Source: Isoptericola halotolerans
GTDB lineage: Bacteria; Actinomycetota; Actinomycetes; Actinomycetales; Cellulomonadaceae
Direction of reading: 5' to 3'
Length of the DNA stretch: 64,000 bases
NCBI RefSeq assembly: GCF_003003075.1
Contig: NZ_PVTX01000004.1
Location: forward strand, 124,001 to 188,000
Position 1 is the first letter of the stretch. Each line of letters begins with the position of its first letter. This document shows positions 1 to 64,000 of this stretch, in pieces. Under the pieces are notes generated by a model, which saw nothing but the letters and a program-made list of their open reading frames with translations, did no database searches and was not told the origin of the DNA. The position numbers were made by a program, and so were the translations under genes.

Positions 1-472
1 GCTGCGCCTCGCGCATGTCCTGCTTCTCGCGCAGCGTCTGGCGCTTGTCGTACTCCTTCTTGCCGCGGGCCAGGGCGATCTCCACCTTGGCCCGGCCGTC
101 CAGGAAGTACAGCCGGAGCGGCACGATCGTGTGCCCCTTCTCCCGCGACTTCACGCCCAGGCGGTCGATCTCGTCGCGGTGCAGCAGCAGCTTGCGCTTG
201 CGGCGCGGCGTGTGGTTGTTCCACGTCCCCTGGAAGTACTCCGGGATGTGGACGTTCTCCAGCCACGCCTCGTCGTGGTCGATCGCGACATAGCCGTCCA
301 GGAGCGACGCGCGCCCCATCCGCAGCGCCTTGACCTCGGTCCCCGACAGGACGATGCCCGCTTCGAAGACGTCCTCGATCACGTAGTCGTGGCGCGCCTT
401 CTTGTTGTTCGCCACGACCTGGCGGGGGTCGTCGGACTTCTTCTTCTTGGCGCCCTTGGCCTTGCTGGACAC
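1..472 (-). CDS. smpB: SsrA-binding protein SmpB (3' end cut by window edge)
   Basis: SmpB binds tmRNA and carries it to ribosomes stalled on broken messages (trans-translation). The protein starts at a GTG preceded by a strong GGAGGAGG site. It has a lysine-rich N-terminus, a core with [15 protein letters not shown] and the [21 protein letters not shown] segment split over the usual beta barrel, and a basic tail ([15 protein letters not shown]) at the window edge. About 157 codons are visible, close to the family length, so only the last residues and stop are missing. It follows the ftsE-ftsX-peptidase run on the same strand, a common actinobacterial order. tmRNA (ssrA) may lie beyond the edge, but this is not visible. 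Confidence 0.95.
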
Positions 473-586
473 GGCTGCCTCCTCCCCTGGTCGCGGACCG
501 CAGCGTCCCAGGATACGCGGCCGACGACGGCGGTCCAGGCTATTTCCTCGCTCAGCGATCAGCGGGGTAATGCCCGGAGTGGCCCG

Positions 587-2068
587 TCAGTTCAGCCAGC
601 CGCCCATCGGGTCCACCGTGCTGCCGTTGACGTAGACCTCGAAGTGCAGGTGGCACGCCGTCGAGCTGCCGGTGGTCCCGGAGTAGCCGATGATCTCGCC
701 CTTGTCGACCTTCTCCCCCACCCGGACGACGTCGCGGGACAGGTGCAGGTAACGGCTCATCACGCTGTCGCCCTTGTGGCGGCCGTGGTTGATGAGCACG
801 TTGTTGCCCGGTCCGCTGCCGTAGTACGCCTGCTCGACGTACCCGCTCTGGGCGGAGTAGATCGGGGTGCCGCAGTAGGAGCGGATGTCCGTGCCGGCGT
901 GCAGCCGCCACGCGTTGTACAGCGGGTGGAACCGTTGCCCGTACGAGCTCGTCACCACGTGGTAGTTCGTCGGCCAGCCCAGGAACGGGCCCGACGAGGA
1001 CGACCCACCGCCACCGCCGGAGCTCGATCCTCCGCCCCCGCCATCGCCACCGGAGCCGGAACCGCCGCCGGAGCTGGATCCACCACCGCCACCGCCACCG
1101 TTGTTGTTGTTCTCGGCGGCCTGGCGCTCGGCCTCCCGCTGCCGGCGCTCCTCGGCCTCGCGCTGCCGGCGTTCCTCGGCCTCGCGCCGCTTGCGCTCCT
1201 CCTCGAGCCGGCGGTCGCGTTCCTCCTGCTTGACGATGATCTGCTGGATCTCGTCCTCGAGCGTCGCGCGCTGCGCCTCGTTCTCCTCGAGCTCGGCGAC
1301 GGTCTCCTCACGCCGGTCCTCGATGGTGGCCTTGAGCTGCTTCTGCTCCTCGATGAGCTGTTCGACCTCGGCCTTGCGCTCGGCCGCATCCTGCTCCGCC
1401 TGCTCGGCCACGACGACGTTCGCGTCCGCCTCCGCCTTGAGGTCGGCGATGGTCTCGCGGATCGCGGCGAGGCGGGCCTCCTGGTTCCGCGCGACGGTCT
1501 CCGCCTCCTGCAGCTCCGCGACGGCGCGTGACTGGCTGCGCGCGGCCGAGGAGTTCACGGCGACGTCCTCGAGGAACTCCTGCGTGGACTGCGCGCCCGT
1601 GACGAGCCCGAGCGTGCTGACGTCGTCCCCGCGGCGGTACGCCTCCCGCGCCATGGCCGCGACCTCGGTACGGGCTTCCTCGGCCTTGCCCTCGCCGGCG
1701 GCGATCTCCTCGGAGATCCGGGTCTCCTCGTCCTCGGCGTCGGCGAGGCGCTGCGCGAGCACCTCCGCCTTGCGGCGGGCCTCGGCGAGCGCGGCCTGCG
1801 CCTCGGCCAGCTCGGCCTGCGCCACGGGCAGGCGCGCCTCGACGGCGTTGAGGTCGAGCACCGCCTGGGCGAACTCGGCGTTCGTGTCCTCGAGGGCCAC
1901 CTCGAGCTCTTTGCGCTCGGCGTCCTTCTCGGCCTTCTCCCGCTCGGCGGCTGCTCGCTGGTCGTCGATCTCGTCGGCGAGCGCCGGCGCGGACGGACCG
2001 AGCACGAGCAGGCCGACGACGGCGGCACCGACGATCCGGCGCAGGCGGGAGGCGGGACGGTGGGTCAC
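587..2068 (-). CDS. Coiled-coil M23 (LytM) peptidoglycan endopeptidase, likely FtsEX effector
   Basis: This is a secreted cell-wall hydrolase of 493 residues. An N-terminal signal segment ends near ALA-DEIDDQ. A long alternating Glu/Ala/Arg coiled coil follows (about residues 30-340), then a Gly/Ser/Asn linker (about 345-395) and a C-terminal LytM domain. The zinc ligands look intact: HxxxD in RLHAGTD and HxH in CHLHFEV. It starts at GTG 4 bases after the ftsX stop, so it is probably co-translated with ftsEX. In EnvC and PcsB, FtsEX-linked coiled-coil proteins control septal wall cleavage. The same role here is inferred from architecture and position. The long reading frame extends upstream into ftsX, but that part lacks coding character. 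Confidence 0.9.
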   Translation of the reverse strand: MTHRPASRLRRIVGAAVVGLLVLGPSAPALADEIDDQRAAAEREKAEKDAERKELEVALEDTNAEFAQAVLDLNAVEARLPVAQAELAEAQAALAEARRKAEVLAQRLADAEDEETRISEEIAAGEGKAEEARTEVAAMAREAYRRGDDVSTLGLVTGAQSTQEFLEDVAVNSSAARSQSRAVAELQEAETVARNQEARLAAIRETIADLKAEADANVVVAEQAEQDAAERKAEVEQLIEEQKQLKATIEDRREETVAELEENEAQRATLEDEIQQIIVKQEERDRRLEEERKRREAEERRQREAEERRQREAERQAAENNNNGGGGGGGSSSGGGSGSGGDGGGGGSSSGGGGGSSSSGPFLGWPTNYHVVTSSYGQRFHPLYNAWRLHAGTDIRSYCGTPIYSAQSGYVEQAYYGSGPGNNVLINHGRHKGDSVMSRYLHLSRDVVRVGEKVDKGEIIGYSGTTGSSTACHLHFEVYVNGSTVDPMGGWLN

Positions 2069-2072
2069 GGGA

Positions 2073-2984
2073 TCACACTCTCGTGTATCGGTGCAGGGTG
2101 ACGACGGAGGACACCAGGGCGAGCGCGACGGCGACGCCCAGCAGCAAGGGAGCGATGGCGAGCACGTCGGCGGTGGAGACGTAGTCGACCCAGTCGACGG
2201 ACTGGGCGAGCCAGTCGACCACGAGGTACTGCACGGCGAGCCAGAGCCCGCCCACGGCGAGCACGGCCCCGACCAGCGCGGCGATGGCGCCCTCCAGCAT
2301 GAAGGGGAGCTGGACGAACAGGTTCGATGCACCCACGAGTCGCATGATGCCTGTTTCTCGCCGTCTCGACACGGCGGAGAGCCGGATCGTCGTCGTGATC
2401 AGCAGCGCGGCGGCCAGCAGCATGACGGCGGCGAGGCCGACGGCGACGAGGGAGGCGCGGTTCAGTGCGAGGAAGAGCGGTTCGAACGCGGCGCGCTGGT
2501 CCTCGACCACCTCGACGCCGTCGCGGCCGCTGAGGACGTCGTCGACCACCTGGTACTGCTCGGGGTCGGCGAGCTGGAGCCGGTAGGACGCCTGCATGTC
2601 GTCCTCGGTCAGCTGGGTGCCCTGGTAGCCGTCGGGGTAGCGGGCCTCGAACGCCTCGAAGGCCTCAGCCTTGGACTCGAAGTAGGTGGTGGCGACCACC
2701 TCGTCCAGCTCGGTCTCGATCGCCTGCTCGATCGTGGCGATCTGGTCCTCGGTGGCCTCGCCCTCCGCGCAGGTGGGCACGGTGGACCCGTCGGGGCACA
2801 GGAAGACGGACACCTCGACGAGGTCGTACCAGTCCCCCTTGAGCTTGGTGACCTGCGCCTGCAGCAGCGCGGCCGATCCCACGAAGGTGAGGGAGACGAA
2901 GGTGACGAGGATGACGGAGATCACCATGGTGGCGTTGCGTCGCAGACCCTGGAGGACCTCGACGAGGATGAACTGCAGCCGCAC
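2073..2984 (-). CDS. ftsX: Cell division protein FtsX (ABC-type permease subunit)
   Basis: FtsX is the membrane half of the FtsEX complex, which transmits ATP hydrolysis by FtsE to a periplasmic wall hydrolase. The 303 residues show one N-terminal membrane helix (about 20-45), an extracellular domain with a Cys pair (LCPDGS and PTCAEG) and acidic stretches, then three C-terminal helices ending LHRYTRV. This is the normal FtsX topology and length. It begins 3 bases after the ftsE stop and ends 4 bases before the peptidase start. The arrangement strongly supports FtsEX acting with the adjacent M23 protein. Confidence 0.96.
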   Translation of the reverse strand: MRLQFILVEVLQGLRRNATMVISVILVTFVSLTFVGSAALLQAQVTKLKGDWYDLVEVSVFLCPDGSTVPTCAEGEATEDQIATIEQAIETELDEVVATTYFESKAEAFEAFEARYPDGYQGTQLTEDDMQASYRLQLADPEQYQVVDDVLSGRDGVEVVEDQRAAFEPLFLALNRASLVAVGLAAVMLLAAALLITTTIRLSAVSRRRETGIMRLVGASNLFVQLPFMLEGAIAALVGAVLAVGGLWLAVQYLVVDWLAQSVDWVDYVSTADVLAIAPLLLGVAVALALVSSVVTLHRYTRV

Positions 2985-2987
2985 CGC

Positions 2988-3959
2988 TCAGGCCTCCTCG
3001 TGGCCGGTACCGGCCCCGGACATGGCGCGGCGGGCCCGCCGCGACGGGGGCTCGGCGGTGTGGGAGTCCACGGGGTCCTCGGCGAGCGGCGCCAGCTCCG
3101 GGGCGTCGTGCTCGAACGCGCCCTGCTCGACGGCGGCCTCTGCGGCCTGCTCGGCAGCGAGGTCGCCCGGCTCGGGCTGGACCACGATCCGGGGCGTCGG
3201 TGCACCGCGCCGCGGCACCCCACGTCCCGGGGCGTCGAGCACCGGGGCCGGACCGACCAGCGGCAGGATGTCCTCGCGGCGGCCGTACTCGGCGTCCGCC
3301 TCGTCGCGGACCACGTGCCCCGTCGAGAGCTCCACGACGCGACGGCGCATCTCGTTGACGATCTCGTCGTCGTGCGTCGCCATGACCACGGTGGTCCCGG
3401 TGCTGTTGATCCGGTCCAGGAGCCGCATGATGCCGAGCGACGTCGTCGGGTCGAGGTTGCCGGTGGGCTCGTCCGCGAGCAGGATCTGCGGGCGGTTGAC
3501 GAACGCCCGGGCGATGGCGACGCGCTGCTGCTCGCCGCCGGAGAGCTCGTGGGGGCGGCGCTTCTCCTTGCCGTCCAGCCCCACCCACTCGAGGACCTCG
3601 GGCACGGTGGTCCGGATGGTGTGGCGCGGGCGGCCGATCACCTGGAGCGCGAAGGCCACGTTCTCGTAGACGTTCTTGTTGGGCAGCAGGCGGAAGTCCT
3701 GGAAGACCATGCCGATGCCGCGCCGCAGCGAGGGCACCTTCCACCCGGACAGCCGGGTCAGGTCGCGGCCGGCGACGTAGACGCGACCACCGGTGGGCCG
3801 CTCCTCGCGGAGCACCAGCCGCAGGAACGTCGACTTGCCGGAGCCGGACGCGCCGACGAGGAAGACGAACTCGCCGCGCTCGATGTCGACGGAGACCTCG
3901 TCGAGCGCCGGCCTCGCCCCCCTGGCGTAGACCTTCGAGACGTTCTCGAACCTGATCAC
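2988..3959 (-). CDS. ftsE: Cell division ATPase FtsE with C-terminal extension
   Basis: FtsE is the ABC ATPase partner of FtsX. Residues 36-44 form Walker A (GASGSGKST). The signature LSGGEQQR, Walker B ILLADEPT and the switch histidine in ATHDDE follow. The GTG start ([11 protein letters not shown]) has GGAGGG about 7 bases upstream. A longer frame from 3995 lacks a better site. The usual protein is about 229 residues and this one is 323. The extra 90 or so C-terminal residues are rich in Pro, Ala, Glu and Arg with no recognisable domain. The gap upstream holds the 20-bp repeat array. Confidence 0.94.
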
Positions 3960-4120
3960 TGCGTGCCCTCCCCCCGACGGGCACCACGGGACCACGGTGC
4001 TCGCCTGATCGAGAGTCGCACGACGGCGGTCCCCGCCCGCCGGAGGACACGCCGGTGTGTCGCGGGTCGATCAGTTGCTCGACGCAACACCGGACAAACA
4101 GCGGAAATCCGCCAAACCCC

Positions 4121-4280
4121 GAGGTAGTGCCCATTCCGCCGACGTAGTCCCGCTCGCGCCGAGGTAGTGCGCGGCTCGCCGAGGTAGTAGGCGGCTCGCC
4201 GAGGTAGTGGGCCCGGCGCCGAGGTAGTGGGCCCGGCGCCGAGGTAGTGCCCGGCTCCGCGAAGTAGTGCGGCGCCGTTC
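4121..4280. repeat. Intergenic array: 8 units of 20 bp with core GAGGTAGT
   Basis: Eight consecutive units start at 4121, 4141, 4161, 4181, 4201, 4221, 4241 and 4261. Each begins with GAGGTAGT or a one-base variant (GACGTAGT, GAAGTAGT). The remaining 12 bases are GC-rich and variable, though the units at 4201 and 4221 are identical. The array fills most of the 330-bp gap between the prfB stop (4290) and the ftsE start (3959). On the prfB/ftsE transcript strand it reads ACTACCTC. The same core and period occur near 15.4 kb and 61.7 kb. Function is unknown. Confidence 0.95.
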
Positions 4281-4289
4281 GGGCTCAGG

Positions 4290-5399
4290 TCAGCTCTCGC
4301 CGCCCGAACGACGCCAGCGGATGCCGGCCTCGATGAACTCGTCGATCGCGCCGTCGAACACGTTCTGCGTGCTGCCGGACTCGTGCTCGGTGCGCAGGTC
4401 CTTGACCATCTGGTACGGGTGCAGCACGTAGGAGCGCATCTGATCGCCCCAGGACGCCTTGATGTCCCCGGCCATCTCCTTCTTCTTCGCCGCCTCCTCC
4501 GCCTGGCGGATCAGCAGCAGGCGCGACTGCATGACGCGCAGCGCGGCGGCGCGGTTCTGGATCTGGGACTTCTCGTTCTGCATCGACACCACGGTGCCCG
4601 TGGGGATGTGAGTCATGCGCACGGCGGAGTCCGTGGTGTTCACGGACTGGCCACCCGGGCCCGAGGAGCGGAAGACGTCGATCTTGAGCTCGTTCTCCGG
4701 GATCTCGATCGAGTCCGTCTGCTCGATGAGCGGGATCACCTCGACGGCGGCGAAGGAGGTCTGCCGGCGGCCCTGGTTGTCGAACGGCGAGATGCGGACG
4801 AGGCGGTGCGTGCCGGCCTCGACCGACAGGTGCCCGAACGCGTACGGCGCGTCGACCTCGAACGTCGCGGACTTGAGCCCCGCCTCCTCGGCGTAGGACG
4901 TGTCCATGACCTTCGTGGGATAGCCGTGGCGCTCGGCCCAGCGCAGGTACATGCGCATGAGCATCTCGGCGAAGTCCGCCGCGTCGACGCCACCGGCGCC
5001 CGCGCGGATCGTCACGACCGCGGCGCGGGCGTCGTACTCACCGTTGAGCAGGGTGCGGACCTCCAGCGACTGCAGGTCCTTGCGGATCGCCTCGACCTCG
5101 GCCTGCGCCTCGTCCAGGGAGTCGGCGTCCTCCATCTCGTTGCCCAGCTCGACGAGGGTCTCGACGTCGTCGATCCGGCTGCCGAGACGCTTCACGCGCT
5201 CCAGCTCGCTCTGCGCGTGCGACAGCGCCGACGTGACCTTCTGCGCGTTGTCCTGGTCGTCCCACAGGTCGGGAGAGGCCGCCTGGTCGGACAGCATCTC
5301 GATCCGCTCCTGCAGGACAGCAGGGTCGCTCACCGACTCGATGGACGTGAGGGTGGAGCGGAGCGCCTTGATCTCGGCGGGAAAGTCGATGGTGGCCAC
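4290..5399 (-). CDS. prfB: Peptide chain release factor 2
   Basis: RF2 reads UGA and UAA stop codons and triggers peptidyl-tRNA hydrolysis. The GGQ motif is in [17 protein letters not shown], and the stop-recognition SPF tripeptide is in [11 protein letters not shown]. The protein is 369 residues when started at GTG 5399 ([15 protein letters not shown]). A TTG three codons upstream is possible, but the GTG lies 8 bases after a TAGGCT hexamer, fitting a leaderless start. There is no in-frame UGA, so the programmed frameshift of Escherichia coli RF2 is absent. It lies upstream of ftsE on the same strand, separated by the repeat array. Confidence 0.96.
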
Positions 5400-5407
5400 G
5401 ATGTTCA

Positions 5408-5413
5408 AGCCTA
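5408..5413 (-). promoter_or_regulatory. -10-like TAGGCT, leaderless start of prfB
   Basis: TAGGCT on the minus strand lies 8 bases before GTG 5399. No Shine-Dalgarno lies between them, which suggests transcription begins at or next to the start codon. Confidence 0.55.
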
Positions 5414-5421
5414 CCTGCCGC

Positions 5422-5787
5422 TCAGGAGGCGCCCGGCAGGGTCCTCCCGAACATGGCAGCCGTCGCGCGGGCGCTCGGCTCGCCCGCGTCGACGTCGGCG
5501 CCGGCCTCGACCAGCGCTTCGATCACCGCAGGCTCACCCTTGAAGACGGCACCCGCGAGCGGTGACTGGCCGCGGGCGTTCAGGCGGTTCACGTCCGCAC
5601 CGCGCTCTGCCAGGCCCCGGACGAGGCCTGCGTGCCCGTGGTACGCGGCGAGCATGAGGAGCGTGTTGCCCTGCGCGTCGGCGTGATCGGACGGGACCCC
5701 GGCGTCGACGAACTCGAGCAGGAGGTCCTCGCCGGCGCGGGCGAGGTCGAACATCTGGTTCAGGTCGACGGGGAGCTTGTCGTTCAT
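5422..5787 (-). CDS. Small ankyrin-repeat protein
   Basis: This is a 121-residue protein of about three ankyrin repeats, recognisable by [31 protein letters not shown] and the next unit [29 protein letters not shown], each given here only as landmarks within the chain. It probably binds another protein; no enzyme motif is visible. The ATG at 5787 ([19 protein letters not shown]) is chosen because the frame upstream has no ankyrin character. GATACT lies 7 bases before it, a weak leaderless-type promoter. It ends 22 bases before the prfB start on the same strand. Single short ankyrin proteins are common in actinobacteria, and the partner is unknown. Confidence 0.85.
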
Positions 5788-5900
5788 GGGGGCCAGTATC
5801 GCGCGGGTGCTACGGCGACACCCACCCGCGCTCAGCACGGAGCCCGGACTACTGACGACACAGGCTGCTTGAACCCTAGCTACCCAAGAGGCAGAAGGGA

Positions 5901-6090
5901 GCCTGCCCGATCTCAGAGGTCGCCCGACTCGAACGAACCCTGAGCCGCTGGCGGCAGGCATTACCGGCCTACTTCACCACCGACCGAGCCAACAACGGCG
6001 GCCCCGAGACCACAAACAGCATCCTCGAACTCCACGGCCGCCTCGCCTGTGGCTACCGCAACCGCGACAACTACCGACTACCGGTTGCCC
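5901..6090 (+). pseudogene. ISL3-family transposase, C-terminal fragment
   Basis: One plus-strand frame, without a start, reads ISEVARLERTLSRWRQALP, then AYFTTDRANNGGPETTN, then GYRNRDNYRLP. This matches the conserved C-terminal end of ISL3-type transposases as I know them: IxEVARLxRTLxRWR, YFxTxxANNGxTEAxN and GxRNxDNYRLR. The frame runs open to about 6260, but similarity fades after DNYRL. No N-terminal zinc finger, catalytic core or terminal inverted repeats were found nearby. It is a dead remnant marking an old insertion. The gap 5788-6189 between genes holds nothing else recognisable. Confidence 0.75.
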
Positions 6091-6189
6091 TCTCCGCGTG
6101 GGCCTCGACATCACACCTCGACGGGATGTCCCGTGAGCCACGGAAACGGCAGATTGCGAAAATCATGGTGGAGCTTATCTGCAGATACA

Positions 6190-6564
6190 CTACGTCCGCG
6201 ACTCTGCGCCATAAGTCCACCCGATTGCTTTTCTGTATGCATCGAACCCTGCGTCAGTAGTTTGATATCTAACCACAAACTCCCCAATTCTCCCCGGGCG
6301 CCAAGCGCGCGGATCCTGGAGCAAATCACGAACCTTCGACACATCAACAACCGCAGCGTTATCGAAATCGATCGATTCCGCGCCCTTAATCACTTCAATC
6401 ATACCTGTTTGGGCCAAATTGACGACCGCATCGGCGACTTCCTCGAGACTGTACCCACCTTTCACCTCCGTGCTCCCGACCCTCTTCCACGGGGCCTCCC
6501 AGAGCCCTGCCTCGTCAGCCTCGTATCCAAGCCACAAGAGTTCAACTTCCAACTCGTTCATCAT
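6190..6564 (-). CDS. Small protein coupled to toxin-like remnant; possible immunity protein
   Basis: This is a 124-residue acidic protein starting MMNELEVELLWLGYEADEAG. I do not recognise the family. It has no signal peptide or membrane segment, so it should be cytoplasmic. Its central part (EEVADAVVNLAQTGMIEVIKG) and the end (RYQTTDAGFDAYRKAIGW) look like a helix-rich fold. Base composition is clearly less GC-rich than the neighbouring genes. Its ATG overlaps the stop of the upstream reading frame as ATGA. That coupling and the secreted, truncated upstream gene suggest an orphaned immunity protein of a polymorphic toxin. This is inference only. Confidence 0.6.
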   Translation of the reverse strand: MMNELEVELLWLGYEADEAGLWEAPWKRVGSTEVKGGYSLEEVADAVVNLAQTGMIEVIKGAESIDFDNAAVVDVSKVRDLLQDPRAWRPGRIGEFVVRYQTTDAGFDAYRKAIGWTYGAESRT

Positions 6565-6920
6565 AACGCCGGATTCCCTGCGAGTAGTTTACGGTACGCC
6601 GGGATTCGGCCATTGCAAACCCGCAGATACGGGCCGCGATGCAACGGGTCGGCACCGCTCTGACCCGAGGTCTCGACGCGCGTACCCATCGGCAGAGGCA
6701 TAAATCGTGCACCATTCGTATGCTGCAACATGACCTCGACGTCCGTACCGCACCCTTCCGCCGTTTGCACCGCGAGGTCTACGTCCGCCGTCGACGTTGA
6801 ACACGAAACGTCAGCAGCAGACGCGCTACCCGCTGCGACGGCGACGCCCACCAATCCGCCGAGCAAACCAGCCCAGCACTGACAGCAACACCAGTGGTCC
6901 GCAGGACCAGCTTTTGACAC
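6561..6920 (-). pseudogene. Truncated secreted protein, probable internally deleted polymorphic-toxin gene
   Basis: The 119-residue frame has a hydrophobic leader ending SASA-ADVSCSTS. A short segment with AEGCGTDVEVMLQHTNGARF follows, resembling the start of Rhs/WapA-like secreted proteins, which often have a CGxxVEV segment followed by a T-rich stretch. It then jumps to a short basic tail ending AYRKLLAGNPAL. A full toxin of this type exceeds 1,000 residues, so nearly everything between leader and tail is gone. An ATG at 6930 opens a different frame with a good leader (MTLCVKSWSCGPLVLLSVLG), suggesting an additional frameshift inside the signal peptide. The stop overlaps the start of the next gene. 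The family assignment is tentative. Confidence 0.5.
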
Positions 6921-7296
6921 AAAGCGTCATCCCTTAGGTAGGTTCATCACCCTTGGGCCCCTCTGTTCGATGAACGGCCAAAACCTACCCATGTTTCGGT
7001 GCTCTGCACAACCTTTTGCGATCATCACCTGAGCGCGGGCTGGACATCGGATACTGCGCCACCTGCATGGCCGTGCGAGCGACGTCGCGAACCGCAACCT
7101 CTGGCTCGACACAACACCGAGGCGCTCGGTACGCGGCACCTGCCCACGGCATGTCCGTCCCCGATGCAGCGACGCCCCGCATTCCTCGGATCCACGGGGC
7201 GATGCGGCCGTTGTGCTCCAGACGCGACACGAGCTACAGGTGCAGGCAGCCCCGCTGCCCGCGATCCTGGACGGGTCAGGGAAAGGAGGGCGGCTC
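6921..7296. other. Gap with no recognised gene
   Basis: This 376-bp stretch separates the toxin-like remnant from the glycolipid-binding-like gene. Several short open frames cross it, but none has a Shine-Dalgarno site or recognisable motif. Composition rises back to the GC-rich level of the genome after about 7050. It probably holds the promoters of the two divergent neighbours, although no clear promoter was identified. Confidence 0.5.
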
Positions 7297-7824
7297 ATGG
7301 TGATGGTCGTGTGGCACGGCGTCGCATCCGACAGCGTGGAGCACCTGGACCTCACGGTGCGAGACGGCAGGCTGCGGGCGCGGTCGATCGTGGACCTCGG
7401 TCCGGAGCGGCTCGAGTACGCCGTCGAGCTCGACCCCGACTGGACCTTCGTCGCCCTCAGCCTGCGCTCGTCGGACGGACGCACCCTGGAGCTGGCGCAC
7501 GACGACGGTGAGTGGCACGCGGACGGGTCGCCGCGCCCGGACCTGGTCGAGGCGGTGGACCTCGACCTGGCGTTCAGCCCGTTCACCAACACGCTGCCGA
7601 TCCGGCGGCTGGGGCTGGCGGTCGGCGATGCGGCCGACATCGTGACGGCGTACGTGGACCACGAGTCCTTCACGGTCACGGCGGACCCGCAGCGCTACAC
7701 CAGGCTCGGCTCTGAGCAGTACCTCTACGAGTCACGCGACAGCGACTTCCGGCGCGAGATCACGGTGGACGAGGACGGGCTCGTCGTCGACTACCCCGGG
7801 CTCTTCGCGCGCACACCGCGCTGA
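7297..7824 (+). CDS. Putative glycolipid-binding protein (PF06475-like)
   Basis: This 175-residue cytoplasmic protein matches the layout of the Glycolipid_bind family: an N-terminal beta-rich half (SVEHLDLTVRDGRLRARS), a middle FSPFTNTLPIRRLGL, and an end with RYTRLGSEQYLYESRD and VDYPGLFARTPR. Family function is poorly known; a Pseudomonas relative is described as binding glycolipid. The start ATG at 7297 follows AAAGGAGGG at ideal spacing, so the frame open from 7213 is not used. It is convergent with the last Tad gene, with 17 bases between stops. Confidence 0.8.
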   Translation: MVMVVWHGVASDSVEHLDLTVRDGRLRARSIVDLGPERLEYAVELDPDWTFVALSLRSSDGRTLELAHDDGEWHADGSPRPDLVEAVDLDLAFSPFTNTLPIRRLGLAVGDAADIVTAYVDHESFTVTADPQRYTRLGSEQYLYESRDSDFRREITVDEDGLVVDYPGLFARTPR

Positions 7825-7833
7825 CCGGCGGGT

Positions 7834-7850
7834 GCCGGCAGCTAGCCGGC
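7834..7850. terminator. Small hairpin between convergent genes
   Basis: GCCGGC, a 5-base loop and GCCGGC form a short inverted repeat covering the TadG-like stop codon, between two convergent stops. There is no T-run, so it is at best a weak bidirectional terminator. Confidence 0.35.
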
Positions 7851-8306
7851 CCGAGCGGCCGCCGTCGCGGTGACGGTGATGCCACCACCGAACGAGTCGG
7901 TGAACCAGCGGATCAACGGCGGGTGCGACGTCGCCACGAGGCGAACGCGCGCACCCCGACCGTCCGGGCTGACCGCCTCGACCACCCGGATGTCTCGCAG
8001 ACCGGGCGCCGTCGACGCCGGCTGGAGAGCGAGATGCTCGGACACCGCACGCCGGACGTCGCCGTCGCTCAGGGTCAGCACACCGGCGGATCCTGGCTCG
8101 GCCACGCTCTCGAGGTCGTAGTACGTGGCTTCGAGCATCGAGTCGGCGCCGGCGACGGCAAGCGAGTCAGCGAGGTCGAACAGGTGCTTGCGGTCCAGGT
8201 GCACCGACGCCGCGGAGGCCACCATGCCGACCAGCATCAGCCCGACGGCCACGAAGCCGGCCGTGAGCAGCATGATCCGTCCGTGTTCTTCCCTGCCCTC
8301 GGTCAC
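7842..8306 (-). CDS. TadG/TadE-like secretion-neighbourhood protein
   Basis: This 154-residue protein has one N-terminal membrane helix (IMLLTAGFVAVGLMLVGMVASAA) followed by a domain facing outward. It matches the last gene of actinobacterial Tad loci (Rv3654c-like). Such proteins are minor pilins or assembly factors of Flp pili. GTG 8306 is chosen because it overlaps the upstream stop as GTGA. The longer frame from 8474 is arginine-rich shadow sequence. The region before the helix (VTEGREEHGR) fits the short cytoplasmic leader of these proteins. Confidence 0.8.
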   Translation of the reverse strand: MTEGREEHGRIMLLTAGFVAVGLMLVGMVASAASVHLDRKHLFDLADSLAVAGADSMLEATYYDLESVAEPGSAGVLTLSDGDVRRAVSEHLALQPASTAPGLRDIRVVEAVSPDGRGARVRLVATSHPPLIRWFTDSFGGGITVTATAAARAG

Positions 8307-8749
8307 GGGCGCACCGCCACGTGCTCCTCGACGGTGGTCACATGGGCCGCCTCGACCGGCACCGCGAGCGGTACCCACCCTCTCAGGCCGGCAGGCACGA
8401 GCGGCAAGGGCACCTCGTAGCGCACCGACACGCCGATCGTCGCGCCCGGCGTCAGGCAGGGGTCGTCGGAGCACTCGACCGTCAACAGGTCACCCCCTTC
8501 GACGTCGAACCCTTGGTCGCCGAGTGCGATGCGGGTCGCCGCTGCTGCCCGCGCCACGCCCTGGGACGACGACTCGGCGGTGACCACTGCTCTCGAGGCC
8601 TCGCGCGCCGCCCCTTCGACGGCGAACGCCGCGGCGTGCACCTGCGACAGCGCCATGACGAGGTAGACGAGCGGCACCAGAAGAAGGACGCTCACGCCCA
8701 GGAACTCCACGACGGCCGCGCCGGACTCGGGATCGCGTCGCTCGCTCAT
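8303..8749 (-). CDS. TadE-like minor pilin protein (second copy)
   Basis: This 148-residue protein starts MSERRDPESGAAVVEFLGVS, the typical TadE motif (G-A-A-x-V-E-F) leading into a single hydrophobic helix. An extracellular domain with two Cys (VECSDDPCL) follows. TadE-like pseudopilins are processed by a prepilin peptidase and help assemble Flp pili. The gene overlaps its upstream neighbour by ATGA and its downstream neighbour by GTGA, so the three small proteins are translationally coupled. Confidence 0.85.
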   Translation of the reverse strand: MSERRDPESGAAVVEFLGVSVLLLVPLVYLVMALSQVHAAAFAVEGAAREASRAVVTAESSSQGVARAAAATRIALGDQGFDVEGGDLLTVECSDDPCLTPGATIGVSVRYEVPLPLVPAGLRGWVPLAVPVEAAHVTTVEEHVAVRP

Positions 8750-9189
8750 GTCGACTCCTCCAGCGCGTGCCCGGACACCGTCATCACTCCGGACGGCCCC
8801 AGCACGCCGACCACGGGCAGCGGTGCGCGCACCGTCACCTCGACGACGGCGAGGCCGTCCTGCACGGTGTCCCGCGCCGCCACCTCGTCCGCATACCGGT
8901 CCCCGAGAGACGCCGTGAGCAGGTCCCGGGTGCGCTGAGCGCCCGACGCGAGGTCGCGGTCAGCGCGAGCCGCGACCCGCGCACCCTCGGCCGCGGCGTC
9001 GATCGTCAACGCGCGGACGTGCAGCGCGAGGGTCACCTGGACCACGCCGAGGAACAGGGCGAGCAGCAGGGCGGAGATCATCGCGAACTCGGCGACCGCC
9101 GACCCCCGCTCGACGTGCCGCGCGGAGGGCGGCTCGACCGGTGAATCGGCCGGAACGACCTCAGCGACCGGTGACACTCTGGATCGCAT
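8746..9189 (-). CDS. TadE-like minor pilin protein (first copy)
   Basis: This 147-residue protein has HVERGSAVAEFAMISALLLA at about residues 25-44, the TadE/TadG E-x-G-x-x-x-E-F entry to a membrane helix, then an extracellular part ending SGHALEEST. Start ATG 9189 overlaps the upstream pilin-like gene by 29 bases. A GTG at 9177 would shorten the overlap. It lies between the pilin-like gene and the second TadE copy in the Tad operon. Confidence 0.85.
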   Translation of the reverse strand: MRSRVSPVAEVVPADSPVEPPSARHVERGSAVAEFAMISALLLALFLGVVQVTLALHVRALTIDAAAEGARVAARADRDLASGAQRTRDLLTASLGDRYADEVAARDTVQDGLAVVEVTVRAPLPVVGVLGPSGVMTVSGHALEEST

Positions 9190-9373
9190 CGGTGAACGCG
9201 CCCTCGAGGAGCGGCCCGGCCAGTGCCCACAGCGCGACGACGAGTCCGGCGGTCATCAGCGTCACGAGCACCCAGCCGGGCACGTCGCCCCGCTCGGGAT
9301 CGTCGGCTGCCGGACGCCGGTCCGGGAGCGGCGCTTCGTCCTGCGGTCGGTGAGCGAGGTGGTCGTGGGACAT
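9161..9373 (-). CDS. Small Flp pilin-like membrane protein
   Basis: This 70-residue protein has a hydrophilic first half (MSHDHLAHRPQDEAPLPD) and one membrane helix (WVLVTLMTAGLVVALWALAGP) ending in VTGR. Position between tadC and TadE is where actinobacterial Flp pilins lie, and size fits. Sequence identity to classic Flp pilins is weak: a Glu precedes Gly-Asp at ERGDVPGW, but the usual AxEYA motif is missing. The ATG follows AAAGG at 6 bases. A TTG 6 bases upstream is less likely. It could be the pilin subunit or a small assembly factor. Confidence 0.65.
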   Translation of the reverse strand: MSHDHLAHRPQDEAPLPDRRPAADDPERGDVPGWVLVTLMTAGLVVALWALAGPLLEGAFTDAIQSVTGR

Positions 9374-9391
9374 GGTCAACCTTTCGGTGGG

Positions 9392-10324
9392 TCAGAGGCC
9401 TATCTGCAGGGTGGCCAGGGACGGGAAGACGGCGAAGACGACGGTGATGGGCAGGATCAGGAAGACGACCGGCACGAGCATGACGACCTCCTTCTTTCCG
9501 CCGGCCTCCATCAGGGCGCGACGCCCCGACTCCCGGACGTCCTGCGCCTGTGCGCGCAGGACGTCGGCCAGCGGGGTGCCGCGCTCCAGCGCGACCGCCA
9601 CCCCCTCGGCGAACCGGGTGAGGGACGGCAGGTTGGTGCGATCGGCCATCGCCGTCAGAGCGGCGGCGATCGGAGCGCCCGCACGAACGTCGGCGAGCAT
9701 CGTGGAGATCTCACCGGAGAGCTCGCCGCGGGCGGTGGAGGCGACTCGTTCGAGGGCAGGCATGGGCCCCTCCCCCGCGGTGACCGCGAGCGCCAGCAGC
9801 TCGGCCACGGTCGGGAACTCGGCGAGCATCCGTTCCTCGCGCTGTTGTGCCAGGGTGCTGAGCCGGCGGTCGCACGCGACGAAACCGACCGTCCCCGCCA
9901 GGAGCACCAGGGCGACCAGCGGGATCACTGCCGATCCCCGGGTGGCTGCGAGGAGCACCGCGGCGGCCAGGCCCACCACGAGGCCGAGGACGGTCCACAC
10001 GAGCTGGCGGGCACGGAACTGCTCCACGGTGTCTGCGCGGCCGGCGCGGTCGAGCCGGCGCTGGACATCCGCCCGGGAGGAGCCGAGCCGCTCGAACCAG
10101 TGGGCGGCGTCGGACACCCACGGGGAGAGGATCCGCTCGACCACGCCGAAAGGGCTGTGCACGGTGTGGTCGCGCAGCAGGCCCGAGGACGCGTCCCGAG
10201 GGCGCAGGGCAGGTGCGAGGCGCTCGTCGAGGGAGATGCGGCGGCCACGCAGGCCGGCGATCACGAGCAGGAGGCCGATTCCTCCGAGAAGGCCCAGCAG
10301 CGCACCGGTGACGGCGGGGCTCAT
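9392..10324 (-). CDS. tadC: Type II/IV secretion inner-membrane protein TadC
   Basis: This 310-residue polytopic protein of the T2SF/GspF fold forms the inner-membrane platform of the Flp pilus with TadB. Hydrophobic helices occur near residues 8-25, 110-150 and 280-305. The conserved cytoplasmic helices include FPTVAELLALAVTAGEGP and GTPLADVLRAQAQDVRESGR. It overlaps the tadB stop as ATGA. The last helix (VVMLVPVVFLILPITVVFAVFP) is typical of TadC. Confidence 0.9.
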   Translation of the reverse strand: MSPAVTGALLGLLGGIGLLLVIAGLRGRRISLDERLAPALRPRDASSGLLRDHTVHSPFGVVERILSPWVSDAAHWFERLGSSRADVQRRLDRAGRADTVEQFRARQLVWTVLGLVVGLAAAVLLAATRGSAVIPLVALVLLAGTVGFVACDRRLSTLAQQREERMLAEFPTVAELLALAVTAGEGPMPALERVASTARGELSGEISTMLADVRAGAPIAAALTAMADRTNLPSLTRFAEGVAVALERGTPLADVLRAQAQDVRESGRRALMEAGGKKEVVMLVPVVFLILPITVVFAVFPSLATLQIGL

Positions 10325-11178
10325 CGCAGCACCCGGCTCTCCTCGGGCAGCCGCCCGATCCGTCGCATGACCTGGTAGGCCAGCACCGAGCAGGCGGCGC
10401 CGGCCGCGAGGACGGCCACGCCGGCGGCGGAGTCGTAGGCGCGCGCCGTCTCCGGGCGGGTCGCGAGAAACGCGAGCACCACCCAGGGTCCCGCGGCAGC
10501 CAGGCGGGCGCCGTTGATCGTCCAGGACTGCCGGGCCTCGAGCTCCCCTCGGGTGCGCGCGTCTTCACGGAGGAACTCGGAGAGGCTCTTGAGCAGCCGA
10601 CCCAGGTCCGTGCCACCGACCTCGCGGGTCAGCCGCAGCGCCTCGACGATGCGGTCCGCCACCGGGTCGGCGAGCCGCGCCTTGAGCAGGTCCAAGCACT
10701 CCCCGAACCGTCCGGTGGCCCGGTAGTCGGCGGCGAAGCGGGCGAACGGCTCGCGCAGCTCTGCGGGGCCGCGTTCGCCGAGCTGCGCGACCGCCTCCGG
10801 CAGCGAGAGTCCGGCACGGACTCCCGAGGCGAGGTGGTCGACGGCGTCCGGCCACACGTCCCGCAGGCTCTCGCGCCGTCGTCGGGCCCGGACACGGAGC
10901 AGCACCTCCGGCGCCACGGTGGCCATCAGCGCGAAGCAGCCGGCGATGGCAGGAGAGCGGGTCAGGGCGAGGCCCACCAGCATCACGGTCAGACCCACCC
11001 CCGCGCTGAACGCGTAGAGCGCGCCCGGCCCGACGCGCGGGACGCCCGCCTGGACCAGGACGTCCTGCAACACCTGGTTGCGCCTGCTTCGACGCACCCG
11101 GGATCCCGTCGGCTCCCAGCAGGACAGCCACACGAGGACGAGACCCACACCGCCGACGAGGCCGATCAGCACGCCCAT
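10321..11178 (-). CDS. tadB: Type II/IV secretion inner-membrane protein TadB
   Basis: This 285-residue T2SF-domain protein pairs with TadC as the membrane platform moved by the TadA ATPase. An N-terminal helix is followed by a second helix pair near 55-95, the conserved cytoplasmic domain (WPDAVDHLASGVRAGLSLPEA, LRLTREVGGTDLGRLLKSL) and C-terminal helices. It starts in a TGATG overlap with the tadA stop and ends in an ATGA overlap with tadC, so the three are translated as a unit. Confidence 0.9.
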   Translation of the reverse strand: MGVLIGLVGGVGLVLVWLSCWEPTGSRVRRSRRNQVLQDVLVQAGVPRVGPGALYAFSAGVGLTVMLVGLALTRSPAIAGCFALMATVAPEVLLRVRARRRRESLRDVWPDAVDHLASGVRAGLSLPEAVAQLGERGPAELREPFARFAADYRATGRFGECLDLLKARLADPVADRIVEALRLTREVGGTDLGRLLKSLSEFLREDARTRGELEARQSWTINGARLAAAGPWVVLAFLATRPETARAYDSAAGVAVLAAGAACSVLAYQVMRRIGRLPEESRVLR

Positions 11179-12440
11179 CAGCGGTCACCGGCCAGCAGGG
11201 CGTTGACGTCGATCCCGGCTCGCTCGAAGCGCTCGACCCCGGGCGGGAAGCCGTCGCCGCGGACGAGGTCGCCGCCCAGCGCAGCCGGCCGGCGCTGGAA
11301 GATCTGCGCCGTCTCGACGCGGCTCTCCTCGACCCGCCCGGTCACGGCGACGATCTCGCGGACCTGGCGGGCGCCGTCCGCCGACACCCCGAGGTGCACC
11401 ACCAGGTCGATGGCCGAGGCGACGGTCGGCGTGACGAAACGTTCGGAGACGTTCTCCCCGGCGAGCAGCGGCAGCGTGCACATCTTGGTGATCGCCTCGC
11501 GGGCGGAGTTCGCGTGGATGGTGCAGGCGCCGGGAACGCCGGCGTTGAGCGCCACGAGCAGGTCGAGGCTCTCTGCCTCCCGCACCTCGCCGATGATGAT
11601 GCGGTCAGGACGCATGCGCAGCGACTCCTTGACCAGTCGCCGCAACGGTATCTCGCCGGTGCCTTCGAGGCTCGGCTGACGGCACTGCATCGCGACGTGG
11701 TCACGGACGGGCAGCCGGAGCTCGAAGACCTCCTCGCAGGACACCACCCGCTGACCGGCCGGGATGGATCCGGCCAGCGCGTTGAGCATCGTGGTCTTGC
11801 CCGCCTGGGTGGCGCCGGCGACCAGGATGTTCAGCCCCGCGCGGACGGCGGCGTCGAGGAACCTTGCGGCGTGGGGCGTGAGGGCACCCAGGCGGGTCAT
11901 GTGGTCCACGTGGTGGGCGCGCACCACGTGCTTGCGGATGTTGACCGCCATGTGCTCGCGCGTCACGTCCGGGATCACGACGTGCAGACGTTCCCCGCCG
12001 GGCAGCGTGGCGTCGACGAACGGGCTGCTCAGGTCGAGCCGTCGACCGCTGGACGTGAGCATGCGCTCGACGAGGTCCCGCACCTGCGACGCCGTGAGGA
12101 GCGTGGTGGTCAGCTCGCTGACTCCTCGGCGCGCGACGAAGACCTGGGCGGGTGAGTTGATCCAGATCTCCTCGACCTCGGGATCGTCGAGGTACGGCTG
12201 CAACGGGCCGAGCCCGCCGAGCGCGTCGGCCACCGCCCGGACCGAGGCAGAGGTATCGGCCAGCGGCGGCACGACGCCGAGCGACACGCGCTCGGCGTAG
12301 TCCGCCGCCGCCTCGACCACCAGCCGGTCGAGACCGGCACGGTCGCTCACGGGGTCGATGCCACGACGACGGATCAGCTCGCGGACCTCGTGATGCAGGA
12401 TGCTCGTGGCGTCGTCGCGCAAGGGCACGTCGATGGTCAC
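11178..12440 (-). CDS. tadA: Flp pilus assembly ATPase TadA (CpaF family)
   Basis: This 420-residue secretion ATPase drives pilus assembly. An N-terminal domain (to about residue 190) precedes the RecA-like core with Walker A GATQAGKT at 209-216. The Asp/Glu box CEEVFEL, Walker B-like RIIIGEVREAESLD and the TIHANSAREA histidine box follow. GTG 12440 (VTIDVPLRDD) is chosen because AGAGG lies about 8 bases upstream and the frame beyond lacks similarity. It opens the Tad cluster. In mycobacteria a MinD-like ssd gene precedes tadA; here the upstream side is a divergent PH-like gene. Confidence 0.93.
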   Translation of the reverse strand: MTIDVPLRDDATSILHHEVRELIRRRGIDPVSDRAGLDRLVVEAAADYAERVSLGVVPPLADTSASVRAVADALGGLGPLQPYLDDPEVEEIWINSPAQVFVARRGVSELTTTLLTASQVRDLVERMLTSSGRRLDLSSPFVDATLPGGERLHVVIPDVTREHMAVNIRKHVVRAHHVDHMTRLGALTPHAARFLDAAVRAGLNILVAGATQAGKTTMLNALAGSIPAGQRVVSCEEVFELRLPVRDHVAMQCRQPSLEGTGEIPLRRLVKESLRMRPDRIIIGEVREAESLDLLVALNAGVPGACTIHANSAREAITKMCTLPLLAGENVSERFVTPTVASAIDLVVHLGVSADGARQVREIVAVTGRVEESRVETAQIFQRRPAALGGDLVRGDGFPPGVERFERAGIDVNALLAGDR

Positions 12441-12831
12441 CGGCAGACCTCTCCCTCGGGGACAATCCGGACCTTCCACCTGGTGCGCCGAGAGTAGCGA
12501 ACATCGCCACGGCCCCGCTGCCACCCTGTGGACGACCCGCGCCCCGGTGTCGCCGACCTGTCGCCGCTGCCTTCCCGGAAGGACAAGATCCCTGGTCAGC
12601 GCGCTCGATGTCGCATCTATGCGTCGTGCCCCCCCGACCCCGGACCGCGGTCCGAATCGTGGACATGCCAGGCAGCACCTGCTGCGACACGTCGCGGCGA
12701 TCGCACGCAGGTCGCGGACCGGACCGCCGCCCCCGACGGCGGTCGACGCCCCAGGAACGATCGACGCTACGCTGGGCCGTTCCAGCTCTCGGTACCGGAC
12801 CGGACCGGGACGGCGGCCTGCGAGGAGAACG
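12441..12831. other. Divergent intergenic region between tadA and a PH-like gene
   Basis: This 391-bp gap lies between two divergent genes and should carry both promoters. TACGCT at about 12767-12775 is a possible -10 for the rightward gene, placed well upstream of its Shine-Dalgarno. No tadZ/ssd-like frame, repeat or strong terminator was found. Several open frames cross it but lack ribosome sites. Confidence 0.4.
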
Positions 12832-13389
12832 ATGTCGGACCAGCCTGCACAGCCCGTGCCGCACTCGTCCGCACCTGACCCGACCGGTCGCGGTGCAGCC
12901 GACGGCTTCGCGCCGCAGGCGGGCGCGTCGGGCCCGCAGCAGTGGGAAGCCGAGCTGCGCCGCTCCGGGCGCGTGGTCGTCCGGGCCCCGAGGACCTTGC
13001 GCACCGTCGCCATCGCCCTGACGGCCGGCACGATCGCGCTGTGCTTCGGTGCGGCCATCGGCCTGCCGATCGCGTTCGGGCCCGTGGCTCTGCTCGTGGC
13101 CACCGGCCCACTCGTCATCATCGCCGTGCTGGCCGGGGTCTTCCTCGCGATGCAGATCAGCTACCTCGGGCGTGATCTGGTGGTGACCGCGTGCGGGATC
13201 CAGGTGGGCCGCAGGGCCCCCGTGCCCTGGCACGAGCTCGCTGGTGTGTCCACGCACCGTGGCGCACTGCGGATCCACGTCCTGCGCTCGGGGCGCCCCG
13301 AGACGCTTCAGCTCGGCGACCTCCAGGCACCCTGCGAACAGCTCGTCCGGTGGCTGCAGCCCAAGGCGTTCCCCGCCGCGCTCCCCTAG
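12832..13389 (+). CDS. Two-helix membrane protein with PH-like domain
   Basis: This 185-residue protein has a polar Pro/Ala-rich N-terminus (to about 35). Residues 40-60 form an amphipathic stretch (RRSGRVVVRAPRTLRT). Two adjacent membrane helices follow (about 62-108), then a C-terminal domain (GRDLVVTACGIQVGRRAPVP, WHELAGVSTHRG) typical of bacterial PH-like domains that follow a helix pair. Function is unknown. ATG 12832 follows GAGGAGA at 5-6 bases. It is divergent from tadA, and nothing links it to the pilus. Confidence 0.8.
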   Translation: MSDQPAQPVPHSSAPDPTGRGAADGFAPQAGASGPQQWEAELRRSGRVVVRAPRTLRTVAIALTAGTIALCFGAAIGLPIAFGPVALLVATGPLVIIAVLAGVFLAMQISYLGRDLVVTACGIQVGRRAPVPWHELAGVSTHRGALRIHVLRSGRPETLQLGDLQAPCEQLVRWLQPKAFPAALP

Positions 13390-13431
13390 GGCAGGGCCGG
13401 GCGCGCCGGACGCCCGTCCAGGAACGCCAGG

Positions 13432-14028
13432 TCACGCCGCCCGCACGAACAGCAGACCCACCCACAGCCACCCGACGGCGATGGTCGCCTTCTGGAGCAG
13501 CCCGGCCCGCCGGGAGTCCTCCTCCCACGCCTGGCCGAAGGCGAGGAGCCCACCGCCCGCGAGCGCCGCCGTCGTCCCCGAGTAGACCTTCCACCAGACC
13601 TCCGGCAGGGCGAACGCCGCGGCGAGGGCAGCCAACGGCACGGCGGCGAACGCGACGACGCCGGCGTGGTCGTGGAGCCGGTGGCGCCACGAGGTCTCCT
13701 CGGGCGTGGTGTCGGGCGTGCCGGGTGGATAGCCGCGCATGGGATCCATGGGGAACACGCCGGAGGCGACGAGCGCCAGGCCGAACACGCCGACGACGAC
13801 GGCGAGCAGCCCGCTGCCCAGAGCCTCACGCCCCACGAGCGCCCCGGCCGCCACCGCCGTGCCGCACACGAGGAAGCTGGTGGTCTGCACCCAGCCGCGC
13901 CGGCCCAAGGCGAGCGCGCTCACCGGCTGGCGCACCCACGCGTACCCAGGCCGCGTCCACCCGTCCACGAGGAACACCACGACGAACGACCAGCAGCACA
14001 CGGCCGCGACCCACAGCATCGGCATCAT
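13432..14028 (-). CDS. DUF998 family membrane protein
   Basis: This 198-residue integral membrane protein has six predicted helices. Family landmarks are near the N-terminus (RQPVSALALGRRGWVQT), in the loop SGVFPMDPMRGYPPGTP, and in the HLHDH-like segment (WRHRLHDHAGVVAF). DUF998 proteins have no settled function. ATG 14028 has GAAGGG 7 bases upstream. It is convergent with the PH-like gene and divergent from the aminotransferase. Confidence 0.88.
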   Translation of the reverse strand: MMPMLWVAAVCCWSFVVVFLVDGWTRPGYAWVRQPVSALALGRRGWVQTTSFLVCGTAVAAGALVGREALGSGLLAVVVGVFGLALVASGVFPMDPMRGYPPGTPDTTPEETSWRHRLHDHAGVVAFAAVPLAALAAAFALPEVWWKVYSGTTAALAGGGLLAFGQAWEEDSRRAGLLQKATIAVGWLWVGLLFVRAA

Positions 14029-14083
14029 GCCGTCACCCTTCCCGGCGCGCCCCGTCCGGACAAGTGCCGGAGGTCACGGTCGG

Positions 14084-14089
14084 TAGGGT
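14084..14089 (+). promoter_or_regulatory. -10-like TAGGGT, leaderless start of aminotransferase
   Basis: TAGGGT lies exactly 7 bases before ATG 14097 with no Shine-Dalgarno between them. Confidence 0.6.
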
Positions 14090-14096
14090 CGAGCGC

Positions 14097-15308
14097 ATGA
14101 CGTCCACCCCGCGCTGGCGCCAGGTCGCCGCAGCGACCGGCCTGCTCGCGCCGAGCGGCGCCGTCGGGCAGACGATCTTCGCCGAGATGACGGTGCTGGC
14201 GAACCGCACGGGCGCGATCAACCTGGGTCAGGGCTTCCCGGACGTGGACGGCCCCGACTACGTCAAGGAGGCCGCGAAGGCCGCCATCGACGCCGGCCGC
14301 AACCAGTACGCCCCGGGCGACGGCGTCCCCGAGCTGCGCCGCGCCGTCGCCGAGCACCAGCACCGCCACTACGGCCTGGACGTGGACCCGGACACCGAGG
14401 TCCTGGTCGCGACCGGGGCCACCGAGGCCCTGACGGCCGCGATCCTGGCGCTGACCGGCCCCGGCGACGAGGTCATCACCCTCGAACCGTTCTACGACTC
14501 CCACGCCGCCGCGATCGCGATGGCCGGCGCCACCCACGTGCCGGTCCCCCTGACCGCCGACCTGCGCCTCGACGCGGCGGCCCTGCGCGCCGCCGCCACG
14601 GACCGCACGCGTCTCATCCTCGTGAACACGCCGCACAACCCCACCGGCACCGTGCTGACCCGCGCCGAGCTCGAGGACGTCGCCGCCGTCGCCCGCGAGC
14701 GCGACACCGTCGTGCTCACCGACGAGGTCTACGAGCACCTCGTCTACGACGACGCGACGCACGTCCCGATGGCCACGCTGCCCGGCATGGCCGAGCGCAC
14801 GCTCACGGTGTCGAGCTCGGGCAAGACGTTCAGCCTGACGGGCTGGAAGGTCGGGTGGCTGCACGGCCCGGCCGAGCTGGTCACGGCCGTGCGCACGGTC
14901 AAGCAGTTCATGACGTATACCTCGGGCTCGGCGTTCCAGCCGGCGATCGCGCTGGCGCTCGCCGACGACGAGACCCCGCGCGCCCTCGCCGCGTCCCTCG
15001 CCGCACGCCGCGACCTGCTGCGCGAGGGCCTCGAGGCGGCGGGCTTCGACGTCGTCGTCCCGCGCGGCACGTACTTCGTGGTGGCCGACGGCGCGGCGCA
15101 CGTCGCACGACTCGGTCTCGAGGACGGCCACGACCTGTGCCTGCGCCTGCCGGAGCTCGCCGGGGTGGTGGGCGTCCCGGTCTCGGCGTTCTGCCGGCAG
15201 GGGTCGACGGCGGCACGAGCGCTGCGCTCGCGGGTGCGGTTCACGTTCGTCAAGCGTCCCGAGGTGCTGCGTGACGCCGTCGGGCGCCTCGCGACGCTCG
15301 GGCGGTAG
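14097..15308 (+). CDS. Class I/II pyridoxal-phosphate aminotransferase
   Basis: This 403-residue fold-type I aminotransferase has INLGQGFPDVDGPDYVK at the N-terminus, NTPHNPTGTVLTRAEL for the substrate/PLP Asn, TDEVYEHLVYD for the PLP Asp and Tyr, and SSSGKTFSLTGWKVGW with the Schiff-base Lys. RVRFTFVKRPE carries the carboxylate-binding Arg. The pattern is closest to the kynurenine/methionine aminotransferase (YbdL/KAT) group; N-succinyldiaminopimelate aminotransferases are related. Exact substrate is not determined by sequence alone. ATG 14097 is set by the TAGGGT element 7 bases upstream. A 20-bp repeat array begins 32 bases after its stop. Confidence 0.9.
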   Translation: MTSTPRWRQVAAATGLLAPSGAVGQTIFAEMTVLANRTGAINLGQGFPDVDGPDYVKEAAKAAIDAGRNQYAPGDGVPELRRAVAEHQHRHYGLDVDPDTEVLVATGATEALTAAILALTGPGDEVITLEPFYDSHAAAIAMAGATHVPVPLTADLRLDAAALRAAATDRTRLILVNTPHNPTGTVLTRAELEDVAAVARERDTVVLTDEVYEHLVYDDATHVPMATLPGMAERTLTVSSSGKTFSLTGWKVGWLHGPAELVTAVRTVKQFMTYTSGSAFQPAIALALADDETPRALAASLAARRDLLREGLEAAGFDVVVPRGTYFVVADGAAHVARLGLEDGHDLCLRLPELAGVVGVPVSAFCRQGSTAARALRSRVRFTFVKRPEVLRDAVGRLATLGR

Positions 15309-15340
15309 CGGGCAGCGCGCCTGACCTTGCCCCACGCCGT

Positions 15341-15455
15341 GCTACCTCGCGCCGCACTGCACTACCTCGGCGACGACGGCACTACCTCGGCGCAGTAGGC
15401 GCTACCTCGTGCCGCGCCGCACTACCTCGGCGGGAACCGCTCTACCTCGGTGTGG
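15341..15455. repeat. Intergenic array: 6 units of 20 bp, core CTACCTCG
   Basis: CTACCTCG recurs with starts at 15342, 15362, 15382, 15402, 15422 and 15442, exactly 20 bp apart. The intervening 12 bases vary. This is the reverse-strand form of the 4.1-kb array. It fills the gap between the convergent aminotransferase (stop 15308) and LysE (stop 15456), and the last core ends 6 bases from the LysE stop. Confidence 0.94.
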
Positions 15456-16070
15456 TCAGCCAAGCAGGAGCGAGGCCGCCACCGCCAGCATGATGAGCGC
15501 GATCACGCCGTCGACCACCCGCCACGCGCCCGGGCGACGCAGCAGCGGCGCGAGGAACCGCGCCCCGTAGCCGAGGCCCACGAACCACAGCATGCTCGAC
15601 ACCACCGCGCCGGCCGTGAACAGCCAGCGGTCGTCGCCGTAGCCGGCGGCGATCGAGCCCTGCAGCACCACGGTGTCCAGGTACACGTGCGGGTTGAGCC
15701 AGGTGAGGGCGAGCGCGGTGAGCAGCACCGGTCGCAGCCGCCGTCCGGCGTCGGACCGGGCGACGTCCCGAGCGGCCTCAAGCTCCTCGCCGCCGCGCCA
15801 CGCCCGGCGGGCGGCCAGCGCGCCGTACCCGAGGACGACGGCGGCGCCCGCCCAGCGGGCCACCTCGACCAGTCCCGGGTGCTGCTCGACGAGGGCGCCG
15901 AGGCCTGCACCACCCGCTGCGTACAGGACCGCGTCCGAGGCCGCGCAGACCAGGACCACGACGCCCACGTGCTCACGTCGCACGCCCTGGCGCAGCACGA
16001 AGGCGTTCTGGGCACCGATGGCGACGATGAGCGAGAGACCGAGGCCGAGCCCGGCGAGAAAGATGAGCAC
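15456..16070 (-). CDS. LysE/ArgO-type basic amino acid exporter
   Basis: This 204-residue, six-helix exporter has the LysE motif near the N-terminus (IVAIGAQNAFVLRQG) and a central TWLNPHVYLDTVVLQGS, both typical. In Corynebacterium glutamicum LysE exports lysine and arginine under LysG control. The divergent lysG-like gene 73 bases away supports the same pairing. GTG 16070 sits 6 bases after TAGCGT, so the mRNA may be leaderless. Alternative substrates within the RhtB/LysE superfamily are possible. Confidence 0.92.
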   Translation of the reverse strand: MLIFLAGLGLGLSLIVAIGAQNAFVLRQGVRREHVGVVVLVCAASDAVLYAAGGAGLGALVEQHPGLVEVARWAGAAVVLGYGALAARRAWRGGEELEAARDVARSDAGRRLRPVLLTALALTWLNPHVYLDTVVLQGSIAAGYGDDRWLFTAGAVVSSMLWFVGLGYGARFLAPLLRRPGAWRVVDGVIALIMLAVAASLLLG

Positions 16071-16076
16071 CCTTCG

Positions 16077-16082
16077 ACGCTA
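16077..16082 (-). promoter_or_regulatory. -10-like TAGCGT for the LysE exporter gene
   Basis: TAGCGT on the minus strand lies 6 bases before GTG 16070, without a Shine-Dalgarno. Confidence 0.5.
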
Positions 16083-16125
16083 GGCACGCCCCCGAATGAA
16101 GTCCAACGAAACTTTCTGACCCTGA

Positions 16126-16140
16126 TGAAGCAATACTTCA
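16126..16140. promoter_or_regulatory. Likely LysR-type operator (TGAAG-N5-CTTCA)
   Basis: A perfect dyad, TGAAG CAATA CTTCA, ends three bases before the lysG-like start codon in the divergent lysE-lysG gap. Size and shape fit a LysR-family recognition site. A second imperfect dyad (GAAGTCC...AACTTTC) lies just to its left. Binding is inferred. Confidence 0.6.
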
Positions 16141-16143
16141 GGT

Positions 16144-17073
16144 ATGCGATGGGACTCCGGCCAGCTCGCGGCGCTCGCCGCCGTCATCACCGAGGGCTCG
16201 TTCGAGGCGGCGGCCCGGGCGCTGCACGTGACGCCGTCGGCCGTGAGCCAGCGCGTCCGGGCCCTGGAGAACGCCGCGGGCACGGTGCTGGTCCGGCGCA
16301 CCCGGCCCGCCACCCCCACGGAGCCCGGCCGCACGCTGCTGCGTCTGGCACGGCAGGTGGAGCTGCTCGGCGCGGAGGCCGCGGCCGAGCTCGGCCCCAT
16401 CGACGACGAGAGCACCGGCCGGCCCGTCACCGTGCCGATCGCGGTCAACGCCGACTCCCTCGCGACGTGGATCATGCCCGCGCTCTCCGCTGTCGACGGC
16501 GTCTGCTTCGACGTGCACGTCGCCGACCAGGACCGCACCGCCGAGCTGCTGCCGGCCGGCGTCGTCATGGCGGCGGTGACCTCGCAGCGCGAACCGGTCC
16601 AGGGCTGCACCTCGGTACCGCTCGGGGTGACCCGCTACCGGCCGGCGGCCACCCGCGACTTCGTGGCCCGCTGGTTCCCCGACAGCCCGACGCCCGGGGC
16701 GCTCGACATCGCCCCGATGGTCGTGTTCGCCCGCACGGACGACCTGCAGGACCGCTGGCTGCGCGCCGTCGCGCAGCAGGCGGGCAGCACCGTGCCCGAC
16801 CCGCCGCGCCACCACGTGCCCTCGACCGCCGAGTTCCTCGCCGCGGTGCGCACGGGCATGGGATGGGGCATGTGGGGGCCTCTCCCCCGCGACGGCGCAT
16901 GCTTCGACGTCCTCGCACCCGACGACGACGTCGTCCCGCTCGCCGCCGAGACCGTCGACGTCACGCTCCACCTCCAGCAGTGGCGCCTGCGGTCGACCGT
17001 GCTGGACCGCGTCACCGACGCGTTGCGCGAGCAGGCTCGCCGGGTCTTGCCGCCGGCAGGTACCGCGCGCTGA
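16144..17073 (+). CDS. LysG/ArgP-type LysR transcriptional regulator
   Basis: This 309-residue regulator has an N-terminal winged helix-turn-helix (EGSFEAAARALHVTPSAVSQRVRAL is the recognition region, split here only as a landmark) and an effector-binding domain from about residue 90 that includes TGRPVTVPIAVNADSLATW. ArgP/LysG members sense lysine or arginine and activate lysE or argO. Divergence from a LysE exporter makes that role likely. It starts ATGCGATGG directly after the dyad and lacks a good Shine-Dalgarno. Its stop lies 11 bases from the convergent LCP gene. Confidence 0.92.
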   Translation: MRWDSGQLAALAAVITEGSFEAAARALHVTPSAVSQRVRALENAAGTVLVRRTRPATPTEPGRTLLRLARQVELLGAEAAAELGPIDDESTGRPVTVPIAVNADSLATWIMPALSAVDGVCFDVHVADQDRTAELLPAGVVMAAVTSQREPVQGCTSVPLGVTRYRPAATRDFVARWFPDSPTPGALDIAPMVVFARTDDLQDRWLRAVAQQAGSTVPDPPRHHVPSTAEFLAAVRTGMGWGMWGPLPRDGACFDVLAPDDDVVPLAAETVDVTLHLQQWRLRSTVLDRVTDALREQARRVLPPAGTAR

Positions 17074-17083
17074 GCGGCGAGTC

Positions 17084-18319
17084 TCAGGCGCACACCCCGG
17101 CGCGCAGCGAGGGGCTGGGCGACGGCGAGGGCTTCTCCTCCCTGACCTCCTCGGCGTCCTCGCTTCCGTCGTCGCTCCCCTTGCCGCCGCCGTCCGACGG
17201 CGAGGTGCTCGGCTCCGGCTCGGGGACCAGCGACTCGTCCGCGGCGAACTTCTCCCACATCCCGGCGGCCTCCGACGTCCACACCACGCGGTTCGGGTCC
17301 GAGGGGGCGTCGACGACCGGGACCGACTCGAAGACGATGTCCGAGGGGTCCACGTTCCGCACGCTCCAGGCGAGGCCCGCGAGCGCCCGCGGGCTCGCCA
17401 GCTCGGGGCTCGTGGAGATGGCCCGCAGCGCGGCCTGGACCATCCGGTAGAGCGCCGGGGTGTCGGTGATGACGTTCTGGTCGAGGACCTCGCGCATCAT
17501 CGAGTCGATGAACGCCTGCTGCCGCTCGATCCGTTGCAGGTCGCTGCCGAGCTCGAGGCCCATGCCCTCGCCCTTGCGCACGCGCAGGAACTGGATGGCT
17601 GTCTCGCCGTCGAGCACCTGGCGCCCCGCATCGAGAGCGAGGTCGCTGTAGCGCTCGTCGCCGACGACGGGCTCCGGCAGGCACATCGGCACGCCGCCGA
17701 TGGCGTCGACGATGTCGACCACACCGTTCATCTTGACCACGACGTGGTCGTCGATGGTCAGACCGGTCAGGGCCTCCACGGTGAGGATGGTGCAGGCGGC
17801 CGCGGCCGTGATGTCGTGCTCGGGCCCCCCGCCGATGGCGAACGCGGAGTTGAACATCGCCCCGTACTGCGGCGAGGTCGTGCTGCCGTCCGGGCGGGGG
17901 CAGGCGGGGATGTCCACCAGGGAGTCGCGCGGGATCGAGATCGTCTCGATCCGGCTCCGGTCCCCGCTGATGTGCACCACGAGGGTGGTGTCGGAGTGGA
18001 ACTCGTCCCCCGAGCCGGCCAGCTCGGCGTTCGCCGCGTCGCGGAAGTCCGTGCCCATCACCAGGATGTCGAGGGACTTCCCGGCGAACGGGTCGGTCGG
18101 GTCCTCGGGCTCGGAGGGCTCCGCCTGCGGCTCCGGAGCGCCGTCGCGCCCCAGCAGCGCGTCGACGTCGGACACCTCGATCTGGTTCTGCAGATCGATG
18201 TACGCCGCGACCGCCCCCGAGCCGACGAGAGCCAAGACGCCCGTCAGCCCGAGGGCCGTCCATCGCAGGACCCTGTGCCCGGCATGGGGTCCTGCGTGCC
18301 GGGGATTGGTGCTCTCCAC
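17084..18319 (-). CDS. LytR-CpsA-Psr (LCP) family cell-wall ligase
   Basis: This 411-residue membrane-anchored protein has one N-terminal helix (WTALGLTGVLALVGSGAVAAYI), an acidic linker with EPSEPEDPTDPFAG, the LCP domain with MGTDFRD, SIPRDSLVD and FLRVRKGEGMG, and a Ser/Pro/Glu-rich disordered C-terminus. LCP enzymes transfer lipid-linked glycopolymers to peptidoglycan. The conserved Arg and Asp residues for the pyrophosphate group are present. Start is GTG 18319, 6 bases after TAGGGT. Confidence 0.92.
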   Translation of the reverse strand: MESTNPRHAGPHAGHRVLRWTALGLTGVLALVGSGAVAAYIDLQNQIEVSDVDALLGRDGAPEPQAEPSEPEDPTDPFAGKSLDILVMGTDFRDAANAELAGSGDEFHSDTTLVVHISGDRSRIETISIPRDSLVDIPACPRPDGSTTSPQYGAMFNSAFAIGGGPEHDITAAAACTILTVEALTGLTIDDHVVVKMNGVVDIVDAIGGVPMCLPEPVVGDERYSDLALDAGRQVLDGETAIQFLRVRKGEGMGLELGSDLQRIERQQAFIDSMMREVLDQNVITDTPALYRMVQAALRAISTSPELASPRALAGLAWSVRNVDPSDIVFESVPVVDAPSDPNRVVWTSEAAGMWEKFAADESLVPEPEPSTSPSDGGGKGSDDGSEDAEEVREEKPSPSPSPSLRAGVCA

Positions 18320-18325
18320 ACCGTC

Positions 18326-18331
18326 ACCCTA
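18326..18331 (-). promoter_or_regulatory. -10-like TAGGGT for the LCP gene
   Basis: TAGGGT on the minus strand lies 6 bases before GTG 18319, with no Shine-Dalgarno between. Confidence 0.55.
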
Positions 18332-18413
18332 AGCCGGTGGTCTTATCCAGGCCTACCGGGCGAGTCAGGACAACGCCCCTTTCACGGCATGTTCACGTGG
18401 CCGTCCGCCGCGC

Positions 18414-20693
18414 TCACGAGTGGCCGTGGCCGCCCAGGGCGGCCACCGCGAGGTCCGGGTGGTCGGCGAAGAGCCCGTCCAGGCCGGCGTCGAGGAACAC
18501 CCGGATCTCACCCGCGAGGTCGCCGTGCTCGGCCGGGTCGCCGGAGGACCGGAACCCGGTGGGCAGGAACGTGTTCTCCGCGCGGAACGTCCAGGCGTGC
18601 ACCTCGAGACCGGCACGGTGGGCGTCACGGATCACCGACGTCGGCTCGCCGAGCGTGCCGTCCGCCTCGCGCGGGATCAGCACGTCCTTGGCCGCGCCGA
18701 TCCCGTCCGCGTACCCGGCGACCTGCCGCAGGCCGCGCCGGGTGACGAGGTCGGCGTACGTCGTCGACTCCCCGGCGGCGACCAGGTCGTACGGCGCGCC
18801 GCTCGCCGAGACGAGCTGCGCGATGCGTACGTCGGTCATCTCGTCGAGGTCGCGCAGGTTGCCGGTCTCGAACGACTGCAGGATCACCGGGTCGCGCCGC
18901 GAGTCGAGGCCGTTGGCCTCCAGCTCCGCGACCAGCGGCTCCTCGAGCGACAGGCCGACCGAGTCGAAGTACGTCGGGTGCTTGGTCTCGGGGTAGACGC
19001 CGACCTGGCGGCCGTCGCAGGTCTCGGAGCGGCGGGCGAGGTCGAGCACCTCGTCGAGGGTCGGCACCTGGTAGAGCCCGTCGAACGCGGCGCTGCCCGG
19101 ACGCAGCTCGCCGAGGCGCTCCTGCGCGCGCAGGGTGCGCAGCTCCGCCAGCGTGAAGTCCTCGGTGAACCAGCCCGTGACCTCCCGGCCGTCGATGGTC
19201 TTGGTGGTGCGCCGGTCGGCGAACTCCGGGTGGTCCGCCACGTCGGTGGTGCCACCGATCTCGTTCTCGTGGCGCGCCACGAGCACCCCGTCCTTCGTCG
19301 CCACCACGTCCGGCTCGATGTAGTCGGCGCACTGCAGGATCGCCTGCTCGTAGGCCGCGAGGGTGTGTTCGGGCCGGTACCCGGACGCGCCGCGGTGCCC
19401 GACGACGGTGACGCCGTCGTCCCGCGTGCGCTGGCGCTCCAGGTCGACGACGACCATCTCCGTGTCGTCCGGCGTGCCGGGGACGCGGGCGTCGTTGCCG
19501 GGGTAGTTGTTGTCGTTGCCGATCAGGATGCGGCCGTCGCGCAGACGCAGGACCGTCTCGAAGGACTGCACCGGCAGGGCGAACGTCTCGCCGAGGCCGT
19601 AGCCCTCGCCGGCGTCGATGCCCCGCGGGTTGTCGATCTTCAGCGCGTCGAGCACCAGCTTCTTGGCCACGAAGCCCTCGTGGTCGGTGCGGCGCAGGTC
19701 CACCTCGTAGACGCGCTTGGTCACCGACGCGGCAGCGTCGAAGTTGTCCCGTTCGACGAACCAGAATCGACCCTTGCCCACGGTGAACGAGTCGCCGATC
19801 ACGTTGCCCGGCAGGTCGGTCTGGTAGTCCCAGGTGCGGCCGGTGTACTCGCCGGAGCGGGTGTCGAGCTCGTAGACCACGCGGCGCCGCTCGTCGTCGG
19901 TGCCGACCAGGGCGTTCTCGATCACCGGGTACAGGTAGCGTCCGTTCGGCGAGGCGCTCATCGCCTCGAAGCCGCTGCTGGCCCGCACGCCGGGCGCCTC
20001 GCCGTCGGCCAGGTACGGGTTCTGCGGGGACTTCAGGCCGCCCGGCAGCGGGATCGGCTCCTCGAGGAGCGTGCCGCTGGCGTCGAAGTGCAGGACGAAC
20101 GGCCCGAACTCCTCACCGACCCAGAACGAACCGTCCTGGGCGCGGACCACGGACTCGATGTCGAAGTCCGCCCCGGTGAGCAGGCGCTCGGTGGTGCCGG
20201 AGCGCACGATCGGGAAGTCCAGCACACCGTTCGCGTCGTTGTAGTCGATGCGGTCCAGGATCTCGATGTCGCCGGAGCCGGAGTGCCGCGCACCGGTGTC
20301 CCAGTCGGGCTCGACCAGATAGCTGCGCAGCAGGAAGTCGGCGCTGTTGCCCTGCGTGCCGAACCCGTTGTCCGGCTGGGCCCAGAAGGTGCCGTCGCCG
20401 TTGTCGACCATGGCGGAGAACCCGGGGATCACCTGGCCGTCCCAGGGTCCCTGGCGGCCGTTCGCGGGCGAGGCGTCGGCGCCCGACGGCGGCCCGTCGG
20501 CGAGGAAGTCGGCGCTGAGCGTGGCGCGTCCCTCCAGCACGGGCACCTCGTGGTGGTGGTGCCGCCCGGGACCGGGGCGGTCGGCGGTCGTGGCCGTGGC
20601 GGCGGTGGTCGTCAGGGCGGTGAGGAGGACCGTCGCGGCGGTGCCGGCCGCGACGGTACGGACGAAGGGTGCGGACCTCGCTGTTCTGCGCAT
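18414..20693 (-). CDS. Secreted esterase/phytase-like protein fused to a glycerophosphodiester phosphodiesterase
   Basis: This 759-residue secreted protein begins with a twin-basic signal peptide (MRRTARSAPFVRTVAAGTAA). An esterase-like phytase domain of beta-propeller type (PF13449-like; EEFGPFVLHFDASG, GFEAMSASPNGRYLYP, VERDNFD, IGNDNNYPGND) covers about residues 55-415. A GDPD domain follows from about 425 to the end, with the active-site HRG in VVGHRGASGYRPEHT and acidic ligands in IEPDVVATKDG, followed by VARHE. GDPD enzymes split glycerophosphodiesters to glycerol-3-phosphate. The fusion suggests a phosphate-scavenging role, an inference. The reading frame is open upstream to 22073, but that part is the antisense frame of the MFS gene. 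Confidence 0.87.
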   Translation of the reverse strand: MRRTARSAPFVRTVAAGTAATVLLTALTTTAATATTADRPGPGRHHHHEVPVLEGRATLSADFLADGPPSGADASPANGRQGPWDGQVIPGFSAMVDNGDGTFWAQPDNGFGTQGNSADFLLRSYLVEPDWDTGARHSGSGDIEILDRIDYNDANGVLDFPIVRSGTTERLLTGADFDIESVVRAQDGSFWVGEEFGPFVLHFDASGTLLEEPIPLPGGLKSPQNPYLADGEAPGVRASSGFEAMSASPNGRYLYPVIENALVGTDDERRRVVYELDTRSGEYTGRTWDYQTDLPGNVIGDSFTVGKGRFWFVERDNFDAAASVTKRVYEVDLRRTDHEGFVAKKLVLDALKIDNPRGIDAGEGYGLGETFALPVQSFETVLRLRDGRILIGNDNNYPGNDARVPGTPDDTEMVVVDLERQRTRDDGVTVVGHRGASGYRPEHTLAAYEQAILQCADYIEPDVVATKDGVLVARHENEIGGTTDVADHPEFADRRTTKTIDGREVTGWFTEDFTLAELRTLRAQERLGELRPGSAAFDGLYQVPTLDEVLDLARRSETCDGRQVGVYPETKHPTYFDSVGLSLEEPLVAELEANGLDSRRDPVILQSFETGNLRDLDEMTDVRIAQLVSASGAPYDLVAAGESTTYADLVTRRGLRQVAGYADGIGAAKDVLIPREADGTLGEPTSVIRDAHRAGLEVHAWTFRAENTFLPTGFRSSGDPAEHGDLAGEIRVFLDAGLDGLFADHPDLAVAALGGHGHS

Positions 20694-20770
20694 GGCCCCA
20701 TACCACTGAGCCTGGGCGTCGCCCGGCCCAACCCTGGGTGAAGCCTGGTGGGCGACCGGGTGAAGTGCGA

Positions 20771-22000
20771 CTACGTGAGCTGCACCCAGCCGCCGCGCCG
20801 GAACGCGGGCGTGGCGATGGCCAGCACGCCGATGGCGCAGACCCAGGCCCCCAGCATCACGGCCGTCATGGCGACGGCGTCGCCCCCGAGCGCCCCGGCG
20901 AGCGGGGAGACGACGCCGGCCACGCCGGACTGCACGGCACCGATGACGGCGGCGGCGGTGCCGGCCCGCTCCCCGTGCCGCGACAGGGCGATGGCCGAGG
21001 CGTTGGCCGGGATGAGCCCGGTGAACGCGACGGTGACCCAGAGCGCCGCGAGCAGGCCGATCAGCCCGCCGGCACCGGTGAGCGCCACCACGAGGAGCGC
21101 CACCGCGGCGACGCCCTGCAGCACGAGCGACGTGCGCAGGATGCGGATCGGGGCCACCCGGCGCACCAGGCTGGCGTTGATCTGCGCCGAGCCGACCAGG
21201 CCCACGCCGTTGAGGGCGAACAGCAGGGAGAACTGCGCGTGGCTGAGCCCGTAGACCTCCTGGAACACGAACGGCGAGGTGACGACGTAGCTCATGAGCA
21301 CGGCCATGCCGAGGCCGGGCAGCAGGGCGAGCGCCATGAAGTGCCGGTCCCGCAGCAGGTGGCGGTACCCGCCGACGACGGTCCGGGCACCGCCGACGCG
21401 CCGGCGAGACACCGGGTGGGTCTCGGGCAGGTACCGCCACACGACGAAGCCCATGGTGACGCCGATGATCGCGAGCACCCCGAAGACCCACCGCCAGGAG
21501 GCGACGCTCGCGACGAGCGAGCCGAACGTCGGTGCCAGCAGCGGCGCGATGCCGATGATGAGCATGAGCCGCGACAGGATGCGGGCGGCCTCGGAGCCGA
21601 CGAACCGGTCGCGCACGATGGCCATGGCGGCCACGCCGCAGGCGGCGTTGAAGAAGCCCTGCAGCAGCCGCAGCCCGACCAGCACCGTGATGTTCGGCGC
21701 GAACGCGCACAGCAGCGAGGTGACGACGTGCATCGCCAGTCCCCACATGAGCGGGCGCCGCCGGCCGTACCGGTCGGACAGGGGACCGATGACGAGCTGG
21801 CCGGCCGCACCGCCGACGAGCATGATCGACACCGACAGCGCGGCGAACGAGGCGCTCGTGCCGAGGTCGGCGGCCACCTCCGGCAGCGACGGCAGATACA
21901 TGTCGACCGTGAAGGCCGGGACCGCCGCGAGCGACCCGAGCATGACGACCCAGCGGAACGACGAGCGGGCGCGCGGCGGCGCGGTCGGGTTGTCGGGCAT
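20771..22000 (-). CDS. Bcr/CflA-type MFS drug efflux transporter
   Basis: This 409-residue, 12-helix transporter of the DHA1 group has the Bcr/CflA hallmark near helix 1 (VPAFTVDMYLPSLPEVA), the MFS motif A in GPLSDRYGRRRPLMWG, and RDRFVGSEAARILSRLM in the middle. Such pumps export drugs such as bicyclomycin or chloramphenicol; the substrate here is unknown. ATG 22000 (MPDNPTAPPRA) is preferred over ATG 22009 because TACGAT lies exactly 7 bases before it. Confidence 0.9.
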   Translation of the reverse strand: MPDNPTAPPRARSSFRWVVMLGSLAAVPAFTVDMYLPSLPEVAADLGTSASFAALSVSIMLVGGAAGQLVIGPLSDRYGRRRPLMWGLAMHVVTSLLCAFAPNITVLVGLRLLQGFFNAACGVAAMAIVRDRFVGSEAARILSRLMLIIGIAPLLAPTFGSLVASVASWRWVFGVLAIIGVTMGFVVWRYLPETHPVSRRRVGGARTVVGGYRHLLRDRHFMALALLPGLGMAVLMSYVVTSPFVFQEVYGLSHAQFSLLFALNGVGLVGSAQINASLVRRVAPIRILRTSLVLQGVAAVALLVVALTGAGGLIGLLAALWVTVAFTGLIPANASAIALSRHGERAGTAAAVIGAVQSGVAGVVSPLAGALGGDAVAMTAVMLGAWVCAIGVLAIATPAFRRGGWVQLT

Positions 22001-22007
22001 GGCCGCC

Positions 22008-22013
22008 ATCGTA
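22008..22013 (-). promoter_or_regulatory. -10-like TACGAT; decides the MFS start
   Basis: TACGAT on the minus strand lies 7 bases before ATG 22000 and overlaps ATG 22009, so a leaderless transcript would start at 22000. Confidence 0.55.
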
Positions 22014-22108
22014 TCGAAACGATTTGAGAAGGGCGATGGGAATCCCGGTGAGCCCGCTCACCACCGGCACCACCGGCGGCTGTCGGTGCCGTGCGCGACG
22101 ATGGGCAC

Positions 22109-22894
22109 ATGTGCGGCAGGTATGCCTCGTTCACCGACTCCCAGGCCCTGGCGGACGACCTCGCGATCGCCGAGATCGCCGAGGACGCCCGCGTGCTCGG
22201 CCCGCGCTGGAACGTCGCGCCGACGGACGACGTCCGGATCGTCGTCGAGCGCCCACGCCGCGAACGCCTGGCGGACGGCAGCACGACGGCGGGCGAGATC
22301 ACCCGGTCCCTGCAGGCGGCGCGGTGGGGACTCGTCCCGTCGTGGGCGAAGGACCCGGGCGTCGGTGCCCGCATGATCAACGCCCGCTCGGAGACCCTCC
22401 TCGACAAGCCGGCGTTCGCCAAGCCGCTGGGCGTGCGCCGCTGCCTCGTGCCGGCGGACGGCTACTACGAGTGGCGCAGGCTCGACCTGCCGACCGCCAC
22501 CAAGAAGGTGCCCAAGCAGGCCTACTGGATCCACCCGGCCGACGACGGCGTCGTGGCGTTCGCCGGGCTCTACGAGTTCTGGCGCGACCGCAGCCGCGCC
22601 GACGACGACCCGGACCGGTGGCTGGTCTCGACCACGATCGTCACCCGGGCCGCCGCCGGCGAGCTGGCACGCATCCACGACCGCACTCCCGCGATCCTCC
22701 CTCGGTCCGCCTGGGACGCCTGGCTCGACCCGGCCGTCGGTGCCGAGGAGGCGTACGGCCTGCTGGACATGACGGAAGCACCGTTGGCCGTCCGTCCGAT
22801 CTCGTCCCGCGTCGGCAACGTCCGCAACGACGACCCCGGTCTCATCGAGCCGGACCCCGCACCGCTCGACCCCGACGTCGTCCGCGTCGGTTGA
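22109..22894 (+). CDS. HMCES/YedK-type SOS response-associated protein
   Basis: SRAP proteins crosslink covalently to abasic sites in single-stranded DNA through Cys2 exposed after Met removal. The ATG at 22109 is required to give MCGRYAS. The downstream Asn is in RWNVAPTD, the Glu in INARSET, and the His in LARIHDRTPAIL, so all catalytic residues are present. Length is 261 residues, slightly above the E. coli protein. GACGAT lies 6 bases before the start, a weak leaderless-type promoter. No SOS box was seen. Confidence 0.94.
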   Translation: MCGRYASFTDSQALADDLAIAEIAEDARVLGPRWNVAPTDDVRIVVERPRRERLADGSTTAGEITRSLQAARWGLVPSWAKDPGVGARMINARSETLLDKPAFAKPLGVRRCLVPADGYYEWRRLDLPTATKKVPKQAYWIHPADDGVVAFAGLYEFWRDRSRADDDPDRWLVSTTIVTRAAAGELARIHDRTPAILPRSAWDAWLDPAVGAEEAYGLLDMTEAPLAVRPISSRVGNVRNDDPGLIEPDPAPLDPDVVRVG

Positions 22895-22901
22895 GCACGG
22901 G

Positions 22902-23642
22902 TCAGCTGGCGCCGACCGGACTGCCCGACCCGCCTTCCCCGTCCGCCTCGAGGACGAAGAAGAGGAAGCTCAGGAACGCGGTCCGTTCGCCCGTCGCGAT
23001 GCGCGGCGGGAGGAGCTCGGGCGGCGTCGTGGGCGACGGAGCCGGCTCGCTGACCACGCGGATGCGGAACCCCGCCGCGGTGAACGCGTCGGTCATCGCG
23101 TGCAGGGGGCGGTGCCAGAACGGGACGGTGACCGGCTCGCCGGCGAACTCGAAGTCCTCCGTGTACGGCCGCGTGGCGAAGTAGTCCTCGGTCGGGTGGT
23201 GGAAGGCCCGGACCGACGGATGGTTGACCGAGCAGATCAGCCGGCCACCCGGCCTCAGGACCCGGCGGATCTCGGCCAGGGGTCCGCCCCAGTCCTCGAG
23301 GTAGTGCAGCACGAGCGAGGCGACGACGTCGTCGAACGCCGCATCCGCGAACGGCAGGGGCGCCGCGAGGTCGGCGACGTGCAGCGGGACGTCGTCGCCC
23401 AGCTGTCGGCGAGCGATCTCGACCATGGCCGGGCTGCCGTCCAGGCCGGTCATCATCCCGCCCCGGGCACGCAGCTCCGCCGTCAGCGGGCCGGCGCCGC
23501 ACCCGACGTCGAGGACCCGCCGGCCCCGCACGTCGCCGGCGAGGGCGATCATCGCCGGGCGCTCGTAGTGCGCGTTGAGCAGGCTCGACGCGTTCTCCCT
23601 GGCATAGCTGTCCGCGTAGTCGTCGTACAGGTCGGCCTGCAT
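22902..23642 (-). CDS. Class I SAM-dependent methyltransferase
   Basis: This 246-residue enzyme has the Rossmann SAM-binding motif I RVLDVGCGAGPLTAELRARG at about residues 40-60, the acidic motif II GLDGSPAM, and motif IV near FDDVVASLVLHYLEDW, followed by RVLRPGGRLICSV. The layout matches the UbiE/COQ5-like methyltransferase 11 group; substrate is unknown. ATG follows GAGGAGAA, a clear Shine-Dalgarno. It is convergent with the YedK gene, with 7 bases between stops. Confidence 0.88.
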   Translation of the reverse strand: MQADLYDDYADSYARENASSLLNAHYERPAMIALAGDVRGRRVLDVGCGAGPLTAELRARGGMMTGLDGSPAMVEIARRQLGDDVPLHVADLAAPLPFADAAFDDVVASLVLHYLEDWGGPLAEIRRVLRPGGRLICSVNHPSVRAFHHPTEDYFATRPYTEDFEFAGEPVTVPFWHRPLHAMTDAFTAAGFRIRVVSEPAPSPTTPPELLPPRIATGERTAFLSFLFFVLEADGEGGSGSPVGAS

Positions 23643-23713
23643 CGGTTCTCCTCGTCGGCGCCGTCGGTGTGCGGAACGCTACCGGCCCACCCCGCGGGAC
23701 GGGCCGTCGGCAG

Positions 23714-23743
23714 ATGTGCGCAAAGTGCTACGATCGCGCACAT
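23714..23743. promoter_or_regulatory. Antitoxin operator: ATGTGCGC-N14-GCGCACAT
   Basis: Perfect 8-bp arms flank a 14-base spacer that contains the TACGAT promoter hexamer (23729-23734), and the right arm covers the ATG of the antitoxin. A Phd-type antitoxin bound here would block its own promoter and start codon. Autoregulation is known for the family; this site is inferred. Confidence 0.7.
23729..23734 (+). promoter_or_regulatory. -10-like TACGAT of the toxin-antitoxin operon
   Basis: TACGAT lies 7 bases before ATG 23742, giving a leaderless antitoxin mRNA within the operator dyad. Confidence 0.55.
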
Positions 23744-24002
23744 GACCACGATCGCCAGCCGCGACCTGCGGAACCACACCTCCGAGATCCTGCGACGGGT
23801 CGCCGGCGGTGATCACGTCACGGTCACGCAGCACGGCACCCCGGTCGCGGAGATCGGACCCGTGAGGTCGACCCGTCCGCGCTCGCTCCGGCGTGCCGAG
23901 CTCCTGGAGCTCCTCGGCACGGTCCAGGCCGATCCGGACCTGCGCAGCGAGCTGGCCGAGCTGGCAGGAGACACGACTGACGACCTCGGTCCGATCCGGT
24001 GA
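23742..24002 (+). CDS. Phd/YefM-type antitoxin
   Basis: This 86-residue antitoxin has an N-terminal Phd/YefM DNA-binding fold (MTTIASRDLRNHTSEILRR) with VTVTQHGTPVAEIGPV as the conserved beta turn, and a flexible acidic C-terminus (SELAELAGDTTDDLG) that would wrap the toxin. Its stop overlaps the toxin start as GTGA. It is transcribed from a promoter embedded in an 8-bp inverted repeat, as expected of an autoregulated module. Confidence 0.92.
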   Translation: MTTIASRDLRNHTSEILRRVAGGDHVTVTQHGTPVAEIGPVRSTRPRSLRRAELLELLGTVQADPDLRSELAELAGDTTDDLGPIR

Positions 24003-24406
24003 CCGCCGCCGAGGCGCAAGGGCTGCTCGACACGAGTGTCTTCATCGCTTCCGCGTCCGGCCGTCGACTCGACGGCACCGCACTGCCGGAGGAGTCGTTC
24101 GTCTCGGTGATCACGCGGGCGGAGCTCCAGGCCGGTGTCCTGGTGGCCAAGGACTCCGAGACCCGCGCTCGCAGACTGACCACCCTGGACGCGATCTCGC
24201 CGCTCGCGCTGCTGCCGGTCGACGCAGCCGCTGCGTCGCACTGGGCTCGCCTGCGCGTCAGGCTCGCCGAGTCGGGACGCCGGGTCAACGTCAACGACCT
24301 CTGGATCGCCTCGATCGCCCTGGCCAACGACCTACCCGTCGTCACCCAGGACGACGACTTCTCGCCGTTGGCCGAGCTGGACGCGCTGCGAGTCGTCCGC
24401 GTCTGA
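23999..24406 (+). CDS. PIN-domain ribonuclease toxin (VapC type)
   Basis: This 135-residue PIN-domain toxin probably cleaves RNA. The acidic residues of the active site are visible: Asp in LLDTSVFIAS, Glu in SVITRAELQAGV, Asp in VNVNDLWIASIA and Asp in TQDDDFSPL. GTG 23999 overlaps the antitoxin stop. VapC targets in other bacteria are tRNAs or rRNA loops; the target here is unknown. Confidence 0.93.
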   Translation: MTAAEAQGLLDTSVFIASASGRRLDGTALPEESFVSVITRAELQAGVLVAKDSETRARRLTTLDAISPLALLPVDAAAASHWARLRVRLAESGRRVNVNDLWIASIALANDLPVVTQDDDFSPLAELDALRVVRV

Positions 24407-24456
24407 ACGCGGCCGTCGCTCCGCCCGGTCGGCTCCACGCCAGGGCGCCGGCGCTC

Positions 24457-24462
24457 TACGCT
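24457..24462 (+). promoter_or_regulatory. -10-like TACGCT, leaderless start of enoyl-CoA hydratase
   Basis: TACGCT lies exactly 7 bases before ATG 24470 and no Shine-Dalgarno intervenes. Confidence 0.6.
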
Positions 24463-24469
24463 GACCGCC

Positions 24470-25279
24470 ATGAGCCACGTGACCTGCACCGTGACCGACG
24501 GCGTCGCGGACGTCCGCCTCGACCGCCCGGACAAGCTCAACGCGCTGTCGCTGGCCATGGTGCACGACCTCGGCGCCACCGCCCGCCGCCTGCGTCGCGA
24601 CCCGACGCTGCGCGCCGTCGTCCTCTCCGGCGCCGGGCGGGCCTTCTGCGCCGGGATGGACCTCGGCTCCGCCGCGCGGGACCCGCGCGGGACCGCCCGC
24701 GCGTTCGTGCCGACGTGGCGCGGCACCAACCCGCTGCAGGAGGCCTGCTGGGCCTGGCGTCGCCTGCCCGTCCCCGTCGTCGCGGCGACGCACGGCGCCG
24801 TGCTCGGGGCGGGACTGCAGCTCGCGCTCGCCGCGGACCTGCGCGTCACCGCGCCCGACGCGCGCTGGTGCGTCATGGAGACCGCCCGCGGACTGGTACC
24901 GGACATGACCGGGGTCCGGTCGCTCGTCCAGCTCGTCGGGATCGAGACCGCCAAGCGGCTCACCTTCACCGCCGACGAGGTCAGCGGCACCGACGCGGTC
25001 GCGCTAGGGCTCGCCGGCACGGCGTCGGACACCCCGTACGACGACGCGCACCACCTCGCGGCCCGGCTCGCCGAGCGGCGGCCCGAGGCGCTCGCGGCGG
25101 CGAAGCGGCTGTTCGACCGCCGGTGGTCGGCGGGTGACCGGCGTACCTTCGCCGCCGAACGGCGCGCGCAGCTCCGGCTGCTGCCGGGCGCGCTGGGAGC
25201 ACTGAAGGGCATGCAGGGCGGCAGAGGCCCGCGGTCGGGCAGGACGGACGTCCCCCCGGCGCGTCAGGACGCCGTGTAG
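24470..25279 (+). CDS. Enoyl-CoA hydratase/isomerase family protein
   Basis: This 269-residue crotonase-fold enzyme hydrates or isomerises an acyl-CoA. The oxyanion-hole segments are GAGRAFCAGMDL and ATHGAVLGAGLQLALAADLRV. The crotonase Glu pair is only partly clear: METARGLVPDMTGV carries one Glu position and Asp in place of the second, so activity may differ from classical hydratases. The 3' end overlaps the convergent adenylate cyclase gene by 16 bases. Confidence 0.87.
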   Translation: MSHVTCTVTDGVADVRLDRPDKLNALSLAMVHDLGATARRLRRDPTLRAVVLSGAGRAFCAGMDLGSAARDPRGTARAFVPTWRGTNPLQEACWAWRRLPVPVVAATHGAVLGAGLQLALAADLRVTAPDARWCVMETARGLVPDMTGVRSLVQLVGIETAKRLTFTADEVSGTDAVALGLAGTASDTPYDDAHHLAARLAERRPEALAAAKRLFDRRWSAGDRRTFAAERRAQLRLLPGALGALKGMQGGRGPRSGRTDVPPARQDAV

Positions 25280-26298
25280 GCGCGGTGCAGGCGCACCGGG
25301 GTGATCTCGCCGATCCCCTGGACCTCCTGCGGTGCCTGCGCCGTGAGCGCGTACCGCGACGAGGACGCCAGCAGCGCCGCCGTGGGCGGGTCCACCAGCA
25401 CGCTGGCCGGCTCGGCCAGCTCGGTGATGCGCGAGGCGAGGTTGACGTCGGGGCCGAACACGTCGCCGAATCGCGACAGCACCCGGCCCCACACGAACCC
25501 GACCCGTACGGGGATCTCCTGCTCCGTGGCGTGCGGCGCCGCGAGGCCGAGGGCGCACTCCGCGCCGGTCGTGACGTCGTCGGCCACGAACAGCACGGCA
25601 TCGCCGATCGTCTTGACGACCCGGCCGCCCGCCTCGGTGATGACGTCGCGGGCCCGGGCCTCGAACTGCTGGACGAACTCCGAGAGCTCCTGCGAGCCGA
25701 GGCCGGCGGTGCGCTTGGTGAACGACACGATGTCGGCGAACCCGACCGCACGCCGCAGGGGCAGCTCGTCCGGCACGGGGCGTGCGCCCTGCGAGCCGCC
25801 GAACTCCGTGGCGAACCGGCCCATGAGCGCCGCGAGCTGCCGCCGCCAGGCGTGCTCCAGCTGGCGCGCCAGGATGTCGGCGAACCGGGGCACGCGCTCG
25901 AGCGCCGCGAGCCGGGCGCTCACGTCGTCCAGCTCGAACCGGCGGCCGATGTGCTCCACGAGCGCCTCGACCTGCCACAGCGCCAGCCGGTCGGCCGTGT
26001 GCCCCAGCGAGCGGACGAGCGTCATCTGCGCCTGCTCGTCGAGCTGGCCCTCGTCGATGAGCGCGCCGATCTCCCGCAGGGACTCCATGTCCGCGTCCGT
26101 GAACCGCGCCTCGTCCCCGCGCGTGACCGGCAGCCCGAGCCAGCGCCAGTACGACTCGACGAACTCTCGTGACAGGCCCGTGCCGTCCACGAGGTCGTCG
26201 AGGGTGTAGGTGCGCGGGCCGCCGAGGATCGCCTCGTCGACCCGTCCGGCGGCGTCGTCGACCGCCGGGGCGCTCTGGTGGGGGGTGTCGCTGGTCAC
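25264..26298 (-). CDS. Class III adenylate cyclase with Rv1264-like N-terminal regulatory domain
   Basis: This 344-residue soluble cyclase would make cAMP. Residues 1-175 form a helical domain like the pH-sensing autoinhibitory part of mycobacterial Rv1264 ([39 protein letters not shown]). The cyclase domain follows, with metal-binding Asp189 ([10 protein letters not shown]) and Asp233 (KTIGDAVLF), and the transition-state Asn/Arg in [13 protein letters not shown] 26298 lies 6 bases after TACAGT. A GlxR/Crp-like site occurs upstream of sdh in the same window, so a cAMP regulon is plausible. Confidence 0.9.
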
Positions 26299-26304
26299 GG
26301 GGCC

Positions 26305-26310
26305 ACTGTA
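26305..26310 (-). promoter_or_regulatory. -10-like TACAGT for the adenylate cyclase gene
   Basis: TACAGT on the minus strand lies 6 bases before GTG 26298, without a Shine-Dalgarno. Confidence 0.5.
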
Positions 26311-26317
26311 GCCAGCG

Positions 26318-27196
26318 TCACCTGGGCGCTCCCTGGACGTCCGGCGACGGGTGCGCCCGCAGGTGGTGCACGTCGCCCGCGGTGACCACCCGTTCGCCGC
26401 CGGGGGTCGCCAGGACGAGCGCGCCGTCGTCGGCCACCCGGTCCGCGGTGCCCACGACGACGTCGTCGCCGCCCGCGAGCTCGGCCCGCACCCTCGTGCC
26501 CAGCGTGGCCGACGCCGCGGCGTACTCCTGGGCGAGACCCGCAGCGGCCGCGTCGCCCGCGGCCGCTTCCAGGCGTCCGACGGCGGCGGTCAGCTCGTGC
26601 ACCAGTCCCACCAGCAGCGCGGTGCGGTCGGCGGCGGCGCCGGCGAGGGCGAGGGACGTGGCCGTCGGCACCGGCAGCTCGTCGGCCCGCTGCGAGACGT
26701 TCGTGCCGATGCCCACGACGACGGCGGGCGGCTCGGTCGGGGCGCCGCCGTCGGGCACGACCTCCGCGAGGACCCCGGCGACCTTGCGGTGCGCGCCCAG
26801 CCCCTCGACGGGCGTGGCCGCCGGCAGCAGGACGTCGTTGGGCCACTTGAGCCGCGCGTCGCAGCCGAGCACGGCCAACGTCCTCACGACGGCCAGCCCG
26901 GCGACGAGCGGTACCCAGCCGAACGCCGTGCGCGGGATCTGCGGGCGCAGCAGGAACGACACCGTCAGCGCCGCGCGGGCCGGGGTCTGCCACGTCCGGC
27001 CGGCCCGGCCCCGGCCCGCCGTCTGGTGCTCGGCCGCCAGGGCTGCGGGCGACCGGGCCGAGCCTGCCCGGACGCGGTCGGCCAGGTCGGAGCTGGTGGA
27101 GGCGGTGGCCCCCACGACGTCGAGCCGCGCCAACGGGCCGGCGGGGCGGCAGAGGGTGCGGCGCAGGGACTCGACGTCGAGCGGTTCACGGTTCAC
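26318..27196 (-). CDS. birA: Biotin--[acetyl-CoA-carboxylase] ligase
   Basis: This 292-residue enzyme activates biotin as biotinyl-AMP and attaches it to BCCP. Key segments are [11 protein letters not shown] near residue 30, the biotinyl-AMP loop [33 protein letters not shown] with the catalytic Lys, and GIGTNVSQR. There is no N-terminal helix-turn-helix, so it is a group I ligase without repressor function. Start GTG 27196 is chosen from the conserved N-terminus ([13 protein letters not shown]). The long upstream frame is antisense to the carboxylase. It is divergent from the beta subunit it serves. Confidence 0.93.
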
Positions 27197-27313
27197 CGGT
27201 CCATCGTCCCGGCTGTCGAGGGTCCACGCCACGGCGCGCTCGTTGTGCGGTCCCCACAAAGATCGTCGGGGTGCCAAGGCCTGTCGCGCATCGATTCGTC
27301 GCTTCCCACCATC

Positions 27314-27319
27314 TAGGGT
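27314..27319 (+). promoter_or_regulatory. -10-like TAGGGT, leaderless start of carboxylase beta
   Basis: TAGGGT lies 7 bases before GTG 27327 with no Shine-Dalgarno. Confidence 0.6.
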
Positions 27320-27326
27320 CGCTTGC

Positions 27327-28904
27327 GTGAACACCACTGCCGCCAAGCTCGCCGAGCTCGAGCGCCGCCGCGCCGCCGCGATCACGGAGCCCGAGGAGAC
27401 CGCCCGGACCAAGCAGCACGCACGCGGCAAGAAGACCGCCCGCGAGCGCATCGACGCGCTGCTCGACGAGGGCAGCTTCACCGAGCTGGACGCCCTGGCC
27501 ACCCACCGCAGCCGCAACTTCGGCATGGACGCCAAGCGGCTGCCGGGCGACGGCGTCGTCGTCGGCCACGGCACCATCGACGGACGCCAGGTGTGCGTGT
27601 TCTCCCAGGACTTCACCGTGTTCGGCGGCTCGCTGGGCGAGGTGCACGGCGAGAAGATCGCCAAGGTGCAGGACCTGGCGCTGCGCACGGGCGTGCCGAT
27701 CATCGGCATCTCCGACGGCGGCGGCGCCCGCATCCAGGAGGGCGTGGCCGCCCTGACGCAGTTCGCCGAGATGTTCCGGCGCAACGTGGCGGCGTCGGGC
27801 GTGGTGCCGCAGATCTCCCTGATCCTCGGCCCCAGCGCCGGCGGCGCCGTCTACTCCCCCGCGCTGACGGACTTCATCGTCATGGCCGACAAGACGTCGA
27901 ACATGTTCATCACCGGCCCGGACGTCATCAAGACGGTCACGGGCGAGGACGTCGACTTCGAGACGCTCGGCGGCGGGCGCACCCACAACGCCACCTCGGG
28001 CGTGGCGCACTACCTCGGCGAGGACGAGGACGACGCGATCGACTACGTGCGCCACCTGGTCGGCTACCTGCCCCAGAACAACCTGTCGGACGCCCCGACG
28101 TTCCCGCCCGAGGAGGGCGGCGAGCTCGAGGTCACGGCCTCCGACGAGACCCTCGACGAGATCGTCCCCGACAGCGACAACCAGCCGTACGACATGCGCG
28201 CGGTCGTCGAGACGGTGCTCGACCCCGACTCGTTCCTCGAGGTGCAGCCGCTGTTCGCGCCGAACGTCCTGATCGGGTTCGGGCACGTCGAGGGCCAGAG
28301 CGTCGGCATCGTCGCGAACCAGCCGCTGTCCATGGCGGGCACGCTCGACATCGACGCGGCCGAGAAGGCCGCACGGTTCGTGCGCACCTGCGACGCCTTC
28401 AACGTCCCCGTCGTGACGTTCGTCGACGTGCCCGGGTTCCTGCCCGGCGTCGGCCAGGAGCACAGCGGCATCATCCGCCGCGGCGCCAAGCTCATCTACG
28501 CCTACGCCGAGGCCACGGTGCCGCTGGTCACGGTCATCACGCGCAAGGCCTACGGCGGCGCGTACATCGTCATGGGCTCCAAGCAGCTCGGCGCGGACGT
28601 CAACCTCGCCTGGCCGACGGCGCAGGTCGCCGTCATGGGGGCGTCCGGTGCGGTGAACATCCTGCAGCGGCGCGCGCTGAAGCAGGTCGCCGACGACGGC
28701 GGGGACGTCGAGACCGAGCGCCAGCGGCTCACCGACGAGTACACCGAGCGGATCGTCAACCCCTGGGACGCGGCCGAGCGCGGCTACGTCGACGCCGTGA
28801 TCCGCCCCTCGGAGACCCGCGTGCAGATCGTGCGATCCCTGCGGGCGCTGCGCACCAAGCGCGCGAGCCTGCCCCCGAAGAAGCACGGCAACATCCCGCT
28901 GTGA
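27327..28904 (+). CDS. Acyl-CoA (propionyl/acetyl-CoA) carboxylase beta subunit
   Basis: This 525-residue carboxyltransferase moves the carboxyl group from biotin to acyl-CoA. It has a crotonase fold in duplicate: an N-half with [15 protein letters not shown] and [16 protein letters not shown], and a C-half with [16 protein letters not shown] and [18 protein letters not shown], the conserved oxyanion-forming glycines. It belongs to the AccD/PccB group used for malonyl-CoA or methylmalonyl-CoA supply; substrate choice is not decided by sight. birA lies divergent 131 bases away, the epsilon subunit is downstream, and the alpha subunit is 6.7 kb further on the same strand. Confidence 0.93.
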
Positions 28905-28924
28905 ACGTCTGAGAAGATCGACCG

Positions 28925-29470
28925 ATGAGCCACGAGGACGCCACCCACGGCCCGGCACCGCTGGGAGACGTGGACCCTGAGCCGATGCACCGCGCCGTGG
29001 ACGCCCTGACGGCCGCGCTGCACCAGTACGTGGACACCGCCGTCGGCGTCCGGGCGGAGTTCGGCGCGTCCGAGGCGGACGACGACCCGCGCATCCTCGC
29101 GCTGGAGAACCGCGTCGGCACGCTCAACGCGGCCGTGTTCGACCAGCTGCACGACGCGCTGGGGATGCACCCGGACCTGACGACGTCGGTGTGGGAACCC
29201 GGTCCGGACTCCGAGCACGACGACGCCGACGAGGACCTGCCCGAGGGCACCGTCCCGGCCGAGGCCTTCTACCTCGGCTTCGTGGTGGCGGACCCGCCCG
29301 CCGGGGCGTCGATGACCCTCGACGGCGTCATCGAGCAGCTGGACGAGGCCGGCCAGGAGGCCGCCTCGCGCCTCGTCGCCGGTGGCTACCACGTGCTGGA
29401 GTGGGCGGCGTCGCGCGGCCTCGCGCCCGCGTTCGGCGACGACCCCGACGACGAGGAGGACGACCTGTGA
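28925..29470 (+). CDS. Acidic conserved protein between carboxylase beta and epsilon
   Basis: This 181-residue highly acidic protein has no membrane segment. The first part (EPMHRAVDALTAALHQYVDTAVGVR) reads as a helix. The middle (GPDSEHDDADEDLPEGT) and the C-terminus (FGDDPDDEEDDL) are acidic. I do not recognise its domain. It starts 20 bases after the beta subunit stop and its own stop overlaps the epsilon subunit start as GTGA, so it is translated with the carboxylase genes. A role in complex assembly is possible but unproven. Confidence 0.7.
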   Translation: MSHEDATHGPAPLGDVDPEPMHRAVDALTAALHQYVDTAVGVRAEFGASEADDDPRILALENRVGTLNAAVFDQLHDALGMHPDLTTSVWEPGPDSEHDDADEDLPEGTVPAEAFYLGFVVADPPAGASMTLDGVIEQLDEAGQEAASRLVAGGYHVLEWAASRGLAPAFGDDPDDEEDDL

Positions 29471-29706
29471 ACGCCCAGTTCCGTGTGGTGCGGGGTGAGC
29501 CCGACGACGTCGAGGTGGCGGCGCTCGTCGCCGGCCTCGCCGCGGTCTCGGCCTCCGGCGACGAGCCGGACGACGTCGCTCCGGTCGACGAGTGGGCCAA
29601 CCACGCCCGCAACCTCCGCGGCAACGGGGCCGCCACCGCCCGGAGCTTCGGCGGCCGCGCGGGCCGGCACAACGCCGACGCGTGGCGCTGGAGCCTGCGC
29701 TCGTGA
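29467..29706 (+). CDS. Acyl-CoA carboxylase epsilon subunit
   Basis: This 79-residue protein fits the AccE/PccE epsilon family that boosts actinobacterial carboxylase activity by bridging alpha and beta. The N-terminal strand FRVVRGEPDDVEVAALVAGL is the family signature. The centre is poorly conserved (WANHARNLRGNG) and the end is AWRWSLRS. The GTG overlaps the upstream stop and its stop overlaps the next start, so it sits in the middle of a four-gene coupled run. Confidence 0.9.
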   Translation: MNAQFRVVRGEPDDVEVAALVAGLAAVSASGDEPDDVAPVDEWANHARNLRGNGAATARSFGGRAGRHNADAWRWSLRS

Positions 29707-30263
29707 GCGTGGTCTGGCAGCAGGTCGACACGCCGGGCGAGGTCGAGGCACCGCTCGGCGACGTGCCCGGCCCGGAGCGCCCGGGGCTGCTCCGCCGGTG
29801 GCTGTGGCTGCCCGCCCTGCTGGTCACGGTCGCGGTGTACGTGGCGCAGCGGCTGGTGGAGAACCCGTCCGGCGAGCTGGAGATGTGGCTGATGCTCGCC
29901 CTCATGGCCGGGCTGGCGGTCACCGCGGTGGCGGCCCTCGTCCGCTACCGCGACGACCAGCGCCACGCGACCGAGACGAGGGCCGCCGAGGCGCTGCGGA
30001 ACGACGCCCGGGCGGTCACCGGGTCGGTCACCGTCTCCGAGCGCGAGCTCAAGGACGGCACGATGCTGCGCGGGCTGCTCACCTACCCGCGGGACTCCGA
30101 GACCGCGGAGGACACCTGGTCGCTGCTGGTGGCCGATGGCGATGCCCCCGGCCCGCGACCCGGCGACCCGGTCGCCGTGTGGTGGGCACCCGGCTCGGAC
30201 GCCGTCGTCGTGCGCTACCACCGCGGCTGGGCCGACGACGTCCGCCGTTCGCAGCGTTCGTGA
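29703..30263 (+). CDS. Hypothetical protein with two membrane helices
   Basis: This 186-residue protein has a polar start (VSVVWQQVDTPGEVEAP), helices at about 34-52 (LWLPALLVTVAVYVAQ) and 60-80 (MWLMLALMAGLAVTAVAALV), and a soluble C-terminal domain (RGLLTYPRDSE, WSLLVADGDAPG). No family is recognised. GTG 29703 overlaps the AccE stop and the stop overlaps the PurN-like start, so it is coupled to both. The extended frame from 29592 is AccE shadow. Confidence 0.75.
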   Translation: MSVVWQQVDTPGEVEAPLGDVPGPERPGLLRRWLWLPALLVTVAVYVAQRLVENPSGELEMWLMLALMAGLAVTAVAALVRYRDDQRHATETRAAEALRNDARAVTGSVTVSERELKDGTMLRGLLTYPRDSETAEDTWSLLVADGDAPGPRPGDPVAVWWAPGSDAVVVRYHRGWADDVRRSQRS

Positions 30264-30967
30264 CCGGCATCTGCCCGCCACCTCGCGGCCGCTTCGCCGT
30301 CGTCGGGTCGGGCACCGGCACGACGGCGTCCCGCCTGCTCGACGCCGTCGACGACGGCACGATCCCCGCGGACGTCGCCGTCGTGGTCGGCAACAACAGT
30401 CGGTCCGGGATCCTCACCCGTGCACGCGACCGCGGCGTCAGGACCTTTCACCTCAGCGGCAAGACCCACCCGGAACCAGACATGCTGGACGCCGCGATGC
30501 TGGATGCCCTCGATGCCGCGGGGACCGACCTCGTGGTGCTCGCCGGGTACATGAAGCTGCTCGGTCCGCGGGTCCTGGAACGGTTCAAGGGCGCGGTCCT
30601 CAACACCCACCCCGCGCTCCTGCCCGCCTACGGCGGAGTGGGTATGTACGGCGACCGGGTGCACGCGGCCGTCCTGGCTGACGGCGCGACGCGCACCGGC
30701 GCGACGGTCCACCAGGTCACCGCGGTGTATGACGAGGGACCGATCGTCGCCCAGCGGGAGGTCGAGATCCGGCCGGACGACGACGTCGAGCAGCTGCGTG
30801 CCCGCGTGCAGGCGGCGGAGAAGAGCCTTCTCGTCGACGTGGTCGCCGCCTGGTTCACCGACGCTGCGCCTCCAGCGAGCGGCGTAGCGGGAGATCAGGC
30901 ATCCGGGCTCATGCGTGAGTCCCTGCGACGCGACCGGACGGCGTCTCCTCCCTCCGCACGTGCGTGA
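30260..30967 (+). CDS. PurN-like formyltransferase
   Basis: This 235-residue protein is similar to phosphoribosylglycinamide formyltransferase, which formylates GAR with 10-formyl-THF. The catalytic set is recognisable: Asn/His in LNTHPALLPAYGGVGMYG and Asp in YDEGPIVAQREVEI, and the nucleotide-binding start is FAVVGSGTGTTASRLL. The GMYG variant resembles PurN forms I associate with Bacteroidota rather than typical actinobacterial PurN. Residues after about 205 form an unmatched basic tail. It is coupled to a membrane protein and AccE rather than to purH, so it may be a second enzyme or act on another amine. Confidence 0.72.
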   Translation: MTGICPPPRGRFAVVGSGTGTTASRLLDAVDDGTIPADVAVVVGNNSRSGILTRARDRGVRTFHLSGKTHPEPDMLDAAMLDALDAAGTDLVVLAGYMKLLGPRVLERFKGAVLNTHPALLPAYGGVGMYGDRVHAAVLADGATRTGATVHQVTAVYDEGPIVAQREVEIRPDDDVEQLRARVQAAEKSLLVDVVAAWFTDAAPPASGVAGDQASGLMRESLRRDRTASPPSARA

Positions 30968-31032
30968 TCAGGCCCTTCTAGTAATGATCGACGGGAACGG
31001 GCGCTAACGACGCCCGGGAACGGAGGACCCTG

Positions 31033-31254
31033 ATGGGTATCGGAAGCGGCATCTTCCTCATCGTGGTGGGCGCGATCCTCGCCTTCGCGATCGCACCGGA
31101 CACCTGGGAGGTCGTCAACCTCAACGTCGTCGGCTACATCTGCATCGCCGCGGGTGTGCTGGCACTGATCCTGGGTCTGGTCTACAACAGACAGCGCTCG
31201 CACACGAGCCACCGGGTGGAGCGGTACGACGACCGCACGCCCCCGCCGGCCTGA
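31033..31254 (+). CDS. DUF6458-like small membrane protein
   Basis: This 73-residue protein has two membrane helices (MGIGSGIFLIVVGAILAFAI and VVGYICIAAGVLALILGLVY) and a polar tail. The start MGIGSGIFLIVVGAIL with the amphiphilic VNLNVVGYI between helices is typical of DUF6458, a short actinobacterial family of unknown function. It follows CGGAGGA about 7 bases upstream. A short inverted repeat (GGGCG-N7-CGCCC) lies in its leader at about 31000. Confidence 0.85.
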   Translation: MGIGSGIFLIVVGAILAFAIAPDTWEVVNLNVVGYICIAAGVLALILGLVYNRQRSHTSHRVERYDDRTPPPA

Positions 31255-31273
31255 CCTCCTCCGCCGCACGACC

Positions 31274-31332
31274 GCGAGCGTCTCTGTTCGTCAGGAGTCG
31301 AGGCTCGATCCCTGACGAACAGAGACGCTCGC
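31274..31332. repeat. Perfect 22-bp-arm palindrome with 15-base loop
   Basis: The arms 31274-31295 and 31311-31332 match without a mismatch. The loop itself contains a smaller palindrome (TCGAG-G-CTCGA). It lies 20 bases after the DUF6458 stop and 15 bases before the promoter of the next gene in the same direction. It could end transcription as an unusually long hairpin, but it lacks a T-run. A small dispersed palindromic element is an alternative. Confidence 0.85.
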
Positions 31333-31346
31333 AAGTCATGACGCGT

Positions 31347-31352
31347 TAACCT
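31347..31352 (+). promoter_or_regulatory. -10-like TAACCT, leaderless start of the DUF885 gene
   Basis: TAACCT lies 7 bases before GTG 31360; no Shine-Dalgarno is present. Confidence 0.55.
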
Positions 31353-31359
31353 CGGGCGC

Positions 31360-33102
31360 GTGACTCACACCACCGCCGGCAGGGGCCGCGCGAACCGTGC
31401 CAGGACCGCGCTCGACGACGTCGCCGACGCCTACGTCCGCGACGTGGCGGCGCTGCAGCCCGACGCCGCCACCATGATGGGCCTGCCGGGACACGACCAC
31501 GAGCTGCCCGACCTCTCCCCCGCCGGCCACGAGGCGCGCGCCGACGTCGACCGCGCCCTGCTGCGCCGCCTCGACGAGCTCGAGGCCGCCGGTCAGGCGC
31601 CCGCGGACGACGTCGACCGGGTCACCCTGGCCGCGATGCGCGAGCGGGTCGGGCTCGCCGTCGAGCAGCACGAGGCCGGCGACCCGCAGTCGTCCCTCAA
31701 CAACATCGAGTCGCCGGTGCAGCAGCTCCGCGACCTGTTCGACGTGGTCCCCACCGGCACCGTCGAGGCGTGGGAGAACATCGCCGCGCGCCTGAACGCC
31801 GTCCCGCAGGCGCTCGCCGGGTACACCGAGTCCCTGACGTGGAGCGCGGAGCGGGGCCGCGTCGCCGCCGTCCGGCAGGTGCGCGCCGCCGTCGAGCAGG
31901 CCCGCGAGCTGGCGGGCGACGGCTCGACGTTCACGACGCTCGTGACCGGCGAGCAGGCCGCCGGCGTCCTGGACGACTCGTCGGCCTGCAGCCTCGTGCG
32001 CGCCGAGCTGGAGCGTGGCGCCGCGGCGGCGCGGCAGGCGTACGGCGAGCTCGCCGACTTCCTGGAGCGCGAGCTCGCTCCCCGGGCACCGCAGGCCGAC
32101 GCCGTCGGCCGCGAGGCCTACTCCCGGTACTCGCGGGAGTTCCTGGGCGCGACCGTGGACCTCGACGAGACCTACGCGTGGGGACTCGAGGAGCTGGCCC
32201 GGATCGTGGCCGAGCAGGAGGAGCTCGCCCGCACGATCGCCGGTCCGGGCGCCACGGTCGCCGACGCCGTCGCCGCCCTGGACGCCGACCCGGCCCGCCG
32301 CCTCGAGGGCACCGCCGCCCTGCGCGCCTGGATGCAGGAGACGGCCGACGAGGCGGTCGCCGACCTCGCCGGCACGCACTTCGACATCGAGGGGCCGGTC
32401 CGCACGATCGAGTGCATGATCGCCCCGACCCAGACGGGGGGCATCTACTACACCCCGCCCAGCGACGACTTCTCCCGGCCCGGCCGCATGTGGTGGTCCG
32501 TCCCTCCGGGCGTCAGCGAGTTCAACACGTGGCGCGAGAAGACGACCGTCTACCACGAGGGCGTCCCGGGCCACCACCTGCAGTGCGCCGCCGCGGTCGC
32601 CGCCCGCGACACCCTGAACTCGTGGCGCCGGCTGGCCTGCTGGGTCTCCGGGCACGGCGAGGGCTGGGCGCTGTACGCCGAGCGCCTGATGGCCGACCTC
32701 GGCTACCTCGACGACGCCGGCGACCGGTTCGGCATGCTCGACGCCCAGCGGCTGCGCGCCGCGCGCGTGGTCCTCGACATCGGGGTGCACCTGGGCAAGG
32801 AGCTCCCCGCCGCGTGGGGCGGGACGGGCGAGACCTGGGACGCCGACAACGCCTGGCCGTTCCTGCTGGCGAACGTCAACATGCCCGCGGAGTTCGTCCG
32901 GTTCGAACTGGACCGCTACCTCGGCTGGCCGGGCCAGGCGCCGTCGTACAAGGTGGGGCAGCGGCTGTGGGAGCAGGCGCGCGACGAGGCCCGCGCCGCC
33001 GCCGGCGCCCGCGGCGAGGCGTTCGACCTGCGCGCGTTCCACGCCCGGGCGCTCGGTCTCGGCTCCGTCGGGCTGGACGTGCTGCGCGAGGCGCTCGCCT
33101 GA
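31360..33102 (+). CDS. DUF885 family metallopeptidase-like protein
   Basis: This 580-residue cytoplasmic protein is mostly helical. The putative zinc site is in VYHEGVPGHHLQ (HExxxGHH) with a downstream GHGEGWALYAERLM segment, the hallmark of the DUF885 group related to thermostable carboxypeptidase-like folds. Function is not established in most members. The N-terminal region contains MGLPGHDHELPDLSP, which is also typical. GTG start 31360 is supported by the promoter 7 bases upstream. The next gene starts 2 bases after its stop. Confidence 0.85.
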   Translation: MTHTTAGRGRANRARTALDDVADAYVRDVAALQPDAATMMGLPGHDHELPDLSPAGHEARADVDRALLRRLDELEAAGQAPADDVDRVTLAAMRERVGLAVEQHEAGDPQSSLNNIESPVQQLRDLFDVVPTGTVEAWENIAARLNAVPQALAGYTESLTWSAERGRVAAVRQVRAAVEQARELAGDGSTFTTLVTGEQAAGVLDDSSACSLVRAELERGAAAARQAYGELADFLERELAPRAPQADAVGREAYSRYSREFLGATVDLDETYAWGLEELARIVAEQEELARTIAGPGATVADAVAALDADPARRLEGTAALRAWMQETADEAVADLAGTHFDIEGPVRTIECMIAPTQTGGIYYTPPSDDFSRPGRMWWSVPPGVSEFNTWREKTTVYHEGVPGHHLQCAAAVAARDTLNSWRRLACWVSGHGEGWALYAERLMADLGYLDDAGDRFGMLDAQRLRAARVVLDIGVHLGKELPAAWGGTGETWDADNAWPFLLANVNMPAEFVRFELDRYLGWPGQAPSYKVGQRLWEQARDEARAAAGARGEAFDLRAFHARALGLGSVGLDVLREALA

Positions 33103-33103
33103 C

Positions 33104-34027
33104 GTGCAGGGCATCCTCACCGGCTTCGCGATCATCGGCGTCGTCGTCGCCGCCGGGTACGTCGCCGGACGGCTCCGGCTCGGCGGCCCGGACGCGGGGA
33201 CGACCCTCAACCGGATCGGGTTCTTCGTCGCCAGCCCGGCGCTGCTGTTCACCGTCGTGGCCGACGCCGACCTGGGCGAGCTGCTCGGCGCCCCGCTGCT
33301 GGTGCAGGCGGTCGCCGGCGCGAGCGCGGCCGCCGTCTTCGTCGTGGTCAACCTGCTGTGGTTCCGGCTGCGCGTCCCCGAGGCCACGATCGGCGCGCTC
33401 GGCGCCGGCTACGTCAACGCCGGCAACATCGGCCTGCCGGTGGCCGTCTACGTGCTCGACGACGCCACCGCCGTGGTGCCGGTCATCGGGCTGCAGCTGC
33501 TGGTCGTCTCGCCGCTCGTGCTGCTCCTGCTGGACTCCAGCACCAGCGAGAACCGTGTCTCCCTCGGGTTCGTGCTGAGCCAGCCCGTGCGCAACCCCAT
33601 CATCCTCGGGGCCCTGGCCGGCGGGGCCGTGTCGTTGACCGGGGCGGGCGTCCCGGACGTCGTCCTGGCCCCCCTGGAGATCCTCGGCGGCGCGGCGATC
33701 CCGATGATCCTGCTGGCCTTCGGCATGTCGCTGCACGGGTCGAGGCCCTTGCGCGGCGAGGACGACCGCGCCCCTGTCGTCGTCGCCGCGGTGCTCAAGG
33801 CCGTGGTGATGCCGGCCGTCGCGTTCGTCGTGGCGCGCCACGGGTTCGGGCTCGACGACGCCGCGGTGGTCTCCGCGGTCACCCTCGCCGCGCTGCCCAC
33901 GGCGCAGAACATCTACAACTACGCGGCACGCTTCCGCCGGGGCGAGGTGCTGGCGCGGGACACGATCCTGGTGACGACGCTCGCCTCGCCCGTCGTGCTG
34001 CTGGTCGCCGCCGCGCTGCTGACGTAG
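33104..34027 (+). CDS. AEC family transporter (auxin efflux carrier type)
   Basis: This 307-residue permease has about ten membrane helices. The family motif in the first half is GYVNAGNIGLPVAVYVL, and the second half has AIPMILLAFGMSL and LPTAQNIYNYA. AEC proteins carry organic anions such as malate in bacteria; the substrate here is unknown. It starts at GTG 33104 directly after the DUF885 stop, so the two form an operon. Confidence 0.9.
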   Translation: MQGILTGFAIIGVVVAAGYVAGRLRLGGPDAGTTLNRIGFFVASPALLFTVVADADLGELLGAPLLVQAVAGASAAAVFVVVNLLWFRLRVPEATIGALGAGYVNAGNIGLPVAVYVLDDATAVVPVIGLQLLVVSPLVLLLLDSSTSENRVSLGFVLSQPVRNPIILGALAGGAVSLTGAGVPDVVLAPLEILGGAAIPMILLAFGMSLHGSRPLRGEDDRAPVVVAAVLKAVVMPAVAFVVARHGFGLDDAAVVSAVTLAALPTAQNIYNYAARFRRGEVLARDTILVTTLASPVVLLVAAALLT

Positions 34028-34115
34028 CCACCTCGCCGGCGTGTGACCATGGGCACGCCGTCGCACCACACCCCGGGACGACGGCGCCACCCGCCCCGAC
34101 CCCGGAGGGACCTCG

Positions 34116-34748
34116 ATGAGCACCGCACCACGCCAGTCCGACCTCAAGCCGGAGGGCGTCCGGCACAGCCTCCTGGAGGACGCCCTCGGGCTCCTGACCG
34201 GGACGTTCGTGGTGTCGCTCGGGCTCTTCCTGCTCCGGTCCGTCGAGGCGGTCACGGGTGGTACGGCCGGCCTGGCGCTGCTGGTCAGCTATGCCGTCGA
34301 CATCCCGTTCGGATGGCTGTTCGCGCTCGTCAACCTGCCGTTCTTCGCCCTGGCGATCTGGAAGAAGGGCTGGGACTTCACCGTCCGCACCGGCCTCTCG
34401 ATCGCCCTCGTCTCCCTGTTCAGCTCGCTGCAGGCCGCGATGTTCGGCACCGTCGACGTCCCGACCCTCTACGGCGTGCTCGGCGGCAACGTGCTGGCGG
34501 GGGTGGGCCTGCTCATCGTGTTCCGGCACCGCTCGAGCATCGGCGGGTTCAACATCGTCGCGCTCCTGGCGCAGGAGCGGCTGGGCTGGCGCGCCGGCTA
34601 CGTGCAGATGGCCCTGGACACCGCCGTCGTGCTGCTCGCCCTCACCGTCGTCGAGCCGGTGACGGTGCTGGTCTCCGCCGTCGGCGCCGCGCTGCTCAAC
34701 CTGGTGCTCGCGCTGAACCACCGGCCCGGCCGGTACATGGGCTACTGA
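34116..34748 (+). CDS. YitT family membrane protein
   Basis: This 210-residue protein has five membrane helices, with the family segment GGTAGLALLVSYAVDIPFGWLF, broken here as a landmark, and the later IGGFNIVALLAQERLGWRAGYVQ. It lacks the C-terminal DUF2179 domain found in longer YitT proteins. Function is unknown. Start ATG 34116 is preceded by CGGAGGGACCTCG, a clear Shine-Dalgarno. Confidence 0.87.
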   Translation: MSTAPRQSDLKPEGVRHSLLEDALGLLTGTFVVSLGLFLLRSVEAVTGGTAGLALLVSYAVDIPFGWLFALVNLPFFALAIWKKGWDFTVRTGLSIALVSLFSSLQAAMFGTVDVPTLYGVLGGNVLAGVGLLIVFRHRSSIGGFNIVALLAQERLGWRAGYVQMALDTAVVLLALTVVEPVTVLVSAVGAALLNLVLALNHRPGRYMGY

Positions 34749-34769
34749 GGACATGGCCACCGAGCCCGG

Positions 34770-34775
34770 TAGGGT
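34770..34775 (+). promoter_or_regulatory. -10-like TAGGGT; moves the maf start to GTG 34783
   Basis: TAGGGT lies inside the frame that opens at ATG 34753 and exactly 7 bases before an in-frame GTG, so the promoter fixes the later start. Confidence 0.6.
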
Positions 34776-34782
34776 CCTGCTC

Positions 34783-35475
34783 GTGCCGCACTCTCCCGTC
34801 CAGCTCGTCCTGGCCAGCCGGTCCCCCGCCCGTCTCGCGACCCTGCGCTCCGCCGGGGTCGAGCCGGCGGTGAGGGTCAGCCACGTGGACGAGGACGCCG
34901 TGCTCGCCGCGGCCCGCGAGCGCTACCCGGACCTGCCGCCGTCGGACGCCGTGCTGGTCCTCGCCCAGGCGAAGGCCGAGGAGGTCGCGCGCGTCCTCGA
35001 CGGCGACCACGACGCCCCCGGCGCCCTCGTGCTCGGCTGCGACTCGATGCTCGAGATCGACGGCGAGATCGTCGGCAAGCCGGGCACCGCGGAGGTCGCC
35101 CGCGAGCGCTGGCGCAGCATGCGCGGCCGCTCGGGCGTGCTGCACAGCGGGCACTGGGTGGTCGACTGCCGGTCGCACGACGACGGCGGCACGGGCGCGA
35201 CGCTCGGCGCCACGTCGTCGACCACGGTGCACTTCGCCGACCTCGACGACGCCGAGATCGACGCCTACGTGGCCACCGGCGAGCCGCTCGAGGTGGCCGG
35301 CGCGTTCACCATCGACGGGCTCGGCGGCCCGTACGTCGAACGGCTCGAGGGCGACCCGCACGGCGTGGTGGGCGTGAGCCTGCCGCTGCTGCGCGAGCTC
35401 CTCGCCGAGATCGACGTGCCGTTCCGCCACCTGCGGGACCACCGGCCCCCGCAGGACCACCAGCAGCAGGTCTGA
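34783..35475 (+). CDS. maf: Maf-type nucleoside triphosphate pyrophosphatase
   Basis: This 230-residue enzyme hydrolyses non-canonical or canonical NTPs to NMP and PPi. It begins VPHSPVQLVLASRSPARL with the Maf motif SRSPAR, followed by the catalytic Asp/Lys cluster at ALVLGCDSMLEIDGE and KPGTAEVARERWRSMRG. The C-terminal EVAGAFTIDGLGGPYVERLEG is also conserved (given as landmark). A start at ATG 34753 would add ten residues outside the conserved fold and would place the promoter inside the gene. maf next to the biotin-carboxylase gene is a familiar actinobacterial arrangement. Confidence 0.93.
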   Translation: MPHSPVQLVLASRSPARLATLRSAGVEPAVRVSHVDEDAVLAAARERYPDLPPSDAVLVLAQAKAEEVARVLDGDHDAPGALVLGCDSMLEIDGEIVGKPGTAEVARERWRSMRGRSGVLHSGHWVVDCRSHDDGGTGATLGATSSTTVHFADLDDAEIDAYVATGEPLEVAGAFTIDGLGGPYVERLEGDPHGVVGVSLPLLRELLAEIDVPFRHLRDHRPPQDHQQQV

Positions 35476-35500
35476 CGAAACCGCCAACGCACTCCCCCCG

Positions 35501-35521
35501 CCGGGCCCGGACGTCGCCCGG
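35501..35521 (+). terminator. Possible hairpin after maf
   Basis: CCGGGC and GCCCGG arms around a 9-base loop lie 26 bases after the maf stop. There is no T-run, so it is only a weak candidate. Confidence 0.35.
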
Positions 35522-35634
35522 TCCATGTGGGATGTGTACAAACGCCCTCGATCCGCGTTGGCACCCGGCACAGACTTGCCGGGCCGGGCCGCGCGGAGTG
35601 GCGGAGCGGGGTACGCGGCACGTTACCGTGAGCC

Positions 35635-37425
35635 GTGCCCACCATCACGAAGGTCCTCGTCGCCAACCGCGGTGAGATCGCCGTCCGCATCGCCCGCGCC
35701 TGCGCCGACGCAGGCATCACCTCCGTCGCCGTCTACGCCGACACCGACCGCCAGGCGCTGCACGTCCAGCTCGCGGACGAGGCGTTCGCGCTCGACGGCG
35801 CCCGTGCCGCGGACACGTACCTGGACGTCGACAAGCTGCTCGACGTCGCCCGCCGGTCCGGCGCGGACGCCGTGCACCCGGGCTACGGGTTCCTGTCGGA
35901 GAACGCCGGGTTCGCCCAGGCGGTGATCGACGCCGGGCTGGTGTGGATCGGCCCGCCGCCGGCGGCGATCGAGTCCCTCGGCGACAAGGTGAGCGCCCGG
36001 CACATCGCGCAGCGCGCCGGGGCGCCCCTGGTGCCCGGCACCAAGGACCCGGTCGCGGACTCCTCCGAGGTGCGCGCGTTCGCCGCGGAGCACGGTCTGC
36101 CGATCGCGATCAAGGCGGCCTACGGCGGCGGTGGGCGCGGCCTGAAGGTGGCGCGTTCGCACGACGAGATCGACGAGCTGTACGACTCCGCGGTGCGCGA
36201 GGCCGTCGCGGCGTTCGGTCGGGGCGAGTGCTTCGTGGAGCGCTACCTCGACAAGCCGCGGCACGTGGAGACCCAGTGCCTGGCGGACTCCCACGGCAAC
36301 GTCGTGGTGGTGTCCACCCGCGACTGCTCGCTGCAGCGCCGGCACCAGAAGCTCGTGGAGGAGGCGCCCGCGCCGTTCCTCAGCCCCGAGCAGGAGGCCG
36401 AGCTGGACCGCGCCTCACGGGCCATCCTCACCGAGGCCGGGTACGTCGGCGCCGGGACGTGCGAGTTCCTGGTCGGCACCGACGGCACCCTGTCCTTCCT
36501 CGAGGTCAACACCCGGCTGCAGGTCGAGCACCCCGTGACCGAGGAGGTCACCGGGATCGACCTCGTGCGCGAGCAGCTGCGCATCGCCGCGGGCGAGCCG
36601 CTCGGGTACGACACCACGACCGTGCGGGGGCACTCGCTCGAGTTCCGCATCAACGGCGAGGACCCCGCCGCCGGGTTCCTGCCCGCGCCGGGCACCGTGT
36701 CCACGCTGCGGTGGCCGTCCGGCCCGGGCGTGCGCGTCGACACGGGCGTGGTCGAGGGCGACACCGTCTCCGGCCTGTTCGACTCGATGATCGCCAAGCT
36801 GATCGTCACCGGCGCCACCCGCACCCAGGCCGTGGAGCGCGCCCGCCGCGCGCTGCGCGAGCTCGAGGTCGCCGGCATCCCCACCGTGGTGCCGTTCCAC
36901 CGCGCCGTGCTGGAGTCCGAGGACTTCGTGCCGCGCAGCGCCGACGCCCCGTTCCGGGTGCACACCCGGTGGATCGAGACCGACTTCGCCGACGCCGTCG
37001 CCGCGCTCGGGCCGGCCGACCCGCCGATGGCCGAGGCCGCCGCCGAGGGACCCGAGGAGCCCCCGGAGCGGGTGGTCGTCGAGGTCGGCGGACGCCGGCT
37101 CGAGGTGGTCCTCCCGGCCGGTCTCGGCATGGGACGCGCCGGTGGTGCCGGCAAGTCGGCCCGCCGACCCGCACGCCGGACCGCCCGCGGCGGCGGCGGC
37201 CCGGCGGCGGGCGGCACCACGCTGGCGTCGCCCATGCAGGGCACCATCGTCAAGGTCGCCGTGGCCGAGGGCGACGAGGTGGCCGAGGGCGATCTCGTCG
37301 TCGTGCTGGAGGCCATGAAGATGGAGCAGCCGATCACCGCGCACCGCGCCGGGACGATCAAGAGCCTGACCCTCGCGGCGGGCGCCGGCGTCACCGCCGG
37401 CACCGCGATCTGCGAGATCGCCTGA
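35635..37425 (+). CDS. Acyl-CoA carboxylase alpha subunit (biotin carboxylase + BCCP)
   Basis: This 596-residue protein carboxylates biotin and carries it. The N-terminal ATP-grasp biotin carboxylase runs to about residue 450 ([18 protein letters not shown]; glycine loop [30 protein letters not shown]). An acidic then Arg/Gly-rich linker covers about 465-530. The C-terminal biotinyl domain has EAMKMEQPI with the biotinylated Lys. It pairs with the beta and epsilon subunits upstream, and birA modifies it. GTG 35635 follows TACCGT by only 5 bases, so the promoter is near the start. Confidence 0.95.
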
Positions 37426-37430
37426 TCGAG

Positions 37431-37943
37431 GTGTCCGGCGGCGCTCACCACCGGCACCCAGGTGACGGCTGGGTGGAGTGCGGCGACCACCGCCACTGGG
37501 GGCTGCACGGCGCGGCCGGGCTGTTCCTCGTGCGCCGGGCCCCGGGCCCGCGGGACGGCGCGCTCGGTCCGGTGACCGACGTGGTCCTGCAGCACCGCGC
37601 GGCGTGGTCCCACCACGGCGGCACCTGGGGAATCCCGGGCGGCGCCGTCGCGCCCGATGAGACGCCCACCCAGGGCGCCCTGCGCGAGGCTGCCGAGGAG
37701 GCGGGCATCGACCCCGCCGCCGTCCGCGTGACCGGCCGGCACGTCCTGGACCACGGCGTGTGGACCTACACCACGGTGCTGGCCGAGACGGTCTCCGGGC
37801 GACGCGACCCGGTGGCGGCCACGGACCCGGAGAGCATCGAGGTGCGCTGGGTGCCGATCGACGACGTCGCCGGCCTGTCCCTGCACCCCGCGTTCGCCGA
37901 CGCCCTGCCCCACCTCGAGCGCCTGCTGGAGGCCGGCGGGTGA
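37431..37943 (+). CDS. NUDIX hydrolase
   Basis: This 170-residue protein hydrolyses a nucleoside diphosphate linked to another moiety. The Nudix box is GGAVAPDETPTQGALREA plus AEEAGI (G-x5-E-x7-REUxEExGU pattern kept). The start is taken at GTG 37431, 5 bases after the carboxylase alpha stop. It reads WGLHGAAGLFLVRRAPG before the box. The substrate is unknown. A stable hairpin follows its stop. Confidence 0.88.
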   Translation: MSGGAHHRHPGDGWVECGDHRHWGLHGAAGLFLVRRAPGPRDGALGPVTDVVLQHRAAWSHHGGTWGIPGGAVAPDETPTQGALREAAEEAGIDPAAVRVTGRHVLDHGVWTYTTVLAETVSGRRDPVAATDPESIEVRWVPIDDVAGLSLHPAFADALPHLERLLEAGG

Positions 37944-37959
37944 GCACCGCCGCCTGACG

Positions 37960-37985
37960 GCGGGGCCGGGTAGGCCCCGCCGGCG
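37960..37985. terminator. Bidirectional hairpin between NUDIX and quinone reductase genes
   Basis: GGCGGGGCC, a 5-base loop and GGCCCCGCC form a perfect 9-bp stem in the 46-base gap between two convergent stops. It is GC-rich without a T-run, in keeping with actinobacterial terminators. Confidence 0.7.
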
Positions 37986-37989
37986 GGTC

Positions 37990-39441
37990 TCAGCGCGGGG
38001 TGAGCTGGCCGTGCAGCACGCGCGCCGCCTCGCTGATCGTCCCGGACAACGACGGGTAGATCGTGAAGCTCTCCGCGACGTCGTCCACCGTGAGCCGGTG
38101 CGTGACGGCGAGCGTCACGGGGAAGATGAGCTCGCTGGCGCGCGGCCCGACGACGACGCCGCCCAGGACGATCCCCGCCTCGGGGTGCGCGAACAGCTTG
38201 ACGAAGCCGTCGTGCACGCCGTGCATCTTCGCGCGCGGGTTCCGGGCGAGCGGCAGCGTCGTGGTCACGTACCGCGACCCTTGCGAGCGCAGCGCCTCCT
38301 CCGAGTACCCGACCGTCGCGATCTCGGGTGCGGTGAAGATGTTCGCCGCGACGTTGCCCAGGTGCAGCGGGGCGACGGCGTCGCCCAGCGCGTGCGCCAT
38401 CGCGACGCGTCCCTGCATGGCGGCGACCGAGGCGAGCGGCAGCACGCCCGTGCAGTCTCCGGCGGCGTACACGCCCCGCACGGACGTCCGCGAGACGCGG
38501 TCGACCTCGATGTGCCCGGACTCCTTGAGCTGGACCCCGGCCTCCTCCAGGCCCAGCCCGGCGGTGTTCGGCACCCCGCCGACGGCGATGAGCACGTGGG
38601 AGCCCTCGACCACCCGGCCGTCGGCGAGCGTGACGGCGACGCCGTCCTCGGTGCGCTCGGCCGCAGCGGCCCGCGAGCGCGACATGACCGTCATCCCGCG
38701 GCTGCGGAACACGCCCTCGATGAGCTCGGCGGCGTCCTCGTCCTCCCCGGGGAGCACGCGGTCGCGCGAGGAGACGAGGACGACCTCGGCGCCGAGGGCG
38801 AGGTAGGCGCCGGCGAACTCCGCGCCGGTGACGCCGGAGCCGACGACGACGAGCTTCTCGGGCAGCTCCGCGAGGTTGTACAGCTGGGTCCAGGTCAGGA
38901 TGCGCTCGCCGTCCGGCTCGGCGGTCGGCAGCGTGCGGGGTGTCGCACCGGTGGCGAGCAGCACGATGTCCGCGTCGAGCGTGATCTCGTCACCGCCGTC
39001 GGACGGCGTGACGAGGACGCGGCTGGGTCCGTCGAGGCGGCCGGTGCCGTCCACGATGGTGACGCCCTCGCGGTCCATGCGGGAGCGGATGTCGGCCGAC
39101 TGCGCCGCGGCGAGCGCCAGCACCCGCTTGTTGACGGCCTGGAGGTCCACCAGGGAACGGCGCGCGTCGGGGTCGTCGCCCGGCGTCACGGTGCCACCCG
39201 TCCGGATGCCCAGCTCGGGCGCGGACTCGGCGATGGTCAGCCACTCGGCCGTGGCGATGAGCGTCTTGGAGGGGACGACGTCGGTCAGGACCGTCGCGCC
39301 GCCCAGGCCCGAGCGTTCGACGACGGTCACGTCGGCACCGGTGCGGCGGGCGACCAGGGCGGCCTCGTAGCCGCCGGGCCCGCCGCCGATGACGACGACG
39401 GAGCGGTTGGGTCCGGCAAGGATGCTGTTCTCGGCAGGCAC
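37990..39441 (-). CDS. lpdA: NAD(P)H-quinone dehydrogenase (LpdA, Rv3303c-like flavoprotein disulfide reductase)
   Basis: This 483-residue FAD-dependent enzyme has [19 protein letters not shown] at the N-terminus, and [13 protein letters not shown] where true dihydrolipoamide dehydrogenases have the redox CxxxxC. Here that motif is missing ([15 protein letters not shown]), as in mycobacterial LpdA/quinone reductase. A second GxGxxG ([14 protein letters not shown]), [15 protein letters not shown] and the interface domain follow. It probably reduces quinones with NAD(P)H. GTG 39441 follows CACAAT by 6 bases, and the promoter is shared head-to-head with pnp. Confidence 0.88.
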
Positions 39442-39483
39442 GGTGCCATTGTGGCAGCACCGGCAGGTCCTCGCGGGCAGAGA

Positions 39484-39489
39484 TAGTCT
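39484..39489 (+). promoter_or_regulatory. -10-like TAGTCT, leaderless start of pnp
   Basis: TAGTCT lies 7 bases before ATG 39497 in a 55-base divergent gap with lpdA. Confidence 0.6.
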
Positions 39490-39496
39490 CTGGTCC

Positions 39497-40348
39497 ATGA
39501 GCACCACACCTGCCACGATGCCGGACCTCGACGACCCGAGGACCGACCCGTTCGACGTCGCGCGAGCTGCCGCGGACCACATCGCCGAGGCGACCGGGGT
39601 CCCCGGGCACGACGTCGCCCTCGTCCTCGGCTCCGGGTGGGGCGGCGCGGCGGAGCTGGTCGGCGACGTGGTCGCCGAGCTGCCCACGCACGAGATCCCG
39701 GGCTTCGCCCGGGCCGCGGTGGTGGGCCACGCCTCGACGACGCGGTCGATCCGCGTCGAACGGCCGGACGGCTCCACCCGGCACGCGCTCGTCATCGGCG
39801 GCCGCACCCACCTGTACGAGGGCCGGGGCGTGCGGAGGGTGGTGCACGGCGTGCGGACGGCCGCGGCGACCGGCTGCGAGTCGGTGGTGCTGACGAACGG
39901 CTGCGGCGGCCTGCACATGGCGTGGCGGCCGGGGCAGCCGGTGCTGCTCCGTGACCACCTCAACCTCACCGCGACCTCCCCGCTCGAGGGCGCGACGTTC
40001 GTCGACCTGACCGACCTGTACTCCCCCCGGCTGCGCGAGCTGGCCCGGTCCGTCGACCCGGAGCTGCCGGAGGGCGTGTACGCCCAGTTCCCCGGACCCC
40101 ACTACGAGACGCCCGCCGAGGTGCGGATGGCCGGCGTCCTGGGCGCCGACCTGGTCGGCATGTCGACCACCCTCGAGGCCATCGCGGCACGGCACGCGGG
40201 CATGGACGTCCTCGGCATCTCGCTCGTGACGAACCTCGCCGCCGGCATCTCGCCGCAGCCGCTCTCCCACGAGGAGGTCCTCGAGGCAGGGCAGGCGGCG
40301 GGCCCGCGGATCAGCGAGCTCCTCGCGAACATCGTCAAGGCTCTCTGA
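39497..40348 (+). CDS. Purine-nucleoside phosphorylase
   Basis: This 283-residue enzyme cleaves purine (deoxy)nucleosides with phosphate to base and (deoxy)ribose-1-phosphate. Family signatures are [14 protein letters not shown] (phosphate loop), [42 protein letters not shown] and [13 protein letters not shown], plus TNLAAGIS with the purine Asn. It is of the trimeric class II type. It is followed 13 bases later by a phosphosugar mutase, which can convert the released sugar phosphate. Confidence 0.94.
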
Positions 40349-40361
40349 GGGGGGAGGCGTG

Positions 40362-42128
40362 ATGACCGAGTCGACGGACATGCTGCTGGACCGCGTCGAG
40401 GAGTGGATGCGTCACGACGTCGACGACACCGACGTCGACGAGCTCACGCGGCTGGTCGGGTACGCCACGGCCGACGACGGCCGGCGGCACCCGACGGCGC
40501 TCGCGGAGCTGCGCGACCGCTTCGCCGGGACGCTGCAGTTCGGGACCGCCGGGCTGCGCGGCGCGATGGCGGCAGGCCCCAACCGGATGAACCGGTCGGT
40601 CGTGATCGCGGCGGCGGCCGGGCTGGGCGCCTACCTCACCGACGTGCTGGGTCCGGGTTCCGGGCCCCGCGTCGTCGTGGGCCACGACGCGCGGCACCGC
40701 TCGCAGGACTTCGCCCACGACACCGCCGCCGTGCTGTCCGCGGCCGGCGCCGAGGTGCTCCTCCTGCCGAAGCCGCTGCCCACCCCGGTGCTGGCCTTCG
40801 CCGTGCGGCACCTGGACGCCGACGCCGGCGTGATGGTCACCGCGAGCCACAACCCGGCCGCGGACAACGGCTACAAGGTCTACCTCGGCGGCCGGGTCGT
40901 GACCGACGCGGGTCAGGGTGCGCAGATCGTGCCGCCCCACGACGCGTCGATCGCCGAGCGGATCGCCGCCGTCGGGCACCCGGACGCCGTCCCCCGGGCC
41001 GAGGACGGCTGGACCGTGCTGGGCCGCGACGTCGTCGACGCCTACCTCGCCTCGGTGCGCGGCGTCACGACGAGCGACCCCGAGGCGGCCGACCGGCTGC
41101 GGATCGTCACGACGTCGCTGCACGGCGTGGGCGGCCGCACCCTGGCCCGGGCGCTCGCCGACGCGGGGTTCAGCCAGGTGGTGCCCGTCGAGGAGCAGTC
41201 CTTCCCGGACCCGGACTTCCCCTCGGTGTCCTTCCCCAACCCGGAGGAGGCCGGGGCCATGGACATGGCGCTCGGCCTGGCCGTCGACACCGGTGCCGAC
41301 CTGGTGATCGCCAACGACCCCGACGCCGACCGCTGCGCCGTCGCCGTGCTCGACGTCACCCAGGGCACCCACCTCGGGGTGGAGACGGCCCGCTCGAGCG
41401 GCTGGCGCATGCTGCACGGCGACGAGGTGGGCGCGCTGCTCGGCGCCGAGGCCGTCCGGCGCGCGTCCGGCCGGACCGACGCCACGGTGGCGTGCTCCGT
41501 CGTCTCCTCCCGGCTGCTGGGCAGGCTCGCCGAGGACGCGGGCGTGGCGCACGCGACCACCCTGACCGGGTTCAAGTGGATCTCCCGCACGCCCGGGCTG
41601 GTGTTCGGCTACGAGGAGGCGCTCGGCTACTGCGTGGACCCCGCGCACGTGCGGGACAAGGACGGCATCAGCGCCGCCGTCGTCGTCGCCACGCTCGCGG
41701 CCCGGCTCAAGGTGTCGGGGGGCACGCTGGTCGACGCGCTCGACGACATCGCCCGCGCGCACGGCCTCTACGTGACCGACCAGCTCTCCGCACGGTTCGA
41801 GGACCTGGAGCAGATCCCCGGGACGATGGCCCGCCTGCGCTCGGCACCGCCGTCGACGCTCGGCGGGTCGCCGGTGCGCACGGTCGCGGACCTGTCCGAC
41901 GGGTACGAGGGCCTGCCCCCCACGGACGGCATCCTGCTGCTGGCCGAGGACGGGACGCGGGTGATCGTCCGGCCCTCGGGCACCGAGCCGAAGGTCAAGT
42001 GCTACCTCGAGGTGGTCTCCGACGTCGCGCCCGACGCGTCCGCGCTGGACGTCGGCAAGGCGCGTGTCGCGGCGCACGAGCGGCTCGACGCGCTCAAGCG
42101 CGAGATGGCGAGCACCCTCGGGCTCTGA
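40362..42128 (+). CDS. Phospho-sugar mutase (PGM2-like, possible phosphopentomutase)
   Basis: This 588-residue alpha-D-phosphohexomutase family enzyme has the phosphoserine loop in VMVTASHNPAADNGYKVY, the metal loop NDPDADRCAVAV, the sugar loop GYEEALGYCVDP and the phosphate loop RPSGTEPKVKCY. The PGM2 subgroup includes enzymes active on pentose-1-phosphates. In operon with pnp and near deoC it may convert deoxyribose-1-phosphate to the 5-phosphate; phosphoglucomutase activity is the alternative. ATG 40362 has GGAGG 4 bases upstream and is preferred over the overlapping GTG 40359. Confidence 0.9.
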   Translation: MTESTDMLLDRVEEWMRHDVDDTDVDELTRLVGYATADDGRRHPTALAELRDRFAGTLQFGTAGLRGAMAAGPNRMNRSVVIAAAAGLGAYLTDVLGPGSGPRVVVGHDARHRSQDFAHDTAAVLSAAGAEVLLLPKPLPTPVLAFAVRHLDADAGVMVTASHNPAADNGYKVYLGGRVVTDAGQGAQIVPPHDASIAERIAAVGHPDAVPRAEDGWTVLGRDVVDAYLASVRGVTTSDPEAADRLRIVTTSLHGVGGRTLARALADAGFSQVVPVEEQSFPDPDFPSVSFPNPEEAGAMDMALGLAVDTGADLVIANDPDADRCAVAVLDVTQGTHLGVETARSSGWRMLHGDEVGALLGAEAVRRASGRTDATVACSVVSSRLLGRLAEDAGVAHATTLTGFKWISRTPGLVFGYEEALGYCVDPAHVRDKDGISAAVVVATLAARLKVSGGTLVDALDDIARAHGLYVTDQLSARFEDLEQIPGTMARLRSAPPSTLGGSPVRTVADLSDGYEGLPPTDGILLLAEDGTRVIVRPSGTEPKVKCYLEVVSDVAPDASALDVGKARVAAHERLDALKREMASTLGL

Positions 42129-42152
42129 CGCCGGACGGCGCCCCGCGAGGCC

Positions 42153-42935
42153 TCACCCGCGGGGCGCCGCGAGCTCGGCGTCGTCCTGCTCGACCTGGGC
42201 CTTCCACCGCGGCTTCGCGGCGCGCCACGCCTCGTCGTCGTCACCGCGGCGCCAGTACCCGGAGGCGGAGAGACGCTCCGTGCCGACGCCGAGCTCGGCG
42301 CGGACCCAGCGTCGCAGCTCTCGGACGCAGGAGGCCTCGCCGTGCAGGAACGCGTGCGGCGCGCCCGCGGGGAGCCGCCCCGCCGCGTGCGCCGCGCGCA
42401 CGGTGTCGGCCAGCCCGGCGGTCCCGCGGTGGACCCAGGTGAGATGCAGGTCGGCGTCCGTGACGATCTCCTGCTCGTCCGCGGGGCCGGGAACCTCGAC
42501 GACGGCGTGCGCGACCGTTCCCGCCGGCAGGGACTCGACGGCCGCGGCGATCGCGGGCAGCGCGGCGTCGTCCCCGACGAGGAGGTGCCACGGCGCCGCG
42601 AGGTCCGGGGCGTAGGTGCCGCCGGGGCCGAGGAACGCCACCTGCTCGCCCGGCCGGACCCGGGCGGCCCAGGGACCGGCGAGCCCGTCGTCGCCGTGCA
42701 CCACGAAGTCCACGTCCCACTCGCCGTCGCGGACGGAACGGACCGTGTAGCTGCGCACCACGGGTCGGGACTCCGGCGTCGGCGGCTCCCCCACCACGAG
42801 CTTGATGTAGAGGTCCGTCGCGGCGGGCCGGTCGATCGCGTCCAGGGCGTCGCCGGCGAGCGTGAGGCGGACCATGTGCGGCGTGAGCCACCGCACGGCG
42901 GAGACGGTCGCGTGGTGCGGGGTACGTCGTGTCAT
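42153..42935 (-). CDS. Siderophore-interacting protein (FAD-binding ferric reductase)
   Basis: This 260-residue protein has an N-terminal FAD-binding barrel with RSYTVRSVRDGEWDVDFVVHG (landmark, split) and a C-terminal SIP Rossmann domain (HLLVGDDAALPAIAAAVE, AFLHGEASCVRELRRW, SASGYWRRGDDDEAW). SIPs reduce iron in ferric siderophores to release it. A DtxR/IdeR-like box overlaps its promoter, so it should be repressed when iron is plentiful. ATG 42935 follows TAGGCT by 8 bases and lacks a Shine-Dalgarno. Confidence 0.93.
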   Translation of the reverse strand: MTRRTPHHATVSAVRWLTPHMVRLTLAGDALDAIDRPAATDLYIKLVVGEPPTPESRPVVRSYTVRSVRDGEWDVDFVVHGDDGLAGPWAARVRPGEQVAFLGPGGTYAPDLAAPWHLLVGDDAALPAIAAAVESLPAGTVAHAVVEVPGPADEQEIVTDADLHLTWVHRGTAGLADTVRAAHAAGRLPAGAPHAFLHGEASCVRELRRWVRAELGVGTERLSASGYWRRGDDDEAWRAAKPRWKAQVEQDDAELAAPRG

Positions 42936-42936
42936 C

Positions 42937-42955
42937 GTAGGCAAGCCTAACCTGC
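42937..42955 (-). promoter_or_regulatory. DtxR/IdeR-like iron box over the promoter
   Basis: Read on the minus strand, 14 of 19 bases match the iron-box consensus TTAGGTTAGGCTAACCTAA. It contains the -10-like TAGGCT (42944-42949) and ends 2 bases before the ATG. Bound repressor would cover the start site of a leaderless mRNA. Confidence 0.7.
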
Positions 42956-42960
42956 CTCGA

Positions 42961-44682
42961 TCAGGTCCGGGCGAGGCGCCGCACCGCGGACCGGACGAAC
43001 CAGGCGGCGGTCAGGAGGACCACCACCGCGACACCTCCCAGCACGCCCGAGCCGGCCTCGGCCGTGCGGTGCAGCGTCCACGCCAGACCGACGACCATCA
43101 ACCAGCCACGCACGAACCACGCCAGGACGATCAGCGTCGAGGCGTCGCCGCCACCGGGCACGCTCACCGGCGTGAACAGCTCGGCCGGGACCGTCGTCGC
43201 CCCGCAGACCCAGCACCGCACGGCCAGCACGACCACGCCCGTGCACACCGCGACGAGCGCGGCCGCGGTACCGCCGTCCGGCAGACCGGCCTGGTGGGCC
43301 AGGGCCGCGAGCGCGAGGCCCACCCCCACCGCCAGGGCGGCGAGCGCCGCGGGGACCACGAGGTGCGCCGCCACCACGCGGCCGACGCCGCCGGGCAGCA
43401 GCCCGCCGGGTCTCGGCTGGGAAGCCATGTCGCGCAGACCGGCGGCCCAGGACGCCGACGCCGCGTACAGGATCGCGGCGCCCAGCACGACGCCGAACGC
43501 GGACCCGCGGACGCCCGGCGACGGGGTGGCCACCAGGACGAGGAACGTGCCACCGGCGCCCGCCACCACCGCGCCGAGGACCGTCCACACCCGCCGCCGC
43601 ACCCCCAGCAGGTCCCGCGCCACGACCGGTGCCCGGCGCAGCAACGGGGGCCAGAGCGTCCGGCCGCGGCCCCCGAGCCGACGGGGGCCCAGCAGGTCCG
43701 CCAGCCCGCCGGCTTCCCCGGCGACCAGCGCCTGGGAGGTGGCCACCGTGGTGCGCTGGGCCGCCGCCGTCGCGTCGAGGTCGATCTCGGCAGGCAGCAC
43801 GCGCACCGCCAGCCATACGCTGACGAGCGCCGCCGTGCCGGCGACGGTCAGCACCCCCACCCCGGGCCCCGTCGCCAGCGGGCACGCGACCGCGCTGCCG
43901 GCAGTGTCCAGGCAGGCCGGCACGACGGCGGCACGGACCTGTGGGGCGAGGATCTCCAGCGCGGGTGCGAGCACACCGAGGCCGAGCAGCACGCCCGCTG
44001 CCTGCCGCGCTGCTGTGCGCCGGCGCGGACCCTGGGCCGCCACCCCCAGCATCAACGGCACCTGGACGGCGCACGCCGCCGCCAGCGCCCACCCGACGAC
44101 GTCTGCGGTGCCGGCGCCGTCCGCGGGCACCGCGTCCGCGCCCCCGACGAGGCCCAGCGCGCCGGCCGCGAGGGCGGACGCACCGAACGCGGCGACGACG
44201 CCGGTGCCGGCGGCGAGCACCACCAGCCGCCGCCAGAGCACCGTGACCGGCGCGAACTGACCGGACAGCGCGAACGTGACCTCCGGCGGGCTCGTCCACA
44301 GCGGCCCCCCGGCGCGGGCGACGCTGACGGCCAGGAGGCTGAGCAGCCCTCCCACGCAGAGGCCGACCACGACCAGGCCGTCGAACGCGCTCGAGCTCCA
44401 CCGACCGGCCAGGACGGCGTCCTCGCCGGGCCTGCCCAGCGGGAGCCCCGTCTGGGCCAGCGCCACCCACAGCATCGGTCCGTAGACCAGCACGAGGAGG
44501 ACGACGCCGTACGTGAGGTACACCCGGTCGCCCGGGTCGGCCCCGGCGGCGGCCGCGCGGGCCAGCGCCGACCGGCGCCGGAGCCGTCGCAGCCACCGAC
44601 GCCACGGCGTGTACGGCACTCGCAGCGGGCCGGCGTCCGGACGGTCGGGGTCGCCGCTCCCGGTGCCCGGAGGGGCGCTCAT
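42961..44682 (-). CDS. Large membrane subunit of an ABC exporter (DUF6297-like)
   Basis: This 573-residue protein has about twelve predicted helices in two halves with a cytoplasmic region near the middle (LLGPRRLGGRGRTLWPPLL). It has no ATPase motif. ATG 44682 overlaps the stop of the adjacent ATPase gene as ATGA, so the two form a transporter. Layout resembles actinobacterial ABC-2-like permeases annotated DUF6297; I am not certain of that assignment. Substrate is unknown. The SIP gene lies 25 bases downstream but has its own iron-regulated promoter. Confidence 0.75.
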   Translation of the reverse strand: MSAPPGTGSGDPDRPDAGPLRVPYTPWRRWLRRLRRRSALARAAAAGADPGDRVYLTYGVVLLVLVYGPMLWVALAQTGLPLGRPGEDAVLAGRWSSSAFDGLVVVGLCVGGLLSLLAVSVARAGGPLWTSPPEVTFALSGQFAPVTVLWRRLVVLAAGTGVVAAFGASALAAGALGLVGGADAVPADGAGTADVVGWALAAACAVQVPLMLGVAAQGPRRRTAARQAAGVLLGLGVLAPALEILAPQVRAAVVPACLDTAGSAVACPLATGPGVGVLTVAGTAALVSVWLAVRVLPAEIDLDATAAAQRTTVATSQALVAGEAGGLADLLGPRRLGGRGRTLWPPLLRRAPVVARDLLGVRRRVWTVLGAVVAGAGGTFLVLVATPSPGVRGSAFGVVLGAAILYAASASWAAGLRDMASQPRPGGLLPGGVGRVVAAHLVVPAALAALAVGVGLALAALAHQAGLPDGGTAAALVAVCTGVVVLAVRCWVCGATTVPAELFTPVSVPGGGDASTLIVLAWFVRGWLMVVGLAWTLHRTAEAGSGVLGGVAVVVLLTAAWFVRSAVRRLART

Positions 44683-45341
44683 CGCCGCCCCGGCTCGGCC
44701 AGCTCGAGCACCTGGCCACGGGCCGCGACGTCGTCGCGCAGGCCGCTGTCGTGGGTGGCGACCAGGACCGTGCGTCCTGCGTCGAGGGCGCGGCCCACGA
44801 GCCGGCGCGCGACAGTTCGCCACCGGGAGTCCAGGCGTTGCTCCGGCTCGTCGAGGAGCACCAGCCGCGCGGGCCGGTACAGCGTGGTCGCCAGCGCGAA
44901 CAGCTGCCGCTCCCCCGAGGAGAGCTCGGCGGGGAACTGGTCGCGCACGCGGTCCAGCTCGGCCGCGGCCAGAGTCTCGGCCACACCGGCCAGGTCGTGG
45001 CGCCCCGCCCAGGCGGAGCTGACGAGCTGCAGGTGCTCCGCGACCGTCAGGTCACGGTACGTCGGCAGGCCGTCCAGCAGGAGCGTGACGTCCTCACGCC
45101 GGCGCAGCCGGGCACGCGCTGCGGGCAGGCCGAGCGTGCGCACGCTGCCCGACGTCGGCTCGTCAGCCCCTGCCACGAGGCGCAGCAACGTGGACTTGCC
45201 GCTGCCGTTCGGGCCCACCACCGCGGCGGCCCCACCGGCGTGGAGAGTCAGGGAGGTCGGGGCGAGCACCTGCACGCTGCCGTGCGTGCGCGTCGCGGCG
45301 CGCAGCTCGACGACCGGTGCGCTCGCATCGGTGCTGGTCAT
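44679..45341 (-). CDS. ABC transporter ATP-binding protein
   Basis: This 220-residue ATPase has Walker A GPNGSGKSTLLRLVAGADEP, signature ELSSGERQLFALA, Walker B ARLVLLDEPEQRLD and switch ATHDSGLR. Position-specific similarity is to ABC-2 exporters such as CcmA-type subunits. It pairs with the downstream membrane protein through an ATGA overlap. ATG 45341 lies 7 bases after TAGCGT. Confidence 0.9.
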   Translation of the reverse strand: MTSTDASAPVVELRAATRTHGSVQVLAPTSLTLHAGGAAAVVGPNGSGKSTLLRLVAGADEPTSGSVRTLGLPAARARLRRREDVTLLLDGLPTYRDLTVAEHLQLVSSAWAGRHDLAGVAETLAAAELDRVRDQFPAELSSGERQLFALATTLYRPARLVLLDEPEQRLDSRWRTVARRLVGRALDAGRTVLVATHDSGLRDDVAARGQVLELAEPGRR

Positions 45342-45348
45342 GGCGCCG

Positions 45349-45354
45349 ACGCTA
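45349..45354 (-). promoter_or_regulatory. -10-like TAGCGT, leaderless start of ABC ATPase
   Basis: TAGCGT on the minus strand lies 7 bases before ATG 45341, with no Shine-Dalgarno. Confidence 0.6.
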
Positions 45355-45400
45355 GGTCGTTTTGCGGAGATCGTCCGGGAGGCGCGCGGCAGCGGGCAGG

Positions 45401-46120
45401 TCAGTACCCGCCGTCGGCCGCCGTGCCGGCCGCACCGTCGTCGAAGCCCGCGAGGACCGCCGCCGTGCCGGACAGGCCCAGCCGGGTGGCGCCCGCGGCG
45501 ATCATCGCCTGGGCGTCGGCGAGCGTGCGCACGCCGCCGGAGGCCTTGATCCCGAGCCGGCCGCCCACCGTCCGTGCCATCAGCTCCACGGCGTTCACCG
45601 AGGCGCCGCCCGTGGGGTGGAACCCGGTGGAGGTCTTCACGAAGTCGGCGCCCGCGGCCTCCGCGGCCCGGCACACCGCGACGATCTCGTCGTCGCTCAG
45701 CGCGGCGGACTCGATGATGACCTTGAGCACCTTGTCGGCGGGCACGGCGGCGCGCACCGCGGCGACGTCCGCCTGGACCAGGTCGAACCCGCCGGCCTTC
45801 GCGACGCCGACGTCGATGACCATGTCCACCTCGTCCGCGCCGTCGAGCACCGACCGCGCGGCCTCGGCGGCCTTGATGTCGCTCGCGTGCTTCCCGGACG
45901 GGAAGCCGCAGACCGTCGCCACCGCCAGCCGCCCGGCCGCGACCTCGACGGCGTGCGGCACGAACGTGGGCGACACGCACACGGAGAAGACCCCGAGCTC
46001 GGCCCCCTCCTCCACGAGCGCCGTGACGTCGGCGGAGGTCGCCTCCGGCTTGAGCAGCGTGTGGTCGACGTACCGGGCCAGCTCGGACGGCGTCGTCGGC
46101 GTCGGGTTCGCGGCGCTCAT
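45401..46120 (-). CDS. deoC: Deoxyribose-phosphate aldolase
   Basis: This 239-residue TIM-barrel class I aldolase splits 2-deoxyribose-5-phosphate to glyceraldehyde-3-phosphate and acetaldehyde. It has [41 protein letters not shown] and the Schiff-base region [15 protein letters not shown] with IKASGGVRT. The catalytic Lys residues are present. ATG 46120 overlaps the add stop as ATGA, so it is translated after adenosine deaminase. It completes deoxynucleoside breakdown started by pnp, deoA and the mutase. Confidence 0.95.
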
Positions 46121-47211
46121 CGGACGGCCCCCTCGATCTTCTGGTAGCCGGGCAGGATGAGCTCGTCGACGAGCTCGCGGCGCTCGTCGTGGTGCATGAA
46201 CGCGCTCCACGCCGCGGTGAGGGTCACGTCGGCCAGGTCGTCGATGGTCCAGCCCGCGTCCTCGACGAGCCGGCGCATCTCGTGCGACATCGACGTCCGG
46301 GACATCAGGCGGTTGTCCGTGTTGAGCGTGACCGCGAAGTCGAGCTCCTTGAGCCGCGTGATCGGGTGGTCGGCGATCGAGGTCGCCGCGCCGGTCTGCA
46401 GGTTGGACACCGGGCAGACCTCCAGGGCGATCTGGTGGTCACGGACCCAGTGCGCGAGCTCGCCGAGCTCCGCGGTCCCCGCGTCGTGGTCGAACGTGAT
46501 GTCGTCCGCGATGCGCACGCCGTGCCCGAGCCGGTCGGCCTGGCCCAGGTGCACGGCCTGACCGATGGAGTCCAGCCCGGCGGCCTCGCCGGCGTGGATC
46601 GTCGTCGGGAAGTTGTGCTCGGCCAGGAAGCGCCACACCTCGGCGTGGCGGTCCGGCGGGAACCCGTCCTCCGGTCCGGCGATGTCGAACCCGACGGAGC
46701 CGGCGCCCCGGTAGGCCACCGCCAGCTCGGCGATCTCGAGCCACCGGTCGGTGTGCCGCATCGCGGTGACGAGCTGGCCCACGCGGATCGTCCGGCCCGC
46801 GGCCGCCGCCTCGCGCACGCCCTCGTCGATCCCCGCCTGCACGGCCTCGACCGTCTCGGGCAGGGTCATCCCCCGCTGCAGGTGCTGCTCCGGCGCCCAC
46901 CGCTGCTCGGCGTAGACGACGCCGTCGGCGGCCAGGTCAAGCACCGCCTCGCGTGCCACGCGGGCGAGCGCCTCGGGCGTCTGCATGACCGCGATGGTGT
47001 GGTCGAAGGTCTCGAGATAACGGGGCAGCGAGCCCGAGTCGGCCGCGTCCCGGAACCAGGTGCCGAGCGACGCCGCGTCGCCCGCCGGGAGCTCGTGGCC
47101 CACCTCGGCGGCCAGCTCGAGCACCGTCTGCGGGCGCACACCACCGTCGAGGTGGTCGTGGAGGAGGACCTTCGGCAGGTCGGGGATCGCGTCGAGGAGC
47201 GCTTGCGTCAT
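46117..47211 (-). CDS. add: Adenosine deaminase
   Basis: This 364-residue zinc enzyme converts adenosine to inosine. Motifs are [10 protein letters not shown] (HxH metal site), TIHAGEAAG with the catalytic Glu, [10 protein letters not shown] with a metal His, and [12 protein letters not shown] with the metal Asp. HDHLDGG is the usual actinobacterial variant of HxHL. It precedes deoC with an ATGA overlap. TAGGTT lies 7 bases before ATG 47211, so add-deoC probably starts a leaderless transcript separate from the deoA-cdd genes upstream. Confidence 0.95.
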
Positions 47212-47218
47212 GGCCCCC

Positions 47219-47224
47219 AACCTA
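47219..47224 (-). promoter_or_regulatory. -10-like TAGGTT, leaderless start of add
   Basis: TAGGTT on the minus strand lies 7 bases before ATG 47211. Confidence 0.6.
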
Positions 47225-47228
47225 CCGG

Positions 47229-47474
47229 TCAGACGGAGTCCGGGTCGTCCTCGGGGGCGGGAACGATGCTCGCCTGCTCGGCGACGTCGGCCTCGGCCGC
47301 CTCCCCGTCCAGGTCGGGCCGCGGTGTCGCCGGGCGGTACTCGTCGGTGTCCTCCTCGTGCTCGGGCGTGGCAGGAGGCGTGCCCGACTCCTCGACGAGG
47401 TTGGTGGTGTCGTCCGGGGCTTCCAGGCCGGCGTCGCGCCAGGCGTCCGAGGGTGTCGTGCTCATGCCCTCCAT
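47229..47474 (-). CDS. Small acidic protein of unknown function
   Basis: This is an 81-residue strongly acidic, Pro/Thr/Glu-rich protein (for example TPEHEEDTDEYRPATPRP), probably disordered. ATG 47474 has AGGAGGGG at 5 bases. An ATG 9 bases further on overlaps the upstream stop as ATGA and is an alternative. It starts inside the 3' end of the cysteine-peptidase-like gene and ends just before the add promoter. No family is recognised. Confidence 0.55.
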   Translation of the reverse strand: MEGMSTTPSDAWRDAGLEAPDDTTNLVEESGTPPATPEHEEDTDEYRPATPRPDLDGEAAEADVAEQASIVPAPEDDPDSV

Positions 47475-48358
47475 GCTGGCCCCTCCTGCCGCTCCTCGCT
47501 CGGCAGGACCGCCCAGACGACGTGGGGCCAGCCGCCCAGGGCCCGGCGACGGCTCGTCTGCTCCTGCGGGGCACCGCCCGCACCCCGCAGGGCGTCGACG
47601 GGCACGGCGTGCAGCGCGCCCGAGGACGGCTCGTAGAGCGTGGCCGTGGGGCCGACGACGGTCTGCCGCACGGCTGTGAGCAGGACCACGTGCCGCGGCA
47701 CCGCCGTCGTCGCGCCGTGCCCCAGGTCCCCGCCCGTGTACAGCGGCACGGGGATCCCGGCCGACGCCGCGTCGACGGCCGCGCGCAGCACGGCGCGCGG
47801 CCCCGCGGACGGTTCCCGGCTGCCGACCACCCGGTGGGTGTAGCGCCACGGGCCGTACCGAGCGGCGCGGGCCGCGCCCCAGGGCGGGGTGCCCAGCCTC
47901 CGGGGCCAGACCCGCCGGGTGCGGAGCTGGGTGGCGCGCTGCAGCGCGGCGAACGCGGGCCCCGCACCACGCGGGTCCCGGGCCAGGGCGAGCGCCGCCG
48001 CCGGGTCGCCCGCGAGGCGGAGCATGACGAGCACCGCCGCACCGCACGTGGTCTCGTCCACCTGGCGCGCCTCGGGGGCGAGCGGCGTGGGCCCCGCGCC
48101 CGGTCGCGCGGCACCGGTCAGATCAGGCAGGAGCAGCGGATCCGGCCGGCCGGGGCGCGGGGGCTCCCGGTCCCGTCCCAGCGGGTCGAGCACCCGCGCC
48201 CGCACCGCCGGGTCGGCGTCGCGCAGCGCGGACTCCACGGGGTACGGGACGCGCGGCGCGGGGGGTGCGCCCACGGACAGCTGCGGCACGGGGCCGCAGA
48301 ACAGCCCCACGGCCTCGAGCAGGTCGGTCAGCCGCTGGGCGTCGTGCCGCACCCGCAT
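47462..48358 (-). CDS. Unknown protein with a cysteine-peptidase-like core
   Basis: This 298-residue protein has no signal peptide. Its centre carries QVDETTCGAAVLVMLRLAG, which resembles the Cys motif of C39-like and other papain-fold peptidases, and about 130 residues later HVVLLTAVRQTVVG, a plausible catalytic His, followed by LYEPSSGALHAVP. Family is not recognised with certainty. It lies just after deoA (14 bases) in a nucleoside catabolism run where a peptidase is unexpected. ATG 48358 is chosen because the upstream frame is deoA antisense-like shadow. Confidence 0.65.
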   Translation of the reverse strand: MRVRHDAQRLTDLLEAVGLFCGPVPQLSVGAPPAPRVPYPVESALRDADPAVRARVLDPLGRDREPPRPGRPDPLLLPDLTGAARPGAGPTPLAPEARQVDETTCGAAVLVMLRLAGDPAAALALARDPRGAGPAFAALQRATQLRTRRVWPRRLGTPPWGAARAARYGPWRYTHRVVGSREPSAGPRAVLRAAVDAASAGIPVPLYTGGDLGHGATTAVPRHVVLLTAVRQTVVGPTATLYEPSSGALHAVPVDALRGAGGAPQEQTSRRRALGGWPHVVWAVLPSEERQEGPAWRA

Positions 48359-48371
48359 GGCGTGCGCCGCG

Positions 48372-49667
48372 TCAGTGGATCCGGTCGAGGACGATCGGCC
48401 GACGCGGCACCGACGTGCCCGACGGCGCGACCCGCCAGCCGCCGTCGAGGGCCGCCCGGGCACGTGCGAACCGCTCCGGGGTGTCGGTGTGCAGCGTCAT
48501 CACGGTCTGGCCGGCGACGACCTGCTCGCCGGGACGGACGTGGATCTCCACGCCGGCACCCGCCTGCACGGGGTCCTCCTTGCGCGAGCGACCCGCGCCG
48601 AGGCGCCACGCGGCGACACCCACGGCATAGGCGTCGAGCTCGGCCAGCACGCCCGTGCGGTCCGCGCGGACCTGCTCGGTGTGCGCGGCCACCGGCAGCT
48701 CGGCGTCCGGGTCGCCGCCCTGGGCGCTGATCATGCGGCGCCACACGTCCATCGCACGGCCGTCGTGCAACGCGGCGCGGACCTCCTCCTCCGCCGTGGG
48801 GCGCCCTGCGGCGTCGAGCATCTCCACGGCCAGGGCGACGGTCAGGTCGACCACGTCCGCCGGACCGCCGCCGGCGAGGACCTCGACGGACTCGCGCACC
48901 TCCAGGGCGTTGCCCGCGGTCCGTCCGAGCGGCACGGACATGTCGGTGAGCAGGGCGACCGTGCGCACCCCGGCGTCGGTCCCGAGCTCGACCATCGTGC
49001 GGGCGAGCTCGCGCGCCTGGGCGGCGTCCTTCATGAAGGCGCCGGAACCGACCTTGACGTCGAGCACCAGCGCACCCGTGCCCTCGGCGATCTTCTTCGA
49101 CATGATGGAGCTCGCGATGAGGGGGATCGCCTCCACCGTCCCCGTGACGTCACGCAGGGCGTAGAGCTTCTTGTCGGCCGGTGCGAGCCCCGCGCCGGCG
49201 GCACAGATCACGGCGCCGACGTCGTCGAGCTGCGCGAGGATCTCGGCGTTGTCCAGCCCCGCACGCCAGCCCGGGATGGACTCGAGCTTGTCGAGGGTGC
49301 CCCCGGTGTGCCCCAGCCCGCGGCCGGACAGCTGCGGCACCGCCACACCGAACACCGCGACGAGCGGCGCCAGCGGCAGGGTGATCTTGTCGCCCACGCC
49401 GCCGGTGGAGTGCTTGTCCGCCGTCGGGCGCGACAGACCGGAGAAGTCCATCCGCTCGCCCGAGGCGATCATCGCCTGCGTCCACCGGGCGACCTCTCCC
49501 CGGCTCATGCCGTTGAGCAGGATCGCCATGGCGAGCGCCGACATCTGTTCCTCGGCGACCACGCCGCGGGTGTAGGCGTCCACCACCCAGTCGATCTGCG
49601 CGGACGACAGGTGGGTGCGGTCGCGCTTGGTACGGATGACGTCGACGGCGTCGAACGGTTCGTTCAT
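48372..49667 (-). CDS. deoA: Thymidine phosphorylase
   Basis: This 431-residue enzyme converts thymidine and phosphate to thymine and deoxyribose-1-phosphate. Signature segments are DKHSTGGVGDKITLPLAP, SGRGLGHTGGTLDKLESIPG, and SSIMSKKIAEGTGALVLDVKVG, all characteristic of pyrimidine nucleoside phosphorylases, plus the C-terminal domain with GAGVEIHVRPGEQV. ATG 49667 overlaps the cdd stop (ATGA), so the two are coupled. Confidence 0.95.
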   Translation of the reverse strand: MNEPFDAVDVIRTKRDRTHLSSAQIDWVVDAYTRGVVAEEQMSALAMAILLNGMSRGEVARWTQAMIASGERMDFSGLSRPTADKHSTGGVGDKITLPLAPLVAVFGVAVPQLSGRGLGHTGGTLDKLESIPGWRAGLDNAEILAQLDDVGAVICAAGAGLAPADKKLYALRDVTGTVEAIPLIASSIMSKKIAEGTGALVLDVKVGSGAFMKDAAQARELARTMVELGTDAGVRTVALLTDMSVPLGRTAGNALEVRESVEVLAGGGPADVVDLTVALAVEMLDAAGRPTAEEEVRAALHDGRAMDVWRRMISAQGGDPDAELPVAAHTEQVRADRTGVLAELDAYAVGVAAWRLGAGRSRKEDPVQAGAGVEIHVRPGEQVVAGQTVMTLHTDTPERFARARAALDGGWRVAPSGTSVPRRPIVLDRIH

Positions 49668-50068
49668 CGGTTCAGGTCCTCCGGTCCGAACGCCTGCGGC
49701 AGCATGTCGGACATGGTGACGACGCCGCGGGGCGTCTCGACGAGCAGGTCGGGGCCGCCGTGCTCCCAGAGGAGCTGCCGGCACCGCCCGCAGGGGGTGA
49801 TCAGCTCACCGGAGCCGGTCACGCAGGTGAAGGCGGTCAGCCGTCCCCCACCGCCCGTGACGAGCGCCGAGACGAGCGAGCACTCGGCGCACAGCGTCAC
49901 GCCGTACGCGGCGTTCTCCACGTTGCAGCCCACCAGCAGCCGGCCGTCGTCGGCCGTCGCGGCCGCCCCGACGGGGTACCCGGAGTACGGGACGTAGGCG
50001 CGCTGGGCGACGTCGAGGGCGGCGGCACGCAGCGCGTCCCAGTCCACGGCGAGCTCGTGCGGGGCCAC
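49664..50068 (-). CDS. cdd: Cytidine deaminase
   Basis: This 134-residue zinc enzyme converts (deoxy)cytidine to (deoxy)uridine. YVPYSGYPVGAAA, the catalytic CAECS within NVENAAYGVTLCAECS, and TPCGRCRQLL supply the Cys-Glu and Cys-x-x-Cys zinc set. The start is GTG 50068, 3 bases after the permease stop. It feeds uridine/deoxyuridine to deoA or related phosphorylases and sits with a nucleoside importer. Confidence 0.95.
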   Translation of the reverse strand: MAPHELAVDWDALRAAALDVAQRAYVPYSGYPVGAAATADDGRLLVGCNVENAAYGVTLCAECSLVSALVTGGGGRLTAFTCVTGSGELITPCGRCRQLLWEHGGPDLLVETPRGVVTMSDMLPQAFGPEDLNR

Positions 50069-50071
50069 CGG

Positions 50072-51367
50072 CTACTCCTTGGTGTACGCGTTGGCGAGCG
50101 CTGCCGGCGGCCGCGAGCGGCCCACCAGGCCCGCCACGGCGAACAGGGTGACGATGTAGGGCAGCATCAGCATGAACTGGCTCGGCACCGGGGAGCCGAC
50201 CACGGAGAGCACGTTCTGCAGGTTGGTCGCGAACCCGAACAGCAGGCCGGCCAGCGCCGCACGGATCGGGTTCCACTTGCCGAAGATCATCGCGGCCAGC
50301 GCGATGAAGCCCGCGCCTGCCGTCATCTCGCGGTTGAACTGGTTGATGGACACCACGGTGTAGAAGGCCCCACCCATGCCACCGATCGCGCCGGCGACCA
50401 GCAGGGCCCGGTAGCGGGTGCGGAGCACCCCGATGCCGACGGTGTCCGCCGCACGGGGGTGCTCCCCGACGGCCCGCAGGCGCAGACCCCACCGCGTGCG
50501 GAAGAGCGCGAACCACACGCCCGGGACCATCAGGTACATCAGGTAGACGACGATCGTCTGGTCGAACAGGACCGGCCCGATGACGGGGATGCGGTCCAGC
50601 AGCGGGATGGGGATCCGCTCGAACCGCGTCGTGGCGTTGAGGGTCTCGGTGTTCGGCACGAGCACGAGCGAGTAGAAGAAGCTCGTCAGGCCGATGACCA
50701 GCACGTTGAGCACCACACCGACGATGATCTGGTTGACGCGGTAGGTGATCGAGAACAGCGCCAGGACCAGGGACACGAGGGCCGAGGCGGCCATCGCGGC
50801 GATCAGCCCGACCCACGGGCTGTTGGTCAGGGAGCCGGCGACCGCGGCGGTGAACGCCCCCGCCAGGAGGTTGGACTCGATGGCGATGTTGATCACGCCG
50901 GAGCGCTCGCCGATGACACCGGTCATGGCGCCGTAGACCAGGGGCACCGACAGCACCAGCGCACCACCCAGCAGCCCGACGACCGACAGGTCCCGCGGGC
51001 TGCCCGCCGCGGCCCAGGCGAGGAACCCGATCAGCAGCGCCGCGGCGTACAGGCCGACCACCCAGGTCGGCGTCCGACGCCGTGCGCGGGTGGCCACTGC
51101 GGACACCACGACCAGGACGGCGGCGACCGCGCCGCACAGCCAGGCCGTCAGCATCCCCGGGACGACGTAGACCGGGATCTGGAAGAAGTCGCTCGGCGTC
51201 GACAGCGCGAAGCGCGCGCTGCCCTCGTGCGGCACGAGGAGCAGGAGCACGGCGTAGAGGGCCAGGACCACACCCAGGGCGACGGTCGTCTTCCGGGAGA
51301 CCGTGCTGACCCGGCGCGGAGCGTCCTGCGGCTGGGCGGGAGCCGAACCGACGGCGGGGGCGGTCAT
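50072..51367 (-). CDS. BMP-type nucleoside ABC transporter permease 2 (YufQ/NupQ-like)
   Basis: This 431-residue permease has about ten helices and the BPD_transp_2 pattern: GVINIAIESNLLAGAFTAAV, RVNQIIVGVVLNVLVIGLTSFF (landmarks) and the EAA-like loop RAVGEHPRAADTVGIGV. It forms the channel with the other permease. ATG 51367 overlaps its upstream neighbour as ATGA. Context with cdd-deoA supports nucleoside uptake. Confidence 0.93.
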   Translation of the reverse strand: MTAPAVGSAPAQPQDAPRRVSTVSRKTTVALGVVLALYAVLLLLVPHEGSARFALSTPSDFFQIPVYVVPGMLTAWLCGAVAAVLVVVSAVATRARRRTPTWVVGLYAAALLIGFLAWAAAGSPRDLSVVGLLGGALVLSVPLVYGAMTGVIGERSGVINIAIESNLLAGAFTAAVAGSLTNSPWVGLIAAMAASALVSLVLALFSITYRVNQIIVGVVLNVLVIGLTSFFYSLVLVPNTETLNATTRFERIPIPLLDRIPVIGPVLFDQTIVVYLMYLMVPGVWFALFRTRWGLRLRAVGEHPRAADTVGIGVLRTRYRALLVAGAIGGMGGAFYTVVSINQFNREMTAGAGFIALAAMIFGKWNPIRAALAGLLFGFATNLQNVLSVVGSPVPSQFMLMLPYIVTLFAVAGLVGRSRPPAALANAYTKE

Positions 51368-52725
51368 GCCGACACCTCCTTCGCGGCCGTCGTCGGCCGC
51401 TTCTTCTTCGGGGCCTTGCCCGGCTGCGGCAGGCGGAAGATGGCCCGCACCAGCGGCGGCGCGGCGATGAACAGCACGATCAGCGACTGGACCACGAGCA
51501 CGATCTCGATCGGGATGCCCTCGGCGGCCTGCATGGCCGAACCGCCGGCCTTGAAGGCACCGAAGAGGATGCCGGCACCGAGCACGCCGATCGGGTTGGA
51601 GTTCCCGAGGAGGGCGACGGTGATGGCGTCGAAGCCGATCCCGGCGTCGATGTCGGCACCGAACCCGGTGGTCGAGGTGCCGAGCACCTGCGAGACGCCG
51701 GCCAGGCCGACGAGCGCACCCGCCACCAGCATCACCGACACGGTCGCGCGGGAGACGTCGATGCCCGCCACCCGGGCGGCTCGCGCGTTCTCCCCGACGG
51801 CGCGGTAGGAGAAGCCCACGGCCGACCGGTTGAGGATCCACCACACGACCGCGACGGCCACCAGCGCGAGGACGAAGCCCCAGTGCAGCGGGTAGCGCTC
51901 GCCCAGGAGCGGCGGCAGGATGGCCGACTCCTGCATCGGGGGCGTCCGCGGGTTCCCGGAGCCCGGTGCCTGCATGAGCCCGGGCGTCGCGAGGAAGTAC
52001 GACAACAGGTAGTAGGCGACGTAGTTGAGCATGATCGTCACGATGACCTCGTGGGCACCGGTCCGCGCCTTCAGCAGACCCGCGATGCCCGCCCACAGCG
52101 CACCGGCGAGCATGCCCGCCACGACGGCCACGATCAGGTGCAGGGGGAAGGGCAGGCCGGTCACGCCGAACCCGATCCAGCCGGCCGCGCTGGCCGCCAT
52201 GAGCATCTGGCCCTGACCACCGATGTTGAGCAGCCCCGCCTTGAAGGCGATGGCCACGCCCAGCCCCGCCGCGATGAGCGGCGTGGCGTTGGTGAGCGTC
52301 TGGGTCAGGGGCCTGATCCCGGCGGCGAACGTGTCGGCCCGGAAGTTGTAGACGGCGCCCTGGAACAGGGCGGAGTACGCACCTCCGACGGCCTGCCCGA
52401 CCGCGGCGAAGGTGTCGGCCGGCCGCGAGAAGAAGTAGCCGGCCGCGTCCTGGACGGCCTCGTCGGTGACCACGATCATCAGCGACCCGGCGAGGACCGC
52501 GAGGAGCACGGCACCGAGCGAGACCGCCCAGCCGCCCGAGGCGATCCGGCGCAGCGCGTCCTGCCACCGGTCGTCCGACTCCTGGTCGGCCGGGCCGGTC
52601 TCCCGGGCGCGCTCCTGCTGGAGCTCCTCGGCCAGCCCTGGCTCGGCGGCCGGGTCGACCTGCTCGAGCTGCTCGTCGAGGGGGTCCTCGGACGACTCTG
52701 GCGAGCGCTTCGGCGTGTCGCTCAC
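51364..52725 (-). CDS. BMP-type nucleoside ABC transporter permease 1 (YufP/NupP-like)
   Basis: This 453-residue permease has an acidic N-terminal cytoplasmic segment (SEDPLDEQLEQVDPAAEP) and about ten helices. KAGLLNIGGQGQMLMAASAAG and VIVTIMLNYVAYYLLSYF are typical of the family, and the EAA-like loop is RAVGENARAARVAGIDV. GTG 52725 overlaps the ATPase stop. The C-terminus is lysine-rich. Confidence 0.93.
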   Translation of the reverse strand: MSDTPKRSPESSEDPLDEQLEQVDPAAEPGLAEELQQERARETGPADQESDDRWQDALRRIASGGWAVSLGAVLLAVLAGSLMIVVTDEAVQDAAGYFFSRPADTFAAVGQAVGGAYSALFQGAVYNFRADTFAAGIRPLTQTLTNATPLIAAGLGVAIAFKAGLLNIGGQGQMLMAASAAGWIGFGVTGLPFPLHLIVAVVAGMLAGALWAGIAGLLKARTGAHEVIVTIMLNYVAYYLLSYFLATPGLMQAPGSGNPRTPPMQESAILPPLLGERYPLHWGFVLALVAVAVVWWILNRSAVGFSYRAVGENARAARVAGIDVSRATVSVMLVAGALVGLAGVSQVLGTSTTGFGADIDAGIGFDAITVALLGNSNPIGVLGAGILFGAFKAGGSAMQAAEGIPIEIVLVVQSLIVLFIAAPPLVRAIFRLPQPGKAPKKKRPTTAAKEVSA

Positions 52726-54245
52726 GCGGCGTCTCCTTCGCTGGTCTCGGGCGCGATGCCGGCCATCATCAGGCCGAGCACGTCGCGGGGGGTGTCCGCG
52801 GGCACGATGCCGACAACCTTGCCGCGGTACATGACCATGATCCGGTCGGCGAGCGCCACGGCCTCGTCCAGCTCCGTGGAGACCACGACCACGGGGATGC
52901 CCGCGTCCCGGGTCGCCACCACCTGCTGGTGGATGAACTCGATGGAGCCGACGTCGACGCCACGCGTGGGCTGCGCAGCGACGAACAGGCGCAGGTCGCG
53001 CGAGAGCTCACGCGCCAGGACGACCTTCTGCTGGTTGCCGCCGGAGAGACGCCCCACCGGGAGGTCGATGCCCGTGGTGCGCACGTCGTACTGCTGCACC
53101 TTCTCGCGGGCGAAGTCGTCACGGGCGGCCAGCTGCAGCGACCCGGCACGCACGAACGGCGGCCCGTCGGTCCGGTCCAGCACCAGGTTCTCGGCGATGG
53201 TGAACTCGCCGACCAGCCCGTCGGTGCTGCGGTCCTCGGGCACGAACCCGACCCCGGCGTCCAGCACCTGGCGCACGGACCGTCCGACCAGCTCCGCGCC
53301 GTCCAGCTGCACGGAACCGGTCACGTCCTCCTGGAGGCCGAGGAGCGCCTCGGTGAGCTCGGTCTGGCCGTTGCCCTGGACACCGGCGACGACCAGCACC
53401 TCACCACCACGCACGGTGAAGCTGACGCCGTCGACGACGACCTGGCCGTCGGGCTGGGCGACGACGAGGTCCGACACCTCCAGCGCGTTGTCGCGCGGGC
53501 GGGCGGGCTCCTTGTGCACCGTCAGCTCGACGGCGCGCCCGACCATGAGGGCGGCGAGCTCGTTGTCGGACGCCGTGGGCTCCGCCTCGCCGACGACCTT
53601 GCCGTGCCGGACGACGGTGATGCGGTCGGCGACCTCGCGGACCTCGCGGAGCTTGTGGGTGATGAAGACGATCGCGGTGCCCTCGTCGCGGAGCTGGCGC
53701 ATGATCATCATGAGCTCGTCGGTCTCCTGCGGGGTGAGCACCGCCGTCGGCTCGTCGAAGACGAGGACGCGCGCGTCCCTGCTCAGCGCCTTGATGATCT
53801 CCACGCGCTGCTGGACGCCGACGGGCAGGTCCTCGACGAGCTGGTCGGGGTCGACGTGGAAGCCGAAGCGGGCTGCGGTGTCGCGCACGGTGGCACGCGC
53901 CGACTCCAGGTCGAGCACTCCCGCGCCCCGGGTCTCCTCGTGCCCGAGCATGACGTTCTCGGCGACCGTGAACACCGGCACCAGCATGAAGTGCTGGTGG
54001 ACCATGCCGATGCCGGCCGCCATCGCGTCACCGGGACCGGCGAAGTCCTGGACCTCGCCGTCGAGGACGATCTCGCCCTCGTCGGCCGAGTAGAGCCCGT
54101 AGAGCACGTTCATCAGGGTGGACTTGCCCGCCCCGTTCTCACCGAGGAGGCAATGGATCTCCCCGGGCTCGACCACCAGGTCGATGTGGTCGTTGGCCAC
54201 CAGCGCACCGAAGCGCTTGGTGATGCCTCGCAGCTCGAGCCTCAT
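52722..54245 (-). CDS. BMP-type nucleoside ABC transporter ATPase (tandem domains)
   Basis: This 507-residue protein has two fused ABC domains. The first has Walker A GENGAGKSTLMNVLYG, LPVGVQQRVEIIKAL and VLVFDEPTAVL. The second has a degenerate Walker A (GVQGNGQTELTEALLG) and signature LSGGNQQKVVLARELS. This split matches sugar/nucleoside importers of the RbsA/YufO group. ATG 54245 gives the family N-terminus. GTG 54269 upstream is possible. A strong hairpin separates it from the binding-protein gene. Confidence 0.92.
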   Translation of the reverse strand: MRLELRGITKRFGALVANDHIDLVVEPGEIHCLLGENGAGKSTLMNVLYGLYSADEGEIVLDGEVQDFAGPGDAMAAGIGMVHQHFMLVPVFTVAENVMLGHEETRGAGVLDLESARATVRDTAARFGFHVDPDQLVEDLPVGVQQRVEIIKALSRDARVLVFDEPTAVLTPQETDELMMIMRQLRDEGTAIVFITHKLREVREVADRITVVRHGKVVGEAEPTASDNELAALMVGRAVELTVHKEPARPRDNALEVSDLVVAQPDGQVVVDGVSFTVRGGEVLVVAGVQGNGQTELTEALLGLQEDVTGSVQLDGAELVGRSVRQVLDAGVGFVPEDRSTDGLVGEFTIAENLVLDRTDGPPFVRAGSLQLAARDDFAREKVQQYDVRTTGIDLPVGRLSGGNQQKVVLARELSRDLRLFVAAQPTRGVDVGSIEFIHQQVVATRDAGIPVVVVSTELDEAVALADRIMVMYRGKVVGIVPADTPRDVLGLMMAGIAPETSEGDAA

Positions 54246-54295
54246 CGCGGTGCGTCCACCCTTCCTCACGATCCCCTGGTCAGCCTAGGCCGCAC

Positions 54296-54337
54296 GTGGC
54301 GGCGGGACACGGGGAAGACCCCGTGCCCCGCCGCCAC
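54296..54337 (-). terminator. 19-bp hairpin between substrate-binding protein and ATPase genes
   Basis: GTGGCGGCGGGACACGGGG, a 4-base loop (AAGA) and its near-perfect complement (one mismatch) lie between the binding-protein stop (54360) and ATPase start. In an ABC operon it probably allows partial termination or protects the upstream message, giving more binding protein than ATPase. Confidence 0.85.
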
Positions 54338-54359
54338 GGCGGTCGAACTCAGTACGCGG

Positions 54360-55454
54360 TCACTGGTCCAGGTAGGACGTGACCTCGAGCTCGCCGTCGA
54401 TGATCTGCTGACGCAGCTCGTCGACCTCGGTCACGAGCTCCGGGTCGACCTTGTCCTCGAAGTCGTGCAGCGGGGCCAGGCCCACGCCCTCGTTCTCGAG
54501 GGTGCCGACGTAGGCCTCCGGGTCGAAGGTGCCCTCGCCGGAGGAGAGCACGGCCTCGTAGGTGGAGACGTCCATCTTCTTGAGGATCGACGTGAGCACG
54601 TAGGGCTGCGTGGTCGGGTCCGTCTCGTAGAAGTCGGCGTCCACGCCGACGAGCGCGACGTCGCGGCCGGAGTCCTCGATCGCGGCGATGGCGGACTGGT
54701 AGATCGGGCCACCGACGGGCAGGATCACGTCGACACCCTGGTCCAGGATGTTCTTGGCCGTGGTCTTCGCGGTCTCGTTGGCCGCGAACCCGCCCGTGAA
54801 GGCACCGTCCTCGCCGCCCTCGTAGCCGATGACCTCGACGTCGGCGCCGTTGACCTCGTTGTAGTGCTCCACGCCCTGCTTGAAGCCGTCCATGAAGATC
54901 GTGACGGTCGGGAACGGCTGGCCGCCGAACGTGCCGACCTTGCCCGCCTCCGAGTAGCCCGCGGAGAGATAGCCGGCCAGGAACGCCGCCTCGGCCGTGT
55001 TGTAGAGCAGCGGCTTGACGTTCTCCGCGTCCTTCTCGCCGTCGAAGTCGTTGTCCGCGGCGTCGTCGACCAGGATGTAGTCGGTCTCCGGGTTGGAGTT
55101 CGCGGACTCGACCGTGGCCGGCGACAGCGCGAACCCGACGGCGACGATGGCGTTGCAGCCCTGGTCCACGAGCGACTGCACGTTGGGCTCGTAGTCGGTC
55201 TCCGACTGCGACTGGACCTCGCGGAACGCCGCGCCCAGCTCGTCGGCGGCCTTCTTGGCGCCCTCGTAGCTGAGCTGGTTGAAGCTCTTGTCGTCGAACC
55301 CGCCCTCGTCCGAGACGATGCAGGCCGTGAAGTCGGACTCCGCCGCAGCGGTCTCGGTCGATTCCCCGGTGGTCTCCTCGGGGGCCGAGCCGCACGCCGC
55401 GAGGGTCAGCGCGGCGGCACCTGCGAGGGCGGTGAGCTGGATGGCTCTCTTCAC
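54360..55454 (-). CDS. BMP-family substrate-binding lipoprotein
   Basis: This 364-residue lipoprotein has a signal peptide and lipobox LAAC with the modified Cys at residue 21. It then shows the BMP fold: DEGGFDDKSFNQLSYEGAK near the start, GCNAIVAVGFALS, GTFGGQPFPTVTIFMDGF, and VILPVGGPIYQSAI. The family binds purine or other nucleosides, as in Treponema PnrA and Bacillus NupN. GTG 55454 has AGGAG upstream. It is first in the transport-catabolism run. Confidence 0.94.
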   Translation of the reverse strand: MKRAIQLTALAGAAALTLAACGSAPEETTGESTETAAAESDFTACIVSDEGGFDDKSFNQLSYEGAKKAADELGAAFREVQSQSETDYEPNVQSLVDQGCNAIVAVGFALSPATVESANSNPETDYILVDDAADNDFDGEKDAENVKPLLYNTAEAAFLAGYLSAGYSEAGKVGTFGGQPFPTVTIFMDGFKQGVEHYNEVNGADVEVIGYEGGEDGAFTGGFAANETAKTTAKNILDQGVDVILPVGGPIYQSAIAAIEDSGRDVALVGVDADFYETDPTTQPYVLTSILKKMDVSTYEAVLSSGEGTFDPEAYVGTLENEGVGLAPLHDFEDKVDPELVTEVDELRQQIIDGELEVTSYLDQ

Positions 55455-55576
55455 CTGTCACTCCTGTCGATGAGGGTGGGTGAGCGCGGGCGCTCGCCCG
55501 TCTCACGATCAGAGACGGCAAGCCTAACCACCGCTCGGGGTCCCCGACGCCGCGAGGGCCTCCCGTGGCCGAGTCG

Positions 55577-56794
55577 TTATCGAAGCGGTACGTCCGCGGA
55601 CACCCGGGGACCGAGGACGAAACGTGCCAGCAACCTGGCGCCGATCCCGATGGCGCGCTCGTCGACCACCAGGTCGCCCTGGTGGATGTCGTAGCGGCGC
55701 TCGCCGGGCGTCGCGGTGCCGAGGCGGGCCATCGCGCCCGGCACCTTCGTCAGGTACCACGCGAAGTCCTCGCCGCCGAGCGACTGCTCGGTCAGGACCA
55801 CGCCGTCGTCGCCCAGGACCGCCGCGCCGGCCGCCTCGAGCCGAGCCGTCACGTCGGCGTCGTTGTCGACCGGTGGCACTCCCCGGACGTGGTGCACGCT
55901 GACGTCGACGTCGTAGGCGGCCACGACCTGCTCGACGGCGTCGAGCAGCACCTGGCCGGCCTTCTCCCAGGCGCGCACGTCGAGGCAGCGCAGCGTGCCC
56001 TTGGCGACCCCCGACATCGGGATCGTGTTGTGCGCGTGCCCCGCCTCCACGGCGCCCCACGTGAGGTTCACCCCGGAGCGCGGGTCGAGCCGGCGGCCCA
56101 GCACGGCGGGCACCTGCGTGACGACCTGCCCGAGGGCGTAGACGACGTCACCGGTGAGGTGCGGGCGGGACGTGTGCCCGCCGCCCGAGGACAGGGTCAC
56201 CGTCACCAGGTCGGACGCCGAGGTGATCGGGCCGATCCGCGTCCCGACCCGTCCGACGTCGAGCTTCGGCTCGGCGTGCACCGCCGCGATCCGGTCGACG
56301 CCGTCGAGCACGCCCTGGGCGATGACGTCGTGCGCCCCGCCGGGCATGGTCTCCTCGGCCGGCTGGAAGATGAGGCGGGCACCGACCTCGAGGAGGCCCT
56401 CCGCGTCCAGCCGGGCCAGGGCGAGCCCGGCCCCGAGGACCACGGCGGCGTGCACGTCGTGGCCGCAGGCGTGGGCGACGCCGGGGACCGTCGAGGCGAA
56501 GTCGCAGCCGCACAGGTCGTCCAGGGGCAGCGCGTCGATGTCGGCGCGCAGCGCCACCCGGCCGCGCCCCGGGACGTCGGGACCGACGTCGCACACCAGA
56601 CCCGTGGTCTCGAGCATCCGCGGCCGCAGGCCGGCCGCACGCAGGCGCTCGGCGAGCACCGCCGTCGTCCTGACCTCCTCCCAGGAGACCTCCGGGTGCG
56701 CGTGCAGGTCGCGACGCACGGCGACGAGCTCCGGCTCGAGCTCCGCCACCACGGCGTCGAGACGCCCGGCCGCCGTGCCGACGTCGCCGCTCAC
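55577..56794 (-). CDS. M20-family amidohydrolase
   Basis: This 405-residue metal-dependent amidohydrolase or aminoacylase-like peptidase has LHAHPEVSWEEVRTTAVLAE, DIDALPLDDLCGCD, CGHDVHAAVVLGAGLAL, and PAEETMPGGAHDVIAQG with the catalytic Glu, then the dimerisation domain (HTSRPHL) and a C-terminal GGEDFAWYLTKVPG. Substrate is unknown; N-acyl amino acid or IAA-amino acid hydrolases belong here. GTG 56794 overlaps the manC stop. Confidence 0.9.
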   Translation of the reverse strand: MSGDVGTAAGRLDAVVAELEPELVAVRRDLHAHPEVSWEEVRTTAVLAERLRAAGLRPRMLETTGLVCDVGPDVPGRGRVALRADIDALPLDDLCGCDFASTVPGVAHACGHDVHAAVVLGAGLALARLDAEGLLEVGARLIFQPAEETMPGGAHDVIAQGVLDGVDRIAAVHAEPKLDVGRVGTRIGPITSASDLVTVTLSSGGGHTSRPHLTGDVVYALGQVVTQVPAVLGRRLDPRSGVNLTWGAVEAGHAHNTIPMSGVAKGTLRCLDVRAWEKAGQVLLDAVEQVVAAYDVDVSVHHVRGVPPVDNDADVTARLEAAGAAVLGDDGVVLTEQSLGGEDFAWYLTKVPGAMARLGTATPGERRYDIHQGDLVVDERAIGIGARLLARFVLGPRVSADVPLR

Positions 56795-57909
56795 AGCAGG
56801 TCCTCGCGGCCGTGGTCCCGCACCGCGTCGACCATGCGCCGCACCTGCTGGGCACGCGCCCGGGTGGTCACCAGGAGCGCGTCGGGGGTGTCGACCACGA
56901 CCACGTCGTCGATGCCGAGCAGCGTCACCGTGCGCCCGCTCGCCGGGACCACGACCGACCCGGCGCTCTGGACCCGGACCACGTCCGCGCCGTCGCCGAG
57001 GACCTTCGACCCGGAGTCGTCGTCGGCCGGCAGCAGCGCGGCGAGCGAGTTGAAGTCGCCGACGTCGTCCCAGCCGAACGTGCCGGGCACCATCGCGACA
57101 CCGCCCGCCGCGGCCACCGGCTCGGCCACGGCGTGGTCGATGGCGATCTTCTCCAGGCCGGGCCACACCTCGGCGAGGACCCGGGCGCGCTCGGGGGTGT
57201 CCCAGGCGTCGGCGACGCGACGCAGCCCGTCGTGCAGGGCCGGGCGCTGGTCGGCGAGGTGGCCGAGCAGCACGCTCGTGGAGGCGACGAAGATCCCGGC
57301 GTTCCACCGGTACTCCCCCGAGGCCAGGTACTCGCGTGCCGTCGCGGCGTCCGGCTTCTCGGTGAAGCCGCGCACGTGCACCGCGCTCGGGGCGCCCGCC
57401 ACGTCGAGCGGGCTCCCGCCGTGCACGTAGCCGAACGCGGTCGACGGGCGGGACGCGGCGATGCCGACGGTCGTGACATACCCCGCCCGGGCCGCCTCGA
57501 CCGCCTCGTGGACCGACCGCTCGAAGTCCGCCCGCCCGGTCACGACCTGGTCCGCCGCGAAGGAGCCGAGCACCACGTCGCCCACCCGACGTTCCAGCAC
57601 GGCCGCGGCCAGGCCGATCGCCGCCATCGAGTCCCGCGGGCTCGGCTCCGGCAGCACCTGGTCCGCCCCCACGCCCGGCAGCTGCTCACGCACCGCCGCG
57701 ACGTGCCGCTCGCCGGTGACGACGAGGATCCCGTCGTCACCGGCGAGCGGGGCCAGCCGGTCGGCGGTCGCCTGCAGCAGCGTCCGCCCGGATCCCGTGA
57801 GGTCGTGCAGGAACTTCGGGCGGTCGGCGCGGGAGACCGGCCACAGCCGGGTGCCGGACCCTCCCGCCGGGACGACGGCGCGGAAACCGGGAATGGCAGA
57901 CGAAGGCAT
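56791..57909 (-). CDS. manC: Mannose-1-phosphate guanylyltransferase
   Basis: This 372-residue nucleotidyltransferase makes GDP-mannose from mannose-1-phosphate and GTP. The pyrophosphorylase signature is AGGSGTRLWPVSRADRPKF. ADQVVTGRADFERSVH, FTEKPDAATAREYLASGEYRWN and GVAMVPGTFGWDDVGDF are typical of actinobacterial ManB/ManC. There is no C-terminal isomerase domain. TATGCT lies 6 bases before ATG 57909. Coupling with an M20 gene is not explained. Confidence 0.92.
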   Translation of the reverse strand: MPSSAIPGFRAVVPAGGSGTRLWPVSRADRPKFLHDLTGSGRTLLQATADRLAPLAGDDGILVVTGERHVAAVREQLPGVGADQVLPEPSPRDSMAAIGLAAAVLERRVGDVVLGSFAADQVVTGRADFERSVHEAVEAARAGYVTTVGIAASRPSTAFGYVHGGSPLDVAGAPSAVHVRGFTEKPDAATAREYLASGEYRWNAGIFVASTSVLLGHLADQRPALHDGLRRVADAWDTPERARVLAEVWPGLEKIAIDHAVAEPVAAAGGVAMVPGTFGWDDVGDFNSLAALLPADDDSGSKVLGDGADVVRVQSAGSVVVPASGRTVTLLGIDDVVVVDTPDALLVTTRARAQQVRRMVDAVRDHGREDLL

Positions 57910-57915
57910 GCTCGC

Positions 57916-57921
57916 AGCATA
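57916..57921 (-). promoter_or_regulatory. -10-like TATGCT for manC
   Basis: TATGCT on the minus strand lies 6 bases before ATG 57909, without a Shine-Dalgarno. Confidence 0.5.
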
Positions 57922-57952
57922 GTGACGGGTTCCCGCCGGCCGACACGAAGGC

Positions 57953-57968
57953 TGTGGAATGTGTCACA
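57953..57968. promoter_or_regulatory. GlxR/Crp-like site upstream of sdhCDAB
   Basis: TGTGGAATGTGTCACA agrees with the GlxR consensus TGTGANNTANNTCACA at 10 of 12 fixed positions. It lies about 110 bases before the sdhC start and also near the divergent manC promoter. Cyclic-AMP control of sdh by GlxR is known in Corynebacterium; here it is inferred. Confidence 0.65.
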
Positions 57969-58023
57969 GAAACCGCACAGAGACGCCGTTTTCGGACACT
58001 CCGTGACCCGATCGCGACCCGGT

Positions 58024-58037
58024 GTCACTACAGTGAC
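58024..58037. promoter_or_regulatory. Dyad GTCACT-N2-AGTGAC over sdh -10 region
   Basis: A perfect 6-bp inverted repeat with a 2-base centre contains TACAGT (58029-58034), a plausible -10 for sdhC. A regulator binding here would block the promoter. Identity of the regulator is unknown. Confidence 0.5.
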
Positions 58038-58078
58038 TTCACGTAACCCCGCCCGAATCCGCCAATGGAGGCTCCCCC

Positions 58079-58459
58079 GTGCCGACTGCTCCCGCTGGCA
58101 CGCTCTACCGCGGCCGCGAAGGCATGTGGTCGTGGGTCGCGCACCGCGTGACCGGCGTGCTCATCTTCTTCTTCCTGCTCGTCCACGTCCTCGACACGGC
58201 GCTCGTGCGGGTCTCCCCCGAGGCGTACAACGCCGTCATCGGCACGTACCAGACGCCGATCATGGGGCTCGGCGAGGCCGGCCTGGTGGCCGCCATCGTC
58301 TTCCACGCCTTCAACGGCATCCGCGTGGCACTGGTCGACTTCTGGGCCAAGGGCCCCCGGTACCAGCGGGTCATGCTGTGGGTCGTCCTCGGCCTGTTCG
58401 TCGTGACCATGGCCGGGTTCCTGCCCCGCCACCTGATGAACGTCTTCGGAGGCCACTGA
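58079..58459 (+). CDS. sdhC: Succinate dehydrogenase cytochrome b subunit
   Basis: This 126-residue subunit has three helices and anchors heme b and the quinone site. It begins with SWVAHRVTGVLIFFFLLVHV, the conserved quinone-site Ser/Arg and first heme His, and later IVFHAFNGIRVALVDF with the second. GTG 58079 follows GGAGG. The stop overlaps the sdhD start (TGATG). Confidence 0.94.
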   Translation: MPTAPAGTLYRGREGMWSWVAHRVTGVLIFFFLLVHVLDTALVRVSPEAYNAVIGTYQTPIMGLGEAGLVAAIVFHAFNGIRVALVDFWAKGPRYQRVMLWVVLGLFVVTMAGFLPRHLMNVFGGH

Positions 58460-58911
58460 TGAGCACCCAGACCGCGATCCCCACCCCGCGATCCCCGTAC
58501 GCGCGGCGCAAGACCACCCGCGGCAACTACGAGCTGTACTCGTGGGTCTTCATGCGGGCCTCGGGCGTGCTGCTGGTCGTCCTCGTCTTCGGCCACCTGT
58601 TCGTCAACCTCATGGTCGGCGACGGCGTCAAGGCGATCGACTTCGCCTTCGTGGGCGGCAAGTGGGCCAGCCCGTTCTGGCAGATGTGGGACCTGGCCAT
58701 GCTGTGGCTCGCCATGATCCACGGCACCAACGGCGTGCGCACCATCATCAACGACTACGCCGAGCGGGACGTCACGCGCGGGATCCTCAAGAGCCTGCTC
58801 CTGGTGGCCTTCACATTCACCGTCGTGCTCGGCACCCTGGTCATCTTCACGTTCGACCCGTGCCCGACGGACGCCCCGGCCGAGCTGCTCGCCTCGTTCT
58901 GCACGGCCTGA
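58459..58911 (+). CDS. sdhD: Succinate dehydrogenase hydrophobic membrane anchor subunit
   Basis: This 150-residue protein has a basic N-terminus ([20 protein letters not shown]) and three helices. [17 protein letters not shown] and [21 protein letters not shown] carry the conserved His and Asp-Tyr residues of the quinone site. ATG 58459 shares its A with the sdhC stop. It completes a four-subunit complex II. Confidence 0.92.
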
Positions 58912-58969
58912 GCCCGCGCATCCCCCCAGCCCGCTGATCCACCACTCGCCGCAGGAGGCATCGGAACCG

Positions 58970-60805
58970 ATGCAGACCCACCAGTACGACGTCGTCATCG
59001 TCGGCGCAGGCGGCGCCGGCATGCGCGCGGCGCTCGAGGCCTCGAAGGGGGCCCGCACCGCGGTCATCTCCAAGCTGTACCCCACGCGTTCCCACACCGG
59101 CGCCGCCCAGGGCGGCATGTGCGCCGCCCTGGCGAACGTCGAGGAGGACAACTGGGAGTGGCACACCTTCGACACCATCAAGGGCGGCGACTACCTCGTC
59201 GACCAGGACGCCGCGGAGGTCATGGCCAAGGAGGCCATCGACGCCGTGCTGGACCTGGAGCGGATGGGCCTGCCGTTCAACCGCACGCCGGAGGGCCGGA
59301 TCGACCAGCGCCGCTTCGGCGGCCACACCCGCAACCACGGTGAGGCCGCGGTGCGCCGCGCCTGCTACGCCGCGGACCGCACCGGCCACATGATCCTGCA
59401 GACGCTGTACCAGAACTGCGTCAAGCAGGACGTGGAGTTCTTCAACGAGTTCTACGTGCTGGACCTGCTCACCGACCACGACCTCACCACCGAGGACATC
59501 GAGGACGGCGCGGAGGTCAACGCGACCGGCGTCGTCGCCTACGACCTGGCCTCGGGCGAGACCCACGTGTTCCAGGCGAAGGCGATCATCTTCGCCACGG
59601 GCGGCGCGGGCAAGATCTTCAAGACGACGTCCAACGCCCACACCCTCACCGGCGACGGGATGGCCCTCGCCTACCGGCGCGGTCTGCCGCTGGAGGACAT
59701 GGAGTTCTTCCAGTTCCACCCCACCGGCCTCGCGGGCCTGGGCATCCTGCTCTCGGAGGCCGCACGCGGCGAGGGCGGCATCCTGCGCAACTCCGAGGGC
59801 GAGCGCTTCATGGAGCGCTACGCCCCCACCATCAAGGACCTGGCGCCGCGCGACATCGTCGCCCGGTCCATGGCCAACGAGGTGCGCGAGGGCCGCGGTG
59901 CCGGTCCCAACAAGGACTACGTGCTGCTCGACCTGACGCACCTGGAGCCGGCGCACATCGACGCCAAGCTGCCGGACATCACCGAGTTCGCCCGCACCTA
60001 CCTCGGTATCGAGCCGTACACCGAACCGGTACCGGTGTACCCCACCGCGCACTACGCGATGGGTGGCGTGCCGACCAACATCAAGGGCGAGGTGCTCCGC
60101 GACGGCCACAACGTCGTCAAGGGCCTCTACGCCGCCGGTGAGGTCGCCTGCGTCTCCGTGCACGGGTCGAACCGCCTCGGCACCAACTCGCTGCTCGACA
60201 TCAACGTCTTCGGCAAGCGCTCCGGCCGCTCGGCCGCCGCCTACGCCCAGACGGTGGAGCAGCACCTGCCGATCCCGGAGAACCCCGCCGCCCGCGTCGA
60301 GGCACAGCTCAGCGAGATGCGTGACCGCCCCGAGGGCGAGCGCGTGGCCGAGGTCCGCAAGGCGCTGCAGGAGACCATGGACGCCAACGCCCAGGTGTTC
60401 CGCACCCGCGAGTCGCTCGAGCAGGCCGCGGCCGACATCCGCGACCTGCAGAAGCGCTACAAGAACGTGTCCGTCCAGGACAAGGGCACCCTGTTCAACA
60501 CCGACCTCCTCGAGGCGATCGAGCTGGGCTTCCTGCTCGACATCGCCGAGGTGACGGTGGTCGCGGCGCTCAACCGCCGCGAGTCGCGCGGCGGCCACTA
60601 CCGCGAGGACTACCCGGACCGCGACGACACCAACTACATGCTGCACACGATGGCGTACCGCCGTCCGACGTCGGCTCCCGACGCCGCCGACGGGCACGTC
60701 GAGGGCTACTTCGACCACGTCGAGGACTTCGGGGACTACAAGGTGGTCCTGGGGTCCAAGACCGTCACCCAGACGCGCTACGAGCCGATGGAGCGGAAGT
60801 ACTGA
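58970..60805 (+). CDS. sdhA: Succinate dehydrogenase flavoprotein subunit
   Basis: This 611-residue FAD subunit oxidises succinate to fumarate. Features include the dinucleotide fold [18 protein letters not shown], the covalent-FAD His in [52 protein letters not shown] with active-site residues, [10 protein letters not shown], and [12 protein letters not shown]. It follows sdhD by 58 bases with an AGGAGG site and shares its stop with the sdhB start. Confidence 0.97.
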
Positions 60806-61575
60806 TGACTGCTGTTCTGGAAAACACCACGGAAGCCGCCCAGGACGGGCAGGCCGGAGCCGTCGCGTCCTTCGAGGTCACGCTGAAGATCCGCCGGTAC
60901 AACCCGGAGGTCTCCGAGGAGGCGGTCTGGGAAGAGCACACCGTCACGGCGCACGGGACCGACCGCGTCCTGGACGCCCTGCACAAGATCAAGTGGGAGC
61001 TGGACGGTTCCCTGACGTTCCGCCGCTCGTGCGCCCACGGTGTGTGCGGCTCGGACGCCATGCGTATCAACGGTCGCAACCGGCTGGCCTGCAAGACGCT
61101 CCTCAAGGACGTCAACCCGGACAAGCCGATCACGGTCGAGCCCATCAAGGGCCTGCCCGTGGTGAAGGACCTCGTGGTCGACATGGAGCCGTTCTTCGCC
61201 TCCTACCGCGAGATCATGCCGTTCCTCATCACCTCGGGGAACGAGCCCAGCCGCGAGAACATCCAGTCGCAGGCCGACCGTGACCGGTTCGACGACACCA
61301 CCAAGTGCATCCTGTGCGCCGCGTGCACGTCGTCGTGCCCGGTGTTCTGGACGGACGGCCAGTACTTCGGCCCGGCCGCGATCGTCAACGCGCACCGGTT
61401 CATCTTCGACTCCCGCGACGAGGGTGCCACCCAGCGCCTGGAGATCCTCAACGACAAGGAGGGCGTGTGGCGCTGCCGCACGACCTTCAACTGCACCGAG
61501 GCCTGCCCGCGCGGCATCGAGGTCACCAAGGCGATCCAGGAGGTCAAGCGGGCGATGATCACCCGCGCCTTCTGA
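60805..61575 (+). CDS. sdhB: Succinate dehydrogenase iron-sulfur subunit
   Basis: This 256-residue subunit carries three Fe-S clusters: [2Fe-2S] in RRSCAHGVCGSDAM with RLACK, [4Fe-4S] in CILCAACTSSCPVF, and [3Fe-4S] in CRTTFNCTEACPRGI. It passes electrons from FAD to quinone. The start overlaps the sdhA stop (TGATG). A long hairpin follows its stop. Confidence 0.97.
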   Translation: MTAVLENTTEAAQDGQAGAVASFEVTLKIRRYNPEVSEEAVWEEHTVTAHGTDRVLDALHKIKWELDGSLTFRRSCAHGVCGSDAMRINGRNRLACKTLLKDVNPDKPITVEPIKGLPVVKDLVVDMEPFFASYREIMPFLITSGNEPSRENIQSQADRDRFDDTTKCILCAACTSSCPVFWTDGQYFGPAAIVNAHRFIFDSRDEGATQRLEILNDKEGVWRCRTTFNCTEACPRGIEVTKAIQEVKRAMITRAF

Positions 61576-61587
61576 GCTGTTCGTCCA

Positions 61588-61681
61588 GCGGGGCCGAAGG
61601 TGCCCTGCACGGTCGCGTTCACGGGCGCTGCGCGCCCTCCACTTCGGGGATGACGACCGTGCAGGACACCTTCGGCCCCGC
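61588..61681. terminator. 28-bp-arm imperfect palindrome after sdhB
   Basis: Arms 61588-61615 and 61654-61681 match at 27 of 28 positions around a 38-base loop that itself holds GGGCGC-TGC-GCGCCC. It lies between the convergent sdhB and YihY genes, so it may end both transcripts. A 2-unit member of the 20-bp repeat family follows directly. Confidence 0.75.
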
Positions 61682-61707
61682 TTCGTCGTCCGTCCCGGCG
61701 GAAGCGC

Positions 61708-61740
61708 GAGGTAGCGCACGACGGCGCGAGGTAGCGCGAG
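61708..61740. repeat. Intergenic array: 2 units of 20 bp, core GAGGTAGC
   Basis: GAGGTAGCGC begins at 61708 and 61728, exactly 20 bp apart, just before the YihY stop (61741). It is the short third member of the family, on the plus strand like the 4.1-kb array. Confidence 0.8.
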
Positions 61741-62772
61741 TCAGTAGTCGTACAGTCCGCGTCGGACCCCGCGGACCACCGGGCTGTACGGCCGCCCGCT
61801 CCCCGGGCCACGGCGTACCACCCGCTCGATCTCGGCCTGGCGCCGCATCCACGCGACCGTCTCCTCCGCGCGTGCGATCTCTTCGAGCCGCGGCGGGTCG
61901 TACATCCAGGCGCACGCGATCAGCAGCACGCGAGCCACGAAGTTGACGAGGATCAGCAACGCCCCGACCGTGACGATCGACGCCAGGATCACGTTGCGTT
62001 CCGCCGATGCGGTGATCGCCGACGTTCCCACCCACCGCAGCCCGCTGGCCACCAGCCCGGTCGCGAGGCAACCGATCAGCATGTCCCGCCCGTGGCGCGT
62101 GCGCACCCGCGCCACCACCCGGATCACCAGGTAGACCAGCAACGTGTCGAGCACGAGGCCCACCGCGAACGTGCCGGCGGACAGGACCCAGCCCAGCACC
62201 GCCGAGTCACCCAGCCATCGCGTGATCTGGTTGTTCACCGTCTGCGAGACGATGCTCGCGACGGCCGACGCCAGCAGCATCAACCCGAGGATCACGAACC
62301 CCAGCAGCTGCCACACCTTGGACAGCACGGGGCTGACCCCCACCACCGGTGCTTCGAACAGGGACCGCACGGAGTGTCGCAGGGCCGCCATGACGCCGAT
62401 GGCCGTCCACAGGAACACGATCGACGCGACGACGGTGGTCCAGCTCCACGCCGTCGTCCGCACGAGCTCGTCCGGCGAGACCAGCCCGGCATCGTCCGGC
62501 GAGTCCTTCAGCAGTCCCGGCACCCAGCTGTCGATCTGCTCGAAGACCGCCTCACTGAGCTCCGGACGGTTGCCCAGCACCGCCGAGAACACGCTGAAAC
62601 CGATGGTGAGACCCGCGCCGAGGGAGAACAGCGCCGAGTAGGCTATGCCGCCGGAGAGCTGGTTGCCGCGCTGCGCCAGGTACCAGCGCACGGCCCGCAC
62701 CTCACGACGGTCCTGCAGCCACTCCGTCCACCGAGCGATCTTCTCGGTCAGGCGCTCGGGTTCGTCAGGCAC
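61741..62772 (-). CDS. YihY/BrkB (virulence factor) family membrane protein
   Basis: This 343-residue protein has six membrane helices. The first part (WYLAQRGNQLSGGIAYSALFSLGAGLTIG) and WTTVVASIVFLWTAIGVMAALRHS are typical of the UPF0761/YihY family (segments given as landmarks). Function is unclear; it is not RNase BN despite older names. GTG 62772 lies 6 bases after TAGGGT. The C-terminus is basic (RRGPGSGRPYSPVVRGVRR). Confidence 0.9.
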   Translation of the reverse strand: MPDEPERLTEKIARWTEWLQDRREVRAVRWYLAQRGNQLSGGIAYSALFSLGAGLTIGFSVFSAVLGNRPELSEAVFEQIDSWVPGLLKDSPDDAGLVSPDELVRTTAWSWTTVVASIVFLWTAIGVMAALRHSVRSLFEAPVVGVSPVLSKVWQLLGFVILGLMLLASAVASIVSQTVNNQITRWLGDSAVLGWVLSAGTFAVGLVLDTLLVYLVIRVVARVRTRHGRDMLIGCLATGLVASGLRWVGTSAITASAERNVILASIVTVGALLILVNFVARVLLIACAWMYDPPRLEEIARAEETVAWMRRQAEIERVVRRGPGSGRPYSPVVRGVRRGLYDY

Positions 62773-62778
62773 GCCCCG

Positions 62779-62784
62779 ACCCTA
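62779..62784 (-). promoter_or_regulatory. -10-like TAGGGT for the YihY gene
   Basis: TAGGGT on the minus strand lies 6 bases before GTG 62772, with no Shine-Dalgarno. Confidence 0.55.
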
Positions 62785-62828
62785 CCGAGGAGCCCCGGGC
62801 GGGGCAGGTCGTACCGCCGGCCGTCCCG

Positions 62829-63380
62829 TCAGCCGAGCCTGTCGCCACCGAGGGCGAACGACCGCTGCGGTCGCCACACGCCGTCGTCCCCGTGCTCGTA
62901 CATCCAGACGGCGGAGACGGCGAAGACCGCCTCGAACGCGCTCATGTCGCGGAACGCCCGGTCGAGCGCCTCGTCGGGCACCTCGTGCGCGACGGTCACG
63001 TGCGGGTGGTAGTTGAACCGGAGTTCCTGCGCGAGCACCCCCGACCGGGCCTGTTCCTCGAGCAGCTCGCACTCCGCGATGCCCTCCGCGAGAGCGACGA
63101 ACACGACCGGCGAGATGGGGCGGAACGTGGCCGTGCCACGCAGGTGGATACGGAACGGCGGCGTCTCGCCGGCGATCTTCTCCAGGTGCTCGCAGACGGC
63201 CGGCAGGACCGACGAGTCGACGACGGTCGGGCCGATCACGGTGATGTGCGGCGGGATCGCCGCGGCGAGCGGGTCGCCGACGTCGGCGCGCGCCTCCTGC
63301 AGCTGCGTGGCGTACGGCTCGGGGATCGCGATGGCGATCCCGATCCGCACCTGGTCGGGGCCTCGGGGGGGCAGGTTCAC
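62829..63380 (-). CDS. 2'-5' RNA ligase superfamily protein
   Basis: This 183-residue protein of the 2H phosphoesterase fold has two HxT/S motifs, HIT in AIPPHITVIGPTVV and HVT in FNYHPHVTVAHEV, spaced as in LigT. Family members hydrolyse cyclic phosphates or ligate RNA ends; substrate is unknown. GTG 63380 overlaps the trpS stop as GTGA, so it is co-translated with tryptophanyl-tRNA synthetase. Confidence 0.9.
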   Translation of the reverse strand: MNLPPRGPDQVRIGIAIAIPEPYATQLQEARADVGDPLAAAIPPHITVIGPTVVDSSVLPAVCEHLEKIAGETPPFRIHLRGTATFRPISPVVFVALAEGIAECELLEEQARSGVLAQELRFNYHPHVTVAHEVPDEALDRAFRDMSAFEAVFAVSAVWMYEHGDDGVWRPQRSFALGGDRLG

Positions 63381-64000
63381 CGGTTGCCTCGCGGCAGGAG
63401 CCCGAACCGGTCGAAGTACCGGTCCCGGACACCGCCGGCGATCTCGCGGGCCCGTGCCGCGCCGTCGTCGAGCACCTTGTCGAGCTGCGCCGGGTCGGCC
63501 AGGTAGGTGTTCGCGCGCTCCTGGAACGGCTCGAGGAAGGCCACGACGGCGTCCGCCAGGTCGACCTTGAGGTAGCCGTAGCCGCGCCCGTCGTACTCGG
63601 CCGCGATGTCGTCGATCGCGCGTCCGGTGACGGCGGAGAAGATGGTCAGCAGGTTGGAGATGCCCGGCTTCTTCTCCCGGTCGAAGTAGACGGCGTAGGA
63701 CTCGTCGGCGTCGGTCACCGCGGACTTGATCGCCTTGGCGGCCTTCCGCGGGTTCTCGAGCAGCCAGATGACGCCCTTGCCGCCGGCGTTGGACTTCGAC
63801 ATCTTGGCGGCCGGGTTCTGCAGGTCCTGGATCTTCGCCGTGGCGGTGACGATGTACGGGTCCGGCACCACGGCGGTCCCGGCGCCGAACCGTGCGTTGA
63901 GCCGCTCGGCGATGTCGCGCGTCAGCTCGAGGTGCTGACGCTGGTCCTCGCCGACCGGCACCAGGTTCGCGTCGTAGACGAGGATGTCGGCCGCCATGAG
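63377..64000 (-). CDS. trpS: Tryptophanyl-tRNA synthetase (5' part outside the window)
   Basis: The visible 207 residues are the C-terminal part of a class I synthetase that charges tRNA-Trp. They start at LMAADILVYDANLVPVG, typical of the middle of TrpS, then QLQDLQNP-like KIQDLQNPAAKMSKSN with the KMSKS loop, and an anticodon-binding region ending RYFDRFGLLPRGNR. The HIGH motif and N-terminal about 130 residues lie beyond the window. Confidence 0.95.
   Translation of the reverse strand, partial: LMAADILVYDANLVPVGEDQRQHLELTRDIAERLNARFGAGTAVVPDPYIVTATAKIQDLQNPAAKMSKSNAGGKGVIWLLENPRKAAKAIKSAVTDADESYAVYFDREKKPGISNLLTIFSAVTGRAIDDIAAEYDGRGYGYLKVDLADAVVAFLEPFQERANTYLADPAQLDKVLDDGAARAREIAGGVRDRYFDRFGLLPRGNR

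Follow-up and report, generated by a model that had tools for sequence, protein, structure and literature searches.

Arrays of a conserved word at 20-bp steps, found at gene ends in Isoptericola, look like landing sites for a DNA-binding protein

Many gene ends in the genome of Isoptericola halotolerans carry short arrays in which a conserved core recurs at a fixed 20-bp step between variable spacers; the arrays stand at loci common to several species, and homologous junctions bear different dialects of the core. To judge from their sequence, they look like undescribed landing sites for a DNA-binding protein that would mark or close the ends of genes. Here we propose tentatively, as a reading that falls a little short of an even chance, that the arrays are genome-wide, polar lattices of sites for a sequence-specific DNA-binding protein, serving as transcription boundaries at gene ends. 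We infer that the reader of the core would be a protein, would recognize DNA and not RNA, would oligomerize and would act on transcription.

The window, that is, the whole stretch of 64,000 nucleotides that was analysed, was itself chosen by no pattern. Its arrays and their neighbours are as follows, with genes called by our own ORF scorer trained on the loci (starts are approximate).

2988..3959, - strand: ftsE, TIGR02673, 285.4 bits against a cut-off of 264.85; start approximate
4120..4268, + strand: array 1, eight 20-bp-phased cores (CGAGGTAGT six times, CGACGTAGT and CGAAGTAGT); the final unit would reach 4279
4276-4284 and 4302-4310, no strand: inverted repeat CGTTCGGGC / GCCCGAACG around the prfB stop codon, adjoining array 1; read from the sequence
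4290..5399, - strand: prfB (peptide chain release factor 2), TIGR00020, 481.6 bits against a cut-off of 370; start approximate
14064..15308, + strand: left convergent gene of array 2, PLP-dependent aminotransferase-like, NF005855, 540.4 bits, just under the cut-off of 553
15341..15449, - strand: array 2, six cores spaced by 20 bp (three of them CGAGGTAGT, the others with one mismatch), in the gap between convergent genes
15456..16070, - strand: right convergent gene of array 2, lysine/arginine exporter-like, TIGR00948, 188.5 bits, under the cut-off of 213.65
61707..61735, + strand: short array, two copies of CGAGGTAGC one 20-bp step apart, where two genes converge (60805-61575 on + and 61741-62772 on -)

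The original prediction of eight cores at exact 20-bp steps between prfB and ftsE is borne out for array 1, both flanking genes scoring above the curated cut-offs of their models. Its cores start (at the C of CGAGGTAGT) at 4120, 4140, 4160, 4180, 4200, 4220, 4240 and 4260, all on the + strand; those at 4140 (CGACGTAGT) and 4260 (CGAAGTAGT) each carry one mismatch, and Tandem Repeats Finder reports periods of 20, 40 and 60. The array lies downstream of prfB, whose stop codon is 22 bp from the last core, and upstream of ftsE, whose start is 160 bp from the first, with the GAGGTAGT strand antisense to both genes. Across the window CGAGGTAGT occurs 59 times with up to one mismatch, against 9.4 +/- 3.3 in shuffles (none of 100 reached 59), and all 18 spacings between exact GAGGTAGT words within 150 bp on the same strand are multiples of 20. 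The short array at 61707-61735, which holds no GAGGTAGT pair and so falls below the array definition, is followed by CGAGTCAG, which enters the stop codon of the - strand gene. Upstream of ftsE, a short way ahead of where the array stands (window 4074-4088), an inverted motif resembling GTTGC..GCAAC was seen by eye in several species (L125-L141); it is perhaps a promoter or operator element of ftsE.

A tandem duplication by chance had been named as the verdict should the array be unique to this strain and its spacing not shared by other loci. What the search of this and related genomes found was 145 exact GAGGTAGT-N12-GAGGTAGT pairs in the I. halotolerans genome itself (3.85 Mb, 22 contigs) and, with the relaxed triple CGANNNAG at 20 bp, arrays in 14 of the 18 genus genomes; G002, G007, G009 and G014 gave none, although these searches detect CGANNNAG words only and array-less species might carry dialects outside that pattern. 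Genome-wide pairs, sharing across the genus and fixed spacing thus rule out uniqueness and chance duplication. The reversed GAGGTAGT pattern gave 0 in every genome of the own, genus and family searches; in the relaxed searches such a control is invalid for dialects ending in AGC, since the reversed pattern there matches the core itself. One 28-mer match, CGACGGAGACGTAGTGCCTACGATCCAG, is found in identical form in all four array-less genomes; it is probably a conserved gene that meets the loose pattern by chance.

Beyond the genus the arrays are few. The exact GAGGTAGT pair is matched in six of the 18 genus genomes and in 11 of 150 sampled family genomes, and the CGANNNAG triple in 33 of 221 family genomes, where G028 and G102 (core CGAG[A/T]TAG) are the strong cases outside the genus, some Cellulosimicrobium (g8) have a few matches and others elsewhere one or a few. 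A scan of GTDB contigs with three cores returned 76 stretches, all from Isoptericola and Krasilnikoviella flava save two from Cellulosimicrobium and one from a Bacteroidales MAG. Neither the order sample nor the phylum sample (396 genomes each) held a further strong case: the first gave 18 matches (five in the genus, two elsewhere in the family and 11 outside it, these last with one or two matches each or a short-period satellite), and the second, searched with four CGAGNNAG cores, gave two, namely I. halotolerans and one CGAGCGAG repeat. Carriage by phage was considered and rejected: the two viral contigs that match CGAGGTAG triples, L203 (at about 2510-2560) and L204 (at about 10750-10800), hold CGAGGTAG-type words in satellites of about 10 bp and not a 20-bp array of core and spacer.

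The set of loci in the I. halotolerans dialect consists of 28 stretches from its own genome (the first 100 of the 145 pairs, contigs C1-C5), the window, the 76 contig stretches, which were selected by three exact cores, and 12 further stretches from four other genomes; because of this selection its counts lean to long, well-kept arrays. These 117 sequences (the window and 116 loci) contain 182 arrays of at least two exact cores, or 177 after removal of L062 (Bacteroidales) and of L115 and L117 (duplicates).

Exact cores on the same strand are 20 bp apart in 421 cases, 21 bp in 11 and 19 bp in two, in loci that were themselves chosen by 20-bp patterns. The 100 exact cores that lie outside the selecting triples in the contig loci give 40 spacings of 9-70 bp: 24 of 20 bp, four of 40 and seven of 60, or 35 in all, and five that are off by one. 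Where two exact cores stand 40 bp apart around a non-exact word, that word, a less biased measure of conservation, differs from the core at one of eight positions in eight cases and at two in one. Unit profiles drawn up for each genome have nine near-fixed positions, then a dialect zone at positions 10-11 and a loose spacer that closes with GC or CG, and the conserved part is a non-palindromic 9-mer. The variable filler that the original prediction described is not wholly free: unit positions 10-12, 16 and 18-20 are biased. When 65 units of homologous arrays were matched by their order between K. flava and QY 916, core positions 1-9 differed in 0-9% of units, a low divergence that is partly built in because the arrays were found by cores with up to one mismatch and the units were matched by order; position 10 differs in 94% (an almost fixed change of dialect), position 11 in 23% and the rest in 42-74%. 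Neighbouring spacers in facing arrays are alike at 5.75 of 11 positions, against 5.16 for other loci of the same genome; spacers of different loci are about as unlike as those of array neighbours, so that copying between loci does not explain the common core.

A coding repeat was rejected, as the 20-bp step breaks the reading frame and no called gene encloses any of the 182 arrays entirely. The suggestion of repeated protein contacts, as opposed to a coding or simple-sequence repeat, is the better supported side, since core and step are kept, spacers are not and the core differs between species at homologous loci; the binder itself we place by inference, none having emerged among the candidates scanned. 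The original prediction drew on a single locus, at which neither the dialects nor the registration with stop codons nor the facing pairs could be visible. Conservation of the core, freedom of the spacer, a fixed step and, at loci that species have in common, species-wide changes of the word are what would be expected from a trans-acting, sequence-specific reader.

Species differ in how they spell the core. We found CGAGGTAGT, forms ending in -AGC, -AGG and -AGA, CGASTCAGC and CGAGATAG; the core of G017 is CGAGGTAGC, and that of G008 is CGASTCAG, which contains no stop codon. The prfB-ftsE gap, legible in 17 of the 18 genus genomes (from G015 the ftsE side alone was recovered), by eye holds an array in nine (I. 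halotolerans, G001, G003, G005, G008, G012, G013, G016 and G017) and none in eight, with cores CGAGGTAGT, CGAGGTAGG, CGAGGTAGA, CGAGGTAGC and CGAGTCAG. Both the array at this gap and the T dialect are present in each of the two clades of a prfB+ftsE tree (two genes, midpoint root, some weak forks). The TCAG dialect occurs in G003 and G008 and also in G013, which groups with the GTAG species; if the two-gene tree is right, core words have therefore changed more than once. G005 mixes dialects, with CGAGGTAGAAC at some loci and CGAGGTAGCGC at others, as if the genome were in transition.

Counting loci by orientation and by distance to stop codons, as the original prediction had advised, we found that 108 of 177 arrays begin within 30 bp of, or overlap, a stop codon in the sense direction. 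The TAG of the first core is itself the gene's stop in 41 of the 177 arrays (GAGGTAGT loci), and 20 start exactly 4 nt after the stop. Junctions with arrays are 59 convergent, 51 co-directional and eight divergent, against 83, 438 and 111, respectively, for junctions without arrays at the same loci, an enrichment between convergent genes with an odds ratio of 6.6 (p 2e-17). In G017, the core TAG serves as a stop codon in nine of 26 arrays, and 19 of the 26 are no more than 30 bp from a sense stop; for G008 the figures are 0 and 14 of 48, the nearest array starting 7 nt after the stop, and tight stop-codon placement is weaker in that dialect. Since the TCAG dialect of G008 has no overlaps, provision of a stop codon was rejected as the purpose of the arrays, and the overlap looks opportunistic, a convenience of GTAG words. 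A replication-direction signal was rejected as well: with the origin assumed at coordinate 1, the two halves of the chromosome do not differ in the strand of the G008 arrays of at least four units (+ 12/14, - 9/11; Fisher p 1.0).

Orientation bears on whether the arrays are read as DNA or as RNA. All 48 junctions of the I. halotolerans dialect that hold both orientations are ordered -> <-, and in gaps of 4-59 bp between facing arrays the stem formed by the cores is extended by at least 2 bp in 20 of 36, giving palindromic centres, while 16 lack this. Mirrored spacers are slightly more alike than controls (5.92 against 5.16 of 11). These features, together with the frequent start of arrays just after stops in the sense direction, are what one would look for in an RNA element, in which transcripts of facing arrays would fold into long, imperfect hairpins and so terminate transcription or shield mRNA 3' ends, the cores pairing, or being bound, as RNA. 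We consider such an element unlikely. Lone arrays with no inverted partner are common (17 sense and 10 antisense at co-directional junctions), and some are antisense only, such as that of the window and, by eye, those in the prfB-ftsE gap of five species; that lone arrays occur in either orientation favours DNA over RNA. The spacers of facing arms are mostly unpaired, and a hairpin requires neither a common core at unrelated loci nor a fixed 20-bp step. A known Rfam family was rejected, there being no match in the whole window at gathering score and none at E up to 1 for 3960-4320. As for intrinsic terminators, which have a GC-rich hairpin followed by a T run, inspection by eye found lone arrays without an inverted partner and some facing arrays with palindromic centres.

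Homologous junctions allow the history of the arrays to be followed. Among 167 array junctions (L013 was also left out), with homology taken as BLASTP E up to 1e-15 for both flanking proteins, 44 cross-species pairs have both flanks similar and arrays in both; these are not 44 independent events, and orientation is not always common (I. halotolerans L106 has - only, G008 L181 - then +). In 19 of the 44 the two members use different core dialects (G008 or G017 against GAGGTAGT species), which suggests from sequence comparison that dialects were probably changed in place. G007, the array-less sister of I. halotolerans and G012, could be aligned on both flanks at 10 of 16 junctions, nine of which are shorter than in I. 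halotolerans (e.g. 21 against 143 bp at L106, 27 against 106 at L107 and 20 against 86 at L086) and one longer (the 15308 junction of the window, about 551 against 147 bp). In some G007 junctions one degenerate core is left, which lies at the same stop in L107 and within a hairpin in L093, and unit numbers in I. halotolerans and G012 are eight and two at L106, six and two at L107, and five and two or three at L099. From these differences in units and junction length, arrays seem to lengthen and shorten 20 bp at a time, starting from a seed at the stop codon. The terminator-like hairpin that G007 has by itself at L105 is flanked in I. halotolerans by facing arrays; the arrays there thus add to the hairpin and do not replace it.

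Such turnover also bears on whether the arrays might be selfish miniature mobile repeats, REP- or MITE-like, that have settled in harmless sites at gene ends, which we regard as rather unlikely. Placement at 3' ends, facing pairs, a patchy distribution in the family and centre sequences that are in some cases common to different loci would suit such repeats, and there is a specific likeness to the REP/BIME elements of RAYT systems, in that several dialects contain a GTAG tag and the arrays lie downstream of genes in facing pairs (PMC3733652). The arrays differ from those elements in having a core and variable spacer at a fixed 20-bp step and TCAG dialects without GTAG. REP/RAYT was rejected on two counts: the Y1 transposase PF01797 was found in none of the 18 genus genomes (five of 14 control genomes had it), and, in place of a GTAG-tagged palindrome of 20-40 bp, the conserved word is non-palindromic and in TCAG dialects has no GTAG. 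Homologous loci common to species with a changed word, spacers that are not common between loci, and unit numbers that shift by 20-bp steps from apparent stop-codon seeds all argue further against mobile repeats.

A third possibility is a drive by DNA uptake or recombination, in which the core would be a species word for a DNA-import or recombination receptor and gene ends would merely be permissive sites. The DUS of Neisseriaceae are short words with one main dialect per species, the dialects being tied by a small common core (PMC3630211). The arrays resemble them in their species-specific dialects of one word, in intergenic inverted pairs near terminators and in the presence of a stop codon in most dialects; they differ from DUS in their tandem 20-bp lattices, their stop-codon placement and, in the I. 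halotolerans loci, the absence of isolated non-coding copies. Dispersed single copies are the point at which the likeness fails: isolated CGAGGTAG words in those loci number 37 in coding and 0 in non-coding sequence, whereas DUS are described as single or inverted-pair words that run to thousands of copies, and not as fixed-step tandem lattices. The reverse-complement core CTACCTCG is in excess inside genes, with 37 occurrences against 20.1 +/- 3.7 in synonymous shuffles for I. halotolerans loci and 67 against 45.7 +/- 5.2 for other T-dialect loci, which would suit an uptake word. This excess is confined to T-dialect loci, could come from codon-pair bias and is lacking in G017 (two against 2.6 expected). 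Also on the side of uptake, an 883-kb stretch around the midpoint of the closed G008 chromosome (1.51-2.39 Mb) is free of long arrays (at least four units, 37 loci; rough P 0.005), which may only reflect the positions of conserved genes. We hold a drive by uptake or recombination to be quite unlikely. Neutral tandem duplication without function, which would explain the unit numbers that differ between sister species at L106 and L107 and some arrays that look freshly duplicated (L088), is highly improbable in view of the core common to unrelated loci, the near-random spacers, the fixed step, the species-wide word and the strong bias in placement.

We therefore return to a lattice of protein-binding sites. 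Under this proposal, the core of each 20-bp cell (CGAGGTAGT in the window) would be recognized by one sequence-specific DNA-binding protein, and the head-to-tail packing of cells every 20 bp would let adjacent proteins touch; a head-to-tail oligomer would be the simplest reason for the exact step. The lattices, at the ends of operons, often running from the stop codon and often two facing each other around a dyad or hairpin, would then act as roadblocks where junctions are tight or convergent, keeping RNA polymerase from leaving a gene or from entering it from the opposite side. Of the possible functions, we judge such a boundary or roadblock to be the most likely. As the specificity of the protein drifts, the cores would follow, giving rise to species dialects. 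The fuller version, in which a lineage-specific protein polymerizes on the 20-bp lattices and seals convergent and tight junctions while at many loci the word is rewritten as species diverge, we hold as a possibility of roughly one-third weight.

The nearest working model is BldC, which forms a polar, head-to-tail filament on DNA direct repeats, variable in number, with 9 bp per subunit, at promoters (PMC5859096). Polar direct repeats are compatible with a head-to-tail oligomer; the arrays have a step of 20 bp where BldC has 9 bp per subunit, and lie at the 3' ends of genes. Other known repeats are also instructive. Plasmid iterons are tandem direct repeats of about 20-22 bp that are bound by one protein at plasmid replication origins; the arrays have a similar period and are dispersed at chromosomal gene ends instead of lying at a replication origin. 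The mycobacterial MIRU and cyanobacterial STRR are dispersed intergenic repeats, and MIRU can overlap stop codons; both have other unit lengths and structures and are not known to have a core/spacer lattice or species dialects. No description of such arrays was found in the open-access PMC literature, and because of this and of the mismatches with DUS, REP and iterons, the arrays are filed as a kind of their own, with 'polar operator array' as a working comparison.

Several observations sit less easily with a boundary. Placement and polarity are looser in G008, where, besides the fewer arrays near sense stops, several junctions are ordered <- ->, against the -> <- rule; four genus genomes live without arrays; and a boundary would be redundant where arrays adjoin apparent intrinsic terminators, as at L098, L105 and L165 of G017, where terminator-like hairpins were seen by eye. 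Palindromic centres are predicted by a hairpin as well, part of the core conservation in the 65-unit comparison is a product of the array-finding rule, and the reverse-complement core is in mild excess inside genes and is not avoided there as a strong roadblock might require, synonymous shuffles indicating no intragenic avoidance of the core in I. halotolerans, other T-dialect and G017 loci. Among candidate binders, ten proteins that neighbour divergent junctions (six of 12 junctions) include one regulator (PadR) and no recurring family; of two families considered as the reader, the Y1 transposase is absent from the genus, and HA-domain proteins (PF03457) were found in none of the 18 genus genomes, with no control genome matching either, so that their absence carries no information. 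Nine of ten flanking proteins scanned from I. halotolerans have ordinary Pfam domains.

If the proposal is right, these bacteria would mark the ends of their genes, genome-wide, by a sequence code that comes in dialects and belongs neither with ordinary intrinsic terminators nor with any known family of repeats. The species form a ready-made series, with homologous junctions that carry different words and sisters with and without arrays. In this series one could test the joint evolution of a DNA-binding protein and its numerous sites, the means by which GC-rich bacteria insulate convergent genes, and what holds a 20-bp lattice in step.

Facing units are preferentially 18, 28-29 or 39 bp apart, and the Rayleigh R peaks at 10.5 bp (0.62 for gaps up to 60 bp; 0.45 for the 19 distinct values). 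With caution, this may be read as a DNA lattice in register, bearing in mind that a hairpin gives palindromic centres too and that related loci are not independent. Within an array, the original suggestion of contacts on one DNA face is not borne out, for a 20-bp step drifts against a 10.5-bp helix across eight units, and helical register is no more than suggestive and is confined to the distances between facing arrays. In G028, from another genus, 20 of 24 picked facing pairs are 51 bp apart from start to start, with two at 50 bp, one at 41 and one at 42; the main geometry is two 20-bp units tail to tail with one base in common. Between + and - arrays at L094 and L111 (both I. halotolerans), L026 and L160 we also noted another dispersed element, a long hairpin (about 90-110 bp) whose copies have a loop region in common, CCGAAGTGGAGGGC ... 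CGTGAACGCGACCGTG, and which occurs in I. halotolerans, in Isoptericola 3-1667 and, twice within L160, in G008.
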